From Branchiostoma floridae (lineage: Eukaryota; Chordata; Leptocardii; Amphioxiformes; Branchiostomatidae): 64,000 bases of DNA. Where the stretch lies: contig NC_049991.1 of the NCBI RefSeq assembly GCF_000003815.2, positions 4,522,195 through 4,586,194 on the forward strand, read 5' to 3'. Below, one piece after another: positions 1 through 64,000 of this stretch. Numbering within the stretch: the first letter of the stretch is position 1; each line of letters starts with the position of its first letter. The notes below the pieces were generated by a model, which was not told the origin of the DNA, did not search any database, and was given only the letters and a program-made list of their open reading frames with translations. Made by a program: the position numbers and the translations under genes.

Positions 1-1325
1 TTGCTGACGCTGCGATTTTCCCTAACTGGAGAAAGTGCACGCATTGCCAGAATTCCCCCCCTCAGAACAGACGTAGTGCATACCTGAGCAATTTCCTCGA
101 TTAACATTTATGAAAATCCGGGCGGAATCCCGACTTGCCCCATTATTCAATTTAGAGGAACTGAGATTGTCAGCAGGTTACAAAAGCATTTCCTACCAAC
201 AAGGACAGTGACGAATTCCCGACAACGCACTTTAACAGATAGCTCAGCAGTTGTTCCAAATCACAGCTATTTATCAAAAAGCTGTACAGTACTACATGTA
301 GAATACAAAAAGAAAGGAAACTTACTTTTAAAGAGAGAGGCTCGGTTTGAATTGTCGAGGAAGCTTTCCGTAGGTCGTTCATCGGTGCTTCGTGGATATT
401 GACGTTCCTATAAACGAGAGGGAAGAGAACAAGTCAGCGCAAAGTGTCACTACGAAAATCTTTGCTTCTTGGAAATCCATTGATTGTGTAGCTATTTTGC
501 TTCAGCTAGACGATGGAAAGTATGTGACCTAGAAATGTCACACACACACATGCACACCACACCAAAACTTATCAGACCAAATCATACTGCCTGTTCTTTA
601 CTACAGTGTTCCATTTAAAATCAAAGGATCATCTTTCCTATTCTTTACATACAGATAATGGAAATTCAAAGAATTGGCCAGTGAACTTTGGTAGCTTTTT
701 TGTCATCTGTACCTGCTTCTATACAAAAATTGTGACCACGTTTGTGAAAATGAAAGGGAATTGAAAGGTGGGGTTAATTAAGTAAAAAAGTGGTAAAACC
801 AGTTAATTATACGTCATTCCACACCTATGTCCTCAGGTGGGTTAATTACCTAACAGGAAACGATGCTTCAGGTGAAGACAAAAGAATACAAAGAAAGTGC
901 TAAAATGGGTAGGACCGATTCACACTAAAGATCATTGGCTTTTCCTCTTTTCTGGTAAAAAGTTATCATTAACTTTTTTTTGTGACCGCTCAAGTGCAAC
1001 AAATAACAAGAAGAAATCTTAAACTTGTAATCTTGCAAAAGTCTAAGGATTCAATATAACACCAATACTACAAAAAGTACAAGTAAACTAAAACAAGTTC
1101 CTAACATTAGCAAGAACGCTGTAAAGTCAAACCTGTACAAATGACCACTTTTACACAACGACTATCAGGCCCCTATAGATAATTGTTCCTTTTTACATGC
1201 AACAAAAATAATAATTCTTTACATAACGACCACCTGTACATATAGACGAGATTTCATTTGTCCCCTGGGTGGTCTTTTTGGGCAGTTTTATGTTATTATG
1301 GAATCTGATAAGCTAAATGGTGGAC
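1..1325. other. non-coding, no gene recognised
   Basis: No convincing coding exon is seen. On the minus strand a short open stretch begins with ATG at 382 and runs to a good donor (GTAAGT, reverse complement of 320-325). Continuing into the next acceptor-like site near 166 meets a stop after two codons, so it may be a 5' exon of a gene to the left or chance. From about 1122 to 1285 a degraded copy resembles the small TA-flanked MITE seen intact at 16134-16292. Confidence 0.4.
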
Positions 1326-2130
1326 AAAAAGAAAAATGAAAATGTACCACACTACAACAACGCAAAACCGATATTTCAGTAAAGCTGTAATAGTAAGTAC
1401 TATGCTTGAAGTCAGAACATGAATAAAAATTCTAAATTTATCATTATTGACATGCTTCAATCAAACCATAGATGTAGTTACTGTTTCTTTTTCCTATCTC
1501 CTTTCTTGTGAATGATTCAATTTTCTGTGCAACAAAACCGTGCAAGCAAGCCAGCACTTGTCTAATAAAAGATTGACCTCAGGCTCGAAATTCATTTTTG
1601 GGATTAGGTGCACTGGTGCACCCAGCTTAAAAAATTGGGTGCACCAAAAAACTTAAATTTAAGTAATAACCTAATAAAAAAACTTAGTTACATTTATCAA
1701 ATTCTTAAACAAGTACCATGACAGACATTTATATTATCTTTCTAACACTTAGATGTCAAGAATATGATGTATACTAGTATACTTTGACATCTTTACGTAA
1801 ACGTAAGAAGATATTTGGGTGCACAGCTCCAATTTTGGGTGCACCTGGGTGCACATGCACCCAGTATTTCGAGCCCTGAATAAAGTTCTATTAATTTTGA
1901 AAACTCAAAAGAAATGTTGCACAGAAAATTGAATCATTCATGTAAGAAAGGAGATAGGAAAAAAAACAGTAACTACTCTATGGTTTGATACGCATGTCAA
2001 TAATGATAAATTTAGAATTTTTATTCATCTTCTGACTTCAAGCATAGTGCATACTACATTTGTATTACAGCTTTACTGAAATATCGGTTTTGCGTTGTTC
2101 TAGTGTGGTACATTTTCATATTTCTTTGTT
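1326..2130. repeat. large imperfect inverted repeat with a MITE in its loop
   Basis: Two arms of about 210 bp, near 1326-1536 and 1915-2130, are imperfect reverse complements. For example, the left arm has TGTACCACACTA near 1344 and the right arm has TAGTGTGGTACA near 2101. The central roughly 380 bp holds a CTCGAAAT-ended element. The layout fits a fold-back element that later received an insertion. Confidence 0.8.
1580..1878. mobile_element. MITE, CAGGGCTCGAAAT-ended family
   Basis: The left end reads CAGGCTCGAAAT and the right end is its inverse, ATTTCGAGCCCTG. The interior is rich in GGGTGCAC-type direct and inverted words. The same 3' half recurs at 7870-8039 and fragments occur at 15292-15375 and 18275-18368. 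Flanks show no clean target duplication here. The CAGGG terminus suggests a hAT-like element (inference). Confidence 0.65.
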
Positions 2131-5100
2131 ACACTTTCACCTGTCATGTGATTTAAAACGTGGTCAAAGGTTTGTAAAGCTAAAATTAGCATCCCATATA
2201 TAACAGGTCATTCAATTAAGTTACATATGACAACAAATACGTACAATAGACTGACGTTACTGGTAACAGTAAATACGTTTGAACATTGTTAGTTCATTAA
2301 TGGTTAACTACGTAGTAGTACTATTAACTAGTCAGACTATAGAATAATTCATAACTAAAATCTTGCTCTAAATTTGTAGTTTAATCTAAATAAATATGGA
2401 CTAAGATATCTGTTTCAATACATTCAATTTGGTTCTTTTTCTATGAATCATAAAAAAAACTGCATGTTCATACAATTACAAATTACTTTAATATCCAATC
2501 AGCTGATATATAATGGAAATTCAAATCCCTAATTTTTTTGCAATAATAAAAGATACATTGTATAATGAAATGTTACTTCATGCTTCATACAGTTATGATT
2601 AATAAAATGTTGAAACCCTGCTGTCAGTCTTTTTCAATGTGTCTCCGATAGAATGTAGTATTACTTGAAACCAAGACTTGGGGATTAAAATGTAATAGTC
2701 TCTTTTCAACAACTGTTTATGTTCTAATATTCATACAAAATACTTTCCAAATGTCCTAAAAAGATGCGAGAAATTCCATCCCATCCGATGCGTCCGGAGG
2801 TTAAAATACCACCCTACATGACTTCCCCATATAGATATGCTTCAACACAGGAAAGACAGACACTGGGCCCAAACTGCTGAACTAAACAATTTCAGCAATC
2901 TGCCCGCCCCACTAAAATAGCCCGCTCAGCTTAGGTCAGCAATACTTCCCAGTGTCCAGACCCGTACTGCCCGGACACGTCCGCTCTCAAATATAGAACG
3001 GTGAGATTTTAAAAAATATGGGTTAAAAATATATTTCCATCATTACCTGCAATTGCAGATTGTCGTAAATTTCATCTGCAATGTGGACAAAATTTCTGTG
3101 AGTACCAGAGTCGCTATTGCTGTCTTGCCACAGCCTTATATCATCATACAAACAGTAGCTTTGAAACTCTTGAATGTAATTCAAGTTTATCATATATTAA
3201 TATATCACTGGCAAAACGCAAAATTTCAATGAAGTCAAATAAAGGAAGTACAACATGTATATAGCCTTTTTGAGGTAGTAGGGGCAGTGAGTTGTTATGC
3301 ACTGTGTCTAGGGCAAAATATTGGATTTGAAAGGCGGAGCCCATCCCTCTCCTTCCACTGCCTTTTAAGTATACCTCCCCAACTGAAGCCAGGTACCCAT
3401 TTTTACACCTGGGCAGAGTCATGTTGTTAAGTTGAATGCCCTAAAAACGCGATATCAAGTCTAATATCATGTTTTTTTTTTCTATCTATCAGTTTCTTTC
3501 CGAGCTTTCTTCAGCTTAAATTTTTTTTCCATCTCACATTCTCACTCATTGCTTGCGACCCTTTGTTGTGAAATCAGTCGCTTAAAGGGTAAAATGATAA
3601 ATTTTTATCATTTATGCGAGTTATGTAATGAAATTCAGATTTCTTTTATCGATGGAGTAAAATTTCTATCCATCCGTCCAAACAAGCAAATTCGACCCGG
3701 TATAGAGGGATGGGTCCTGGAGACAGTCCTGGTTTCTTTGCCATACGTCCGTCAATAAGAATTCTGACCCGAGTTTCTGTAGAATTGGATTGTCTATTGT
3801 TGGAAGACTACAGTGAAGTTCAAGGTAAGGACTGGCCTTGGTAAAATAAACCGTGGCGTTGACTGAAGAATAGGTTATCTGCGGTTATGAGGTGTACGCT
3901 TAAAAGTATACGTCTCGAGCACGTGTGACTGTGTGAGCGCTACTCACTCAAGGACATAGGAGACCTAGACCTTCTAACGTTGGATACATTTCCGTGACTG
4001 TGAAACAACCAGAGGGGCGAGTAAGAACAGAAAGAAACAACATGCCGCCACCCTGGATCAAACCTGGGGCGGTAGATCAAAAATCGAACGTGCAAACCGT
4101 TCGGCCAAAAGGCTTAAGCCGTTAGGCGTCTTCGGTTAAGCAGCCCTTGAACCCCACTGTTACAACTGTTCAAAATACAGCCTAGGCTTAGGTCTTAGGA
4201 AAAAATGTTGTGTTTCCTGTTTCAGTCCTGAAAATATTAGGGTTAGTAGGTGGGTATTATTTCTTTTTTTTTTCTTGTAATTTTTTTAAGGCTAGCCAAA
4301 ACTCTAGTGATACATATTACAATATAGAGTTGAAGAAAGTAAACTGAAATGCACTAGGACAATTGTCTTTCAATGTCAAACTTAAATTTTGTGCATAATA
4401 ATACATTTATCCTACATTAGATAGGACAAGCAGTGTTTTTACTTCAATAGGAAGCAGGCTGAAAAAAAATTCTAACTGGAAGCTATGTGACTCCACTGTC
4501 TACCCCAAAGAAAGCCTATAGGGTAAGTAAGAAAACAGGAACACAACATTTTTTGTAGTCCTCACTCAAGGTGAATGACGTAGGAGACTAAAAGTGTTGG
4601 ATACATTCCCGTTAGAAATACGTATTAACAACACTTACCAACTTTTATGAAAATAAACAATTGCTTCATATACATATACACATTAGCTAGCTTTGGGATT
4701 TTGCGGACAGGGTTATCTACGGTTAAGCTGCGTACGCTAAGACCGTATGATCTTACACGTGCAATCCTTCGCTACTTCAGCATAACAGACTCTGGTCTGG
4801 ACTAGTTCGGACATTTTGGATATGGCAGTGTACTTGTAATAAAACTAACTTTTGCCACTGATTTCTTCATTTGTTATTATAAATGTAAGAAAACAAATAA
4901 ATTGAAGTTGTGCTCTAATCTAATGATCATAATCTATGATGTGAGTATGAAAGTACTTTTTTCACGAATAAGTGGTGGAAAGGAGGAATACTCAACCATT
5001 CAAATGAATGCACACAAACTTTTCTATTGCGCCTGATTTGACCAATGTATATTTCTCTAGTGAGGAAGACGAAAAATGACGTTTTTCGTTAGCTAGTGCG

Positions 5101-7260
5101 CAATAAAGCTTTGCTATGGTTAGTGTGTTTTAGACAAGTGCATTGGGTGAACTCTACTCTTCTCGATACTTCTAATGACACAGATATTGCGTTGTAAAAT
5201 TAATAATTTTTCAATCAGAAAAAAATTGTCCCCTATGCAGATAGTACATTGGACCAAGCAAGCAACTTTTGTACCTTAATATTATGTAATACACTTTTAT
5301 GTTTACTCTATAAATAATATATGTAAGCCATCAACAACCAATAGAAGCACCAAGGAGGTTTTTCCTTGGAAGCACTATTCATCAAGAATTCAGCAGGCAA
5401 AATCATTCAACATTGACAGATTTTTTTAAACGCCATTTTCTGCTAAAAAATTACCACATCCACTTTTACTTCCTTGTTTTACATTTCACACTTTCTCATG
5501 ACAATATTAACAATTCCCAACTATTACATAAACAACCAAAAAAAAATGAGAACACCCCTGACAAAAAGAAAACACCATAAACAAATTAAAACAGGGCTTG
5601 TAAACAACAAACAATGTATTTCAACAGAAAACAAAGGGAATGGTCTGTGAACACCACGTGGTCGAATGCTTTAGTACAATGTACACACCCAGACCCGCCA
5701 AACCTTCTCTCAAAGCAGAGGTTAGGTGATAGCATGTTTAGGTCATCTTTTAAGCGTTTTGTCGCGCTTTCTATCTTGTCAGTATTTTCTTCGTCTACTA
5801 ATTAAGTAAAGAAGTACAGAAAAATTAGAAAACCCGGCAAAAATGCATGAAAAGGCGTGAAAAACTAGCCGGATCCGAACCTCTGCTTGGAGAGTTCTCG
5901 AAACGGAACCCAAAAGCACGCGTGTACACAAAAGCCAGTGTGGGTTGGGCTCTCGCACCGCTCTATTAAAACCACGTTTTCACCATTTTACCAACAAAAT
6001 ACGAAGCCCACAACATATCTCATGATATTAAACACTGAGAATATTATTTTACAGCAGGAAAAAAAATCGTGACTGAGCTAATATGACCGAGCGGTCGAAT
6101 CATAGGCATTTTTCATGCCTGGAAACCTGCTGACTCATCATTACAAAGATAGCCAGTTCACATACCCTACCGTCTCGTGACCGACCCTTGAGCCCCGTAC
6201 ATGTACATTTCCCCCGCCTGTACGTTTCTAAAATCGCGGTCATTTCGACGACAATTTGTATAATTTTGTCTCCATAGATGCAGGCATAGTTAGCCCTCTT
6301 CGCGACTTGAAGGGGAAAAAGAATTCGGAATATTTACTAGAACTAAATTCATGCCAGGCGACCCCACACCCCACACACGTTGCTCTAGTTACCGACGGCG
6401 ATCCAGGAAAAAAAATCACAACAAAAACAACAAAACAAACACCACACACGCATCTAGTAGTATTTCTAACGTTACTTTTCATGAGAAACTGCTAGTGTTG
6501 TCTTTTTACTTCCTGTCTAGCTGGAAAATTCCAAGGAAACGTGGGAAACTAGACCCGTCTGGTGTACCCACCCGGCCCTTTGTTGTCAAATATCAAAAAC
6601 TCCTTCCCCCTTTACACTACAAAAAACGTCATCGTACGACAACAAAATATCGTTAAAACAGGGATCGGTAACAGTAAAAGAGGCGATTTACACACGACAT
6701 ACCGTACAATAATGTCGATTTGGGTCCAGGAAACGGCGTAGTAAAAGGCGGTGGTCCTGCGTGGCCCCTGCGTGCGTGGCGGGAAAGAAATCTACAATGT
6801 GTACACACAGCAATGCAATCCGTCTGGGAAATTCACAACACAGCGTGCTTGATAGCCTTGCAATCAGACTCTTCAAAGAGGCTACTAAAGAGCTTATAAT
6901 CTGTCTCCTTTTTCCTATCTTAAATCAGTTCTGTTGAAATAAGTTGTCTATGGCTAGCCATGACGGCAAAATCTAAATGATTACCGATTGGCTGGATTTA
7001 AGGCGAATATTTAAAGTGAATCGGAGAGAGAAGATTCCTCATAGAGCCCAAATTGCGAGTCTACTAATAATGACGTACATAGAATAAACCATCAAGCCAG
7101 GGGGGATATCTTCTCTTTAAAAATCAGTCTTTACTGTACTCAAAAAGGTGATATAAGATCCTAAGCCCGTCGACTAAGATAACATATTTGAAAAGTATTA
7201 GCAATTTATGAATAGAAGTCCTGAAAAAGATTTTTTTCCACGTTATACTAATAAGATTAT
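2131..7260. other. non-coding, no gene recognised
   Basis: This AT-rich sequence has no exon supported by splice sites plus protein similarity. A donor-like CAAG|GTAAGG lies near 3824 and could end a 5' UTR exon of the downstream PLA2G6 gene, but nothing confirms it. The 6150-6900 part is somewhat richer in CpG. Short open frames here have no recognisable product. Confidence 0.4.
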
Positions 7261-7289
7261 CTGTCATTCATGTTGGTACGTCCTGCGGG

Positions 7290-7370
7290 CGGAAGTCACG
7301 AGGAAATCACGTGATTTCATTCACCTCGCTGCGCCTGACGGGAAACTTTCACCATCACTTCCGGGTATGT
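7290..7370 (+). promoter_or_regulatory. candidate TATA-less promoter upstream of PLA2G6
   Basis: The segment contains a perfect 14 bp palindrome AAATCACGTGATTT at 7304-7317, with a CACGTG E-box core, and an ETS-type site ACTTCCGGG at 7357-7365. The latter runs straight into a donor-like GTATGT at 7364. It could be the start and end of a short untranslated first exon spliced to the acceptor before 9165. This is inferred from motifs alone. Confidence 0.3.
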
Positions 7371-7869
7371 TGTCATGATATCATGATCTTGTTCATACGC
7401 ATTTAGGACCGTTATATATTTTCAAATTCTTATGAACGAACTTTTCCTGAAAAGTGTAAGTATTTGATTGATTCGGTGGATGAGTGATATATTTCCAAGT
7501 GTTGTATTTTAGCAATTTGGCATAGGCAAATGGACCATTCATATAGTTATAATAATTTTTATGATGTGTATGAGTCATATTTGTCCCCATCATGATCTGC
7601 AAACCGTTAGTTTTTATTATGCAACTTAGATATCATTTTGACAGGTCCTTAGGGATTTAAAGGTACGGTAAAACAATTGGAATCTTTTGTAAGGTCAAAT
7701 TATTAACAAACATGTAATGTTAGTACATTTCATTTGAAATTCATATGTCATAATCTTATTGATTTAACACGTGACATCAGTCAATAAGATTTTGGAAAAT
7801 AATTTTTAAGGCTAACCATAACCCCCCAGTGTTCAACTATGTCATTATATATGTTGCTTGAGCCTCATT

Positions 7870-8039
7870 TGGTACTTTTTATTATCTTCCTAACACTTAG
7901 ATGTCAAGAATATGATGTATAATAGTATACTTGATATCTTTCCATACATAAACCTACTGAAAAAAATTGAGTGCACAGCTAGCTCCAATTTTGGGTGCAC
8001 CTGCAGCTGGGTGCACATGCACCCAGTATTTCGAGCCCT
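7870..8039. mobile_element. MITE fragment, CTCGAAAT-ended family
   Basis: This matches the right half of the element at 1580-1878, including the segment around 'cctaacacttagatgtcaag' and the terminal ATTTCGAGCCCTG. The left end is missing, so it is a truncated copy. Confidence 0.6.
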
Positions 8040-8109
8040 GCTCCTTGTTGAAACAACATCAATCTTTGTAGACAAAATGCCCTAGCTATGAAGTATGAAC
8101 AGAAGTAAA

Positions 8110-8386
8110 TATAATAATAATAATCATCTGGTGTATTTTGCCAGCCAGTAGGTACCCAAAGTACAATGTATGAGTAATAAGGCTGTTTAACGTGGTCGAG
8201 GGACCTCCTCGAGCACGGGACCCCGCTCCCGGAAGACGATTCCGTGGAAAACTTCATGAGGCTATAGCAATCCGGACGTCCTTGGTTGGTCGGACCGTCC
8301 CCCATCCAAGCACTATCCGGACCGCGCGTTGCTTAACTTCCGAGATCGAGGGATCGGGTGTACCAACGCGCCACGCGGCCGTAAGA
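8110..8386 (-). mobile_element. 5S rRNA-derived SINE (SINE3-like) or 5S pseudogene with tail
   Basis: Read on the minus strand, the first roughly 120 nt resemble 5S rRNA. They include TTACGGCC at the start, ATCTCGGAAGTTAAGCA (box A region) and GTGCTTGGATGGGGGAC (box C region). It is not a functional 5S gene: many positions differ from the eukaryotic consensus and the sequence continues into an unrelated tail. The tail ends in a short ATT microsatellite (plus-strand ATAATAATAATAAT near 8111), which is typical of SINE tails. The internal RNA polymerase III promoter words are still visible. Confidence 0.65.
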
Positions 8387-8499
8387 ATAGAACATGGTGT
8401 ATTCCATATCTGACCCAAATATAAATATAATATAATTTAGTTAACAGTACTCGGTGCACATAGAATGAGTGCAATATACATGTATTAGAATGAAGCCTT

Positions 8500-9017
8500 C
8501 TGGGACCGCGTGGCACAGTGGCAGCATTTGTGGCTCGAGACCAAGAGGTTGCGGGTTCGAATCCAGCTGCTGTGTCACCGATCTTGTGCCCTTGGGAAAG
8601 GCACTTTACACAACTTTCCTCACTTAACTCAGGTGTAAATGAGTATCTAGCGGCCTTGTGTGGCTTGATGGGGCTATGTGGCCGAGACAGGCCTTAGGGG
8701 CATGTTCGGGCATGAGCGGCACCCGCCATGGCACATGAGTCGGGGGTAGGAGGAACCCCTTACATCCTTGGTCGGAAGTCCTCCTAGGAGACGGATACTC
8801 CGAACAACAAAGCTGCATCTGCTGGAGTCGCCTCACACGTTGCATACAGTGCCCCTGTGAGACTTAGTGCTCCAGTAGACGAGAGGGTGAAGAAGGAATT
8901 GCACACCCCTCCTTCACCATAAAAAAAAGTCATGTGCCGGTCAGGCAAACAGGCAAATAGCCTGTCTGCCTCCTCATCTGTCCAATCGACAGGAGAAACC
9001 AAAAAAAAGAAAAAAAA
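8500..9017 (+). mobile_element. full-length tRNA-derived SINE with poly(A) tail and 13 bp target duplication
   Basis: The head has tRNA box A (GTGGCACAGTGGC) and box B (GGTTCGAATCC near 8550). The end is A-rich (9001-9017). The 13 bp direct repeat AGAATGAAGCCTT flanks it at 8487-8499 and 9018-9030, the mark of LINE-driven retrotransposition. It lies about 150 bp upstream of the first PLA2G6 acceptor. A second copy of the head begins at 11611. Confidence 0.8.
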
Positions 9018-9164
9018 AGAATGAAGCCTTGTGTTGCAAGTAGAACTCCATGTGATACTGTAAGTCTAAGATTACCTGGATTGGAACACCCATGTCAAAT
9101 TTATTGTTATTATAAATTACTGCACCCCAGTTATGATAAAATTGAATACCTTTTTGTATTTCAG

Positions 9165-9190
9165 GTGTGATACCAGCTGTCTCAGCCAAC
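9165..9190 (+). other. PLA2G6 5' UTR part of the first coding exon
   Basis: An acceptor (TTTTTGTATTTCAG) ends at 9164, so at least one untranslated exon lies upstream. The 26 nt before ATG 9191 contain no other ATG. The -3 base is A (AACATGT), a fair Kozak context. Confidence 0.6.
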
Positions 9191-12100
9191 ATGTCGTTCT
9201 TCAAAGATGCTGTGAAAGGGTTTGTCAGTAACCTGGTTAGCGACATGCCCCTGTTGGGAACCCCCTACTCTATCAGGGTATACACTGGATTTCATATCTA
9301 TTTTGTACATAACGCTAGTTCACCTTTATCCATTATTATCTATATATCCGTTACTTTTAAAAACTAAGAAGTCTCTATATCTCTATATGCACTCAGGGTT
9401 GTGGCCAGCCTGAAACCATTTTCTCAGAATTTTCTGTCCCCTAATTTGAATCCTATCAGGCTACGAAGGCACAAGACATTGGGCCAAAGGCACAACGTTC
9501 ATTAAGTGGTCTGGGGGCATGCTCCTGGAAAAATTTTGAAATCTAGACCCTCTGAAACACTCTTTGCTGCATTTTGAGGTGTACTATTTTCTGGTAGACT
9601 ATTAGCTGTTAATCTGTTTTGATGAAAAATTACACAAGGGTTTTACTGTCTGACAGTTTTTGTATCTTTACAGACTTAGCATACAGATTTTTGTCTATCT
9701 CTGAGGACGGAATGGGCAATTTTTTTTCGTCCCCAGCACTGGCTACAACCCTGTATGCGAGTACAAACATGTCCTATAGTGTGCCAATAACACAACATTG
9801 TTATACAAACTTATAGGAGGTGGACACAAAGAACTATGCCAAATATGGTATCATGAAGAGAGAAGACTGTCTGACACTCTACAGAGACGAGAGGGGACAG
9901 AGTTTTGAGGCTGTACTACACAACACAGGGATGAGCGTACAGGCGTACAGGTACCATACATTTTTTTTATTTATTAATATTTTATATATTGCATACACAG
10001 TAAACCACCTCATGGTGTAACACACAATGTCAGGTTTGTACTGAAGAGTAGATTTAAGGTGCAATCACTCCAGGAAGTAGTCTTTTTGATAAGTGTGCTG
10101 GTTCTTCAACTTGAGGTGTGGCTCTCCTCAAACATGGAATATCGATTAACGTCCTATATCTATATATTGGGATAGGATTGAGTCAAGAATATCAGTTGAG
10201 TTAAGAATCTCTTCATCATTGATACACCGGTCCAGAAAAACTGGACCTGAAAAAATTCCGTGGACCGGATGTTGGACCGATTGGAAATTGAACTGATTAT
10301 GCATTCGCACGTTTTCGGGGTTACCGGTCTAGGCAAATAACAAGAGCGAAGCAGAGTAGACTCTATAGTCATCTTTACCAACTTTTATAGTCAATCGTAC
10401 AGAGGTAGTTAGCCCTGTAGGATTTTTAAAACACCAGTGGGAGTCGAATACTAGTACTACACAAAACAGATTTCTTTGTAGCAAAATGGACCATTATTTT
10501 GAGTATCGTCTAGGGCTGGGTATCGGTACAGCGTACCGGTACAAAACCGGTTTTTCTTATTGGACCGGTCCAGAAAAACCGGACCTGAAAAAATTAGGTG
10601 GACCGGATGTTGGACCGATTAGAAAATTAACATATCATTTTATCAGGCATTCACACGTTTTGGCGCTTGCAGTTGGAAGAAAATGACAAGAGTGAAGTAG
10701 AGTAGAGTTTATAGTAATTTCTACCAAGGTTTACAGTCAATCGCACAGGTGCAGTTAGCGTTGTAGTATTTTAAAACGCCAGTGTAAGTCTAATACCCAA
10801 CCAAACAGATTTCTTGGTAGTGAAATGGACCATTGGTATGAGTCATACTGAATCAGGTCTAGGTTCAGGTCCGGACCTGGACCTGATCCTTTGGACCTGA
10901 ACCGGACCTGGACCTGAATTTTCTGTACCGGTACCCAGCCCTAGTATCGTCCATTCACAAGTTTTCACATAATGAATCAGGTCCAGGTTCAGGTCCTGGA
11001 CCTAATCCTCTGGACCTGAACTGGACCTGAACCTGAATTTTCTGTACTGGTACCCATCCTTATGTACCAGTACTTGTATTTCTTAAAGCTCTATATTCTT
11101 AGATTTCTAGTATCTCACAGAACACACCCTTTGTTATTGTTAACACGTGGCTGTTTCAATCTATGATGTTTTCAACAGAAAAGTATCTGTATTATTAAAT
11201 GAATGCACAGATTATTCAGTTTGCCATTTAGATTTTGTCATTTTTAGGTACTCTATAGCAATTTGTGAATGCTTGTGAGTGCTACTTATTCTATGTCAGA
11301 GTTCCAGACTGTATAAACTATAATGTATGTACATTAGACTCCACCCAGCATCAGCATTGCTGTCTAGGATGGCATCTGTATTGATTTGTTGTTATTTTAA
11401 TGAATATTGGTCTGTATTCCAGAGTATTCCGGCTGCCCACAGAGGAGGAGGGAATTAAAACATTCCAGCTGTACACCCAGAAACTCCTGCCCTTCTATCA
11501 GTATTCCAAGTCCATCTACTCTGTCACAAAACTACAGGTACAGTAAAAATGAACACCACATCATGGTATTAAGTTCAGTTCACCAGTTCAGCTGAAGTAT
11601 TAAGCATTTGTGGGACCGCGTAGCGCAGTGGGACCATGTTCGGCTCGTGACCGAGAGGTTGCGGGTTCGAATCCAGCTGCCGTGTTACCGATCTTGTGCC
11701 CTTGGGAAAGCTAGGCACTTTACACGGCTTTCCTCACTTTACTCAGGTGAAAATGAGTACCTAGCTTCGGCTAGGGCCATCCCTCGGATAGGACGTTAAA
11801 TGGAGGTCCTGTGTATGGGGAGAGCCACACCCCATGCATGTTTAAAAAAACGCCAGACGTGCCATGGTGCGGTGTGAGTGGTTCAAAACCTACAGTACCT
11901 TGGCCACACCTGGGGCAATTACTGTCGTATTGAGGTCACCTGAGTGACAGCTCGCTCCAGACCCTTGCAATTTAGCCCCGCCTATCATAAGCTCCTCGCA
12001 ATTCACCTATTATAATACAATATATGATATCGGAGAGACTAACACATATTATTATACCCCTTCCCCAGTCCATGCAACCTGCTTTTGGGTATGGCCAATT

Positions 12101-15100
12101 GTTGATTTGCTTATATGGATGACATCTCTGGGTAGCTAATATGAACTTGAAAATGTGATACCCCATGCAGTGCAGTTAAAACAGCCTGCAGTACTCCAAG
12201 AAGTAGATAGATGGCACTTTAGAATGGCCAATTTGGTGCAGGACAACGGGTAGCTAGTTTTGCTGGTATTATCAAGAATGAATTGGCTATTCAATGTAAG
12301 AAAGTGTAAAGTAGTTCATTTTAATAGCTGGTTTGAACTGGCATTAGTATTTTTAATTTGCATACATCTCAAGACAATGAAAAACATCCCTAATATGATC
12401 AAAAAGGCCTGGGGATGCACCAACAATATTTTGACACTTTTGACATCCCTTTGTTGAAGTTAATTCAATCTCTTTTTTTCAGAACATGAATGACCTGGTA
12501 CAGAAACACCCGTCTTGGTCGGCAGCACACCTGGCTGTACACCTGGGGATGATAGAATGTCTCAAACACAACGTTGTTGCAGGGTAAGGCCACACCAATT
12601 TAATTTCTTGGTTCACGGATTTTTTCATTAAAAAATATGGAGCGAGAGGGCGAAATAAAAATAAATATAAAAATTGTAAAATGGTTGGGGTAAAGGTAAT
12701 GGCTAATCCAAAACATAAAGAAAAAAGTTTTCAGCTTGAAAAAAGTACAAAACAAGAGTTCGTAGACCTCAGGCCTGCATGAAATGTATTGGGTTTCTGT
12801 AGACCTATAATTGTGTATTTTTGCCTTTTTGTCTGTGGTACGTGGTTGGAAAAATGAGCTTTTTACTGTGTTGGTTGTGCACCATGCAAAAGTATGACTC
12901 TGAAATTCCATTTTCTGAATTTGTAAGTTTGGACAGGGATGAACATTACTTATTTTGGATTTCTTAAGTATGTAACCAACCACAGTACTTTGAAGTTGTT
13001 GAGACGCTACCTTTTTTTGTCTCAGATGGCCCATGCACATGTAGTTACTCTGTCACATGATATACTAATATCTTTCTATTTCAATGTACTGACCTAATGC
13101 AGCTGCTAAGTCTCCTTGGTTTGTGTTCTTCCAATGATATTCATTAAAGATTTATTTCTGGGGTGTTATTCACTTGACATCGGAATGTTACTCGCATAAT
13201 TTGACCAATGATACTTTTATCTGTAGTTCCATAGACATTAGACAACATGAATAGTGGTAGCCCCCATGCAGCAGCAACAGTTAGTCCCCAGGGTGGTATG
13301 ATATTTTCATTCAATCCATCCAACCCAAACCTAAATCTCCTGTAGTATCTAAGCCAAATTTAACAGCATAATTTACTATGAAAAATGTCCTTGTCAATCC
13401 CATTTATAGATGGCAAGCTGCTGGCAATGGAAGCTTTGAAAAGTTCAGAAGCTGTTGTAGTCAAAGCAAACACCCAGCAAACATCCCCACAAACCAATGA
13501 GCAGTTGCTTAGAAGGGGAATTTCATCATATATTTGCCGCGACAAAATGCAACAAACGATACTGAATTTAAAACAGAACCGAGCTAAGCCTCCACCACTT
13601 AACCCTGCCTGTACCATAGATTAAGCAGGCCCCAAAACCAAGCGAATATGACTAGCCCAAAACAACAAATTACCTGTATACAGTATGGAAATGGCATTAC
13701 CAAAGAAACAAAAAGAAACACAGGACAAATCATACACATACCTTTCTCTTATGCCCACACTCTATACAGTTCTCCTCCACATTAGAAAATTGCATCTTCT
13801 TCTGTTTAAGTTCAAGTTCAACCATGATTGCCAACAGGGTAAAGGAACTTGTACCGGAACTTAAAACTCAGTACTACAAATGTATACAGCTCTAGAAACA
13901 CCACAAAGAGTAATAAGCAAACTCCAATTATACCTGACCAACAGATATATAATCTGGCACACTCCCATCATCTGGCAAACTGTCAGTGCCACTAAGTAAC
14001 CTGATACATTGAAGGTGGCCCAGGCCAGATGATGGTTCTACACCCAACCATAATCTGTTTTTAAAACCAAGCAGATATTGGGAGGATGCCCCAACCACAC
14101 TAAAACAGGGTCAACCTATACAGTATCAAGTTCAAGCACTAGGAGGCCCAAAATCAAACCTGACCACCAGGACACCACAAACAACTCACGTACCAAATGG
14201 CAATACAATGGCACCTTGCGTTCCGGAGATACAGCGCACGCCCCGTGCCCGCACAAAAGGTAACCTAAAATGTCAAGTTCAAGCACCAAGGGCGCCAAAA
14301 TCAAAATTGAGCATTATTCAGCCACCGCCGACACATGTGCCAAATATCATCGCGCCAGCACCAGCCGTTCAGAAGATATAACTCCGGAAACACCCCTCCC
14401 GGACACAAAATTCGACCTGCCGGGTCAAGTTCAAACGCGACAAGGCCCAAAGTCAATCCTAGGCAACAGGCAACAACCCCCCACCCATGCACCAAAAATC
14501 GTCGCAATCGCGCGTATCGTTCCGGACACACAGCGCCAAAAGTGCCCCAAAAACACCAAAAATGCCACCTTCAATGTCAAGGTCAAGCGCCAGGAGGCCC
14601 AAAATCACACCTGAGTGTCAGGCTACCACCCTCAACCCACGTACCAAAAATCGTCGTGCTCGCACCATCCGTTCACGAGATACAGCGCCCTACATCCCCG
14701 GCTACCGAAAAGTTTCCACCAGCATCAAAACCATACCTGCATACATGCAGGTAAACACTATTTTTGTACAGTAACAGCACCTGTACCCACACTTTAAGGA
14801 GCTTATAATATAAAGGCCAATTTGCTACACCAGAAAGTTGGTGAATGGTTTCATTAACGGTGAAAATTTGCTGAGTGGTGATTTTTATTTTTATTTTTTT
14901 TCCCAAAAAATAGGAGCGAGCGAATCCGTGAACCAAGAAATTAAATCGGTGTGGCCTAAGGTGTGACACAGCTTATAGTACTTTTGCAAAGGCTGTGTAA
15001 GGCTATCAGCAACCTTCGTATTTGTTGGGCACCAAAATGTCAATGAACTTCAAAATCTACAAATTATTGTGCATACAGTTTATTTTTGCCTGAAAATATA

Positions 15101-18100
15101 CCCTGTTACATTGGGTTGGGGCTTAGTGTCATGTGTTACAGTTGCACTAAGGACACAAGCCATACTTTGGCCAAAAATGTCCTTTTAAGCTCACAAATTT
15201 GAGTACAGTGCACATGATTCTTATCTTTTTGTTTGTTTTGCATGACTGGTAAAAATGCTTTAGGCATAAGACATCGGTTTTTAGGCCGAATCAGGGCTCG
15301 AAATTCATTTTAGGATTAGGTGCACTGGTTCACCTAACCTAAAAAATTTGGTACACCAAAAGAATTTTGGGTGGCACAACACTTGTGCCTGCATGCCATG
15401 GATTCAAACCCAGAACCTTTAGATTCCAAGTGAAGAACCCTAACCAGAATACCACCTTGAATCTCACAGTGCCCTGAACATGGTGGAGGAGGAGAATGGC
15501 CGTACACCCCTGCACCTGGCCTGTCTGGCCGGGAACATCGCCTGTATCCGGGAACTCATGCACTGTAATGTACAGGTGGAGAAGGCAGACAGAGAGGGGA
15601 ACACAGCATTTCACTTGGCTTCACAGTGCAACCCTGAAGCACTGGAGGTGAGGAATTGGAATCTTTTGTGTTTTCTTATGCCATGAAAATTTTGAATACA
15701 AAATCGTATTAACCATGGAGCTTGTTTTCCTTTATTTTTATTTTCATAATTCATCTTTTGTAGAATACTGAATAATTGTGATCTTTTTTGTACATTTTAA
15801 GTTACTGATAAACAATAACAAGTTGTGAAAAGTTAGCAGGAAGAAATTATTTATGATATTCATATCACGGTAACTATACCTGTCCATAGTGCTGAATGCC
15901 ATCCATACACATGTTGGTAATCACATCTGTCCTTAATGCTGAACACCATCTACACAAAGGAAACACGCCTGTCCCTGGTGCTGAAGAACATCCACACAGA
16001 AGTAAACACACCTGTCTTGGGTGCTGAACACAATCCACACACAGGTAAACACACCTACCCTAAGTGCTGAACACCATCCACACACTGGAAAGCACACCTG
16101 TCCCTAGTACTGAAAACCATCTACAGTCAAACCTGTCTATAGCGGCCACTCAAGGGACCGGACAAATTTGGCCACTATAGACAGGTGGCCTCTGTATAGA
16201 GGTGGCAACTTGTAGATAAAATACCCAAGGGACCGACAAAAAGTGGCCACTATGGCCCTCTGTAGAGGTGGCCCCTAATACAGGTTTGACTGTACACACA
16301 GTCAAACATACCTGTCCCTGGTGCTGAACACCATCCACATGCAGGAAATCACATCTGTCCCTGGTGCTGAACACCATCCACACACAAGTAAACATTTCTG
16401 TGTCGAACACCACAACACAAAAGTAAGCACCTGTCCCTGGTGCTGAACACAACCTGTAGCTGGTACTGAACACAGGTAAACACACTTGTGCTGAACACCA
16501 TCTACACACAGGCAAACACACCTGTTCCTGGTGCTGAACACCATCCACACATGTAGGTAAACACACCTTATCCCTTGTACTGAACACAGGCAAACACATC
16601 CGTCCCTAGTGCTGAACACCATCTAAAGACAGGTTAACATACCCGTCCCTGGTGCTGAACACAATACACAAGTGAACACATCTATCCCTGGTGCTAAATG
16701 GCATCCATACACAGGTAAACACATCTGTCCCTGATGCTGAACATCATCAACACACAGGTAAACACATCTATCCCTATATGCTGAACAACATTCACACAGA
16801 GGTAAACACACCTGTCTCTGGTGCTGAACACCATCCATACACAGATAAACATACCTGTCCCTGGTACTGAATACCATCTACACAGAAATAAACACATGTA
16901 TCTCTTGAGCTGAACACCATCCACACAAGGTTAAACATGCCAGTCCCTGGTACTGAACAACAACCACACACAGGTAAACACATCTGTCTCTGGTGCTGAG
17001 CAACATCCACACACAAATAAACACATCTTTCCCTAGTCCTAAACACCATACACAGGTAAACCAGCTATCCCTGCCTGGTGCTGAACACAATCCACACACA
17101 GGTAAACATATCTGTCTCTGATGCTGAACACCATCCACACACAAAGAAACACATCTGTTCCATCATGTTCTAGATTCTGTGCTCTACACGAAGCCCTGCT
17201 GTGAGTGCCCTGAACCAAGCAGGAGAGTGTCCCTTCCATGTGGCCTGCAGATATAACCAGCCCAACTGTGTCCCTGGTGCTAAAGACCATCCACACACAC
17301 ATAAACACATCTGTCCCTGGTGCTGAACACCATCCGCACACAAATAAACACATCTGTCTCTGATGCTGAACACCATCCGCACACAACTAAACACATCTGT
17401 CCCACCATGACCTATAGATCCTGTGCTCCACTCGAAGCCCTGCTGTTAGTGCCCTGAACCAAGCTGGAGAGTCTCCCCTCCATGTGGCCTGCAGATATAA
17501 CCAGCCCAAATGTGCCCCTGGTGCTGAACACCATTCACACACATATAAACACATCTATCTCTGGTGCTGAACACTATCTGCACACAAATAAACACATCTA
17601 TCCCATCATGTTCTAGATCCTGTGCTCTACTCGAAGCCCTGCTTTGAGTGCCCTGAACCAAGCGGGAGAGTCTCCCCTCCATGTGGCCTGCAGATATAAC
17701 CAGCCAAAGTGTGCCCCTGTGCTGAACACCATCCACACACAAATAAACACATCTCTCTCTGATGCTGAACACCATCTGCACACAACTAAACACATCTGTC
17801 CCGCCATGTTTTAGATCCTGTGCTCTACCCGAAGCCCTGCTGTGAGTGCCCTGAACCAAGCGGGAGAGTCCCCCCTCCATGTGGCCTGCAGATATAACCA
17901 GCCAAAGTGTGTGCAGATCTTACTGAACGTTGGAGCTAATGTCTTACTCATGGGAGCCAAGGGATACCCCATACACAGTGCTATGGAAGCCAACAGCATG
18001 GAGTAAGTATAGTTGGTAATATGGGTGCATTTTTTGACCACTAAAGTATATCTAACTTTGGACATAAGAATATCTAACGTTGCTTAAACTTATCCCTACT

Positions 18101-21100
18101 GCCTGGTCCTGTTACTGACACCAATTTTGTTCTAGATCGCTTGCTCAGCATGTAATGCAATTAAGTACAATATGTATGTTTTATTGTTTGAATTTCAGGA
18201 ATATTTTATCTACTGATGTAAATGATACCATTTGTTACCCTATAGTGTACAAAAATAAATAGATAAATAAATAGATATTATATTGGTGCACCTAAGAAGA
18301 AAAAAAAGGTGCACTGATCCAATTTTTGGTGTACGTAGGTGCACTTTTACCCATTATTTTGAGCCCTGCATATTAAGAACTGATGAGGAAAAGTAATTTT
18401 CCTGTCTCTTCTGCGGAATTTAAATGAGAAGAAAAGAAAACTTTATTAGGATAGGCAAGATCTGCCACAATAGCTTAATATGTACATACATGTATGTTTA
18501 TTCAGGCTTTTAACCAGGCATGCGTCAACGCGTCATCTGGACGCGCTTTTCTTAGAATAACAAGAAATTTGATGCCCCTGGACGCCCTTACACTGGGCAG
18601 AAAATCGTCTGACAATCATGAAATTCTGATTGACCAGGGATGCTAGCAGGTCATTTGTGGTCACAGTCTTCTACTGTGATCTCTGGAACAGTATTTTTGC
18701 CTCTTGGGATACCTTAGAATGCACTTTTTAAACTTTGAATCATCAAAAACTCTGCACCGTGGAAGGTGGATGCCCCCAGACCCCCCTACAATAGTCACTT
18801 ACCACGACTCACCAATACGTTTTGACTCCCTATTATAAAATCCTAGCTAAAAGCCTGTGTCTACTCCACCTGTGACAGGTGTTTGGAGCTATTGTTGGAG
18901 CGAGATCCTCGGCAGGTGCACACAGTAGACCCCCAGTCAGGTCTGACTGCTCTACACTGGGCCAAAACACCTGAGGTACGGACAAACATTTTCCTTTTCT
19001 AAATTTACTGTACAGTAGATGACATTGTGTGGTTTGGCAACACCTCAAGGGCTGAGCCTTTACCAGAGGTAGTTGTGTTTCATTCCTTAAGATGACCTAG
19101 ACACATTACTATGTTAAATGTATTACATGCTTGGTCAAGTGGAGGTTTGTCTTGGCCTTTCGCGTACATACATGTAGTACTTTCAGAACATGATTTAGCT
19201 TAATTTAAGTTTTAGACTATCCTTCCTTTCCATTACCTTAATATACATACATAAAAACATATTTCAGTTAACATTATTGTCTTTGATATGGTGTCCATTT
19301 ATGATTACATTCATGAACGGAGGTATCTATACTGTATAGTTTGAAATTCCTGTATGTCGGACATGTGTGTTTTTACATGTGTACATGTACCTAGTAGTAA
19401 CAATTTGAACTGAAAAGTATGCAGAAATTTTCAATACTTTTCAGTTCAAATTGTAACTACTACCATTTCAAAAGAAAAAGAATATTTGCAGCAAAATATA
19501 TTTAAAGCTAATACTTTTTCTTAGTGCATCCAACTCCTACTGAGTAAAGGAGCCAGACTTGAAGCGGTCAGTACGTCTGGCCTGACACCGCTACACTACA
19601 TGGTCAAGGAGAAACTCTTCACCTGCGTCCTGGCCATCATGATAGCGAACGCTGAGGTCAATGTCAAGGATCAGGAGGGGAACACCCCCCTGCACCTGGC
19701 TGTTCAGGTATGTTGTCTTCCCCATGGGGGTTACACTGACTGGTGCCCTTTTTATTGATAGACTAAGTGTTATAGTCATCAGTTTGTGAAGTCAGATTTT
19801 AGATATGCGAAAGAATTTCCTGCCATTTTCCTTTAAAAATTAAACAGTTAATTAGTTTTACTCAAATGTATTGATGTCTGTCTAATTTTGTACTGTAAGA
19901 TATTTTTGCTTCTGAATTAGACTATTGAGTTCTGAGCTGTCGATATCAAAGGTGAAAACTGTTATATATGCATGCTATATATGCATAAAGATTTAGTTCA
20001 GTGTTATCTCTGTTGATTTATCTTTGGAAAATTCTTCAACTATGGAAAGAGACTTGAACACTTTTAAAAACTGTTGAGGAAGTTTGCCCCAGGGCTTTAG
20101 CCAGCTCGAATTTTTTTTCCGTCAGCCAATTACAATCGTCGCGAAAACCGCGAAAATTTATTAGAAGGACTGAACTGAGACCTTTAAAAACGGGTTTTAA
20201 TGAGATTATCGTAAATGCGAAAGGGCGCCGACACACATTGTCAACAATCATAACAATAGCAAAACAAACAGTGTGTGGCTTTTTCGGCCGTGGACAGCGT
20301 CCCCAAGCCGACTGTAGCTTCAACCAAGGATTTTTGTCCGTCAAGGTTGACAGATCGGTTTAAAAATTTTTCCGTCAGACGCAGCACATTTCCGTCAATT
20401 GACGGAAAAACGGACGCTTGCTAGAGCCCTGGTTTGCCCCATGCTTGCTATAAAGATAAGTTTTCCAAGGACACAGCACACACCAATTGTGTCTGTTGCG
20501 TGTATATGTCTGTAGTTTGTTTTGCTGTCTGCAGAAATTATAATTACACTGTCTCTCCGAGATATTGCCATTCATGAACTTCAAGTTGAATGTCTAAAAT
20601 AATGATGGTGTTGCATGCACATTACACAAACTATGAAACAAAATTGAAAGAATTTTCTGTATGTCTGAATGGATGTTTTGAAAACCTTTTTCTGGTGTGT
20701 ACCCTTTTTTCTGCTTTGTGCAACATGTTAGCAGACCCTACTTGACAAGAAGACAACTGAGAAAGTAAGCTCCTGCTGCTTACATCCCCCCCCCCCCTTT
20801 CACTTTTTCCCCTAACCTTGTCCTCAAATCCCTTTAAGAAAACCTGTAGGCAAAGTCTCAAATTGTTAAAAAGATTAGGACATCGTAGCACTTTGAGTTG
20901 TGCTTTTAGTCATTTTATAATGAATTATGTTAGCCATTGATATTCATCCATTGAAGTGTGATACTATTTTTCTGTTCACAAATGTAATTGAATATATAGA
21001 AAACCCATTATGATATACAATGTAGTAAGACTAATGGTATATATCCTTAACAATACTGATTCAGAATGTCCTGAAATCAAACCAGTAGCAAATGATGATG

Positions 21101-24100
21101 ATGACTTAGACTGTAAAAATTGACAATTATCGATAGGTCTGTAACAAAGCTGATAATAATATAGTGCCTAAACATTTATGCTACCTATTTTTCTCTGTTT
21201 TTGTGAGTTTTCTTAGCAGCTTTACAGATAGCTAATAATTTCTTATGCCACAATTTGTCCATTCTGTCAAGGAAACACCTGAGGATGTGAGTTTAATTCA
21301 ATGGAACGTTTCTTGAGGAAAATGAACATGCACACGTGCACACAACAAAAACACTGTTTGCTCGCATAATCTCATGCACTTTACTTGTTTTGTCATTTAT
21401 TACTGGTTCTATACTGTAAATGCATTCAAGTTTGTAGTGTTTTTATGATCAAGGTTTTCGCGATGACCAGCTCTTTACCACAAACTCAAAACCATCGCAA
21501 AAATATTTGTCCCTTAGTAGCTCCTGTAACCTTGACGAGTTGCTAGTAGTTGGTGTCCAATTGTGCAAACTTGAATGCATTTACGGTATTAGAGGAACTT
21601 GGCTTGCAACTGTCTTTTGAAAATTGCAGCAAGATGTCTGCTTGAATCTTTCTGTTTTTTAGTCGTTTGAGATAACCAATTGGTGGCATTGTGAATTTGG
21701 GGACCACAAAAATGTTCCTATCTTCACATTATAGCCACGAAAAAGATATTAACTTATGACCTTGCATGTTTTTCAAGGTCAATCATTAGCATGACCCTGC
21801 ACCTATAGGTTATAGCATCACATGTAAGAAGCCATGCCAATGGACCTGCACTGTTAGGAGAATTTAGATTTTAATCTGAATGGAAATGAATGCCCTTACC
21901 ATAGCAAATTTATCTGTTACAAGACATTTTCCTTTCTTTATTCAAGGTTGAGAGCGTTGACATTATTCGAGTCTTGGTCGTGTTTGGCGCCAATCTTAAC
22001 GCCAAGAACAACAAGGGCGAGACTCCGCGACACATGGCCGCCCAAAGTGCCACTGGCAACAAGGACATCCTTGTGGGCATGCTACACATGGTGGGGGCTG
22101 AGAGGTGAGTGTATCTGTATTTTGTATTATTGCATGTGTTGAAGTGCCTCACGGTGTAAGACACTGGTACTGCATCTAGAGAGTAGAGAGCTACTGATTT
22201 TACCAGTGGGATTCAGCACCAGGTCACAGTAACTGCTGTAAATTTAAAGAATGCTGTTCTTTTATTCTGGACGCATATGTTTTGAAGTGCCTCACAGTGT
22301 AAGACACTGGTACTGCACCTAGAGTGTCTAGCGGGAGTCTTCAGAGGAATTCAGCACCAGGGACAGAACTGTTGCAAATTTTAAGAATGATATTCTTTTG
22401 TTCTGGATGTATTATCATATACTTGTTGAAGTGCCTCACAGTGTAAGATACTGGTACTGCACTTAGAGTGTAAAGCTACAAACGTCAGCAGTGGAATTCA
22501 GCACCAAGGACAGTAACTGCTACAAATTTAAAGAATGCTATAATTTGTTTTTAAAAAAGAAGTGCCTCACAGTGTAAGACGCTGGTACTGTACCTTGAGT
22601 GTCTAGCAGTAGTCTTCAGTGGAATTCAGCACCAGGGACAGTGATCATTTTAAATTTATAGAATGATATTCTTTTGTTCTGGATGTATTATCACATACTT
22701 GTTGAAGTACCCCACAGTGTAAGATACTTGTACAGCAGTCTTCAGTCACTGTGAAATTCAGCACCACGGACAGTACCCACTGTAAATTTAAAGAATGATA
22801 TTCTTTTATTCTGGATGCATCATTGCATATGTATTGACGCACCTCACAGTGTGAGAAACTGGTACTACAGTTAGAGTGTCAAGCTACAAACTTTAGTAGT
22901 GGAATTCAAGCACCAGAGATAACAACTGCTACAAATTTAAAGAATGCCATTCTTTTATTCTGGATTCATTATTGCAAATGTGTTGAAAATGCTGGTACTG
23001 CACTTCAAGCTGTAGACTTAAGCATTGGAATTCAGCACCTGGGATAGAAACTGCTGTAAATCTAAAGCACACATTCTTTGATTCTGGATGCATTGTTGCT
23101 TATGTGTTGAAGTGCCTCACAGTGTAAGACACTCGTACTGCACTTCAACCTGTAGAGTCTAGCAGTGGAATTCAGCACCTGGGACAGAAACTGTTGTAAA
23201 GTTTAAAGAATGATTGCATAAATTTAAGTTATGTTGCTGTACAGCCACTCAGTGATTGCTACTTCTGATGGAATTTTTACGATTCTCCATTTGTTATAGA
23301 TGTGAGGCCAACATGACTGGATGCAAAGATGGCTGCCAGTACGGACAGGGATTTGATGGACTGCCTTCTCCTGTCGCTGCTGCCTTGGAGAAAACACACA
23401 ACCGAAGTAAGCGAGCCCGTAAGCTGAACCGTTAGTTTGTTAATTGGGTGACAGAAGCTGGTCTTAAAGGTGGTCTTATGGTTAAGGTTGTTGACATAGA
23501 ATCAAGTTTTGGGGTCCATATTAGGGGTGGATATTATCGGAATCAGGTCCAGGTTCAGGTCCGGACCTGAACCTGATCCTCTGGCCCTGAATTTTCTGTA
23601 CTGGTACACACCCCTAGTTCATATCCCTAGCAATGTTGCTTTTCCTTGGAAAACTTTACACCTTTTCTTCACTTGACTTAGGTAAAAATGAGTACTTTGG
23701 TTAGGATGGGATGTAAATGTTTGAAGAGAGTCACTTCTGGAGGAAATTTACCAGTTATGCAGAAAAAAAAGAGAGAAAAGCAAAAAATTGAATAACAGCC
23801 AGGAATTTCTGGTACACAATGTATGTAACGTGTTACATTTATATATATTATCATTTTTAACAATTTGAATGATTGATGTGTACAAGTTTTATTTCCAAAG
23901 AATCTGACAGCATTTTTGTAATTCCAACAGGTATGGATGACATCCTCTCCCTGGCTGTGGGAGCATCTGCTATTGCTGCTGGGTATGACCAAATGGACGG
24001 ACCAACAACTCCTTCTAAGTGAGGACATTTCATGATGAAATTAATGGTTACACCCCTATGATTTGACACCCCTATGCTCTGACACCTTGTAACCCTGGTG

Positions 24101-27100
24101 TCAGAAACTGTCAGAAGCTGGGATGCTGGGGTGTGCCAGATGGTTGGAACATAGAAACATAGCTTTACCCTGGATTTAATTGGAAATCTTTTGAACAGAT
24201 ACCATATGGCATAACACTGCATGATAATCTTATTTCTTTTCTTACTGATGACTATGTTAGATTGACATGCTAGATCAACCACTTGCCCCCCCCCCCCCTG
24301 CACATTGTATTTGTAGAGAATTCAAATAAAGATTGACTTCAATAAATGAATTTTTTTAAATATGTGCTTAGAAAGCAATAGATTTTTTTTTTATTTGTGT
24401 TAGGTTTACCTCATGCAAAGGCTTGTTACATTCATCACTATTGAATAACTTTTCTTGGGGTACCAAAATGAATGACAATGTAATCAGAATTTGAATTTAA
24501 TGAGTTTTCCACCTAATTCCAGGTATGACAAAGTGCTATGTCTGGATGGAGGTGGGATTCGCGGTCTGGTTCTCACACAGCTTCTCGTGGCCATCGAACA
24601 GTTTACCGGACATTCCATACTGGATCTGTTTGATTGGATCGGAGGGACGAGTACAGGAGGCATCCTCGCACTGGCCATTGTGCATGGTGAGATTTACTTA
24701 AAAGTTTGTCATATCCTGCAGTTCCTTAAGATGTTGCTAACTTAAAAGGAACGTACATTGTACCATGTCAGTCAAGAAAGTTTTGATCTCATAATAAATA
24801 CATTGTATAGTATGTAAAAAAAATACAGTTTGTGTATTAAACATTTTCAAGGTAAATTTCAGCTTCTCTCCAGAAAATTTTAAATCTCACCAATTACATT
24901 ATCTTGTATTAATTATACAAGATAATTATTATTACCAGGGAAGACAGCTAGATATTGCCGGTGTCTCTACTTCCGGCTGAAGAACGAAGTGTTCAAAGGG
25001 TCACGTCCGTACAGCTCCGATGCCTTGGAGGGGTTCCTGAAGGAAGAGTACGGAGAGAACACCAAAATGACCGATGTCACTCATCCCAAGTAAGAGTTTC
25101 AGTTAAATTGTACTGCAAAACAAAACAGGTTGAAGATTATTTACATTGTCACAGTCCCAGTTGTCACCTTCATGAAAAATGGACTAGCTTTTTTGGGTGT
25201 GTCTGTGTTATCATTGTGTTTCTGGATAGTTGTATTCAGCATAGCAACAGCTGGATGTCTTATGATGATATTTGGTATGTAGCTAGGTCTTTAAAAGATT
25301 AAGGTCAAGGTTTGTCAAGCTTTGGCCCCCCGGTGTTTGACCTTGGTACTGCAGCAGAACCTCTGATTTTGTATCTTTTGTCCTGGACCTGCTAGTTTTT
25401 TTATGACCGCTAATACATCAGTTGCCACTGTTGTTCAAAATTGAAAACATTTGTTGTAATTGTACTATTAATAGCATTTTCTTTCAACCAGTATGTTGTT
25501 ATATTCATTATGTGGTTACCTTGCTTCCAGGTACCTTTAAAGCGTAGCCTGGAATGAACTGTTTTGAATTTGTAAAGAAAATATGGTGTCTATCATATAA
25601 CGTTTTTAGACATGCTCTGCACAGAAAGTTTTAAGGTTTTCTTACCTCCTTCATGGAAGTTTTAACTATGATACCAATCTTGTGCTTTCTGCATTTCAGG
25701 GTGGTTGTGACCGGTGTGATGGGTGACAGAAACCCTGCATGTCTACACCTCTTCAGGAACTACAACCCACCCGACCTGCCCAAGCATCCCGAAAACACAA
25801 AATGTATTTTCCAACCTGTCACCCTACCATCAGGTAAGACAAGTACTGAGCATTGGTCTTCTGAGTGTTTTGGTTTGGTCCCAGGATAAGGCATGTGGGC
25901 TTCTTGCTTGGGCTGTTGACTTAGAACCTTTAGATAAACTTTTAAGGGTTTGGGTTCTAATACTTGGCAAGGTGCAATGTTGCACCCTCGGGAAGGCACT
26001 TAACTTCAGATTCCATTTTCTCACTGAAACATAATGGAAATAAGTACCCCTATAGAGTCTAGGACATCTAGGTGAAGATATGTCCTCTAAGATTAGAGGT
26101 AAAGCTGAAGGCCCTATGTTTGATCAACACCTCAAACTTGTTTAACTAAAGGAGCTCACTACACTTGTCTAAGAGACTAAAGGCATTCTTTGTGATATGA
26201 ATGGATTTAAATTTTAAAGTCCAGTCTTACAATTATGTAATATACTGTTGTACTGGTGCCTGAATGAAGTTTATTATACCAGTTATGTAAAACAAAAATA
26301 TGCAAGTGCACCTGTTTCCCCTAAATCTCGTATATACCTTTAATGTTTAACAGAGCAACTTGTGTGGCGGGCTGCTCGCTCCAGCGGTGCCGCACCGTCC
26401 TACTTCCGACCAATGGGGCGCTTCCTAGACGGAGGTCTGATCGCCAACAACCCAACCCTGGATGTTCTGACAGAGATTCATGAATACAACACCAGCCTCA
26501 GACTCAAGGTACTTCATCTGAAGATCTTTTTATGCATATTCTTTTTATTGACAAATGTAAGTTGATGTTGTAATGTACAGTTATTTTAATTTAAAAAGCA
26601 AAGTTTGTAGTGCCTAGTGGTACATAGGACAGCAAGTTTCCTTTCCAACAGCTGTTTCAGTAGTAGGTTACAATCCAATTTTTCACTGGGAGCTGAGAGG
26701 CTGCTAGCCCTTCCCCTTTAACATACTTGGGGCCCCTCCTTGGACATGGGGAGCCCCATTTTACACCCCTTTCAAATGACTGTGCGGCCCACACCGAGCA
26801 AAAATGACATGTCCTGACTTGAACTTGGGTCTTTCAGAAAGAATTATGCAACTATGCAACATTATGTTATGGTCACAATCTTAAAAGGGGGCATGATCAG
26901 ACTATTTTTTGGGCATGGCCAGGCCCCCCAATTATTTGAAACTGTAGCTAAAATCAATATACTTGTAGGATTCAATGTTGCAACTCTTAGAATGGATGAC
27001 GTTGCTTTCACAATGTATTGTAAGTTGTATTTTGGAGACTTTGGGTGGGGTTTGTTCCTAGACCCTGTATGACATCCATACCTGCCATGGGATTGGCCAA

Positions 27101-28349
27101 TCAACGTCAAACAGGACGTTAGTGCCCATTTGAACTTGCAGCGTTTTGATGGTTTGAACATTTGAAATAAACTTCTGAATCAGTTAGGTCTAAGAAATTG
27201 CATCCGAAGTGTCAAGGCATGTTTTTCCGTTGTCTGCATGATATGTCTCTTAAAAGTGTTCACTAATTACCGCAACAACCCAAACAATAGGGACATTCTA
27301 CCATCATACGATTTACCTACATGCTGCTCCTCATTCCCAGGGTACACCTGAAGAGGCAAGGAAGCTGGCCGTGATGGTTTCCCTGGGGACAGGCCGGGTG
27401 CCCACGGTGGAGGTGAAGTCTGTCGACTTCTTCCGTCCCAGTGGAGTCTTCGAGGCTGCCAGGTCTCTGATGGGTCTCAAGGAGCTGGGCAAGATGTTCG
27501 TTGACTTGGTATGTCATCCTCCTTGATAAAGAGAATTATTTTCTGAGTGAGAAGAGAAGAAAAAGTCTTTGAGGCGGTAAAAGTTTTTCTCAGACCAAGT
27601 TGTTCATTCTTGTAGTTTTTGTCTAAAAACTTGAAAAAAATATCTTCTTGTGACAAGAATGATACAGAGTTGATCTCTTAAGCTACAGCTTCAAACATAT
27701 AAATGTTCCTTAGACAAAGCTGAAGAAAATTCTATATTTTATGTCCCATGATGACATTTATGACTTTTCCAAGCTTTCCACTTTGACAACACTTTGACTT
27801 TTCCTCAGACGAAGCATTCTTACTGTAACAGACTATAACTCAAGATAAATTTTCTGGTGACAAGAACAAAACAGAATTTATCTCCACTTACAACTTCAAA
27901 CATATAAATGTTCCTTAGACAGAGAAAATTTTCATTTTTTTTTATGTCCCAACATTCTACAGGCCACTGACTTTTCCTCAGACCAAGCATTCTTACTGTA
28001 ACAATTTTGGACTAAAACTCAAGATAAATTTTCTGGTGACAAGAATGATACTGTAAGTGTAACAGAATTTATCTCTGCTTACAACTCCAAACATATAACA
28101 CAAAAAAAAATACTTTTCAACTTTCTGCAGGCCACAGACTCAGACGGGCGCATGGTGGACCGCTCCCGTGCGTGGTGCGAGATGATTGGCCTCCCGTTCT
28201 TCCGGTTCAACCCCCCTCTGTCGGACGAGCTACAGCTGGATGAGACAAGTGACGAGCACCTCATAAAGATGCTGTGGGACACCCAGGTCTACATCCTCCA
28301 GAAAAAGGACCGCTTCGAAAAACTGGCTAAGATACTGTTAGAGCACTGA
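9191..28349 (+). CDS. PLA2G6: calcium-independent phospholipase A2 beta (iPLA2-VIA), PLA2G6 orthologue
   Basis: Hydrolyses the sn-2 ester of glycerophospholipids without calcium; in vertebrates it acts in membrane remodelling and mitochondrial lipid repair. Coding exons: 9191-9277, 9817-9950, 11423-11537, 12483-12583, 15470-15647, 17815-18002, 18879-18975, 19525-19707, 21947-22104, 23300-23406, 23931-24018, 24523-24686, 24939-25089, 25700-25833, 26354-26508, 27341-27508, 28131-28349. The joined length is 2427 nt (808 residues), every junction is in phase, and it matches the roughly 806-residue human long form. Ankyrin repeats fill the middle ([47 protein letters not shown]). The patatin-like domain starts near residue 480 with the oxyanion-hole motif DGGGIRG (487-493), the nucleophile elbow GTSTG (Ser522) and the catalytic DGG (Asp654). 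All catalytic residues are intact. Introns are crowded with repeats. Two extra in-frame microexons at 20735 and 21272 are possible. Confidence 0.95.
10213..11064. mobile_element. older hAT-like element split by a younger copy of itself
   Basis: The flanks 10213-10502 and 10952-11064 match the left and right parts of the intact element at 10511-10943. They share 'ggaccggatgttggaccgatt' type words on the left and 'caggtccaggttcaggtcc' type words on the right. The family has entered its own kin, giving a nested pair. The outer ends are less well preserved. Confidence 0.6.
10511..10943. mobile_element. hAT-like non-autonomous element, TAGGGCTGGGTA ends, 8 bp target duplication
   Basis: Ends are TAGGGCTGGGTATCGGTAC and its near inverse GTACCGGTACCCAGCCCTA. 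The 8 bp direct repeat GTATCGTC flanks it at 10503-10510 and 10944-10951. The interior carries several GGTCCAGGTTCAGGTCC-type words that read as near-palindromes. Relatives of these words occur at 23535-23610 and 43543-43580. It lies in PLA2G6 intron 2. Confidence 0.8.
11611..11950 (+). mobile_element. tRNA-derived SINE, second copy
   Basis: Begins TGGGACCGCGTAGCGCAGTG (box A) and has GGTTCGAATCC (box B) near 11664, followed by the same body as the copy at 8500 ('ttgtgcccttgggaaag'). The body then diverges, with 'gataggacgttaaatggagg'. The 3' end is not sharply defined. It sits in PLA2G6 intron 3. Confidence 0.65.
12588..14956. mobile_element. PIF/Harbinger-like element inserted in a splice donor
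   Basis: Inverted ends start GGCCACACCAATTTAATT and finish ATTAAATCGGTGTGGCC; similarity extends about 35 bp (TTGGTTCACGGATT and its inverse). The 3 bp target duplication TAA lies at 12585-12587 and 14957-14959. A shorter relative with TTA duplications is at 42439-43670. No transposase frame is recognised, so it is non-autonomous. The left end abuts the donor of PLA2G6 coding exon 4. Confidence 0.85.
14128..14730. repeat. roughly 150 bp satellite, about four units
   Basis: Units start near 14128, 14273, 14425 and 14577 with TCAAGTTCAAGC-like words, followed by AGGCCCAAAATCA and later CCGTTC..GAGATACAGCGC. The plus strand is strongly C/A-rich, unlike its surroundings. The array lies inside the Harbinger-like element. 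The open frames here on both strands are by-products of the repeat. Confidence 0.7.
15292..15375. mobile_element. MITE fragment, CAGGGCTCGAAAT-ended family
   Basis: Starts CAGGGCTCGAAATTCATTTT, as in the 1580 copy, then loses similarity after about 80 bp. It is a truncated left end, about 95 bp upstream of PLA2G6 coding exon 5. Confidence 0.5.
16134..16292. mobile_element. small TA-flanked MITE (Tc1/mariner-like)
   Basis: Ends are CAGTCAAACCTGT and ACAGGTTTGACTG, flanked by TA at 16132-16133 and 16293-16294. The 159 bp body has inner GGCCACTATAG-type inverted words. It is inserted in the minisatellite, so it is younger than the array at this point. Confidence 0.75.
17174..17271 (+). pseudogene. 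truncated duplicate of PLA2G6 coding exon 6 (copy 1)
   Basis: About 98 bp match the start of the real exon at 17815, with an acceptor-like TTCTAG just before. The frame stays open through ALNQAGE and HVACRYNQP, then passes into minisatellite and reaches a stop. It lacks the second half of the exon and its donor. Changes against the real exon include two that alter residues in the SPLHV stretch. Confidence 0.8.
17418..17513 (+). pseudogene. truncated duplicate of PLA2G6 coding exon 6 (copy 2)
   Basis: About 96 bp match the real exon, preceded by CTATAG. Compared with the real exon most changes are silent (for example GTG to GTT, GCG to GCT, AAG to AAA). The frame continues into minisatellite and stops. 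There is no donor at the break. Confidence 0.8.
17617..17711 (+). pseudogene. truncated duplicate of PLA2G6 coding exon 6 (copy 3)
   Basis: About 95 bp match the real exon, preceded by TTCTAG, with a Val-to-Leu change (GTG to TTG). The open frame runs through the following minisatellite and ends at the TAG of the real exon's acceptor. It lies 198 bp before the real exon start. Confidence 0.8.
18275..18368. mobile_element. MITE fragment, right end of the CTCGAAAT-ended family
   Basis: Contains GGTGCAC words and ends TTTTGAGCCCTG, matching the right part of the 1580 copy. The left part is absent. Confidence 0.45.
18503..18857. mobile_element. hAT-like MITE, CAGGCTTTTAGC ends
   Basis: Starts CAGGCTTTTAACCAGG and ends CCTAGCTAAAAGCCTG. 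Flanks TGTTTATT and TGTCTACT agree at 6 of 8 positions, fitting an old 8 bp duplication. The right end lies only 21 bp before PLA2G6 coding exon 7, so the 3' end of this intron is largely element-derived. Relatives are at 32942-33322 and 62264-62619. Confidence 0.7.
20090..20431. mobile_element. hAT-like MITE with perfect 8 bp target duplication
   Basis: Ends are CAGGGCTTTAGCCAGC and GCTTGCTAGAGCCCTG. The direct repeat GTTTGCCC lies at 20082-20089 and 20432-20439. The interior has TTTCCGTCAATTGACGGAAA-like inverted words. A close relative is at 44323-44667. It sits in PLA2G6 intron 8. Confidence 0.85.
20735..20764 (+). CDS. candidate PLA2G6 microexon, 30 nt
   Basis: A 30 nt phase-0 segment encoding [10 protein letters not shown] is flanked by a pyrimidine-rich acceptor (..TTAGCAG) and a consensus donor GTAAGC. 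Placed between coding exons 8 and 9, it would keep frame. Human PLA2G6 has no residues here, and the direct 8-to-9 junction already aligns at full length, so it would be an optional insert in an ankyrin loop. Splice signals and phase support it; nothing else does. Confidence 0.3.
21272..21286 (+). CDS. candidate PLA2G6 microexon, 15 nt
   Basis: A 15 nt phase-0 segment encoding ETPED is flanked by TGTCAAG and the donor GTGAGT. It lies in the same intron as the 30 nt candidate and would also keep frame. At this length an AG..GTGAGT pair could be chance; the pairing of two phase-0 candidates in one intron is what makes it worth listing. Confidence 0.22.
21412..21588. mobile_element. MITE, TACTGTAAATGCA ends
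   Basis: Starts TACTGTAAATGCATTCAAG and ends CTTGAATGCATTTACGGTA. The same termini are found at 53038-53245 and 61762-61966. The inner part reads 'atcaaggttttcgcgatgacc'. Located in PLA2G6 intron 8. Confidence 0.65.
22140..23230 (+). repeat. roughly 140 bp satellite, about eight degenerate units
   Basis: Units begin with GAAGTGCCTCACAGTGTAAG-like words at about 22140, 22276, 22429, 22560, 22704, 22837 and 23108, with a decayed one near 22984. Each contains 'ggaattcagcacc' and 'aaatttaaagaatg'. The array fills most of PLA2G6 intron 9. It shows no coding content. Confidence 0.8.
27640..28090 (+). repeat. short degenerate direct repeats in the last PLA2G6 intron
   Basis: Words such as 'acaagaatgatac', 'aaacatataaatgttcctta' and 'ctcaagataaattttctggt' recur two or three times at roughly 210-240 bp spacing up to the final acceptor. 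They look like an old tandem duplication of intron sequence. Confidence 0.5.
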
Positions 28350-31320
28350 TGCATGTTCCGAACTGGTGATTGGTACTGCAATGGTTGCAGAAAGAAAGGG
28401 GGAAATATTTGTGGGGATTTAAGAAAAAGGAGAGTTCTCAAACCTACTTTTTCTTTCATCCCACTCATTGTTCAGGAGTCCATTTTCAACTTGTTATTTT
28501 TCATTACTTAATTTCTTATTTTATAATAGCAGATATTATAGTGATAAAATTCACTTTATATTCATATTAAAGTGATAAAAATCACTTTCATGCCATGAAG
28601 TTATGATTTTTTTTCCCAATGGGGTGGACTTTTGTTCGTCGTATAGCAAGCAAATTTTCATCTTAGGACAAAGGGATTGGTTTTAGAATTAGAGACAGTC
28701 CTGCAGTTTTGCAGTTTCAAAGGAGTACAGTCAGACAGAAAATAGTCAAGCAAAACATTTTGCACTGGCTTTAAGTTTGTAGTGAAAAAGTCACCTGTCC
28801 AGGATCATAAAACCACCACAAAATTTTCCCCTTTTTTACAGCCATCATCCATCTTGAGTGTTGGTATCATTCTGAGTGATAAAATGTCACACTTATTGTG
28901 CAATAGTAGTGCAAGTATCGAATAAGTCACACCAAGACTGTTATGTAATGTCCTTGGTCACACTTGTAGCAGTAGGCTACTTTTCTTTCGTTTAGATATA
29001 ATAGATTGAATTATTGTGAATAATAGTCTTGTAGATTTGACATTGAAAATTTGTTGCCAAAATGTTATGTGGAAACTTTAGTATTGAGACTATGTCACTG
29101 GCTATGTTGGTCTCTGGAGCTGTGGTTTGAAACAGAATTACTCAGTTCGTCTGTTTGAACGTAACGTACAACATATTCCTCTACAGTAACAGTATGGCAC
29201 TGCAGTGAACATGTGTAGAACACGTAATGTAACTAGAGAACGGATGCAAAAATGAATGCCTGTGCTGCTAGCTTATTGTCAATGTGTCACTTTAGTAATT
29301 TTGAAGAAAAGCTCACCTATAGTCAGTGCCAAGAATCAAGGCAAAGCCTCTGTTGCAAGTCTTCTAGGAGCACTGGGGTGATTAATTTTGGGGGTGTAGA
29401 CTGTAGTACTGATTCATGATTTTCAGCGTATGGGTCAGGTCACCTAAGTGGTCTAAAGGCAAAGTGATTGATGTAGAAATGATCTGCTTGTCCATGTGAG
29501 GAAAATCTTGAATCACTGCTAGACCTCAAAACATTACATCCCCAGAAGTCCTGCAAAGATGGTTACCAACAGTCATCATCAACTGATGGGCAGATGCTAA
29601 TATGTCTACAAGTATGGTGTGAAGTTGGAACCTCATGTAGCTTGTGGCAAATGGTCACATGAGTCATGAAGTGCCTGTTGTGATGGTCGCTCGCATCTTG
29701 ATGCTGAAGCAAGCACAATGTTAAATGTAGATGTAGTATGGATCAAGTGAAGCACAGTTACTGAATGGCACTTTGCTTAAACAGCAACAATTAGATGTAA
29801 GCTGTATAAAGAACAAATGGTTTAGATAAATGGTCATGAATGGTTATGAGCTTTATGTTGTTCAGCTCAACTCAACTTATTGACAAGAAGGTTACCTGTG
29901 GTTTGTTGCTTGCTGTGTAACCATGTTGTTAAAGAAATGGAACAATGTAACGTTAGGCGGTGGAGATAATGCTAATGTATTATGATATATTGTAACTATA
30001 AGTAACAAAGAAGTGACCAAAGAGAATTGACCTCATTTTATGTAACAAATTACATACCAGTTTTTGTTGTTGGACTCTTCCAGTGTCGGAATGATATAAA
30101 CTGTTGTTGAAATGTTGAAATATACTTGTTACATAAGGTAACGTTATATACTTTTACAGTATCAGACATTGATCTTGAATGATTTTATGATTTGATTTAA
30201 TTTTATGATTGTATTGAATAGCAAGATTTATTGATAACACTTACACTGTGCACAGCATTGTAAGAATGAGTTTTTCTGCCAATACATCTAACACAGAGCA
30301 TTGTGTCAGACTTCTTTCTTTGCATTGCAGTCCTAGTTGTAGGGTACCATACCTGAGGTTTGTACTAAAGAACGGTATAAAGATTACAAGCTGCATATTG
30401 GCAAAGATTTCTTTGATCCACTCACTTGTGTACTGGAAAGGACCTTTACTATTTTCGATAAGTGTGACGGGTTCTTTTATTTCATGTTACAAGGTGTGGC
30501 TCTCCTCAAACACAGAACCTACAATGCTAAGCTTACCTTTATCTGTGGGGTAACCTATATCTGTTGTCTTGATAAACAGAGTATAAGGGATATCATGTCG
30601 ACAAACAGCAGTTTCAAACCATTTTTATGTATTCTGAAATTTGAAACTAACGCCCGACGACTTGATAATAATTACCCCTTAGATCCATCTCTTTCAAAGG
30701 CAACAGATAGAGGTTACCCCGCAGATAAAGGTGATTTGGCATTACATTAAATGTCCTGTCCTCGTGATGTCCCAAACCGAAGCTATATAACTATACTCAT
30801 TTTTACCTGAGGAAATTCCTAAGTGCCTTTCAGAAGGACACAATGTCGGAGCATATCGAAATCAGGATCGGATCCTCTGGGCATTTTAAGCCAGTTTACT
30901 GTTATGCCATGCAAATTGCCAAAAAGTGTCCGCATAAATGTTCGTGTGAGTGTGTGTGTGTGTGCGAGCACGCATGTGTGTGTGTGCGTGTGTGTGTGTT
31001 CACTGTCTAGTATGAAATATTGAGGCTCTAGGACGCAATACAAAATTGAATGCGTTTTGATTTATCAAATGTCACACACTACTGGAATAATTTAGATTTG
31101 GTCATGCCTTCCTTGAACTACTCTCAGTTTTGAACTGTTCTTCTCAAATGAATATGTCACTGGCAAATAACGAACCTTTTTGGCCATTTCTACGACTTTT
31201 CACGCACCAAAACTGAGAAAACAGAGTTTGTCAGATATTAACACTACAGTATAAGCGGACGTACGTTACATTATTGAAATAATAAAAACATTTGACCTGA
31301 CCCCGTGCGCAGGCGCACTA
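28350..31320 (+). other. PLA2G6 3' UTR and intergenic sequence
   Basis: The PLA2G6 stop codon TGA is at 28347-28349. The following 3 kb has no further exon I can support. A possible poly(A) signal ATTAAA lies near 28566, but the true 3' end is not determined. A TG-rich microsatellite is at about 30945-31003. The open frame 30248-30553 has no recognisable similarity. Confidence 0.5.
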
Positions 31321-31589
31321 GGCTCGTGACGTCAGGAGTGAATTTTTTGGCCTGGGGGATTTTCCCGTGTTCTTATGTGACGGCCAGAAAAATTCTCAGG
31401 TTACGCACGAAACAACGCTTCCTTACACCGCTTTGACGCATTCTTAGCTCACTTCACGCCTTCAAGGAATAGCCAAGACGTCAAGGAAGCCGGGAATCGA
31501 AGGAATTGCGTGGAATTTTGGAGGAAAGGTGTTTTTTCGGGGGTGGTTTCCCGGGGTCTCCGGTACCTGGCACGGAGAAAGGCATGATC
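31300..31589 (+). promoter_or_regulatory. MAP2K4 promoter and 5' UTR region
   Basis: A full CRE palindrome TGACGTCA is at 31327-31334, about 260 bp before the start codon, in a GC-richer stretch with no TATA box. The frame from 31506 to the start codon is open but has no in-frame ATG before 31584. Two ATGs lie six bases apart (31584 and 31590). The second has A at -3 and G at +4 and is preferred. Confidence 0.5.
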
Positions 31590-34500
31590 ATGGCTTCCCG
31601 GTCTCCCGGTGGCCAAGCAGGTAGGAAACTGCGGTTTTCTTCTTGTTTGAAACATCCTCACGGCTCTAGAAGCGTAGTTCCGTCTCACTCACTGCTTTGA
31701 TACTGTTGGGTAACTGTTGTTAGTGTCCTAGGAAGCATTATGTCCAAAACAAACCTAGCAAATTGATTGCAAAATCTTTTTTTTTTACAAAAATGGCAGG
31801 TGAAAAAAAAAGCGGGAGAAATTTTCTCAAAGCTTGCTTCAGATTTGTAAATATCAATCATTCCTTTATAACTTCCTCCTTTGGAAAACATCAGTGACAA
31901 TCTGAAAACTGTATACGCACCTTATTATTTCTTGATATCGTGGTATAGTAGGCAGAATCTAGGTACAAAATCGTATCTCTTTGTGAAATTTGCATGCTAC
32001 AACTATCCATATGAATACGTGACGTTTTCCAATATTAGAAATAATTACACGCTACAAAAATTATATATTGCGGTGTGTCTGTCTAAGTAGACCCTCCCTT
32101 CATGTGTCTTCTGTGTTTACCATTGAAAGTTTTCGTACCTGTGTTGCACATGTGTGCGGTGTACATGTATATATAGTGTATGACTCACCCCTGACACGTC
32201 ATGAAGGGGACAGAGGAATGACTCATGCCCTCAGCTCAGGTCATTCACTTCACAACGGTTTCTAGGAAACTAGGACCGTTAAGATTTGAAATTTGACCAT
32301 ATTTGGCATTTTAAAAGTTACTGATGGAGGATTAGTCCATCAGTAACAACATTAGTCAAACAAACAAATCAAGAATGATTACTAGTAGAGAAACAGAGAT
32401 GGCAGACTTCACCCCGATCCCATATTTCCTTGAAACCTCTCCAGTCCCATAGGCAAAAATAGCAGCACTTATTTTTCTGGGCAATGTGGCATTGTGTATG
32501 TGGAATTTTGCAATGATTGTGTGTATATTGAGAAGTTGAAACAACAGATTATACATACGCAATCACACACAACCATTCGATTCACTACTATACACAAACA
32601 CACATACATACACTGGCACACACACACATGCACACTGACAGACATACACATACAGACACACATACATACATGCACGCACAGGCACATACATACATCGGCT
32701 GTCAAGAGATCCTACTTGTGGCTGGCCTGTAATCTCCAAGCAGATCCTACGGTGCCATAAGATAGTATCAAAGCTGGCCAAGGAGTGTAGCCGGCTAAGG
32801 GAGTCAAACGGGCACCTACGGGAAGTTTGATACTATATGTTACAAACTGTGGATCTGGTAGGAAATTGGTCGGCCTGGTACCTCGATTAATTTACAGAGT
32901 AGTATACACTGAAGACTGCGACACTGCATATGTCTTGTACACATGCTTTTAGCCAGGCATGTATCCGTGCATCATATTTTGGGCACGCTGTTCCTAACAA
33001 TGATAAGAAATTGGACACACTTCCTTCAAGACGCCCTTAAGACTGGCTAGCGGATCCTCTGACACACATGGAATTCTGGTTGACTTGGGATGCTACTAGG
33101 TCACATGTGGCCAAAATCTTAACTATGACCTCTCGGACAGTAATTTTGCCCTTCAAAATGCACCAATTTAATTGAAAATTTTCAAACTCTACACCATTGA
33201 AAATGAATGACGTAGACCCCCCTACAATACTTGAGTCAGTAGCAATCTCTGTGTGGCGGCTCTCAGTCACTATGAAATTTGGACCCCCAATCATAAAATC
33301 ATATACTATAGCTAAAAGCCTGATTGTACGTGTACATATTCACGTTCGCCTTGGCTTAGGCCTTGGTTGAACTTAATAATTTGCTGATGGGTGAAAGACA
33401 TGTTGGTATTTATCACCTTGCAGCCAAATCCTTTTAAAGACTTGTCTACAAGGTTGTCAAGAGTTTAGTTTGTGACTGAGGAAAATGTGTTTTCAGCACA
33501 TGTATGTTTGTTATGTACTTTGGACCTGGGCCACTTTTCTCTCAAGGCTATAGTTGTAGTGATGTGCATGTATTATGATATGCATTTATTCATATTTATG
33601 TATTTATTCTTTTATTCATACCATGCTGCTTTGTACTCCAAGGAACTAAACATTGTTTGTATAATATTATATTAATATTAACAGTTGAAATATAGCATTT
33701 TATATTTTTCAATATATAAAGTAGCTTGAACTTACAGTGTTGTTTGAGGCTTTAGAATGAGAATACCCGGTACATCATTTCAAAGATTTATAAATGTAGG
33801 AAAAATTTACAAAGTACTGTTGTATGTTATATTTATTAAGTTGTCTTGTAGCTCTGTTGTAGCCTTCATAACTGTAGTTGTGTTTGTAGAATGTAGACTG
33901 TAGAGGAAACTTTTACATTTAAAATCTGCTGAATTTTGCAAACTTGCAGTATGTTTTTGCATTAAATTGCGCTTTGTTTTATTTTGTCAAGTTGTCCCAT
34001 CTTTGTTAATTAAAGAAATAATGATTAATGAAATTTTATATTTTTTTTTTAAATTTCTAAGCAGCCAAGAGGAAAGGTCTGAAGTTGTCCTTTGACCTGA
34101 GCCCACAGTCTCCAGAACCAGAGGAGGACCCATTCCACCGCCCTACCAGTACCAGTCCATACCCTCCCCACCTGTAAGTATATCAGAAACCTCCCTATCT
34201 TACACAGTAGGCTGGTCCAACAGCACATGGTTCATACACAAAACTGGTTGACACCATTCACGTTTAAGGGTAGGGTCACATTTTTTTATTAAAACACCAT
34301 TCGTATGAACAGCAAATTTTACAAGTGGATTAGTCCAACAGCAAGTTGTTCTTATAGATATAATTGGCTGATACCATTAAAGTTTAGGGGGTAGGTTGCA
34401 TTGGTAAATGTTAACACAAGGAGCTTATATTGAGAAGGAGATTGGACACAATTTGCCTTCATTCAGTGATGTTCCCCTCAGGTGAGAAGTAACAACTTCA

Positions 34501-37500
34501 CGTCGAGGTGCTAATTACCCCCCGATCTGCATACGCCGGCAAGCAAGGGTCCTTTGTTTACAGTCTTTTTCAAGATAACTCGCACTGGAAACAGTGACTT
34601 TAAAACGGGTTTTGAGTGATTTTGAAGAAGTTTTTGAAGAATCGAAGGCACCTGACTGTCTTGCAGACAACACAGAACTAGCGATAGCTATAGCAGTAAC
34701 ATATTTACTTGTAATACGTGCGGTTTAGCTAAGCTGACCTCACTGTCACAAATTATACATGTAATTAACTGCCACTGCATTTAAACTAACGTATTGCATC
34801 TAGAAGTTCATTTTCTAAACGATAATATGTATTTTAAGACCATCAAAAATTCTTACCTTCAAGATCGTTCATACTTTTCTGCAACAATTGTCTTGCGTAG
34901 CGGAAATAAATAGACTATGGGGAGGGGGAGGGAAATCTTTATTCATCGCTACCGTCAAGTCAGAATACCGACTAGAAATTGTATGAACTATTTGATCGGA
35001 GGTTCCCAAGAAACACTTATTGTGACGTTATTTAGAAGAAACGTTATATTTAACTAAAAACAGAACACGATGATTACCACTCTTGGTTCAGATACGTAAA
35101 TTTTATTCCGAACTACGTGGCCTTTTCGGCAAGGCCGTATCCACTATGGCGTCGATTTAGTGGTCTTCCCTTCCTCGGTAGTTTTCTGAAAAGCACAAAC
35201 ATGGACTCGATAAGACTGGGAACCTGGTTGTACAACGTTAACGTCACATAAACAAGTGGATATGATGTCGCCGCGTGTACCGCGGGTTGAACTACAAACG
35301 ATTAGGCGTAATGATCAAAATATCGAGTACAAAATTCCATGTCGCTAGTACATATAACCTCCCACCCTGCCCATGAGTGTGATGGATCCACGGAGTCCGT
35401 ACTGACACAAAAATAAAGCAAAACTCAAACGCAGAGTCCAGTAAATCTAAACTGAGTCCAACGACAAACAATATTTCAATGGGTCACCAAAGCATTAAAC
35501 TATCCAGGAAATTCGTCAGTTTCGGTGGGAAATTTGTTAAATAATTTTTATGGAGACATTTAATACAGAACATTTTTCATATTTTCGAGCAAAAAAATCC
35601 CGTACGCATCCACAAAAATGCTTATAAACTCACACATGTCGATCGTACAGCGGTGAAACACACATCAAAATGGCCGTCAGCGTCTTGTCCAAATGATGCC
35701 GCCTTTTGCACACGTCACCCGCGCTTCCCAAATAAGGAAATCGGCGGAAACTGCCGGCATGCCGATCTCAGCCTCGGGTGATCTTCGGCTAGGCTCGGAC
35801 GCGTGACGTCACAGTCGGGCTCTTCTGATTGGCGCTCGGGTAAAAATGGCGCCATGGCCTGAACCCAACATCCGATCAAAGCGGCACCGCCGGAGGGCGT
35901 AAACAAAAGGCCGCCACGGGAGTTAGCGGGTCTATACAATACCGCGCAGCGGGGTATTAAGCCCGTCCAACCTCCTTCTCAATATAAGCTCCTTGGTTAA
36001 CACAACGCATATGAACCACAGATGTATTAAAATTTAAAGTAGACTGGTCCAACATTGAATACTTCTTAGTCAGAACTTGTTGATGCAATTCAAGTTTAGG
36101 GGGTATAGTCACAAATGGTTATTCTAATACTACACCTATGAACAATGAATGTTACATCTGGACTGATCCAACATAAAATGATTCATACATGTAACTGGTT
36201 GATACCATTCAAGTTTAGGGGGTAGGTTTACGTTTTTCACCACATCTATGAACAGCAAATGTTACAAGTGGACTGGTCCAACAGCAAATCGTTCAAAGAC
36301 AGAACTGGTTTACCATTCAACTTCAAGTTTTAAAGGGGACAGAGCTACATATTTACTTTAACATCACACCTTGTACTTGTAATATATGTATGAACAATGA
36401 TTGTCACTAGTTTAATTTGCTCCAACAGGAAATGGTTTCTATAGACTGTGAGAACTGGTTTTTACCATTCAAGCTTTTGGGTAAAGGTTGCATTATCATA
36501 ATACCGGTTGACCCCACCTATGGTATGAACAATGGCACTTGAGTTTGGGAGCAGATTCATATTATATAATCATTGTTGGAGTACACACAACTAATATGTA
36601 TGCTTTGTAACAATGGGCTTTCAAAACATAGACAATGAAAAAATGCCTTGCCAATAATTGCCCCAAATAATGGTCTGAGGATTTCGTGCAAAATATTTTT
36701 CCCAGAAGACAGAAGATTGAACTGAACCCAAATCAGATAATATGTTTTATGAGTTCTAACTTTGTCTAGTGATCAGGTAATAGAAGCTTTTGGGTGTTGA
36801 ACAGTTTTATGATTCACTCCTTAGTGGTGACATGAGTAAACTGAAAATGTGAGTCAGATATGCTTTCCAATCATCAGTTACCACTGTATGTATATGGTAT
36901 CGGTATCTTAGAATTGATATTTTCTTTATTTGGTCACGTGTGTACCTACTTTGCGCGAATTATTCGCAAAGCCACAATTATCAGTTTGCAACATAAAATT
37001 ACATCAAAATGATTTGCAACGGATTATCACTAATGCTTCTAAACCCACTTATCTAATTCATTTACATACAAATATAATTAAAATTACACTCATGCACCTT
37101 TACTTGAATGTTTGAATGATAGCACTTCAGTGTAAAAAAATGACAACAACTAATAATAATAGTTACAACAAAGCTGTTCTTATTGGATTATGTCATACTC
37201 ATAAGCAGTTTGGAATTTGCAAGAAGTGCAGTACCACACAAGTCAGGGCTTGAAATACTATTTTCTGCATACTTGCACTGGTGCAGGTAATATTGAAAAT
37301 AACCTGCACCAGACAAATTTTACCTGCACCACTCTGAATTTAGGAAGTATGGATCATACTAAGATTGTTCGGGAACCGTAATTTACTATTTTTACTTTTA
37401 TACCTGATGGGTGGTAACAGTCAATGCAGCTAATAACAATCCACATACACCTACATCATAGGGCATTATGTGTAAAACCAGTACATGGACCAGTGCAGGT

Positions 37501-40500
37501 CAGGTGCAGGTAGACACCAGAAATACCTGCACAGCTCCAATTTTACCTGTGCTAACCTGCATATACAGGTGGTATTTCGAGCCCTGCAAGTGAATACAAA
37601 ATTGTGGTTTGACGAGAAATGCCCTGAATTTCCACAAGGTTGTTAATAAATTCCATTGAAAGTAGACAGCTTGCACAGTTTTGATTTCTTTGTAAGCATT
37701 TTAAAAGCTGTTTGTTGACAAAATGTTGGATAAAAATTGCCATAGTCAAGCATAACTGAAGATGTCAGTGTCATCCACATGCTACTGTCTAACACAGATG
37801 GGGTCAAAGGTCAAGCCCGCCAACCCCATCGCAGCGCGGCGGTGTACAGGACGTGAAGAGGAATATGGATCGAAACTCGCTGTTCGTAGAATTCGTATTA
37901 ATCGGTTAAACGACACAACTAATGCTTGTAAAAAAAAAGCACTGACTCTAAGTTCACTTTCAAGTTTCAGTTCTTATTTTCTATGGTTCATTTTCTAAAA
38001 GCATCACTTTGTAATGTTAACTTAATTGCATGCGAAAGCATGCCTCTATAAAGTTATTGTTATTATCATTAATAAAGTTAAATTATCTTTGTAGTGCTGT
38101 AGATAGGTTTTAATTCACTGTTCATCATGTATTCATTTGCAGTGTGCAGTGGAGCATGGAAATGTTGTTATTGTCTTGTTCCCTGTGGAATGTGCGTCAA
38201 TGATTGGTTGTCATTTGCATTTCATCAGGGGTTCGATGGGTTGGTTAATTCATTGTGATGTGGCGTGCTGTCCTCTGTTTGCGTCATGGATTGACCTAGA
38301 AAAATAATTAAGTTAAAGCGGCACTTGTTGAGTAGAACCCAGGGTATATCGAGCTACTTGGAATACATGCTCAAACAAGTAGAAAAGTATAGTCCATTTT
38401 TAGAAGGGTGCATGTGTGATGTAATTGTAAGTAACATGTCAATGTTGAACTAGAAGGCTGTGTGATGTTATTCAAATAATTTATCCTTGTTTGTTTTGTT
38501 AAGATTAATCTTGGTCATTTGGGGTATAATAGATAGGGGTCTTCATTTTTGAAATGAAAGCAAAAAAACTAAGTGAAGAAACTGTATGTTTAAGTTTAAC
38601 TTTTACATTTTTAAAAACAATCCATATATAATTTATCATATTCAGTAGATCTTATATTGTCAAAGCATTTCATTCAGGTCCAAAATGTAATGTATAAATT
38701 ATATATACACTATAAACTATTTTTGTATTCATATATGGAATTATATCTAACTCCACATTTTCATTCCTTCATGCATATTGGTCCAACCCCCCAACCCCTT
38801 CCCTACATCCCATCATCAATGTTATATTCTAATTCTTTGTCTATGGAAAAGCTTCAAATAGGTAGGATTCACAAGGGATTTGAAGGGAAAGATCTTTTTT
38901 TGTTAAAGTTCGTGTTCCTTTTTTCTTTGTGTTTCAGAGAAAGGATTCGTTCAGAAAGCTTGGACAAGTCTGGGAAACTCAAGATCACTCCTGACAAGGT
39001 TGGGATATATTCTGTTTATTTTATACTCACAAATGAAATATGAGGTAACTTAGATTTTATCAATAATCTTTCTTAGCACTTCATCCATTTTGTGACATAT
39101 TTTATATATCATATTGGAAAGCATATACACAGGGCTCAAAATACCGCCTGCTTATGCGGGTTAGTATATGCAGGTATTTCCAATGTCTACCTGCACCTTA
39201 CCTGCACTGATTCGTGTACTGTACTGGTCCATGTACATGTACTATGATTATGAAGTAGGTGTATTGTGGATTTTTACTACCTGCATTAACTGTTACTGCC
39301 TTAGAAGACTTAGTATAAATCCTCCTAAATTTTGAATCCTGAGTGATGCAGGTAAAATTTGTCTGGTGCAGGAAGTTTTCTATGTTACCTGCACTAGTGT
39401 AGGTATGCAGAAAAAAGGATTTTGAGCCCAGCTTAGTATTAGCACAATTTCCAATGCAACCATATTTTTTTCATGATGCTAGAATGAAGTATGTTAATCT
39501 AATTCGTTGAGTAACTTTTGTACTCTTGGTTTAATTTTTTGTTGTCTTGTATCAGATCTATGACCAGATCTAATTAGTATTAGCACAATTTCCAATGCAA
39601 CCATATTTTTTTCATGATGCTAGAATGAAGTATGTTAATCTAATTCGTTGAGTAACTTTTGTACTCTTTGATTAATTTTTTGTTGTCTTGTATCAGATCT
39701 ATGACTTCACGGCGGATGACCTGTTAGACCTGGGAGAGATCGGCCGCGGTGCGTTCGGGTCCGTTAACAAGATGTGCCACGAGCAGAGTCAGACAACCAT
39801 GGCTGTCAAGGTGAGAAGAACCTTCAAGTTTCTTACGACAGCCAATAAGTTAGAAATTTTAACTTGGTTAGAAAAAATTATTTGTGAAAAGATATAATCA
39901 AAATCAGTTGATGTTTTGTGGAAAATTTGATTGCCCATGGTCCAAGCGATATTAGGAATCAAATCAGTATGAAAATTACTTTTAGTTAAACTTAAAGGAT
40001 TCCATATTTCAAATGCTTTCCCTTTTGTGTTATATTAATAGATGGTTGAATAATCAAAGAAATCTTTGTAGTTTCTTATTGTCCAATGATTATTGATCAT
40101 TAGATGAGGGGGTTGACATCATCTTTATTGACATATAAACGCAACATATTCAAAATCAACATACAAGATGAGTTTAAAAGACGAAGAAACCTAGGCCTTA
40201 ATCAGAATAGTAACAATTCTGGAGGGCGGAAGGTAAAACCAAGGTGTGCATCCGACTTTTTGATACATGTAGTATTGCACAACGTTACATAGCAATCTTA
40301 GAGTGTATTGCACTGTTGCTCTTACAAGAATATTGCACTTAAACAACTGATGTTGAATGTCAAATAGTCAAGTTCCATAAAAAGCAATGTAGCCAACAAA
40401 ATGCTACTTCATGAAAATTGCAATACTCATTTTGAATACTGGGTCATTAGGTCTCTGATTGCTAACCTTTGACATGATCTCCAACCTTTGACCTGACCCT

Positions 40501-43500
40501 ACAGAGGATACGCTCCACAGTAGATGAGCGGGAACAGAAACAGCTGCTGATGGACCTGGATGTGGTCATGAGGAGTAACGACTGCACATACATCGTACAG
40601 TTCTTTGGGGCGCTCTTCAAGGAGGTGAATAAAGTTCTGTCCCAGTCACAATCGCTAAAATATTTAGGTCTTGTCTTTTGAATGGTTGGACCTTTTGTGG
40701 AAAGTGTCACTGTTACAGGTTTATGATTTGTTTTACCCTATTGGTAATAGCTTGTTTCCATGGTAGTTTGTGTTGTATGAGGAATTGTTGATGTAAAAGG
40801 TGTGCACATAAATTCCATGGTAGTTTGTGTTGTATGAGGAATTGTTGATGTAAAAGGTGTGCACATAAATTCATGATGTACATTTATAGGCACAGAGATT
40901 GATGATGCAGCAGGTATGCACTGGAAATGATGATGCAGCATGTGTGCACAGGAATTGATGATGCTTTATTTGTGCATGTAAGAAATGATGATGCAGCACG
41001 TGTGCACAGGAATTGATGATGCTGTATGTGTGCATGTAGGAAATGATGATGTAGCATGTGTGCACAGGATCGAATTGATGATGCAGCATGTGTGCACAAG
41101 AATTGATGATGTAGCATGTGTGTACAGGAATTGATGATGCAGCATGTGTGCACAGGAATTGATGACGCAGAATGTGTACACAGGAATTAATGATGCACCA
41201 TGTATGCACAGGAATTGAGGTGTTTTAGATGAGCACAGGAAGTGATAACACAGTGGTGTTAACAAGAAGTCATGATGTAATAATAGTGTATGCCATAAGC
41301 TGTGGTGCAAGTGGAAATAGATTTTAAATCAAATTTTTTTAACAGTAACAGATTTTAAAGAATAGCAATGTTCAAATAGAGCTTGTTTCATCTTGCACAG
41401 CAGTGTACATCTAAAACAGTATTTGGTAGAATAATTTTTTGAGTGTGATTCTAATTCTAAATTGTTGTTTATTTTCAGGGTGACTGTTGGATCTGCATGG
41501 AACTGATGGACACATCCTTTGACAAATTCTACAAGTACATCTACAGCCTGAACAGATACATGCCGGAGGACATTCTGGGCATGGTCACTGTGGCAGTAAG
41601 TCCCAAACAATTCCTGCAGCTCTTAGGGAAAATTTAGTGTATCTTTTATTCATTTCACCATGATGGAAAGATTGCCAAGTAGTCTACATTTATAATTTCA
41701 TAAAGTAGTCTTTGGGTATAAGGAACGTCTTTTTTGTCGTCTCATACATATCATATATTTTAAATTCTATTTTCAGACTGTCAAGGCCTTAAACTACTTG
41801 AAGACAAGACTAAACATCATCCACAGAGGTAGGTGTATGTCTCTAGACAAGGATGTTATTAAGAATCCCACCATACTTATTGGAAATGCTAAGGAATGCA
41901 GTCTAGCTTTATGCAGTTTGTACATTGATAACTGTACAAAACTGGTGCATTTGGCCTAATGGCAGTTTACCAGTTATATGAAACAAACATCAGGTACACA
42001 GTTAGCTGTTACTTGACCTTGATGTTAACATTCATTTTTTGTGTGTGTATTTCAGACGTGAAGCCATCCAACATCCTACTGGACAGGAAAGGGAACATCA
42101 AGATGTGTGATTTCGGAATCAGCGGCCAGTTGGTCGACTCCATAGCCAAAACCAGGGACGCCGGCTGCAGACCTTACATGGCTGTAAGTAGACATATCTT
42201 TCTTAAACCCTTTGATAATGTTTTGAGCGAACAAAGCAGAATAAGATGTAGGCATTACATGTGTTTGGACTTTTTGTAATAATAATATAAGGAAATGCAT
42301 TGGTTTTGATGACAAACGACACAAATGACAAAATAAAGGTACGGTATGAAAAAAAATGAGCCTGCGCCAAGATGAGATTTACATGGCGACTTGAAAAAAA
42401 ACTTTCTCCTCCTAACTTTTATTTATTTTGTTTATTTAGGCCACACCAATTTAATTCGTTGGTTCTCGGAATCGCCGCTTCTAATTTTCCCAATTTCAAA
42501 AAAAAAAAAAAAAAAAAAATTCCATTCAGTAATCGTGCTGCAAAACTTTGGTTCCGTTAGAGAAACAGAACGTCTGGAAAGTACCAGTGCATTTACTTTT
42601 TCTCACCCCCAAGTCCATTGCTACCAATTGATTCATATCTTTTTTGTTGCAAAGTATATTTAGGAACAAATAAATCATCGTAAATGAGATACACATGGGC
42701 ATAACCATTGGCATAACATAACGTAGCAGAACCAGAAGTTCGGCTGAGCATGTGCTGTCTCTCACACACACTTTCACATGCAAATTTTCAATTGAAACAC
42801 AGAAATCGGCACCCAAACAAACAACTCAATAAATCACCAATACTTTTTCACTGTTGTACCTCCATAGCCAACATGTTTTGATATGCCTGAAATGCTCAAA
42901 GTCTTCCAAATGGAGATGAAAATGAAGTCGGAAAATCTCGGGCGGCCATCTTTCTTCTTCTGTAAGTCAAAAAAGCGCCCCCACGCTGTTTCTAATGGAA
43001 CTGCAGATTTGGCTAGATAGTACATGGTGTACCATTTCAGTGCTGATTTCAGTGATTTGCATTGCTTCTAAGGAAGTTTAATCAAACTGCATCTTAATTT
43101 TTTGTCAACAAATAATTGTACATGTAACAAAAAGAGAGAATAAAGCTATGGTTTTATGCAACATGTAGTTCAGTACTTTGGCTTGTTCATGTATTTTTGG
43201 GGGAGTGGAAGTATTTGTAATTTTTTTTCCAATTTGCACCAGTTGACCATGAAATGTAATTAGAGCCTTGGATAGACAGATTCTTATCAACTCAGAGAGC
43301 AAATAAGTCTTCCAGCGATGGTATTTTATTTCTAGAGGCAAACTTAGATAATGTTTGTTGTTGTCGTTGCATCTCTGTAAAAATACTATATTGGTCTATT
43401 TGAGATGTTTTGTGAACATTTCTGTTTACTGTAGCAACTGTACATAATTTAATGTATATTGTACAAATTTATGCCAACATGCAATTTTGCATGTAATTTT

Positions 43501-46500
43501 AACTGATTAACTATTTCTATCACACGTATACCATGAGTTCAGGTCTGGACTAACCAGCCTGGACCTGAACCCAGACTTGTTGCAAGTTTTTTTTTTTTTT
43601 TTTTTTCGCCCTGTCGCTTCAATTTTTTTAGGAAAAAATCCGAGAACCAACAAATTAAATTGGTATGGCCTTATGATGTTCATTAATGATGCTGTACTCC
43701 AGACCTGTAATTTCGATCTGTTCTTTTCCTGTTAATTAAAATGATATACTGTTGGTTTTTGTTGTTGTTGTATTTGAGACCTTATCAGGGCTCGAAATAC
43801 CACCTGCATATGCAGGTTAGTGCAGGTAAAATTGGAGCTGTGCAGGTATTTCTTCTGTACCTAACCTGCACTGGTCATGTACTGGGTTTTATACATATAT
43901 GTCCTATGATATAGGTGTGTATGGATTGTTATTAGCTGCATTGATAAAGTATGAAAGAAAAATTAGCAATGCATGGTTCCTGAACAGTTTTAGTATGATT
44001 CATAATTCTTAAATTCGGAGTGGTGCAGGTGGAATTTGTCTGGTGCAGGTGGAATTTGTCTGGTGCAGGTGATTTTCAATGTTACCTGCACCAGTGCAAG
44101 TATGCAGAAAAAGTATTTCAAGCCCTGCTTATGCATCTCTGCTCGAATATAACTGATAAAATGTGTTCTAACTTGTTTTCTCATACAGCCAGAGAGGATA
44201 GACCCCATGTCATCAAGACAAGGTTATGACATCAGATCAGACGTCTGGAGTTTAGGTATTACGCTGGTGAGTCATGGAAATATTGTGATGTGATTTCCAT
44301 TCTTTTTTGTTTGTGTTAACCTCAGGGCTCCAGCCAGCTCGAAATTTTTTTTTCCGTCAACTAATTCACAATGTCGCAAAAAACACTATTCCAGGAGTTA
44401 GAGAGACTGAACTGAGACCTTGAAAAACGGGTTTTTAATGAGATTATTGTATGCGAAAGGGCACCGACACACTTAGTCAACAATAATAACCATAGCAAAA
44501 CCAATAGTGTGTGGCTTTTACGGCCGTGGATGGCGTCCCCAAGCCGCCTGTTGCTTCCACCAAGGATTTTTGTCTGTCAAGGTTGACGGATTGGTTTTAA
44601 AATTTTTCCGTCACACGCAGCAAATTTCCGTCAATTGACGGAAAAACGGACGCTGGCTAGAGCCCAGGTTAACCTTCATAGATTGACATGAGAAGCTGAA
44701 AGCAGCCGCTTTTCATGGAGATCGTGAGGGAGGTAAGGGTCAGAGTGAACAGTTTCTTTTTTTCGTACATTCTATTTAGAACAAACAGCAAATGTGGACA
44801 CATAAACTCAGTTTTAGGAAATGTGCCCCTCCATGTGATAGCTTATCCCGACCCATGTACATGTACAGGTCAATAACATATTAAGATTTGTTCCTGCAGT
44901 TTGGATAAAGGTCACTAGAGGGTGCTTCAGAAAGAGCTTTTTGATAAATATAAAATTTGCTCAGCACATCTTGTTCTGACAACTGGAGAAATAGACTTTT
45001 CTTATGCAAGAACTGAATCAAAATGTTTCTAATGTCTTCTCAGTAACAGTGACTGAAGGAATAGCTTCATAGGCTAGTCTAAGTCAAAATGTAATATTTT
45101 TCAACGTCTTTTCCAGATGGAGCTGGCCACTGGAAAGTTCCCGTACCCAAAGTGGAACAGTGTGTTCGACCAGCTCTCACAAGTGGTGAAGGGTGACCCC
45201 CCACAGCTTAACCCTAAAGAACACAACTTTTCACCAGACTTCATCAACTTTGTTAATATATGGTGGGTGTACAGCCTGGTCTTGCTTTTATCTCTAATCA
45301 AAAAGATTTAAAGGTGCACATAATAAAAGTATTTTGACCTACATTTTGGTGACAGCAGTGATTGTGGAAAAAGCGTCTCTTTATTCAGTGATATGCCAAC
45401 CTGATCAAACTTATTATTCACGGATGCATGTTGTTTTATACTTAATAATAGTTATTGTACAGTGGAAGCCAGTTAATTACACATCGGATTAACGCACACT
45501 TCTGTCAATTGCACAGAATCCCCAAATCCCGTGGCGGTGCAGTCCAACTCGGGAACTTCGCATTATCGCACACGCCGGATAATTGCACGGAATTTGCCGG
45601 CAAATTGGGTGTGCAATTAAGCGGCTTCCACTGTACTAAGTATTTGCTAGGTTACTAGACTTTTCATGCTAAATAGTGGCAATGATACAAAGTATCAATT
45701 TTTTCCCATAGTTTGACAAAGGACGCCTCCCAGAGACCTAAGTATAAGGAACTGTTGGTAAGTTTGCTACAATTCCTGTATAGATAGATGCTTTACTTAA
45801 ACTGTCTGTTCATTTACTACCTAAATCATTGTTTATTAGAGACAAGAACCTACAATCTTGAGAAGTATTAGCTAAGCATAAAGTTGGATAAGCCAATTCA
45901 TGGATTGAATGGTCAAAAGTGAAGGCCCTAACAGTTTGTGTCTAGATCAGCATGAACAAACATGTTTTGTTTATGTGTCAAGGGCCTTCAACTTTGACAA
46001 CTCTGTAATCCACAATACAACCCTCTGTGCATGCGAGTCAAAACTGTACTAACAAGAAAGCTTCTGAAAAAAGCGGGCCGGTGCGTATTTTGGAAAAAGC
46101 CTAGATGTTAAACAAAATGACATGAAAAAAGAGTTTTTAAACATCGAGTTACTGAATTGGTCTGTCTTCTATTAAAAAAAAATTACACGAGATTTTTCTC
46201 ACAAAGAAAAAAATTGTTACAAGTGGGGTTCGAACCCACGATCCACGGCTGCAAAAGCAAATCGCTATATCCACCCAGCGCAGACCGCTTGGCCACGCTG
46301 GCTGATTGCGTAATCGTGTGTATAGAAGGGCTATAAGAAGAGTTTGGTTAAATTGACCGATCCATGCATCCTTGGTTGAACTAACCGCTTCTCTCGCCGC
46401 TAAGCCAGCAAAAAGTACAATCTGTTAACATTAAGTGTTTGCTTCTCTCGTAATTCTGGTTGTGCAAATTCGCTAACGAAAGCCTTTTCTTCTTCTATTT

Positions 46501-46621
46501 GCCATAGAAACACATGTTCATCCAGAGGTACGAGACCCAGGATGTGGACGTGGCGTCCTTCGTCTTGGAACACCTGGACCAGATGCCCCCCCACTTGCCC
46601 ACCGACCTTTCCTCCTACTGA
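31590..46621 (+). CDS. MAP2K4: MAP kinase kinase 4 (MKK4), dual-specificity kinase upstream of JNK/p38
   Basis: Phosphorylates Thr and Tyr in the activation loop of JNK (and p38) in stress signalling. Exons: 31590-31620, 34062-34173, 38938-38998, 39697-39810, 40505-40624, 41479-41595, 41777-41828, 42056-42183, 44189-44266, 45117-45262, 45712-45757, 46508-46621; joined length 1119 nt, 372 residues (human 399). The N-terminal KRKGLKLSF is a MAPK docking site. Kinase landmarks: glycine loop GRGAFGSV (84-91), Lys106 in MAVK, HRDVKPSN (201-208), DFG (221-223), and activation-loop Ser231 and Thr235 in DSIAKT, equivalent to human Ser257/Thr261. The last exon matches the C-terminal upstream-kinase docking region (HLDQMP). 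Exon 4's acceptor is duplicated upstream, and exon 2 has a tandem AAGCAG acceptor. ORF continuity and splice phases all agree. Confidence 0.95.
32570..32695. repeat. CA/CATA-rich microsatellite
   Basis: Plus-strand runs of ACACAC, ATACATAC and GCACAC in MAP2K4 intron 1. The open frames across it on both strands are low complexity. Confidence 0.8.
32742..32850 (+). mobile_element. short repeat with ATAGTATCAAA inverted ends
   Basis: ATAGTATCAAA at 32762-32772 and its inverse TTTGATACTAT at 32826-32836 enclose 'ggccaaggagtgtagccggc'. The same block occurs in the opposite orientation at 63050-63175 in the DXO gene, with flanks also similar. Confidence 0.6.
32942..33322. mobile_element. hAT-like MITE, CAGGCTTTTAGC family
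   Basis: Starts CATGCTTTTAGCCAGG and ends AGCTAAAAGCCTG. Flanks CTTGTACA and ATTGTACG agree at 6 of 8 positions. The body matches 18503-18857 ('cacatgtggccaaaatctt'). In MAP2K4 intron 1. Confidence 0.65.
34205..34416 (+). repeat. left part of a roughly 110-130 bp satellite
   Basis: Units carry 'gactggtccaacagcaaatgg'-like words, 'aactggttgataccattcaa' and 'gtttagggggtaggtt'. The array continues at 36004-36500 and was split by the element at 34417-35995. Confidence 0.65.
34417..35995. mobile_element. 1.58 kb TIR element carrying promoter-like sequence
   Basis: Ends are CAAGGAGCTTATATTGAGAA and its inverse, with similarity over about 31 bp. The direct repeat GTTAACA(C) flanks it at 34410-34417 and 35996-36003, a 7-8 bp duplication. 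No transposase frame is recognised. The right third is GC-rich and contains TGACGTCA (35804-35811), an inverted CCAAT word (TGATTGGCG near 35827) and AAAATGGCGCCATGG (near 35845). It sits in MAP2K4 intron 2. Confidence 0.8.
36004..36500 (+). repeat. right part of the roughly 110-130 bp satellite
   Basis: Continues the units seen at 34205-34416 ('gactggtccaacagcaaatc', 'gtttagggggtagg') before decaying near 36500. Confidence 0.6.
37244..37586. mobile_element. MITE with GCAGGT-rich interior, 5 bp target duplication
   Basis: Starts CAGGGCTTGAAATACTATTT and ends GTATTTCGAGCCCTG. CAAGT is duplicated at 37239-37243 and 37587-37591. The interior consists of inverted ACCTGCAC/GTGCAGGT words. Relatives are at 39130-39431 and 43786-44127. 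Confidence 0.8.
39130..39431. mobile_element. MITE with GCAGGT-rich interior, next to a tandem duplication
   Basis: Starts CAGGGCTCAAAATACCGCCT and ends TTTTGAGCCCAG. No matching target duplication is seen. Its right end lies 1 bp before the 141 bp tandem duplication at 39433, suggesting the two events are linked. Confidence 0.7.
39433..39714 (+). repeat. tandem duplication spanning the acceptor of MAP2K4 exon 4
   Basis: 39433-39564 and 39574-39705 are 132 bp copies with 2 mismatches, offset 141 bp, separated by a 9 bp filler (CAGATCTAA). Each copy includes the intron end TTGTATCAG and the first nine exon bases ATCTATGAC. In the upstream copy the frame then reads CAG ATC TAA, a stop. The downstream copy continues into the kinase domain and is the real exon at 39697. 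Confidence 0.92.
40757..40870 (+). repeat. 57 bp direct tandem repeat, two copies
   Basis: 40757-40813 and 40814-40870 are nearly identical ('ccatggtagtttgtgttgta' ... 'aaaggtgtgcacataaat'). It leads into the minisatellite that follows, in MAP2K4 intron 5. Confidence 0.85.
40895..41235 (+). repeat. roughly 28 bp minisatellite
   Basis: Units resemble 'aggaattgatgatgcagc' + 'atgtgtgcac', about eleven copies. The histidine/serine-rich minus-strand open frames across it are artefacts. Confidence 0.85.
42439..43670. mobile_element. PIF/Harbinger-like element, second copy
   Basis: Starts GGCCACACCAATTTAATT and ends AATTAAATTGGTATGGCC, with TTGGTTCTCGGA and its inverse inside each end. The target duplication TTA is at 42436-42438 and 43671-43673. 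It shares termini with 12588-14956 but has a different, shorter interior. In MAP2K4 intron 8. Confidence 0.85.
43786..44127. mobile_element. MITE with GCAGGT-rich interior, 5 bp target duplication
   Basis: Starts CAGGGCTCGAAATACCACCT and ends GTATTTCAAGCCCTG. CTTAT is duplicated at 43781-43785 and 44128-44132. The interior holds a small tandem repeat of 'ctggtgcaggtggaatttgt'. It ends 61 bp before MAP2K4 exon 9. Confidence 0.8.
44323..44667. mobile_element. hAT-like MITE with perfect 8 bp target duplication, second copy
   Basis: Starts CAGGGCTCCAGCCAGC and ends GCTGGCTAGAGCCCAG. GTTAACCT is duplicated at 44315-44322 and 44668-44675. The body closely matches 20090-20431. Confidence 0.85.
45460..45633. 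mobile_element. TA-flanked MITE (Tc1/mariner or pogo-like)
   Basis: Ends CAGTGGAAGCCAGTTAATT and AATTAAGCGGCTTCCACTG are imperfect inverses, flanked by TA at 45458-45459 and 45634-45635. It is 174 bp long, in MAP2K4 intron 10. Confidence 0.8.
46216..46304 (-). pseudogene. tRNA-like sequence, probable pseudogene or SINE head
   Basis: On the minus strand box A (TGGCCAAGCGGT) and a perfect T arm (GTGGGTTCGAACCCCAC) are present, at class II tRNA spacing. The bases that should form the acceptor stem do not pair (CCAGCGT against TTGTAAC), so a functional tRNA is unlikely. It lies in the last MAP2K4 intron. Confidence 0.4.
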
Positions 46622-49504
46622 ATCTCTACATAACCACACAAAACACAACATAGGGTAATGATAACAACATTATGGATAAACTAAACTTTCACTAACCAAC
46701 ACTACAAAGAAGTTGAGACTTACCCCAAATTTTCAGCTAAGGGAATGGACCTGTCTACTGTAGCTTTCGGGACGTGACATCAGAGACATGTGACTGCAGC
46801 AGAGGGTCATAAATGCCAGATAACCTGTGTCGCCCCCCGTCTCTATTCAGCAGTGGGCACAGATGTACACAGCCTCCTTCACTCCTCTTGCAAAGAATTT
46901 CAACTTACCGTAAAATTCGGGCAAGTCACAACTTATTTGTTGTGTTGGTTAGATAAAGTTAAGTTTAGCCATAATGTAATTTACCAACACAGATGAATTT
47001 TCAGGCTATGATAACAACATGGTAGAGGGTCCTTAGTTTGGGTTTAACTTAGTGTAGTCTAATGCATGGTAAACTCTGGAGTTTAGATTGTACTGACAGT
47101 CACAGACTTAAGGTTTGGTGCAGAAAGAGTTAAGCAGAAAAAAGGGGTGGTATTTAGATTGAAATTGGGGATTTCTAAAGCTATCCTTAGGAACAAATCT
47201 TACAATTTGTTAAAAATTGAAGTATGGTTTTTATGGTTAAGCATAATTAGTTTGGGGATATATATATGAGACTTAAATGTTTGAAATGACAACATTTGGA
47301 TGTTTTTTTAAGAGTAGAATCTGGCCAAAATCTATAAAATATTTTGTTCAGATGTAATTCATAAAATCAAATCTGTTTGGATTCAGTATTTTTAAGAAGC
47401 AAAATGATTTGCCATCATTTTGTGAAATCCGAATGCAAATTTCACAATATGTACTTATTGCAAAGTTTAGCATTTCAAAAATATTGGCAGATTAAAAAAA
47501 AAACAAGGCACTAAAAGTGAATCATGTATGCTAAAACATGTAGTAAAAGAGGGTAGTCTGTGTTACATAAACTCTCACTTTCCAAGGAATGTCCCTTTCT
47601 CGAAGCGTTTCGCATTCATAGAACTGTGGGAACTATTTTAAAGAATTAAAATACCAATAGGAAGCCAATATGGGAGTCACTGTGAAAACTTGCACAAAAC
47701 AGAAAAATAGAACATTTTAGCTTGGAATCTTGGCATAAGGACTCACAGCTCAAAATCTTAACTCTGAAACCCAACTTTCAATTAATGGATGACATCATTA
47801 ATCTTAGAAGAGCCCAGTTACAAAATACTGTACTGTAGTCTATATGGGAGATTGGGTGCTTATTAAAATCAACAAATGTAATAAGTAAGAAAACAAAGGG
47901 CAGCTGGTTTTTATTTTTACATGTATTGACATCAGTGTCTGTAATAGCCAAGATTATCGAGTAATACACTTCCCTGTGGTAGCAGTGGTATGGTCCGTTA
48001 CAGGATAGCATTTGTGAAGGATTTGAGAGGACTGTACCACTTGTACAAGTTTTAGAGGTGGTGTTTTTACAAGTTTTAAAAGGAGGATGAAGATGGTAGG
48101 TTTAAGTGGTCCTATACATGGTTAGATGTATTTTTCTAGGACTATATAATAATAGAGTTTTGTTTTGGATGCAGTTTTAGCTTGTTTGGGCAGCCATTCC
48201 ATAACCAGTTGAAGTGCAATTTACATATATCCATGCACTGTATTCCCCACTGCATTCATTTTAATTGTACTGTTGTCTGTGCTGTGACAACGAAAAACGA
48301 TTTGTTTTCATCGCCACATTGAAAATATATCTTAGCTAGATGGGTAACAAACTGTTATGATTTTTGGTTAACTTAAGGTCCATGTAATTATTACGAAACA
48401 CACACGTGAAAAATGTACCCAACTAGAGATGTCATTTTTGTTTTCCCACTGCTCGAAATGTTCTTAACTATAATGTACATGAATGTTATTGCTTTTATTG
48501 TAGTTTTCTATGAGGGGTCTTAACTTTTTATAATTAGCTGCTGCAATTGTAGTCTAAGGACACAGGGTGGCCTGTGTGTCCTAAATAGTTGCCTGAAAAT
48601 TTTGTCTGCTGCTGTATTTTAGATGAAACACCTTTTAAGTATACATTGGAAGGGAGTCTTCCATTTGCACACTGTGTTTTTCATTACCACATACTGACAG
48701 TTTGCTATAAGTGGTGTAATGAAGAAAAAAAACTGTTTCTGCACTTCAAGTTTTACCAATTTACACTTCATTATAATCCAGTTCAAAGTGTAAACTGCAT
48801 ATGTGCAGCAAGATGCACTATGGGTACTATGTCAAATTTGAAAGCTGCCGAGACATGTCTCCAGAAACTTCACCTTTGACATATTACCCAGAATGCATCT
48901 CACTGTGCATGTGCACTTTGAAACATGAACTGACTTATTGTCAACTAATTATTCTTTGACCTACATGAAAATTGAATGGTGTAAAATTGTTTAGGGGCTT
49001 GTTCAATTTAGGGTTATTTCATTTTTTTTTCATTTTGAGGGGGTTCTTGCAAATCTGAAAGTAGGAGGTTCAGAAAAATTCAGTAACATACGTCGATGTA
49101 GGTTAGACATCCAGGTAATAAGATACGCCAAAAATAGTAGACAAGACAACTGGATATGGTTTNNNNNNNNNNNNNNNNNNNNNNNNNNNNNNNNNNNNNN
49201 NNNNNNNNNNNNNNNNNNNNNNNNNNNNNNNNNNNNNNNNNNNNNNNNNNNNNNNNNNNNNNCCCCTTCACAGCTTTTTGAATAAGATCCCCCCCCATTA
49301 TCGTGGTGTTCATACCATGTTGTATACTACTCAGGAAGCTGGCGATGATGACGATACTTGTGCACTTTATAAGCACAGGGTCCTGTGATATATATCCGTA
49401 AATACGAATATGTATATATGGTGTAAAATATTACCAGCAGTGGGTATAGGCAACGAGGTAGCTTGTGTATATGTATTATATCATACAATCAGAACCAAAA
49501 TAAA
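46622..49504 (+). other. MAP2K4 3' UTR
   Basis: This AT-rich, gene-free stretch follows the MAP2K4 stop (46619-46621). Overlapping AATAAA signals occur at 49499-49508, and another at 49730-49735, so the UTR may be about 2.9-3.1 kb. It contains the assembly gap 49163-49262. Coding potential is not seen on either strand. Confidence 0.5.
49163..49262. other. assembly gap, 100 N
   Basis: Exactly 100 unknown bases, probably a fixed-size gap, so real distance is unknown. Open frames crossing it are not meaningful. Confidence 0.99.
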
Positions 49505-49616
49505 TAAAAAAATTGACATTTCCCATGTTTGGTTTCTTTCTTGCTTCTGTTTGTGTTGGTGTGCGTCCATTTTACATTGTCTTTGGACACAGACAAGAGT
49601 ATTTTAGAGACAGTCT

Positions 49617-49622
49617 TTTATT
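49617..49622 (-). terminator. candidate STK19 poly(A) signal
   Basis: Plus-strand TTTATT is AATAAA on the minus strand, about 550 bp past the STK19 stop. It lies about 110 bp beyond the first MAP2K4 signals and 5' of the one at 49730, so the two convergent 3' ends may overlap. Confidence 0.35.
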
Positions 49623-50171
49623 TACAGATTTAGTCACTCACAAAAGTGATATAGTGACCATGATAGGACACTCAAACATGTTACATGTAATCATGAAAGA
49701 GACCAGTGTTGATAGACATCATCCATGCAAATAAAGACATTAATTTGATAATGATTTATGAGAAATATAAGTTGAAAGTAAATAATTAAAGCCATATTGG
49801 AATGAATCCTTCAGTTTTAAACAAGCACATTTTTTAGCAAAATTTTTAATGCAACATTACATTGAAGACATTACCACATGGAACAGAATATTGCCCACAC
49901 ATTGATAAAATTCTCACAAAATGATGGTAAAAGATAAGTCTTCAAGACATGACTGAAAGACATGGCTGGAGCCGCAGTACAACAAAGGTTACTAGAAATG
50001 TCTACAAGGAACAATGTAAGTAGATATTCTAAGATGTAAGACACGTACACTAGTCTAACAAATAGAATTCACATACATCTTAAAATAAATTTTTTCTTTT
50101 AAACTTCAGCAGCAATATCAATTGATATTTTTGGCTATCATGAGCGATATCATAACCACAACAGTCTGATG

Positions 50172-53100
50172 TCAGTCATCTTTCAGCCTTAGCAGTTCTC
50201 CTGACGTGGTCTCAATGCTGTAAGGACAGAAAACTAGCCAGTAAATTCTTGTTTACAACACTGGTACACAACAAACAACTCTGACCTTAAAAGCTATAAC
50301 TACTATGTAGTTTATAGTGTGATAGACAATGTCTAAAAGGATTATATGATCAATGGATTCAATCTGTTAAACAATAAAAAATAAAAATCTATGGATGGAA
50401 TTTCTCAAACAACTGCACAGAAGGTGAGATGTCTTCAGACCCCTTCCCAGTAGTTTATCTACAAGACAAAGTTCTGTAATAAAAAGCTTGTTCAATGTTT
50501 CAACTTCTCTTATTTTCATTATACGTCAAATATGAAGGTTCCTAAGACACACAAAATTAAGTTTCAAAGGACAGATTCCTCCTGGGAGCCGGTGTGACCT
50601 ACATTCCACCATTGCATACCAGAGATACATCTGGAACAGATTTGGGGGGGGGGTGCATACCCAGCATACTGCATTCCTGTGGAAAAATGCCTGTGCAATT
50701 CCTAGAATTTTTGCAGACTGAACGCAATATATACCACTTGACGACTCCCCTGAGGCATCGTCAAAATTATGGCCTAAACAAGACCCATTTACAAGTTAGG
50801 AGCCTTCACCTTTGACATGCTACCCACAGAGCAACTGGCTGCACACAAACAGTTGGAACTATGAACAGTCTTATTGTTTGAATCATAACGTGACATACCA
50901 TGTGACCAGGTCTCCCCCAATGATATCATGGATATGATAAGACATCCCCAGTTTCACAGAGGCTGTCATCTTTCTGGACTCCAGTTCCTTCAAGATACAT
51001 ACAAGATAAGACAAGTTCTTCAATGTAGTAAAGACTTTTAGGATACCAGAAAGAAATATAGAACTGAAAATAGTCCAGTGGATAAGAAACCCTGCCTCTG
51101 GTCAATCTGGACGAACAGATTGGGAGTTCGAATCTGGGCTGTTGTTGCTCACCTAACATGCTACTAGAAAGAGTTACAGTTTACAGGATGGGACATTAAC
51201 CCGTGGTTCTCTGCACAGTGTACTAGCGGAAGAGAGGTTGAGGAATTCAAATGTTCCCAACCAATGAATCTGTAAACACTATACAATCAAGTCATACATC
51301 TGTCTTCTCTGCCACAACCATTGGATACCTACCTGTTTCAGGATTTCTTTGTACTTGCTTTTTCTTATGGAAGCCAGGATAGCTTTTCTACCTAAAAAAA
51401 AAAAAGATAAAACAAAGTGAAATGTGAGGTTTTCAGTGGATATGTTGGGGTCAAAACAATCTGCCACTGGAGCAAAGATACTTTGGACAAAAGAGAACAG
51501 AGAGACTTGCCTTTTGTGAAGTGTTTGACAAAGAGCCCTGCCCCTGGAATGGCGAGCCACCAGCTGCCCAGATCACGGACTGTCAACACTCCAGCATTCA
51601 CCAGTTGCCTGGGAAAATAACAACAAGAAATTTTAACTGTAAGGCCTCCGCCCCTGAGGTGTTGCCAATAATTATGACAAAAACAAAATGGCTGAAACAC
51701 ACTGAAAATCCTTTTCAGTACTTTGATTTTGGTAGTTTCTATTGCGAATTCATGACACTGTCAATCCATTTCCAATGCATTAGTACTGTAATACAGCATT
51801 GTTTTCATAGCAAACTAAAAGCAACACACCTTCTTTCCCCTTTACTGTGAATTGAAATAAAAGAATTTACAGTGTCATCGTCTAAATGATTGGGCATCAA
51901 TGGCTTCCACCCCTGAGGTGTAGCCAAAATACGCACGTGATCTCCACATCCGTGAACTTGTGGTCCGTCATGATTTGCTGGGTCACGCACATCTCATTGG
52001 TCCTGCTCACCACGTCTTTTAGAAACCTCTCTGTGTCGTCGTGAAGAAAAGATAAAAAAATTACAATCTCTTTACAATTGTAGCTCAAGTCCTCCATTCA
52101 TGAGCATAACAAAAGAAACAACTGTTACAGAAAAGTCATAATACAAAAGAGGAAACTGTTCTGCTAAAGTCAAGTATTTTCTATTTGACAACAAGAGATC
52201 AATGACCTTGGGGCCACGAGTGGAGGACTAAACCACACTACTTTCAGCACAGGGGTGTCATCCTGCTATATGCTGAAGTACCTAACTATACTGCTAGGGG
52301 GACAAAAATCACTATGTCTGTTGAGGGACCTCAATACATTACCCACATAGCAAAATTCCACTTTTTACATATATTCCTTACTATTAGCAATTCACAGCTA
52401 AGATATAAAAACCCTCTCCAGCAAGACTTGTCCAGTGTCACTGACGAAAGACACTGGATGGCTGTCAGAAACATCTGACCGTTTCCAAAGTCACATCCAG
52501 TTGCTTCTTTTTGGTGTAAATAGATAAAAGGATCATAGTACTGAGTTATATATTGGTACAAATGTACACATGCACAACCAAAAACAGTACTCCATTCAGA
52601 GGTGACCATCCTTCACAGAAGAATTTTAACTATAACTTAAAGATAAAGAATAAAACTCACCAACAGTTTTGGAGAGCTCCTGGCCATAAAACGCTGTGAT
52701 GTGGTTCTTGTAGTCCTCTGTAAAGACCAGGCAGTATTCGTCTACTTCGTTCCCCAACTTCATCATCTTTACTTCATGTGCATTTCTCAGGTCGTTCTGG
52801 GGAAACAAGGAACAATGTGAGGAGACAACAAAGGTTTCTTGTTGTTCTAAGGGCGCTTAATGCCTCTATTCAAGCGTGCAGAGATTGAGTATGGAACTCT
52901 GTAGCTAACTTGATGATTTTTAATTAAGAAACACAGTCCTTCTAGTGCAACAACAACAACAAAGAAGATGGCCTACCCATGATGTTACGAACCAAAATGG
53001 CAGTCCCCATATGAACAGACTAAAACAAAACCTGTACTACTGTAAATGCAGAAATGTTCAAGGTGGTTTTATGTTCGCAGTTTTTGCAGTGACCACTTCA

Positions 53101-53673
53101 CCAGGAACTTAAATCACTGTGAACATTTTTCCATTATAGTATGAGACTGCAGTCTATGGCACTATCTATTTAAAACCATTGCAAACACTCCATTTTCTCG
53201 CTACCGTGAAATTAAATCCCAGCAAAGTTAACTGCATTTACAGTAATTATACCAACCAGTTACCTGTCCACCAGTGTCTTATTCTTCACCGCACTGTAGA
53301 GCTGATGCTTCATGATGGACAAACAAGATGGCCTACCAATGATGTCACAAACCAAAATGGCAGCCCCCATGAACAAAGGTTAAAACACTATACCAACCAG
53401 TTGCCTGTCCACCAGAGTCTTATTCTTCACCACACTGTACAGCTGATGCTTCATGATGATTGGAGGAATCCTCCCCTCGTACGTCTGCTTGGGGAACAGC
53501 GAGCACAGGTACATCATGGCGGCCTTCGTGTCGCTGGGCGCGGCCGCGCTGATGTGTTCTTCGCTGTCCGAACCCCACTGCGGACTGGAGGGGGCGGGTC
53601 TCACAGGAGCACCTACGTGAACTCGCTTTCTCCGCTTGAAGACATCAGGCATTAGAGCCTTACGCTTGCTCAT
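50172..53673 (-). CDS. STK19: STK19 (winged-helix repair factor; formerly G11/RP1)
   Basis: In human cells STK19 is a DNA-binding winged-helix protein of transcription-coupled nucleotide excision repair; its earlier kinase label is disputed. Exons in coding order: 53398-53673, 52661-52796, 51937-52030, 51511-51608, 51333-51391, 50899-50987, 50172-50217. Joined length is 798 nt, 265 residues, close to the 254-residue human form. Matching stretches include a basic N-terminus (KRRKRVHV), FPKQTYEGRIPPII, VDRQL, VFTEDY, NAGVLTVRD followed by GSWWLAIPGAG, KSKYKEIL, YHIHDIIGG and the C-terminal TTSGELLRL. Coding intron 4 uses a GC donor (AAAAG|GCAAGT). The 3' end of exon 1 with its donor is duplicated in intron 1. 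Divergent partner of DXO. Confidence 0.93.
51070..51150 (+). mobile_element. tRNA-like SINE head
   Basis: A box A-like TAGTCCAGTGGATAAG and box B-like GGAGTTCGAATC are spaced as in a tRNA. It lies in STK19 intron 5, opposite to the gene. Its tail is not defined. Confidence 0.4.
52437..52479 (+). ncRNA. hammerhead-ribozyme-like motif, degenerate copy
   Basis: Order seen: GTCA, CTGACGA (52441-52447), a short hairpin using GACA/TGTC, GAAAC (52468-52472), ATC, TGAC. GTCA and TGAC can pair as stem I. The cleavage-site triplet is ATC rather than GTC, and stem II is short and imperfect. The surrounding words (TCTGACCGTTTCCAAAG) are shared with the copy at 63566, so both belong to one repeat family. 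Activity is not shown. Confidence 0.35.
53038..53245. mobile_element. MITE, TACTGTAAATGCA ends
   Basis: Starts TACTGTAAATGCAGAAATG and ends AACTGCATTTACAGTA. The body closely follows the copy at 61762-61966 ('cagtgaccacttca', 'cgtgaaattaaat'). In STK19 intron 1, directly beside the duplicated exon end. Confidence 0.75.
53246..53318 (-). pseudogene. duplicated 3' end of STK19 exon 1
   Basis: About 70 bp match 53387-53459 (the end of exon 1 and its donor GTTGGTATA) at a 141 bp offset. The copy has a C-to-T change that turns a Gln codon (CAA) into TAA. It has no acceptor of its own and should not be used as an exon. A second intron block with 'aaaatggcagcccccat' is also repeated, near 52995 and 53357. 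Confidence 0.85.
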
Positions 53674-53799
53674 TATCTGTCAATGAAAAAAGTCTTCTAT
53701 AGTCAAGTTAAAAAGTTAACGACCTTCCCGCGCCTGATTGCGCAAGGGCGGTGCCCATCTCCGTTTCAATAGCCCTTGGGCCAGACAACACAATCTCTA

Positions 53800-53985
53800 C
53801 AGCAGGGGGCTAGTCCACTGGTACTGGTGTGTGTTCAACTTCCATACTCTTTCCCAAATGCTGAGTGCTCAGCAGAGAAAGCAGCATGTACCCTTTTTAA
53901 AGTCTTTGGTATGACTCAGTCGGGGATCAAACTCACGACCTAACCGAATGCAAGGCAAACACTCTACCCACTAGGCCATTGCACC
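53800..53985 (-). mobile_element. tRNA-derived SINE
   Basis: Minus strand starts GGTGCAATGGCCTAGTGGGT (box A), then GTGAGTTTGATCCCCG (box B), followed by a body ('accaaagactttaaaaaggg', 'gctgagcactcagcattt'). It lies about 130 bp upstream of the STK19 start codon, in its promoter region. The 3' end is approximate. Confidence 0.65.
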
Positions 53986-55043
53986 AATTTTTTCTATAGT
54001 CAAAGCAGTTTGGTATTAGAAAAATAATATAAACTTGAAAGATAGTTTGTCAACAAGCTGAATATACAATTAGTTGGAAACAGTAAAATGTTTCAGGTAG
54101 CATCCACTTACTTTCCATCTGTAAATCAACACAAATTAGATGCTATTTCACGTTTTGTTTTGCTTTAATGGCTACATTACAAATCATTAGGTAACACTAA
54201 CAGTTCGAGAGTTTAATACTGGCTCCTGAGCTTACTAATACTAACGGAATGTGCTGTAACTTCGGACGTAAATTAACGAGTTCGACATCGTATTGTAGCA
54301 GTGTCAGTTGTCTGAAAACTGTTGTGTTTTGACTAATGATAAATGGGCGTGGTGGTGTTTGGGAATTTTCCGTTCAGGAGTTTATTTTACATCGTCTGTG
54401 CACGATTTACACCATGCATCTCGGCCGGTAAAACAGAAAGTTGTTGTTATAGATATTGCGTTCCACATTGTTCCATTCTAAATAGGGTACCCTAACTTCG
54501 GATTACAAATACCTCTGTCTCTCTTTGACTCATTGGAACGATTTTAAGAAAACAAAAAGAAGAATTTTGTGTCAACTAACTTCATCTTCCCCCTGGTTCG
54601 TATTTTTGGACCGTGCGTAAGTTTCCTCCAATGCGAGGCCCGCTGTAACTTAGCGATTGTTTCCGCCGCTTGTTGCATTCCAAGTCACTTCAACGCTGAC
54701 GATCTGTTTCTTCGTATGGCGATGAGACTAAATACACTTTTCACACCCATGGCTCTTGAGTATGAGCGCACAAAATGCCACAAATTTGTTACAAGAATGC
54801 CGAATGTGTCGGCAGGCATGGTAACACCGGAAACAGATATGCTGACCTCTGCATGGCACCCGGCACGTGATCTCAAAGTATGCCGCAAATCCTCCATCAG
54901 TGCAGTGCAAAGTCATTGATATCTTTCAACCAAATCCTCGATTTTTTTGGGACCGCAAGCTGTATTTTTCTTGGTTTATTTTTAGGCAAGCAATGAGAAA
55001 TTCACTTTCAATTATGTTCTTGTTATGATGCACTCAGCGATTT

Positions 55044-57156
55044 CGGCTACTTCACAATCTAATGTACCCATTTTTTTTCTGACATGTTATCAGTTGATAG
55101 CAAAAGATACACAGCCTATAGCTGTTTTATAAATTCATTTCCCAAAACCTGGTACAACAAGGAACATGTCACAAAAAGAATTTTGTAAATCGGTCAATAT
55201 TTGGCAAAAATATTGACCAAAATATAACCTAAAAATGCCCAATTTTAAGCGTTATCGGGGACCATTCAGTTTTTACTAATTCTTAAACCTCAGATCTAAC
55301 AGAAAAATTGTAGTTGGTAGTTAGAAACCACTTGCTTTTGATATGCGGTCATGTGACTACTAGTGATTTTATGCTTTTTTTGAAGGACATGCCCATTTTT
55401 TGGTTCCATAGGAACTATTTTTCCATTTTACCCACATGTTGACAGATTCCAATGTTATTTTAACTGGATATATCTGTAGTCTGTAGCAGCTAATTGTTTG
55501 GTAATATTGGTGTTGTCTTTGTATGTAAAAGTAAGGTATTGTGTGTGTATAAGGTCAGAAGTAGAATAAGATCAGTAGCACACTCTTATGACATATTATT
55601 TACAAGCAAAGTCCAGGATGTCATTTTCCGAAAAAAATCTGTAGCGTCCGTACCCCCTTTAATTTCTGTACTAAGTAAATCCCAGAAGCTTGTGATTATG
55701 ACAGTTTAGAGGTCTCTATTACCACATACTAGAACACCCTTTAAACCATTGCTGTCCTGAAAACTTTGTCTAGTATAGCACTGTAAACATCAAAATGTAG
55801 CGTCCGTACCCCCTGTAGCGTCCGTACCCCCACCTGTAGCGTCCGTACCCCCATTTGAAGCTTTTTAGCAAAATGCTGTTAAAATTGCTGTCCAACTGCT
55901 ACAATTCTGATTCAATACATTAATTACAGTTCTTAAAGATATGATTGGTTAACTTTTTTCTCTAAAAATGTGACTTTTCAATGAATTTGAGCTGCATTTT
56001 TCTGAGATTTCCTCCACAAATCCACATTTGCTACACCCCCTCAGACTTCATAAATGGTTCATTCCAAAGCAGCCAAAGATGGATGTGAGATGATATTTGA
56101 TATTCCCCCATGAGTTTAGCTGATATAAGAACACCAGTTTGGTAGATCTACATTATACAAGGCATAAATTTAACATAGTATTACATAGTATGTAATGTGT
56201 AGCGTCCGTGCCCCCTGCACTATTGTTTCTCTTGTCCAAACCAATACATTGTATGTACATAGCATGTATTCAAGAAAGATGCAAGTATACATTGCTGGTT
56301 TGATGGCATGGGAAGCACTGTGTTATATTCTTTTATGTAAACCATCACTCCTTTATCACAGATTCTGTAAAATCTTCTATCAGTAGGCCTGTTATCAAAA
56401 AGTAGAGTACAGATCCAACTGAGTGGAATCTCAACTGGCATATTTATATTCTCATTTTCTTTGTTTAACTGCTGCAGTAGCATTAATGGATGCTTCAATT
56501 AATAAATAGTTAATGATTATTAGAAAATAGACATGTTTAGTGGGCTAATTCCATTGTTCACTACCAGTCTTTACTATAATTGTGTAGCGTCCGTACCCCC
56601 CTTGAAATGTTCATTAATGGTCATATGAAAGATTCTATGTTATGTTATACACTATATCTGTTGTAATTTTATGTAGAAGCCCAATAAGGATAGATAACCA
56701 CCAAAATTTAGCTACTATGGTGCCTGGATTAAGAATTATAGTATTTGATCTTTGCTTCAAGCCAAAATACCCGCATATCATTATAGCTGCTTTAGTAACG
56801 GATGACTAGAAAATGACCTAACATAGTCATACTGCAACTTGAGTTGATTTTCTAGCATAGCAAATGCTAATTATACAAGAAGATAAGGATAAAACACCCA
56901 TTTTCTGTTCTAATGTTGAATATACAGTATGCTGCAGTTCTAGTAATTCTACAGTTGTAGCGTCCGTACCCCCTTAGTGATCCATTTATAAAAGCCCATG
57001 TACAGAAGTTATAAAAGCTCGTTGTGCGGAGATCCTTTAGGATAGTAAGCGCAAGGTGTGTACCATTGAACTGCTAACAACAAAAAAAGAATAAAATGGA
57101 GTTGAATTTTCACCCCTAGTGACCCCCTTTTGGTACATTAGATTGTGAAGTAGCCG
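55044..57156. mobile_element. 2.1 kb element with perfect 25 bp inverted ends
   Basis: The ends, 55044-55068 and 57132-57156, are exact inverse copies beginning CGGCTACTTCACAATCTAAT. TTT flanks both sides, a possible 3 bp duplication. The interior is AT-rich and non-coding but carries seven copies of an 18-mer. I cannot assign it to a superfamily. Confidence 0.8.
55640..56973 (+). repeat. seven dispersed copies of TGTAGCGTCCGTACCCCC
   Basis: Copies are at 55640-55657, 55796-55813, 55814-55831, 55835-55852, 56198-56215, 56583-56600 and 56956-56973, all on the plus strand. Six are identical; the fifth has A to G (CCGTGCCCCC). Copies 2-4 are clustered, the rest are 350-380 bp apart. The GC-rich word stands out in an AT-rich background that is itself not repeated. 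Confidence 0.95.
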
Positions 57157-57538
57157 TTTGCATATTGTCAGATCGGGCGGGCCGCGCGCTGACTTCAAAG
57201 CCTGTCGCGAACTTTATGGGAGTGTAAGGTTTCATGTAGACATGAGTTTGCTACATCAATGATCCAGTCGCGTCGTGTTTCGTCAGACGGTCACTGAGAT
57301 TTTTCAAACTCAAGTTTATACGACGGGTACAAGCTAGATTAAATGCAATTTTACCGATTTGCGAGCCCTACTTGACTTATGTACAGCGCGACCAGAGGTG
57401 CCTGCACTGTTGTAGGATGTTACATTTCGAACAGCGGTCAACAGATATGACCGTGACGTAACTTGGGGAGGGCGTTCGACGCCACGATTACTTTGTAATT
57501 TCAGGTCAGTTTGATTGCCAGATAAACTCCCCAGTACC

Positions 57539-58364
57539 CAGGTGGTGCCTATCTACCTTCCCAGAATGCATCAATACACATCCAACAATTCACACCCCAG
57601 ATGGCTTACCGTGGCCCACAATCATATGGATTTCTTATGTTACCTTTCAAAATACAGCATCTAGTATAATATTATCAGCAAATCTTTATTTTCTTTAATT
57701 GTCAACAGACTAAAATGGTCCATGAGAATGTCGATTTTTGTTACTTTTGTACAACACTTAATAAATTGTGTGATAAACATTAATGCAAAGATTCATGTTA
57801 AAAATTGTGCCCAAACTTCACCAAACAGCAGTGTTTCTCTGATAATACTATTGATTGATGATATCATACCACTTGCGCATCAGAAAAACACAAATGCACC
57901 AAAAAGCACTCATGGGAAAGTAAAGAAAATGATATTTGATATATTGTTTTTGTAATAATTGTCGACAAATATCATTTTCTTTACTTTTCCATGAGTGCTT
58001 TTTAGTGCTTTTGTGTTTTTCCGATGCACAAGTAGTATAGCATCATCAATTAATGCTGTTTTGAGAAAAACACTGCTATTTGGTGAAGTTTGGGAACAAT
58101 TTTTGACCTGAATATTGCATCAATGTTTATCACACAATTTATAAAGTTGTAGGCAAGTAACAAAGATCAAGACGTTCTCATGGACTAATTGAGTCTGTTG
58201 ACAATTCAAGAATTTAAAAATATACTGATAATATTGTACTAGATGCTGTATTTTGAAAGGTAACATAAGAAATCCATATGATTGTGGGCCACAGTAAGCC
58301 ATCTGGGGTGTGAATTGTTGGATGTGTATTGATGCATTCTGGGAAGGTAGATATTCACCACTTG
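57539..58364. mobile_element. 826 bp fold-back element (MULE-like), 9 bp target duplication
   Basis: Two arms of about 400 bp are near-complete inverse copies with a loop of roughly 30 bp around 57945-57970. Ends are CAGGTGGTG and CACCACTTG. CCCAGTACC is duplicated exactly at 57530-57538 and 58365-58373. Long inverted arms with a 9 bp duplication are typical of Mutator-like elements (family knowledge). No protein is encoded. Confidence 0.85.
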
Positions 58365-58714
58365 CCCAGTACCCAAGTTATTGGTGTTTTGTATAGCTTT
58401 ATGTCTCATGTCTAAAACAACTAAATTTGCATGATGATTGTTGAGTAAGTTAAATGTAAGAGGCGCCACTACACAGTGACCTTGTTTCGAACGTAGCCAT
58501 TTTAAATGTTCAAATTCTTTGGTTACGCAAAAATCGATTATTGTACTCAAAACCGTGTTTCATCCAGACGAAAGCTCTGTGCATTAACTTGGGTTCTTCG
58601 CGATTTTATTCAGCACTGTTGATGAAGACAAACATGCCTCATTTCTGCATAAAGAGACAATCAAAAATTCATCCGAAGTTACAGCACATCCGAAGTTACA
58701 GCACCCCCCGTTAG

Positions 58715-59053
58715 TATGCTATTACACAACAGGAAGAAATGGAACAACTTACGTCAATTGCGTGCTAGCGTCTTGAACGAGGCCAATGGGACCTTCCCCA
58801 GCTTGTCAACCCCTTACACAACTTTCTCATTCTATTCCTGCCGATATCCGGCGTTTATTCAGCTCACTAACAGCTGTTCAAGATTAATATTCATCGATTT
58901 GGTGACCAAAACATCACGTCGACAGCGCCATTTTAGGTCACCAAAGGTCAACTCAAATCCTGCTCTCTGATTGGTCGAGGTGAAGAAATTTCCCACTACT
59001 CCTTGCGCTACTCCCTGAGGGCCTCCACTTCCGGGTTTCGAACCTGCAAAAAC
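58715..59053 (+). promoter_or_regulatory. DXO proximal promoter
   Basis: TATA-less, GC-richer than its surroundings. It contains a YY1-like GCGCCATTTT (58925-58934), an inverted CCAAT box (CTGATTGGTC, 58968-58977) and an ETS site (CACTTCCGGG, 59026-59035) just before the DXO start. These are typical of housekeeping, often bidirectional, promoters. The other half of the ancestral interval would now lie before STK19, at 53674-54240. Confidence 0.5.
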
Positions 59054-62000
59054 ATGACTTCTTCCACTGGTCTTAAAAGACGGATTGAAGACAAGGAAAC
59101 GAACCAGAAGAAGGCAAGGTACGACCTGAAACGAACTGAAGATTTCAGCGGTGGAAGAGCGGCGTTCGAGGTTTACCCGATATCGAGATTCGATCTGCCG
59201 TTTCCTAACTACAGACAGCCTTCCGAGGTGGGCGTTTTCTCTCTGGACGCAGAGAGGGAGTTTCACAACGACGGGCGTAAACTTCGGTGGGTAGAATGCA
59301 TGTATCAGATACGTATATGCTGTATACTAATGATTACGTATATTCTCGATATTTCGTCATACAAAGATGTATTTGCCATCATTAATACTTTTAGAATTAA
59401 AGCACCAAAAGAATGGTTTAGTTGTGCAATTTTTAGAGATTGGCCAAATTTTGGGTCCAGATGCTTGAGTTCCGCAATATATGATAGAGTATCAGCGCTT
59501 TGTAGATCTTTAGCAATTAGGTTATGATTATTGATTGTTTTATACATGTTAGTCACTGGCAATTTTTAGTTTTTAAAACCATTTACAAATGCAAACTGTG
59601 TGACAATGTCACAGGGGCTTTAGAGACATAATTGATATAAAGATGGGGAATTATATAGCTATAGCCAAGAAACACAGTGGAAGCAACAGTCTTTATTGCA
59701 TGTGTTTATACTATACATATCTAACGTTAGTGTACGTAATCTATTCCTTTTGTTTTTTCTACAGGTATTACATTGTCCCTCCAGATCCCAAACATGTGAG
59801 CTTTGACCTAACGGAGGGTTACGACACATTGATCAAAAGAGATGAAGACGAAAAGGAACGGTTAGATCACCTCTTAAGGTATTTCTATATATCCAGATGT
59901 CACAAATTTATAATCTGAATTAGAACTAACTAAAATTAAATCCAGATAAAACTGCCCAAGAAGCCCACTTGTGGGACTGAAAAAAAACAGATCTATGTGG
60001 ACAGGTGTTCACTTTAGACAATGTAAGATTCTTGATTGTTACATGTGAATTGGAAAAATTTCTTTTGGACCACCATAAGTATGTGGCATGCTCACATCAT
60101 CCTCCTATGCAGAGTACATCCAACAGCCAAACTGCCTGTCTGGATGTACCCTGCTCTTTTAACTGTCACTCTTAGTTCCTGTGGACGTCCCCCCCAAACC
60201 AGCTGTCAGCCAATCAGAGAATAAGTTTCCCGTTTTCAAAAGCTGTCTCGCATGTATAAGGGTAACCTCATTGATATTTATAAGCAGGGCGGTCAGGAAC
60301 TAAGGGTGACGGTTGAAAGAGCAGGGCACATTAAGACAAGCTATTAGGTTGTTGGATGTACATTTGTACTCTGCGTAGGAGGATGGCTCACATTGGCCTC
60401 AGGCGGTCTTTATGTATACGTAATATTGAGGTGGTAAAATTAGTGATTTGAAAGTTTTTTCTTTGTGAAACTTATACAAACAGTGAAACACATCAATACT
60501 TATACAGTACTACAATGTACAATCAAAATGCTTTGAATTCTTTTTTTTTTAGATGCTTAAGTCTCTTGTCTTATTCAGTTATGTGTCATTATGTCCATTT
60601 ACACACCATAAATTATCATCCTAAATGCTTTTAGGTGGATTCTAAAGAACAGGAGGAAATTCTTACTTGCCAGAAGATCGATTTCTACCAGCTCTGAGAC
60701 TAGTGATCAAGAACCTGGAGCCGATCATGCAGAAAGGTACGTAAAGTAACAGTTAAGGATTTAGAATCATGACCTTTGGCCTAACTAGCTAACACATGCC
60801 ATCTGGATCAAAGTCTGTGGATTTGTGGGGTGAATTCAAGCCTAGTGTCAGCTCATCAGCTCAGACATGTTGTAAGGGATTGCATTTGTCATTTCAAATG
60901 GTGTAAAGATGGTTTTGAAGATGAGTATCATTTTCTAATGACATGCCCTACATATAGCGTAGATAGACAAAGATTAATGGATATAATCACATGTAAAACT
61001 AGCACACCTTTACCAAAGATAAACACATGTACTTTCAATCTGCTTAATATGTCATGTCCAGACTACATATCTTTGCATTTAGGTCAGTACATATGTAATG
61101 CCCTAAAAAAGAGAGGATCTATTGTACAGTAACAGACCGACTTGTTTAACTTACATATTACACTATGTCAATACGCCATTTATGTTCACATTCCTGTACT
61201 ATACATGTACATGTTCAACTTTGTAGTTATAGACCTTAGACAAGTGTCATTGTGTTAATTGACTTATTAATGTTGCCTTATAATTGTACAAATGTCGTGC
61301 AATAAAGTTCATACATTCATATAAAGCAGGCAGCTCCATGTATGGGTGAGCTCAGTCATAAGCCTCAAGCATCACATCCGCACATAAGAGAACCTAACAC
61401 ACTTATAAACAAGAGTAGGGTGTGAGGATTCAGTGTGCTTAGTTAAAAATGGGTGCTGTACTATGTGGCAGTTTCACGAGTAGCTCTGAGATTCTGCCCT
61501 TACTTGGGATGTCGTTACATTTCATCCATTCTAATTTTCTTCCAGACAAGTTAGAAAAAACCTACATGTACTTGGTCATTAAGATAATTACTAGTACATG
61601 TACAACTGTATACCATACCATTAGGCTTGGCCTATAGTATTGTGTGTGAGTAGAAAAAAAGAATTACAATAATAGCTAATATCTATTGTCTAAGTAGAAA
61701 TATCTTTTGTCACCAGCAGAAACAGTCTAGATTGTTTTCTCTACTAGGGAAAATATGAATAAGTAAATGCAGAAATGTTCGTGGCGGATTAATGTTAGCG
61801 GTTTTCACGGTGACCACTTCAGCGCAAACTTAAAACCACCGCAAACATTTTTCTGTTATGGTTTTAGTGCAGTCTTGGTGTTACCGCGAAGTTAAAGCCA
61901 CTGGAAAAGTCTCTTTTCCTGCAACCGCGAAATTAAATACCCGCGAACTTAAATGCATTTACAGTATTAATCAGATTGATGATTGACTGAAACATGCTTG

Positions 62001-64000
62001 TTTCCAGTGACAGCCAGCTGCACACAGACTTCATCGCGTGGCGCGGACACTTCACCAAGATCCTCTGTACGCCATACGAGAACCAGGACGGCTGGACCAT
62101 GGCCGTGTCAAAGTTCAACGGGACCTGGTACATCAGCGAGGTGGAGACGCCAGAGCAGCGAGACCGGAGAGTCAACATGGCGGACAGACAGCGCGAGATG
62201 ACATACTGGGGGTACAAGTTTGAACAGTATCTCACAGCTGGTAAGGGAACACTAACTTCAAGTCAGGCTTTTAGCTAGGATTTTATTATAGGGAGTCCAA
62301 ATTTCTTGATGAGTTGCAGTAAGTAACTATTGTAGGGGGGCGGGGAGGGGGGGTCCAGGGGCATCTATCTTCAATGGTGAAGAGTTTTGAGAACTTGCAT
62401 TCAAAGGTATCCTGAGGGGCAAAATTACTGTGAAAGAGAACACAATAGAAGACTGTGACCACAAATGAACTACTGGCATCCCTTGTCAATCAGAATTTCA
62501 TGCTTGTCAGAGGATCTGCTCTGGTGTAAGAGGCGTGCCATCTTATGTATCCACTTTCTTGTTATTTTAAGAAAAGCGCGTCCAGATATCACCATGATGT
62601 ATGCCTAGCTGAAAGACTGCTTCACGGCTGTCTCAAAGACATAATTTCACACAATCTGTCCAAAAAAATTGAAATTCTGTACTTAAAATTGATGAAAATG
62701 TGTTTTCATCAGCTTTAAAAGAGATTTTACAAGGAAAATTAAAATTGGCTTCAAAACAATGAGAGGGCTGGAAAAAAGTTAAAGCTGAAGACAGCCCTGA
62801 CTAACCTATTCTTATTTGAGGCATTATACTTTCCTTCAAGCTGTTAAAAGTACTGCATCGACATTAGGGTGTTTGGCCAAGAATGCAAAGGTTTAGGTCT
62901 TCAATCCCGCAATCTTAACACGTCCCTGGCACTCTACATGGCTTTCCTCACTTAATCCAGGTGTAAAAATGGGTCCCTCTGTCTTGTTTCAACTGTACAG
63001 CGATTTACATCATTCACTGGGACTCCAGGAAGAATTGACATATCAGCTAATCTCGAACCAGATCCACGGTGTGTAATGTATAGTATCAAACTTCTCCGGT
63101 GCCCGTTTGACTCCCTTGGCCGGCTACACTCCTTGGCCAGCTTTGATACTATCTTATGGCACCGTAGGATGTGCTTGGAGCATAATATCAGCCACTAATG
63201 GAGATCCAAGTTAGATGAAACCAAACCAAACTTTGCTCTTTTGAAATCAGGTGAACCACACGGGAAGCCAGAGATGTCGGACCCAGTCAACACGAACGAG
63301 GCGTTCTGCACGGTCATCAGAACGAGGCTCAACACGCACTCGCTGGTGTTCTCAGGGGAGGTGGACTGCAGGTTGGCTGACGGTCACATGAGGGCGCCCC
63401 AGTGCTACATCGAACTGAAGACAAGCCGAGAGATGTATAAACCCAACCAGCAGAGGAACTTCAGGAGGTGCTTGTTTTGTGAATTGTACTTCTGAATTCA
63501 GGGCCACTTTATGGAATAGCTAGATAGGAAAATATTAACGTGCTCTTCAACTTATATCTCAGTCTGTCACTGACGAAAAATAACGGATGTTATCTGAAAC
63601 GTCTGACCGCCATTTGGCTTATCTTTTTACCTGGATGTCTAAGGTTCATCAACACAGACATCTTATGTTTGAAGATTTTTAATTATGATTATGACGAGGA
63701 CTAACAAATATTAACATTTTAGTCATACCTGAGTCATAATTTTTGTTCGGGTGTCTGGACAGGGTGATAACCTGGGTTATTGCATGCGATTCTGCTGTTA
63801 TTATATACTATAGTCTATAATTTGAATGCACTTCAAGTGTGCCACTTTAAAAAATTTGAATACCTGACATCAGAATTGCTGTTGTTACAAGTTTTTGTTT
63901 GTGAACATCTGGCTTTTGTTTATTATTGATGTTTGTTGATGTTTTGTGTAGATTTAAGCTGCTGAAGTGGTGGGCGCAGTCCTTCCCTCCCGGGCGTGCC
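59054..64000 (+). CDS. DXO: DXO/Dom3Z decapping exoribonuclease, 5' part (truncated by window end)
   Basis: A nuclear enzyme that removes incomplete or non-canonical 5' caps (including NAD caps) and degrades the RNA 5' to 3'. Exons: 59054-59286, 59765-59878, 60635-60736, 62008-62240, 63251-63467, and 63952 onward past the edge; 948 nt in frame, 316 residues seen of a usual roughly 400. Conserved catalytic features are EAFCTVIRTRL (Glu244), GEVDC (Glu264, Asp266) and IELKTS (Glu282, Lys284), which bind the metal ions, followed by FKLLKWWAQSF. The N-terminus carries RFDLPFPNYRQPSEVG and YDTLIKRDEDEKERLDHLL. Start: first ATG of the open frame (59054); upstream codons are open but lack ATG. Divergent from STK19. 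Introns hold a LINE remnant, MITEs and a ribozyme-like motif. Confidence 0.95.
60098..60385. mobile_element. MITE-like inverted repeat
   Basis: Arms of about 85-95 bp (60098-60182 and 60293-60385) are inverse copies: ATCCTCCTATGCAGAGTACA on the left, and TGTACTCTGCGTAGGAGGAT with minor changes on the right. In DXO intron 2. Confidence 0.7.
60830..61320 (+). pseudogene. 5'-truncated LINE remnant (reverse-transcriptase C-terminal end)
   Basis: The 60830-61132 frame encodes a C-terminal segment with EDEYHFLMTCPTYSVDRQRL, resembling the cysteine/histidine motif that follows the reverse transcriptase domain in many LINEs (usual form ED-x-HFL-x-CP-x-Y). It ends in a 3' UTR with CAATAAAGTTCATA near 61300, a typical LINE tail. 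No start or catalytic domain remains. It lies in DXO intron 3. Confidence 0.6.
61762..61966. mobile_element. MITE, TACTGTAAATGCA ends
   Basis: Left end GTAAATGCAGAAATGTTCG (first bases lost) and right end AACTTAAATGCATTTACAGTA. Closely related to 53038-53245. It lies about 40 bp before DXO exon 4. Confidence 0.7.
62264..62619. mobile_element. hAT-like MITE, CAGGCTTTTAGC family
   Basis: Starts CAGGCTTTTAGCTAGG and ends GCCTAGCTGAAAGACTG. Flanks CTTCAAGT and CTTCACGG agree at 6 of 8 positions. Inverted relative of 18503-18857. In DXO intron 4. Confidence 0.65.
63050..63175 (-). mobile_element. short repeat with ATAGTATCAAA inverted ends
   Basis: Reverse-orientation copy of 32742-32850; ATAGTATCAAA at 63080-63090 and TTTGATACTAT at 63142-63152. 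In DXO intron 4, about 75 bp before exon 5. Confidence 0.6.
63566..63607 (+). ncRNA. hammerhead-ribozyme-like motif
   Basis: Order seen: GTCA (63566-63569), CTGACGA (63570-63576), a hairpin ATAAC-GGAT-GTTAT (63580-63593), GAAAC (63596-63600), GTC (63601-63603), TGAC (63604-63607). GTCA pairs with TGAC as stem I and all core hammerhead words are in the right order. Weak points: a few unpaired bases between CTGACGA and the stem, and almost no stem III. Minimal hammerheads of this sort are known from Penelope-like retroelements (family knowledge). Transcribed in DXO intron 5 sense. Confidence 0.45.

Follow-up and report, generated by a model that had tools for sequence, protein, structure and literature searches.

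An 18-bp word conserved in a non-autonomous DNA transposon of amphioxus and changed in concert in its sister family

The window, that is, the whole stretch of DNA analysed here, comprises 64,000 nucleotides of the Branchiostoma floridae genome (contig NC_049991.1) and contains a unit of 2,113 bp at positions 55044..57156 on the plus strand. This unit is bounded by two 25-bp arms that form a perfect inverted repeat, with the left arm, CGGCTACTTCACAATCTAATGTACC, at 55044-55068 (plus strand) and its perfect complement at 57132-57156 (minus strand). At up to 3 mismatches, the arm has two matches in the window, compared with a mean of 0.00 in shuffled sequence. A direct repeat, TTT, abuts the inverted ends on both sides (55041-55043 and 57157-57159) and represents a target duplication that is absent from the initial annotation of this DNA. 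Open reading frames inside the element reach at most 92 amino acids, and two reading frames matching RAI1/DXO (PF08652) are located downstream of it. A foldback-type repeat follows the element on its right at a distance of under 400 bp; it is a 0.8-kb palindrome (57539-58364) with two arms of about 400 bp that are 87% self-complementary. In another part of the window (15869-17911), a tandem array of 43-bp units contains ten matches to mir-2060, a microRNA family of amphioxus, some of which may simply reflect the tandem repeat.

Within the element, the 18-bp sequence TGTAGCGTCCGTACCCCC, here referred to as the word, occurs seven times, always on the plus strand, with six identical copies and one copy with a single mismatch. 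Word 1 (55640..55657) sits 596 bp inside the element. Words 2 to 4 form a near-tandem trio, in which word 2 (55796..55813) abuts word 3 (55814..55831) and word 4 (55835..55852) follows 3 bp further on. The mismatch, an A-to-G change, is in word 5 (56198..56215), where the consensus of the family described below has the exact word, and words 6 (56583..56600) and 7 (56956..56973) complete a span of 1,334 bp. At up to 3 mismatches there are seven matches, compared with a mean of 0.01 in shuffled sequence, and chance can therefore be excluded as the origin of the seven words; outside the element, the window contains no match at up to 4 mismatches. The initial annotation, which had reported a 2.1-kb unit with perfect 25-bp inverted ends and seven same-strand 18-mers within 1.3 kb, six of them identical, thus describes the locus accurately.

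The element belongs to a family, here named A, with about 24 copies in the genome. We fetched the 16 word clusters that hold the exact word matches listed genome-wide (at least 100 matches), and each of the 16 proved to be a copy of this element, 13 of them matching it in one piece over at least bases 1-2111 of 2113 with 93-98% identity and 3 being split. A search with the whole element gave, in the best 40 of 155 candidates, 56 matching pieces; these include 17 one-piece matches, each 1,970 bases or longer, as well as seven copies that are split, older relatives and pieces of a second family, B, the last two with identities of 67-94%. A-type ends were found at 48 places (control, 0), corresponding to 26 loci when fragments are counted, and every one of them is located at an A copy, an old relative or a fragment. 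Target duplications, scored in the 15 copies with both ends, are 3 bp long in 12 copies and 4 bp long in 2, with none in the remaining copy. The longest stop-free frame is 112 codons in the family A consensus and 109 codons in that of family B, frame length being the sole criterion here. On the basis of the shared ends, the many copies, the near-fixed target duplications of 3 or 4 bp and the lack of a long frame, and hence of coding capacity for a transposase, the element is a non-autonomous cut-and-paste DNA transposon with terminal inverted repeats. Most A copies differ by about 1% from the family consensus, and the earlier view of a recent, mobile unit is upheld by the copy number, the common ends and the target duplications. 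The word has no exact match in viral contigs, and at least 118 single matches of its 14-base core in prokaryote genomes are taken as chance. A search of the open-licence literature for the word, its relatives and the element ends returned no paper.

Family B comprises about 28 elements that are collinear with A and mostly 2.1 kb long (1.8 kb in the case of copy L177), of which L177, L173 and six more were compared. Outside the words, A and B are 72% identical (813/1127 positions in the alignable parts). At all six homologous places, the B word is TGTCCCGTCCGTACCCCC, and the difference from A is the same each time, namely, A4C plus G5C and no other substitution, apart from one lost C in the homologue of word 2; word 5 of A is without a counterpart in B. 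The difference is confined to one triplet at bases 4-6, AGC in A and CCC in B. At up to 1 mismatch, the B word is present at 172 places genome-wide (control, 0), and the 100 of these that were listed fall into 21 clusters of 4-5 words with element-like spacing, not into arrays. Nine of the 14 other letter pairs at bases 4-5 were sought, with 0 matches. B-type ends occur at 62 places (control, 0): one at an old A-type copy, eight on a contig referred to as C200, and the others, as far as they were read, pairing up or falling at B word clusters among those listed. The target duplications of family B, scored by eye, are 3 bp in 4/7 and 4 bp in 3/7 copies.

The words are more conserved than the DNA around them in both families. 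For family A, 16 copies were compared; L131 was set aside because of problems with its alignment, and sites 60 bases or less from an N were excluded. Changes were found at 5/1552 non-CpG and 5/444 CpG positions of the words, compared with 548/29829 and 23/316 in the rest of the element, so that the words vary 3-14 times less than the remainder; random sets of seven 18-nt windows were equally invariant in 8 of 10000 cases. The difference is seen in the most diverged copies (L132, L138 and L140; words 1/294 and 1/84, rest 267/5691 and 8/60, for non-CpG and CpG positions, respectively) as well as in the remaining copies without L142 (words 4/1174 and 4/336, rest 267/22850 and 14/240), and the A ends, counted in the same way, changed at 5/736 and 0/62 positions. 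Among the matches listed, 96 of the 105 words in 15 complete A clusters are exact; if words changed at the same rate as the remainder of the element, 67% would be. For family B, seven copies were used (L179, in which the right end was not found, was dropped), and these differ by 2-9% from their consensus; nevertheless, 0/748 word positions changed, compared with 610/13344 in the rest and 2/350 in the ends. Exact B words make up 100 of 105 in 21 clusters among the matches listed, with word 2, which lacks one C, excluded; the binomial test for B was run on 95/100. The A copies L127-L142 and every B copy except L173 and L177 were located via exact words. This enriches the sample for intact words, and to some degree the figures thus overstate the effect. 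It is of note that L173 and L177 were located by whole-element similarity and that their words are intact. Furthermore, in four old copies with 71-90% identity, the words have changed too, but about 2.5-fold less than the remaining sequence (non-CpG, 7/151 in words and 476/4142 in the rest; CpG, 6/42 and 13/36).

When six A words are compared column by column, all 18 positions agree, and full agreement is reached in no flanking column (there, between 2 and 10 of the 15 pairs match). This bears out the earlier statement that the surroundings of the words are not repeated, similarity ending at the edges of the 18-mer, and it indicates that constraint acts on the word and not on the sequence around it. 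Taken with the block-like difference between A and B, edges as sharp as these are difficult to explain by drift, or by conversion whose tracts would have to end there every time, and are what selection on a recognition site produces.

The word also has a close relative outside the elements. At up to 2 mismatches, the genome contains 1155 matches to the word (486 + 669; control, 8 + 7), which is far above the capacity of families A and B (about 170 each). A query with words 2-4 (best 40 of 118 candidates) uncovered tandem arrays, seven of which were fetched; these contain 4 to 66 units each at up to 4 mismatches. The array unit, (A/T)GTAGTGTCCGTACCCCC, is 18 bp long and 17/18 identical to the word, from which the units differ at base 6 (T) and mostly at base 1 (A). 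The exact unit is found at 552 places (173 + 379; control, 0), and the 100 of these that were listed fall at 19 loci in about 73 Mb on contigs C1-C3, giving by extrapolation roughly 100-130 array loci genome-wide. Hence, the 18-mers are not restricted to the element, as the initial annotation had proposed to check: family B has its own uniform version, and the 17/18-identical unit stands in tandem at unrelated loci. Two objections had been foreseen at that stage. The 25-bp ends are not unique to this locus but belong to element families; that the 18-mer might be a common dispersed word is half borne out, a close relative of it being a dispersed minisatellite.

With the units masked, 0/7 array loci match A or B, and we reject the idea that the arrays were brought in by the element. 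The flanks of one array, L192, matched only an unrelated abundant repeat (best 40 of 1348 candidates). T1 is found in 12/28 units at array edges and 28/157 in interiors, and C6 in 4/28 and 3/157, respectively; as far as these counts of non-independent units can be read, they hint that the element-type word may be the older form. Several arrays lie close to coding or coding-looking sequence: L192 immediately precedes an exon with a match to carnitine acyltransferase (PF00755), L193 stands beside a frame that by eye resembles NUDT1, and L190 precedes a coding-looking frame, the latter two frames having no Pfam match. Translated on the other strand, the array unit encodes the hexapeptide GGTDTT, a run that changes frame within L187-L189. 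In L191 (C5:2544400-2546700), the array is enclosed by inverted repeats, about 55 bp in length and unlike the A and B ends, and this locus is perhaps a third transposon carrying the word.

An autonomous relative, which the initial annotation had suggested looking for, was not found among the places and frames examined. The search covered selected places with A- or B-like ends. Inspection by eye of loci with one end only or with distant pairs of ends (L184, L185, L186 and L194) revealed no transposase, and none of the 6 frames tested from L184-L186 had a Pfam match. On contig C200, a stretch of some 40 bp similar to the left end of family B precedes clustered C2H2 zinc-finger genes, roughly 60-110 bp 5' of the ATG, at 5/5 places read of 8 (L194, L195, L196 and L197), one of the five genes, in L196, being broken. 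A partner encoding a C2H2 zinc-finger protein is largely rejected, as the gene family is a local cluster on C200 and C8 (best 40 of 82 candidates), the right element end was not found in the part of C200 that was read, and a simple recognition code, applied to the two cluster proteins with enough fingers, fitted the word no better than shuffled words. In the same best 40 of 82 candidates, many paralogue matches start past the end-like stretch, which is thus probably what is left of an insertion that was copied with the genes as they duplicated.

We consider it probable that the element is a recently moved family A copy that is mobilized by a transposase supplied in trans, and that the word is a putative cis-acting site of one DNA-binding protein, several copies of which are needed. 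The word would be read by one sequence-specific protein, and several copies would be required for efficient mobilization (or expression, or protection), so that lineages with damaged words would leave fewer copies. A shift in the specificity of this factor between AGC and CCC at bases 4-6, in either direction, would then be followed by all words of a lineage, and the tandem arrays would be the same ancestral word expanded at other loci by ordinary minisatellite turnover. Mobility, constraint and the concerted difference are observed, whereas the reader of the word, its connection with transposition and the polarity of the change are inferred; the length of 18 bp suggests a multi-finger DNA-binding domain. 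The zinc-finger genes beside the end-like stretches are not supported as this reader, and neither is binding of the word by a transposase, a possibility raised in the initial annotation. Several points count against this explanation: neither a binding factor nor an autonomous partner emerged from the searches made; most copies were located via exact words; the layout, with all words on one strand and the first 596 bp in, is odd for transposase sites; a near-identical minisatellite unit exists outside the element; and word decay in old copies is below the prediction of a simple dead-copy model.

A distinctly less likely explanation is that the transposon picked up a selfish minisatellite motif able to spread by itself, the uniformity of the word resulting from homogenization between copies and not from selection. 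The dispersed arrays with their 552 exact units, masked flanks unlike A or B in all seven cases and the near-tandem arrangement of words 2-4 would all agree with such a history. However, conversion from arrays to words would import mostly A1 and T6, and the element words keep T1 and C6; conversion between words that are 350-390 bp apart must halt at the 18-nt edges every time; and the B-type words (100 of 172 listed) are all in element-like clusters of 4-5, not in arrays. The initial annotation had left the choice between selection and gene conversion on the word open. Constraint on the word is confirmed, and selection fits better than conversion, because similarity ends at the 18-mer edges and the words have not been overwritten by the more numerous array units.

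Conservation might also stem from recognition by the host, with the word as the target of a host factor or small RNA, such as a zinc-finger protein or a piRNA-like guide, which we regard as improbable. Eighteen base pairs are six times 3 bp and thus the size of a six-finger site, and both this size and the restriction of the A/B difference to a single triplet would suit such a reader, as would the B-left-end-like stretches 5' of the C2H2 genes on C200. Yet a silenced element is expected to lose such sites, not to keep them, the simple recognition code for two C200-cluster proteins favours the word no more than its shuffles, and the end-like stretches are probably insertion remnants, paralogue matches often beginning past them. 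Young age and copy sampling alone are very unlikely to account for the conservation. Most A copies are indeed close to their consensus and the word served to locate many of the copies, but B copies that are 2-9% from theirs show 0/748 word changes, L173 and L177 were found independently of the word, and the comparison of A with B was made at 72% identity.

Returning to a word read by one DNA-binding protein, it is conceivable, as a more tentative and wider proposal, that we are looking at a co-evolving system in which transposons without genes carry six or seven exact words, the words change as a block with the specificity of their reader, and the word has left the transposons to form minisatellite arrays at a hundred or more loci. 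If this is true, the sister families A and B would represent a natural before-and-after experiment in which a repeated recognition site and the protein that binds it change together, with the changing site located in a mobile element that codes for nothing. It would also suggest an origin for a dispersed minisatellite family and link transposon recognition sites to the birth of such a family.

Maize Spm/En, Ac/Ds and similar transposons contain repeated subterminal transposase sites. The element resembles these in carrying many short, exact motif copies between terminal inverted repeats, probably read by an element-specific protein, and differs from them in that its motif is 18 bp long, has one orientation, is internal (with the first copy 596 bp in) and not clustered at both ends, and differs in concert between sister families. 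With regard to classification, the parts of the published account that we consulted describe target duplications of 3 or 4 bp for the AcademX lineage of Academ DNA transposons (PMC10045372). The mixture of 3- and 4-bp duplications in one family and the terminal inverted repeats are reminiscent of this lineage, as far as it is described there; however, the element encodes neither a transposase nor an XPG nuclease and has no coding part of any other kind, and with the resemblance being one of duplication length only, membership is a lead and not an assignment. Amphioxus is also known for "mirage" minisatellites, which, according to the sections consulted, consist of an exon-intron boundary of the gene itself repeated in tandem, their units differing in sequence (PMC3087553, PMC3902484). 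Tandem duplication across an exon-intron boundary, as defined in those sections, was seen neither in the element words nor in the arrays. Measured against that description, the likeness lies in short tandem repeats within or beside amphioxus genes, as in the array before the carnitine acyltransferase-like exon, whereas the 18-bp arrays share one unit at unrelated loci and the words of the element stand isolated.
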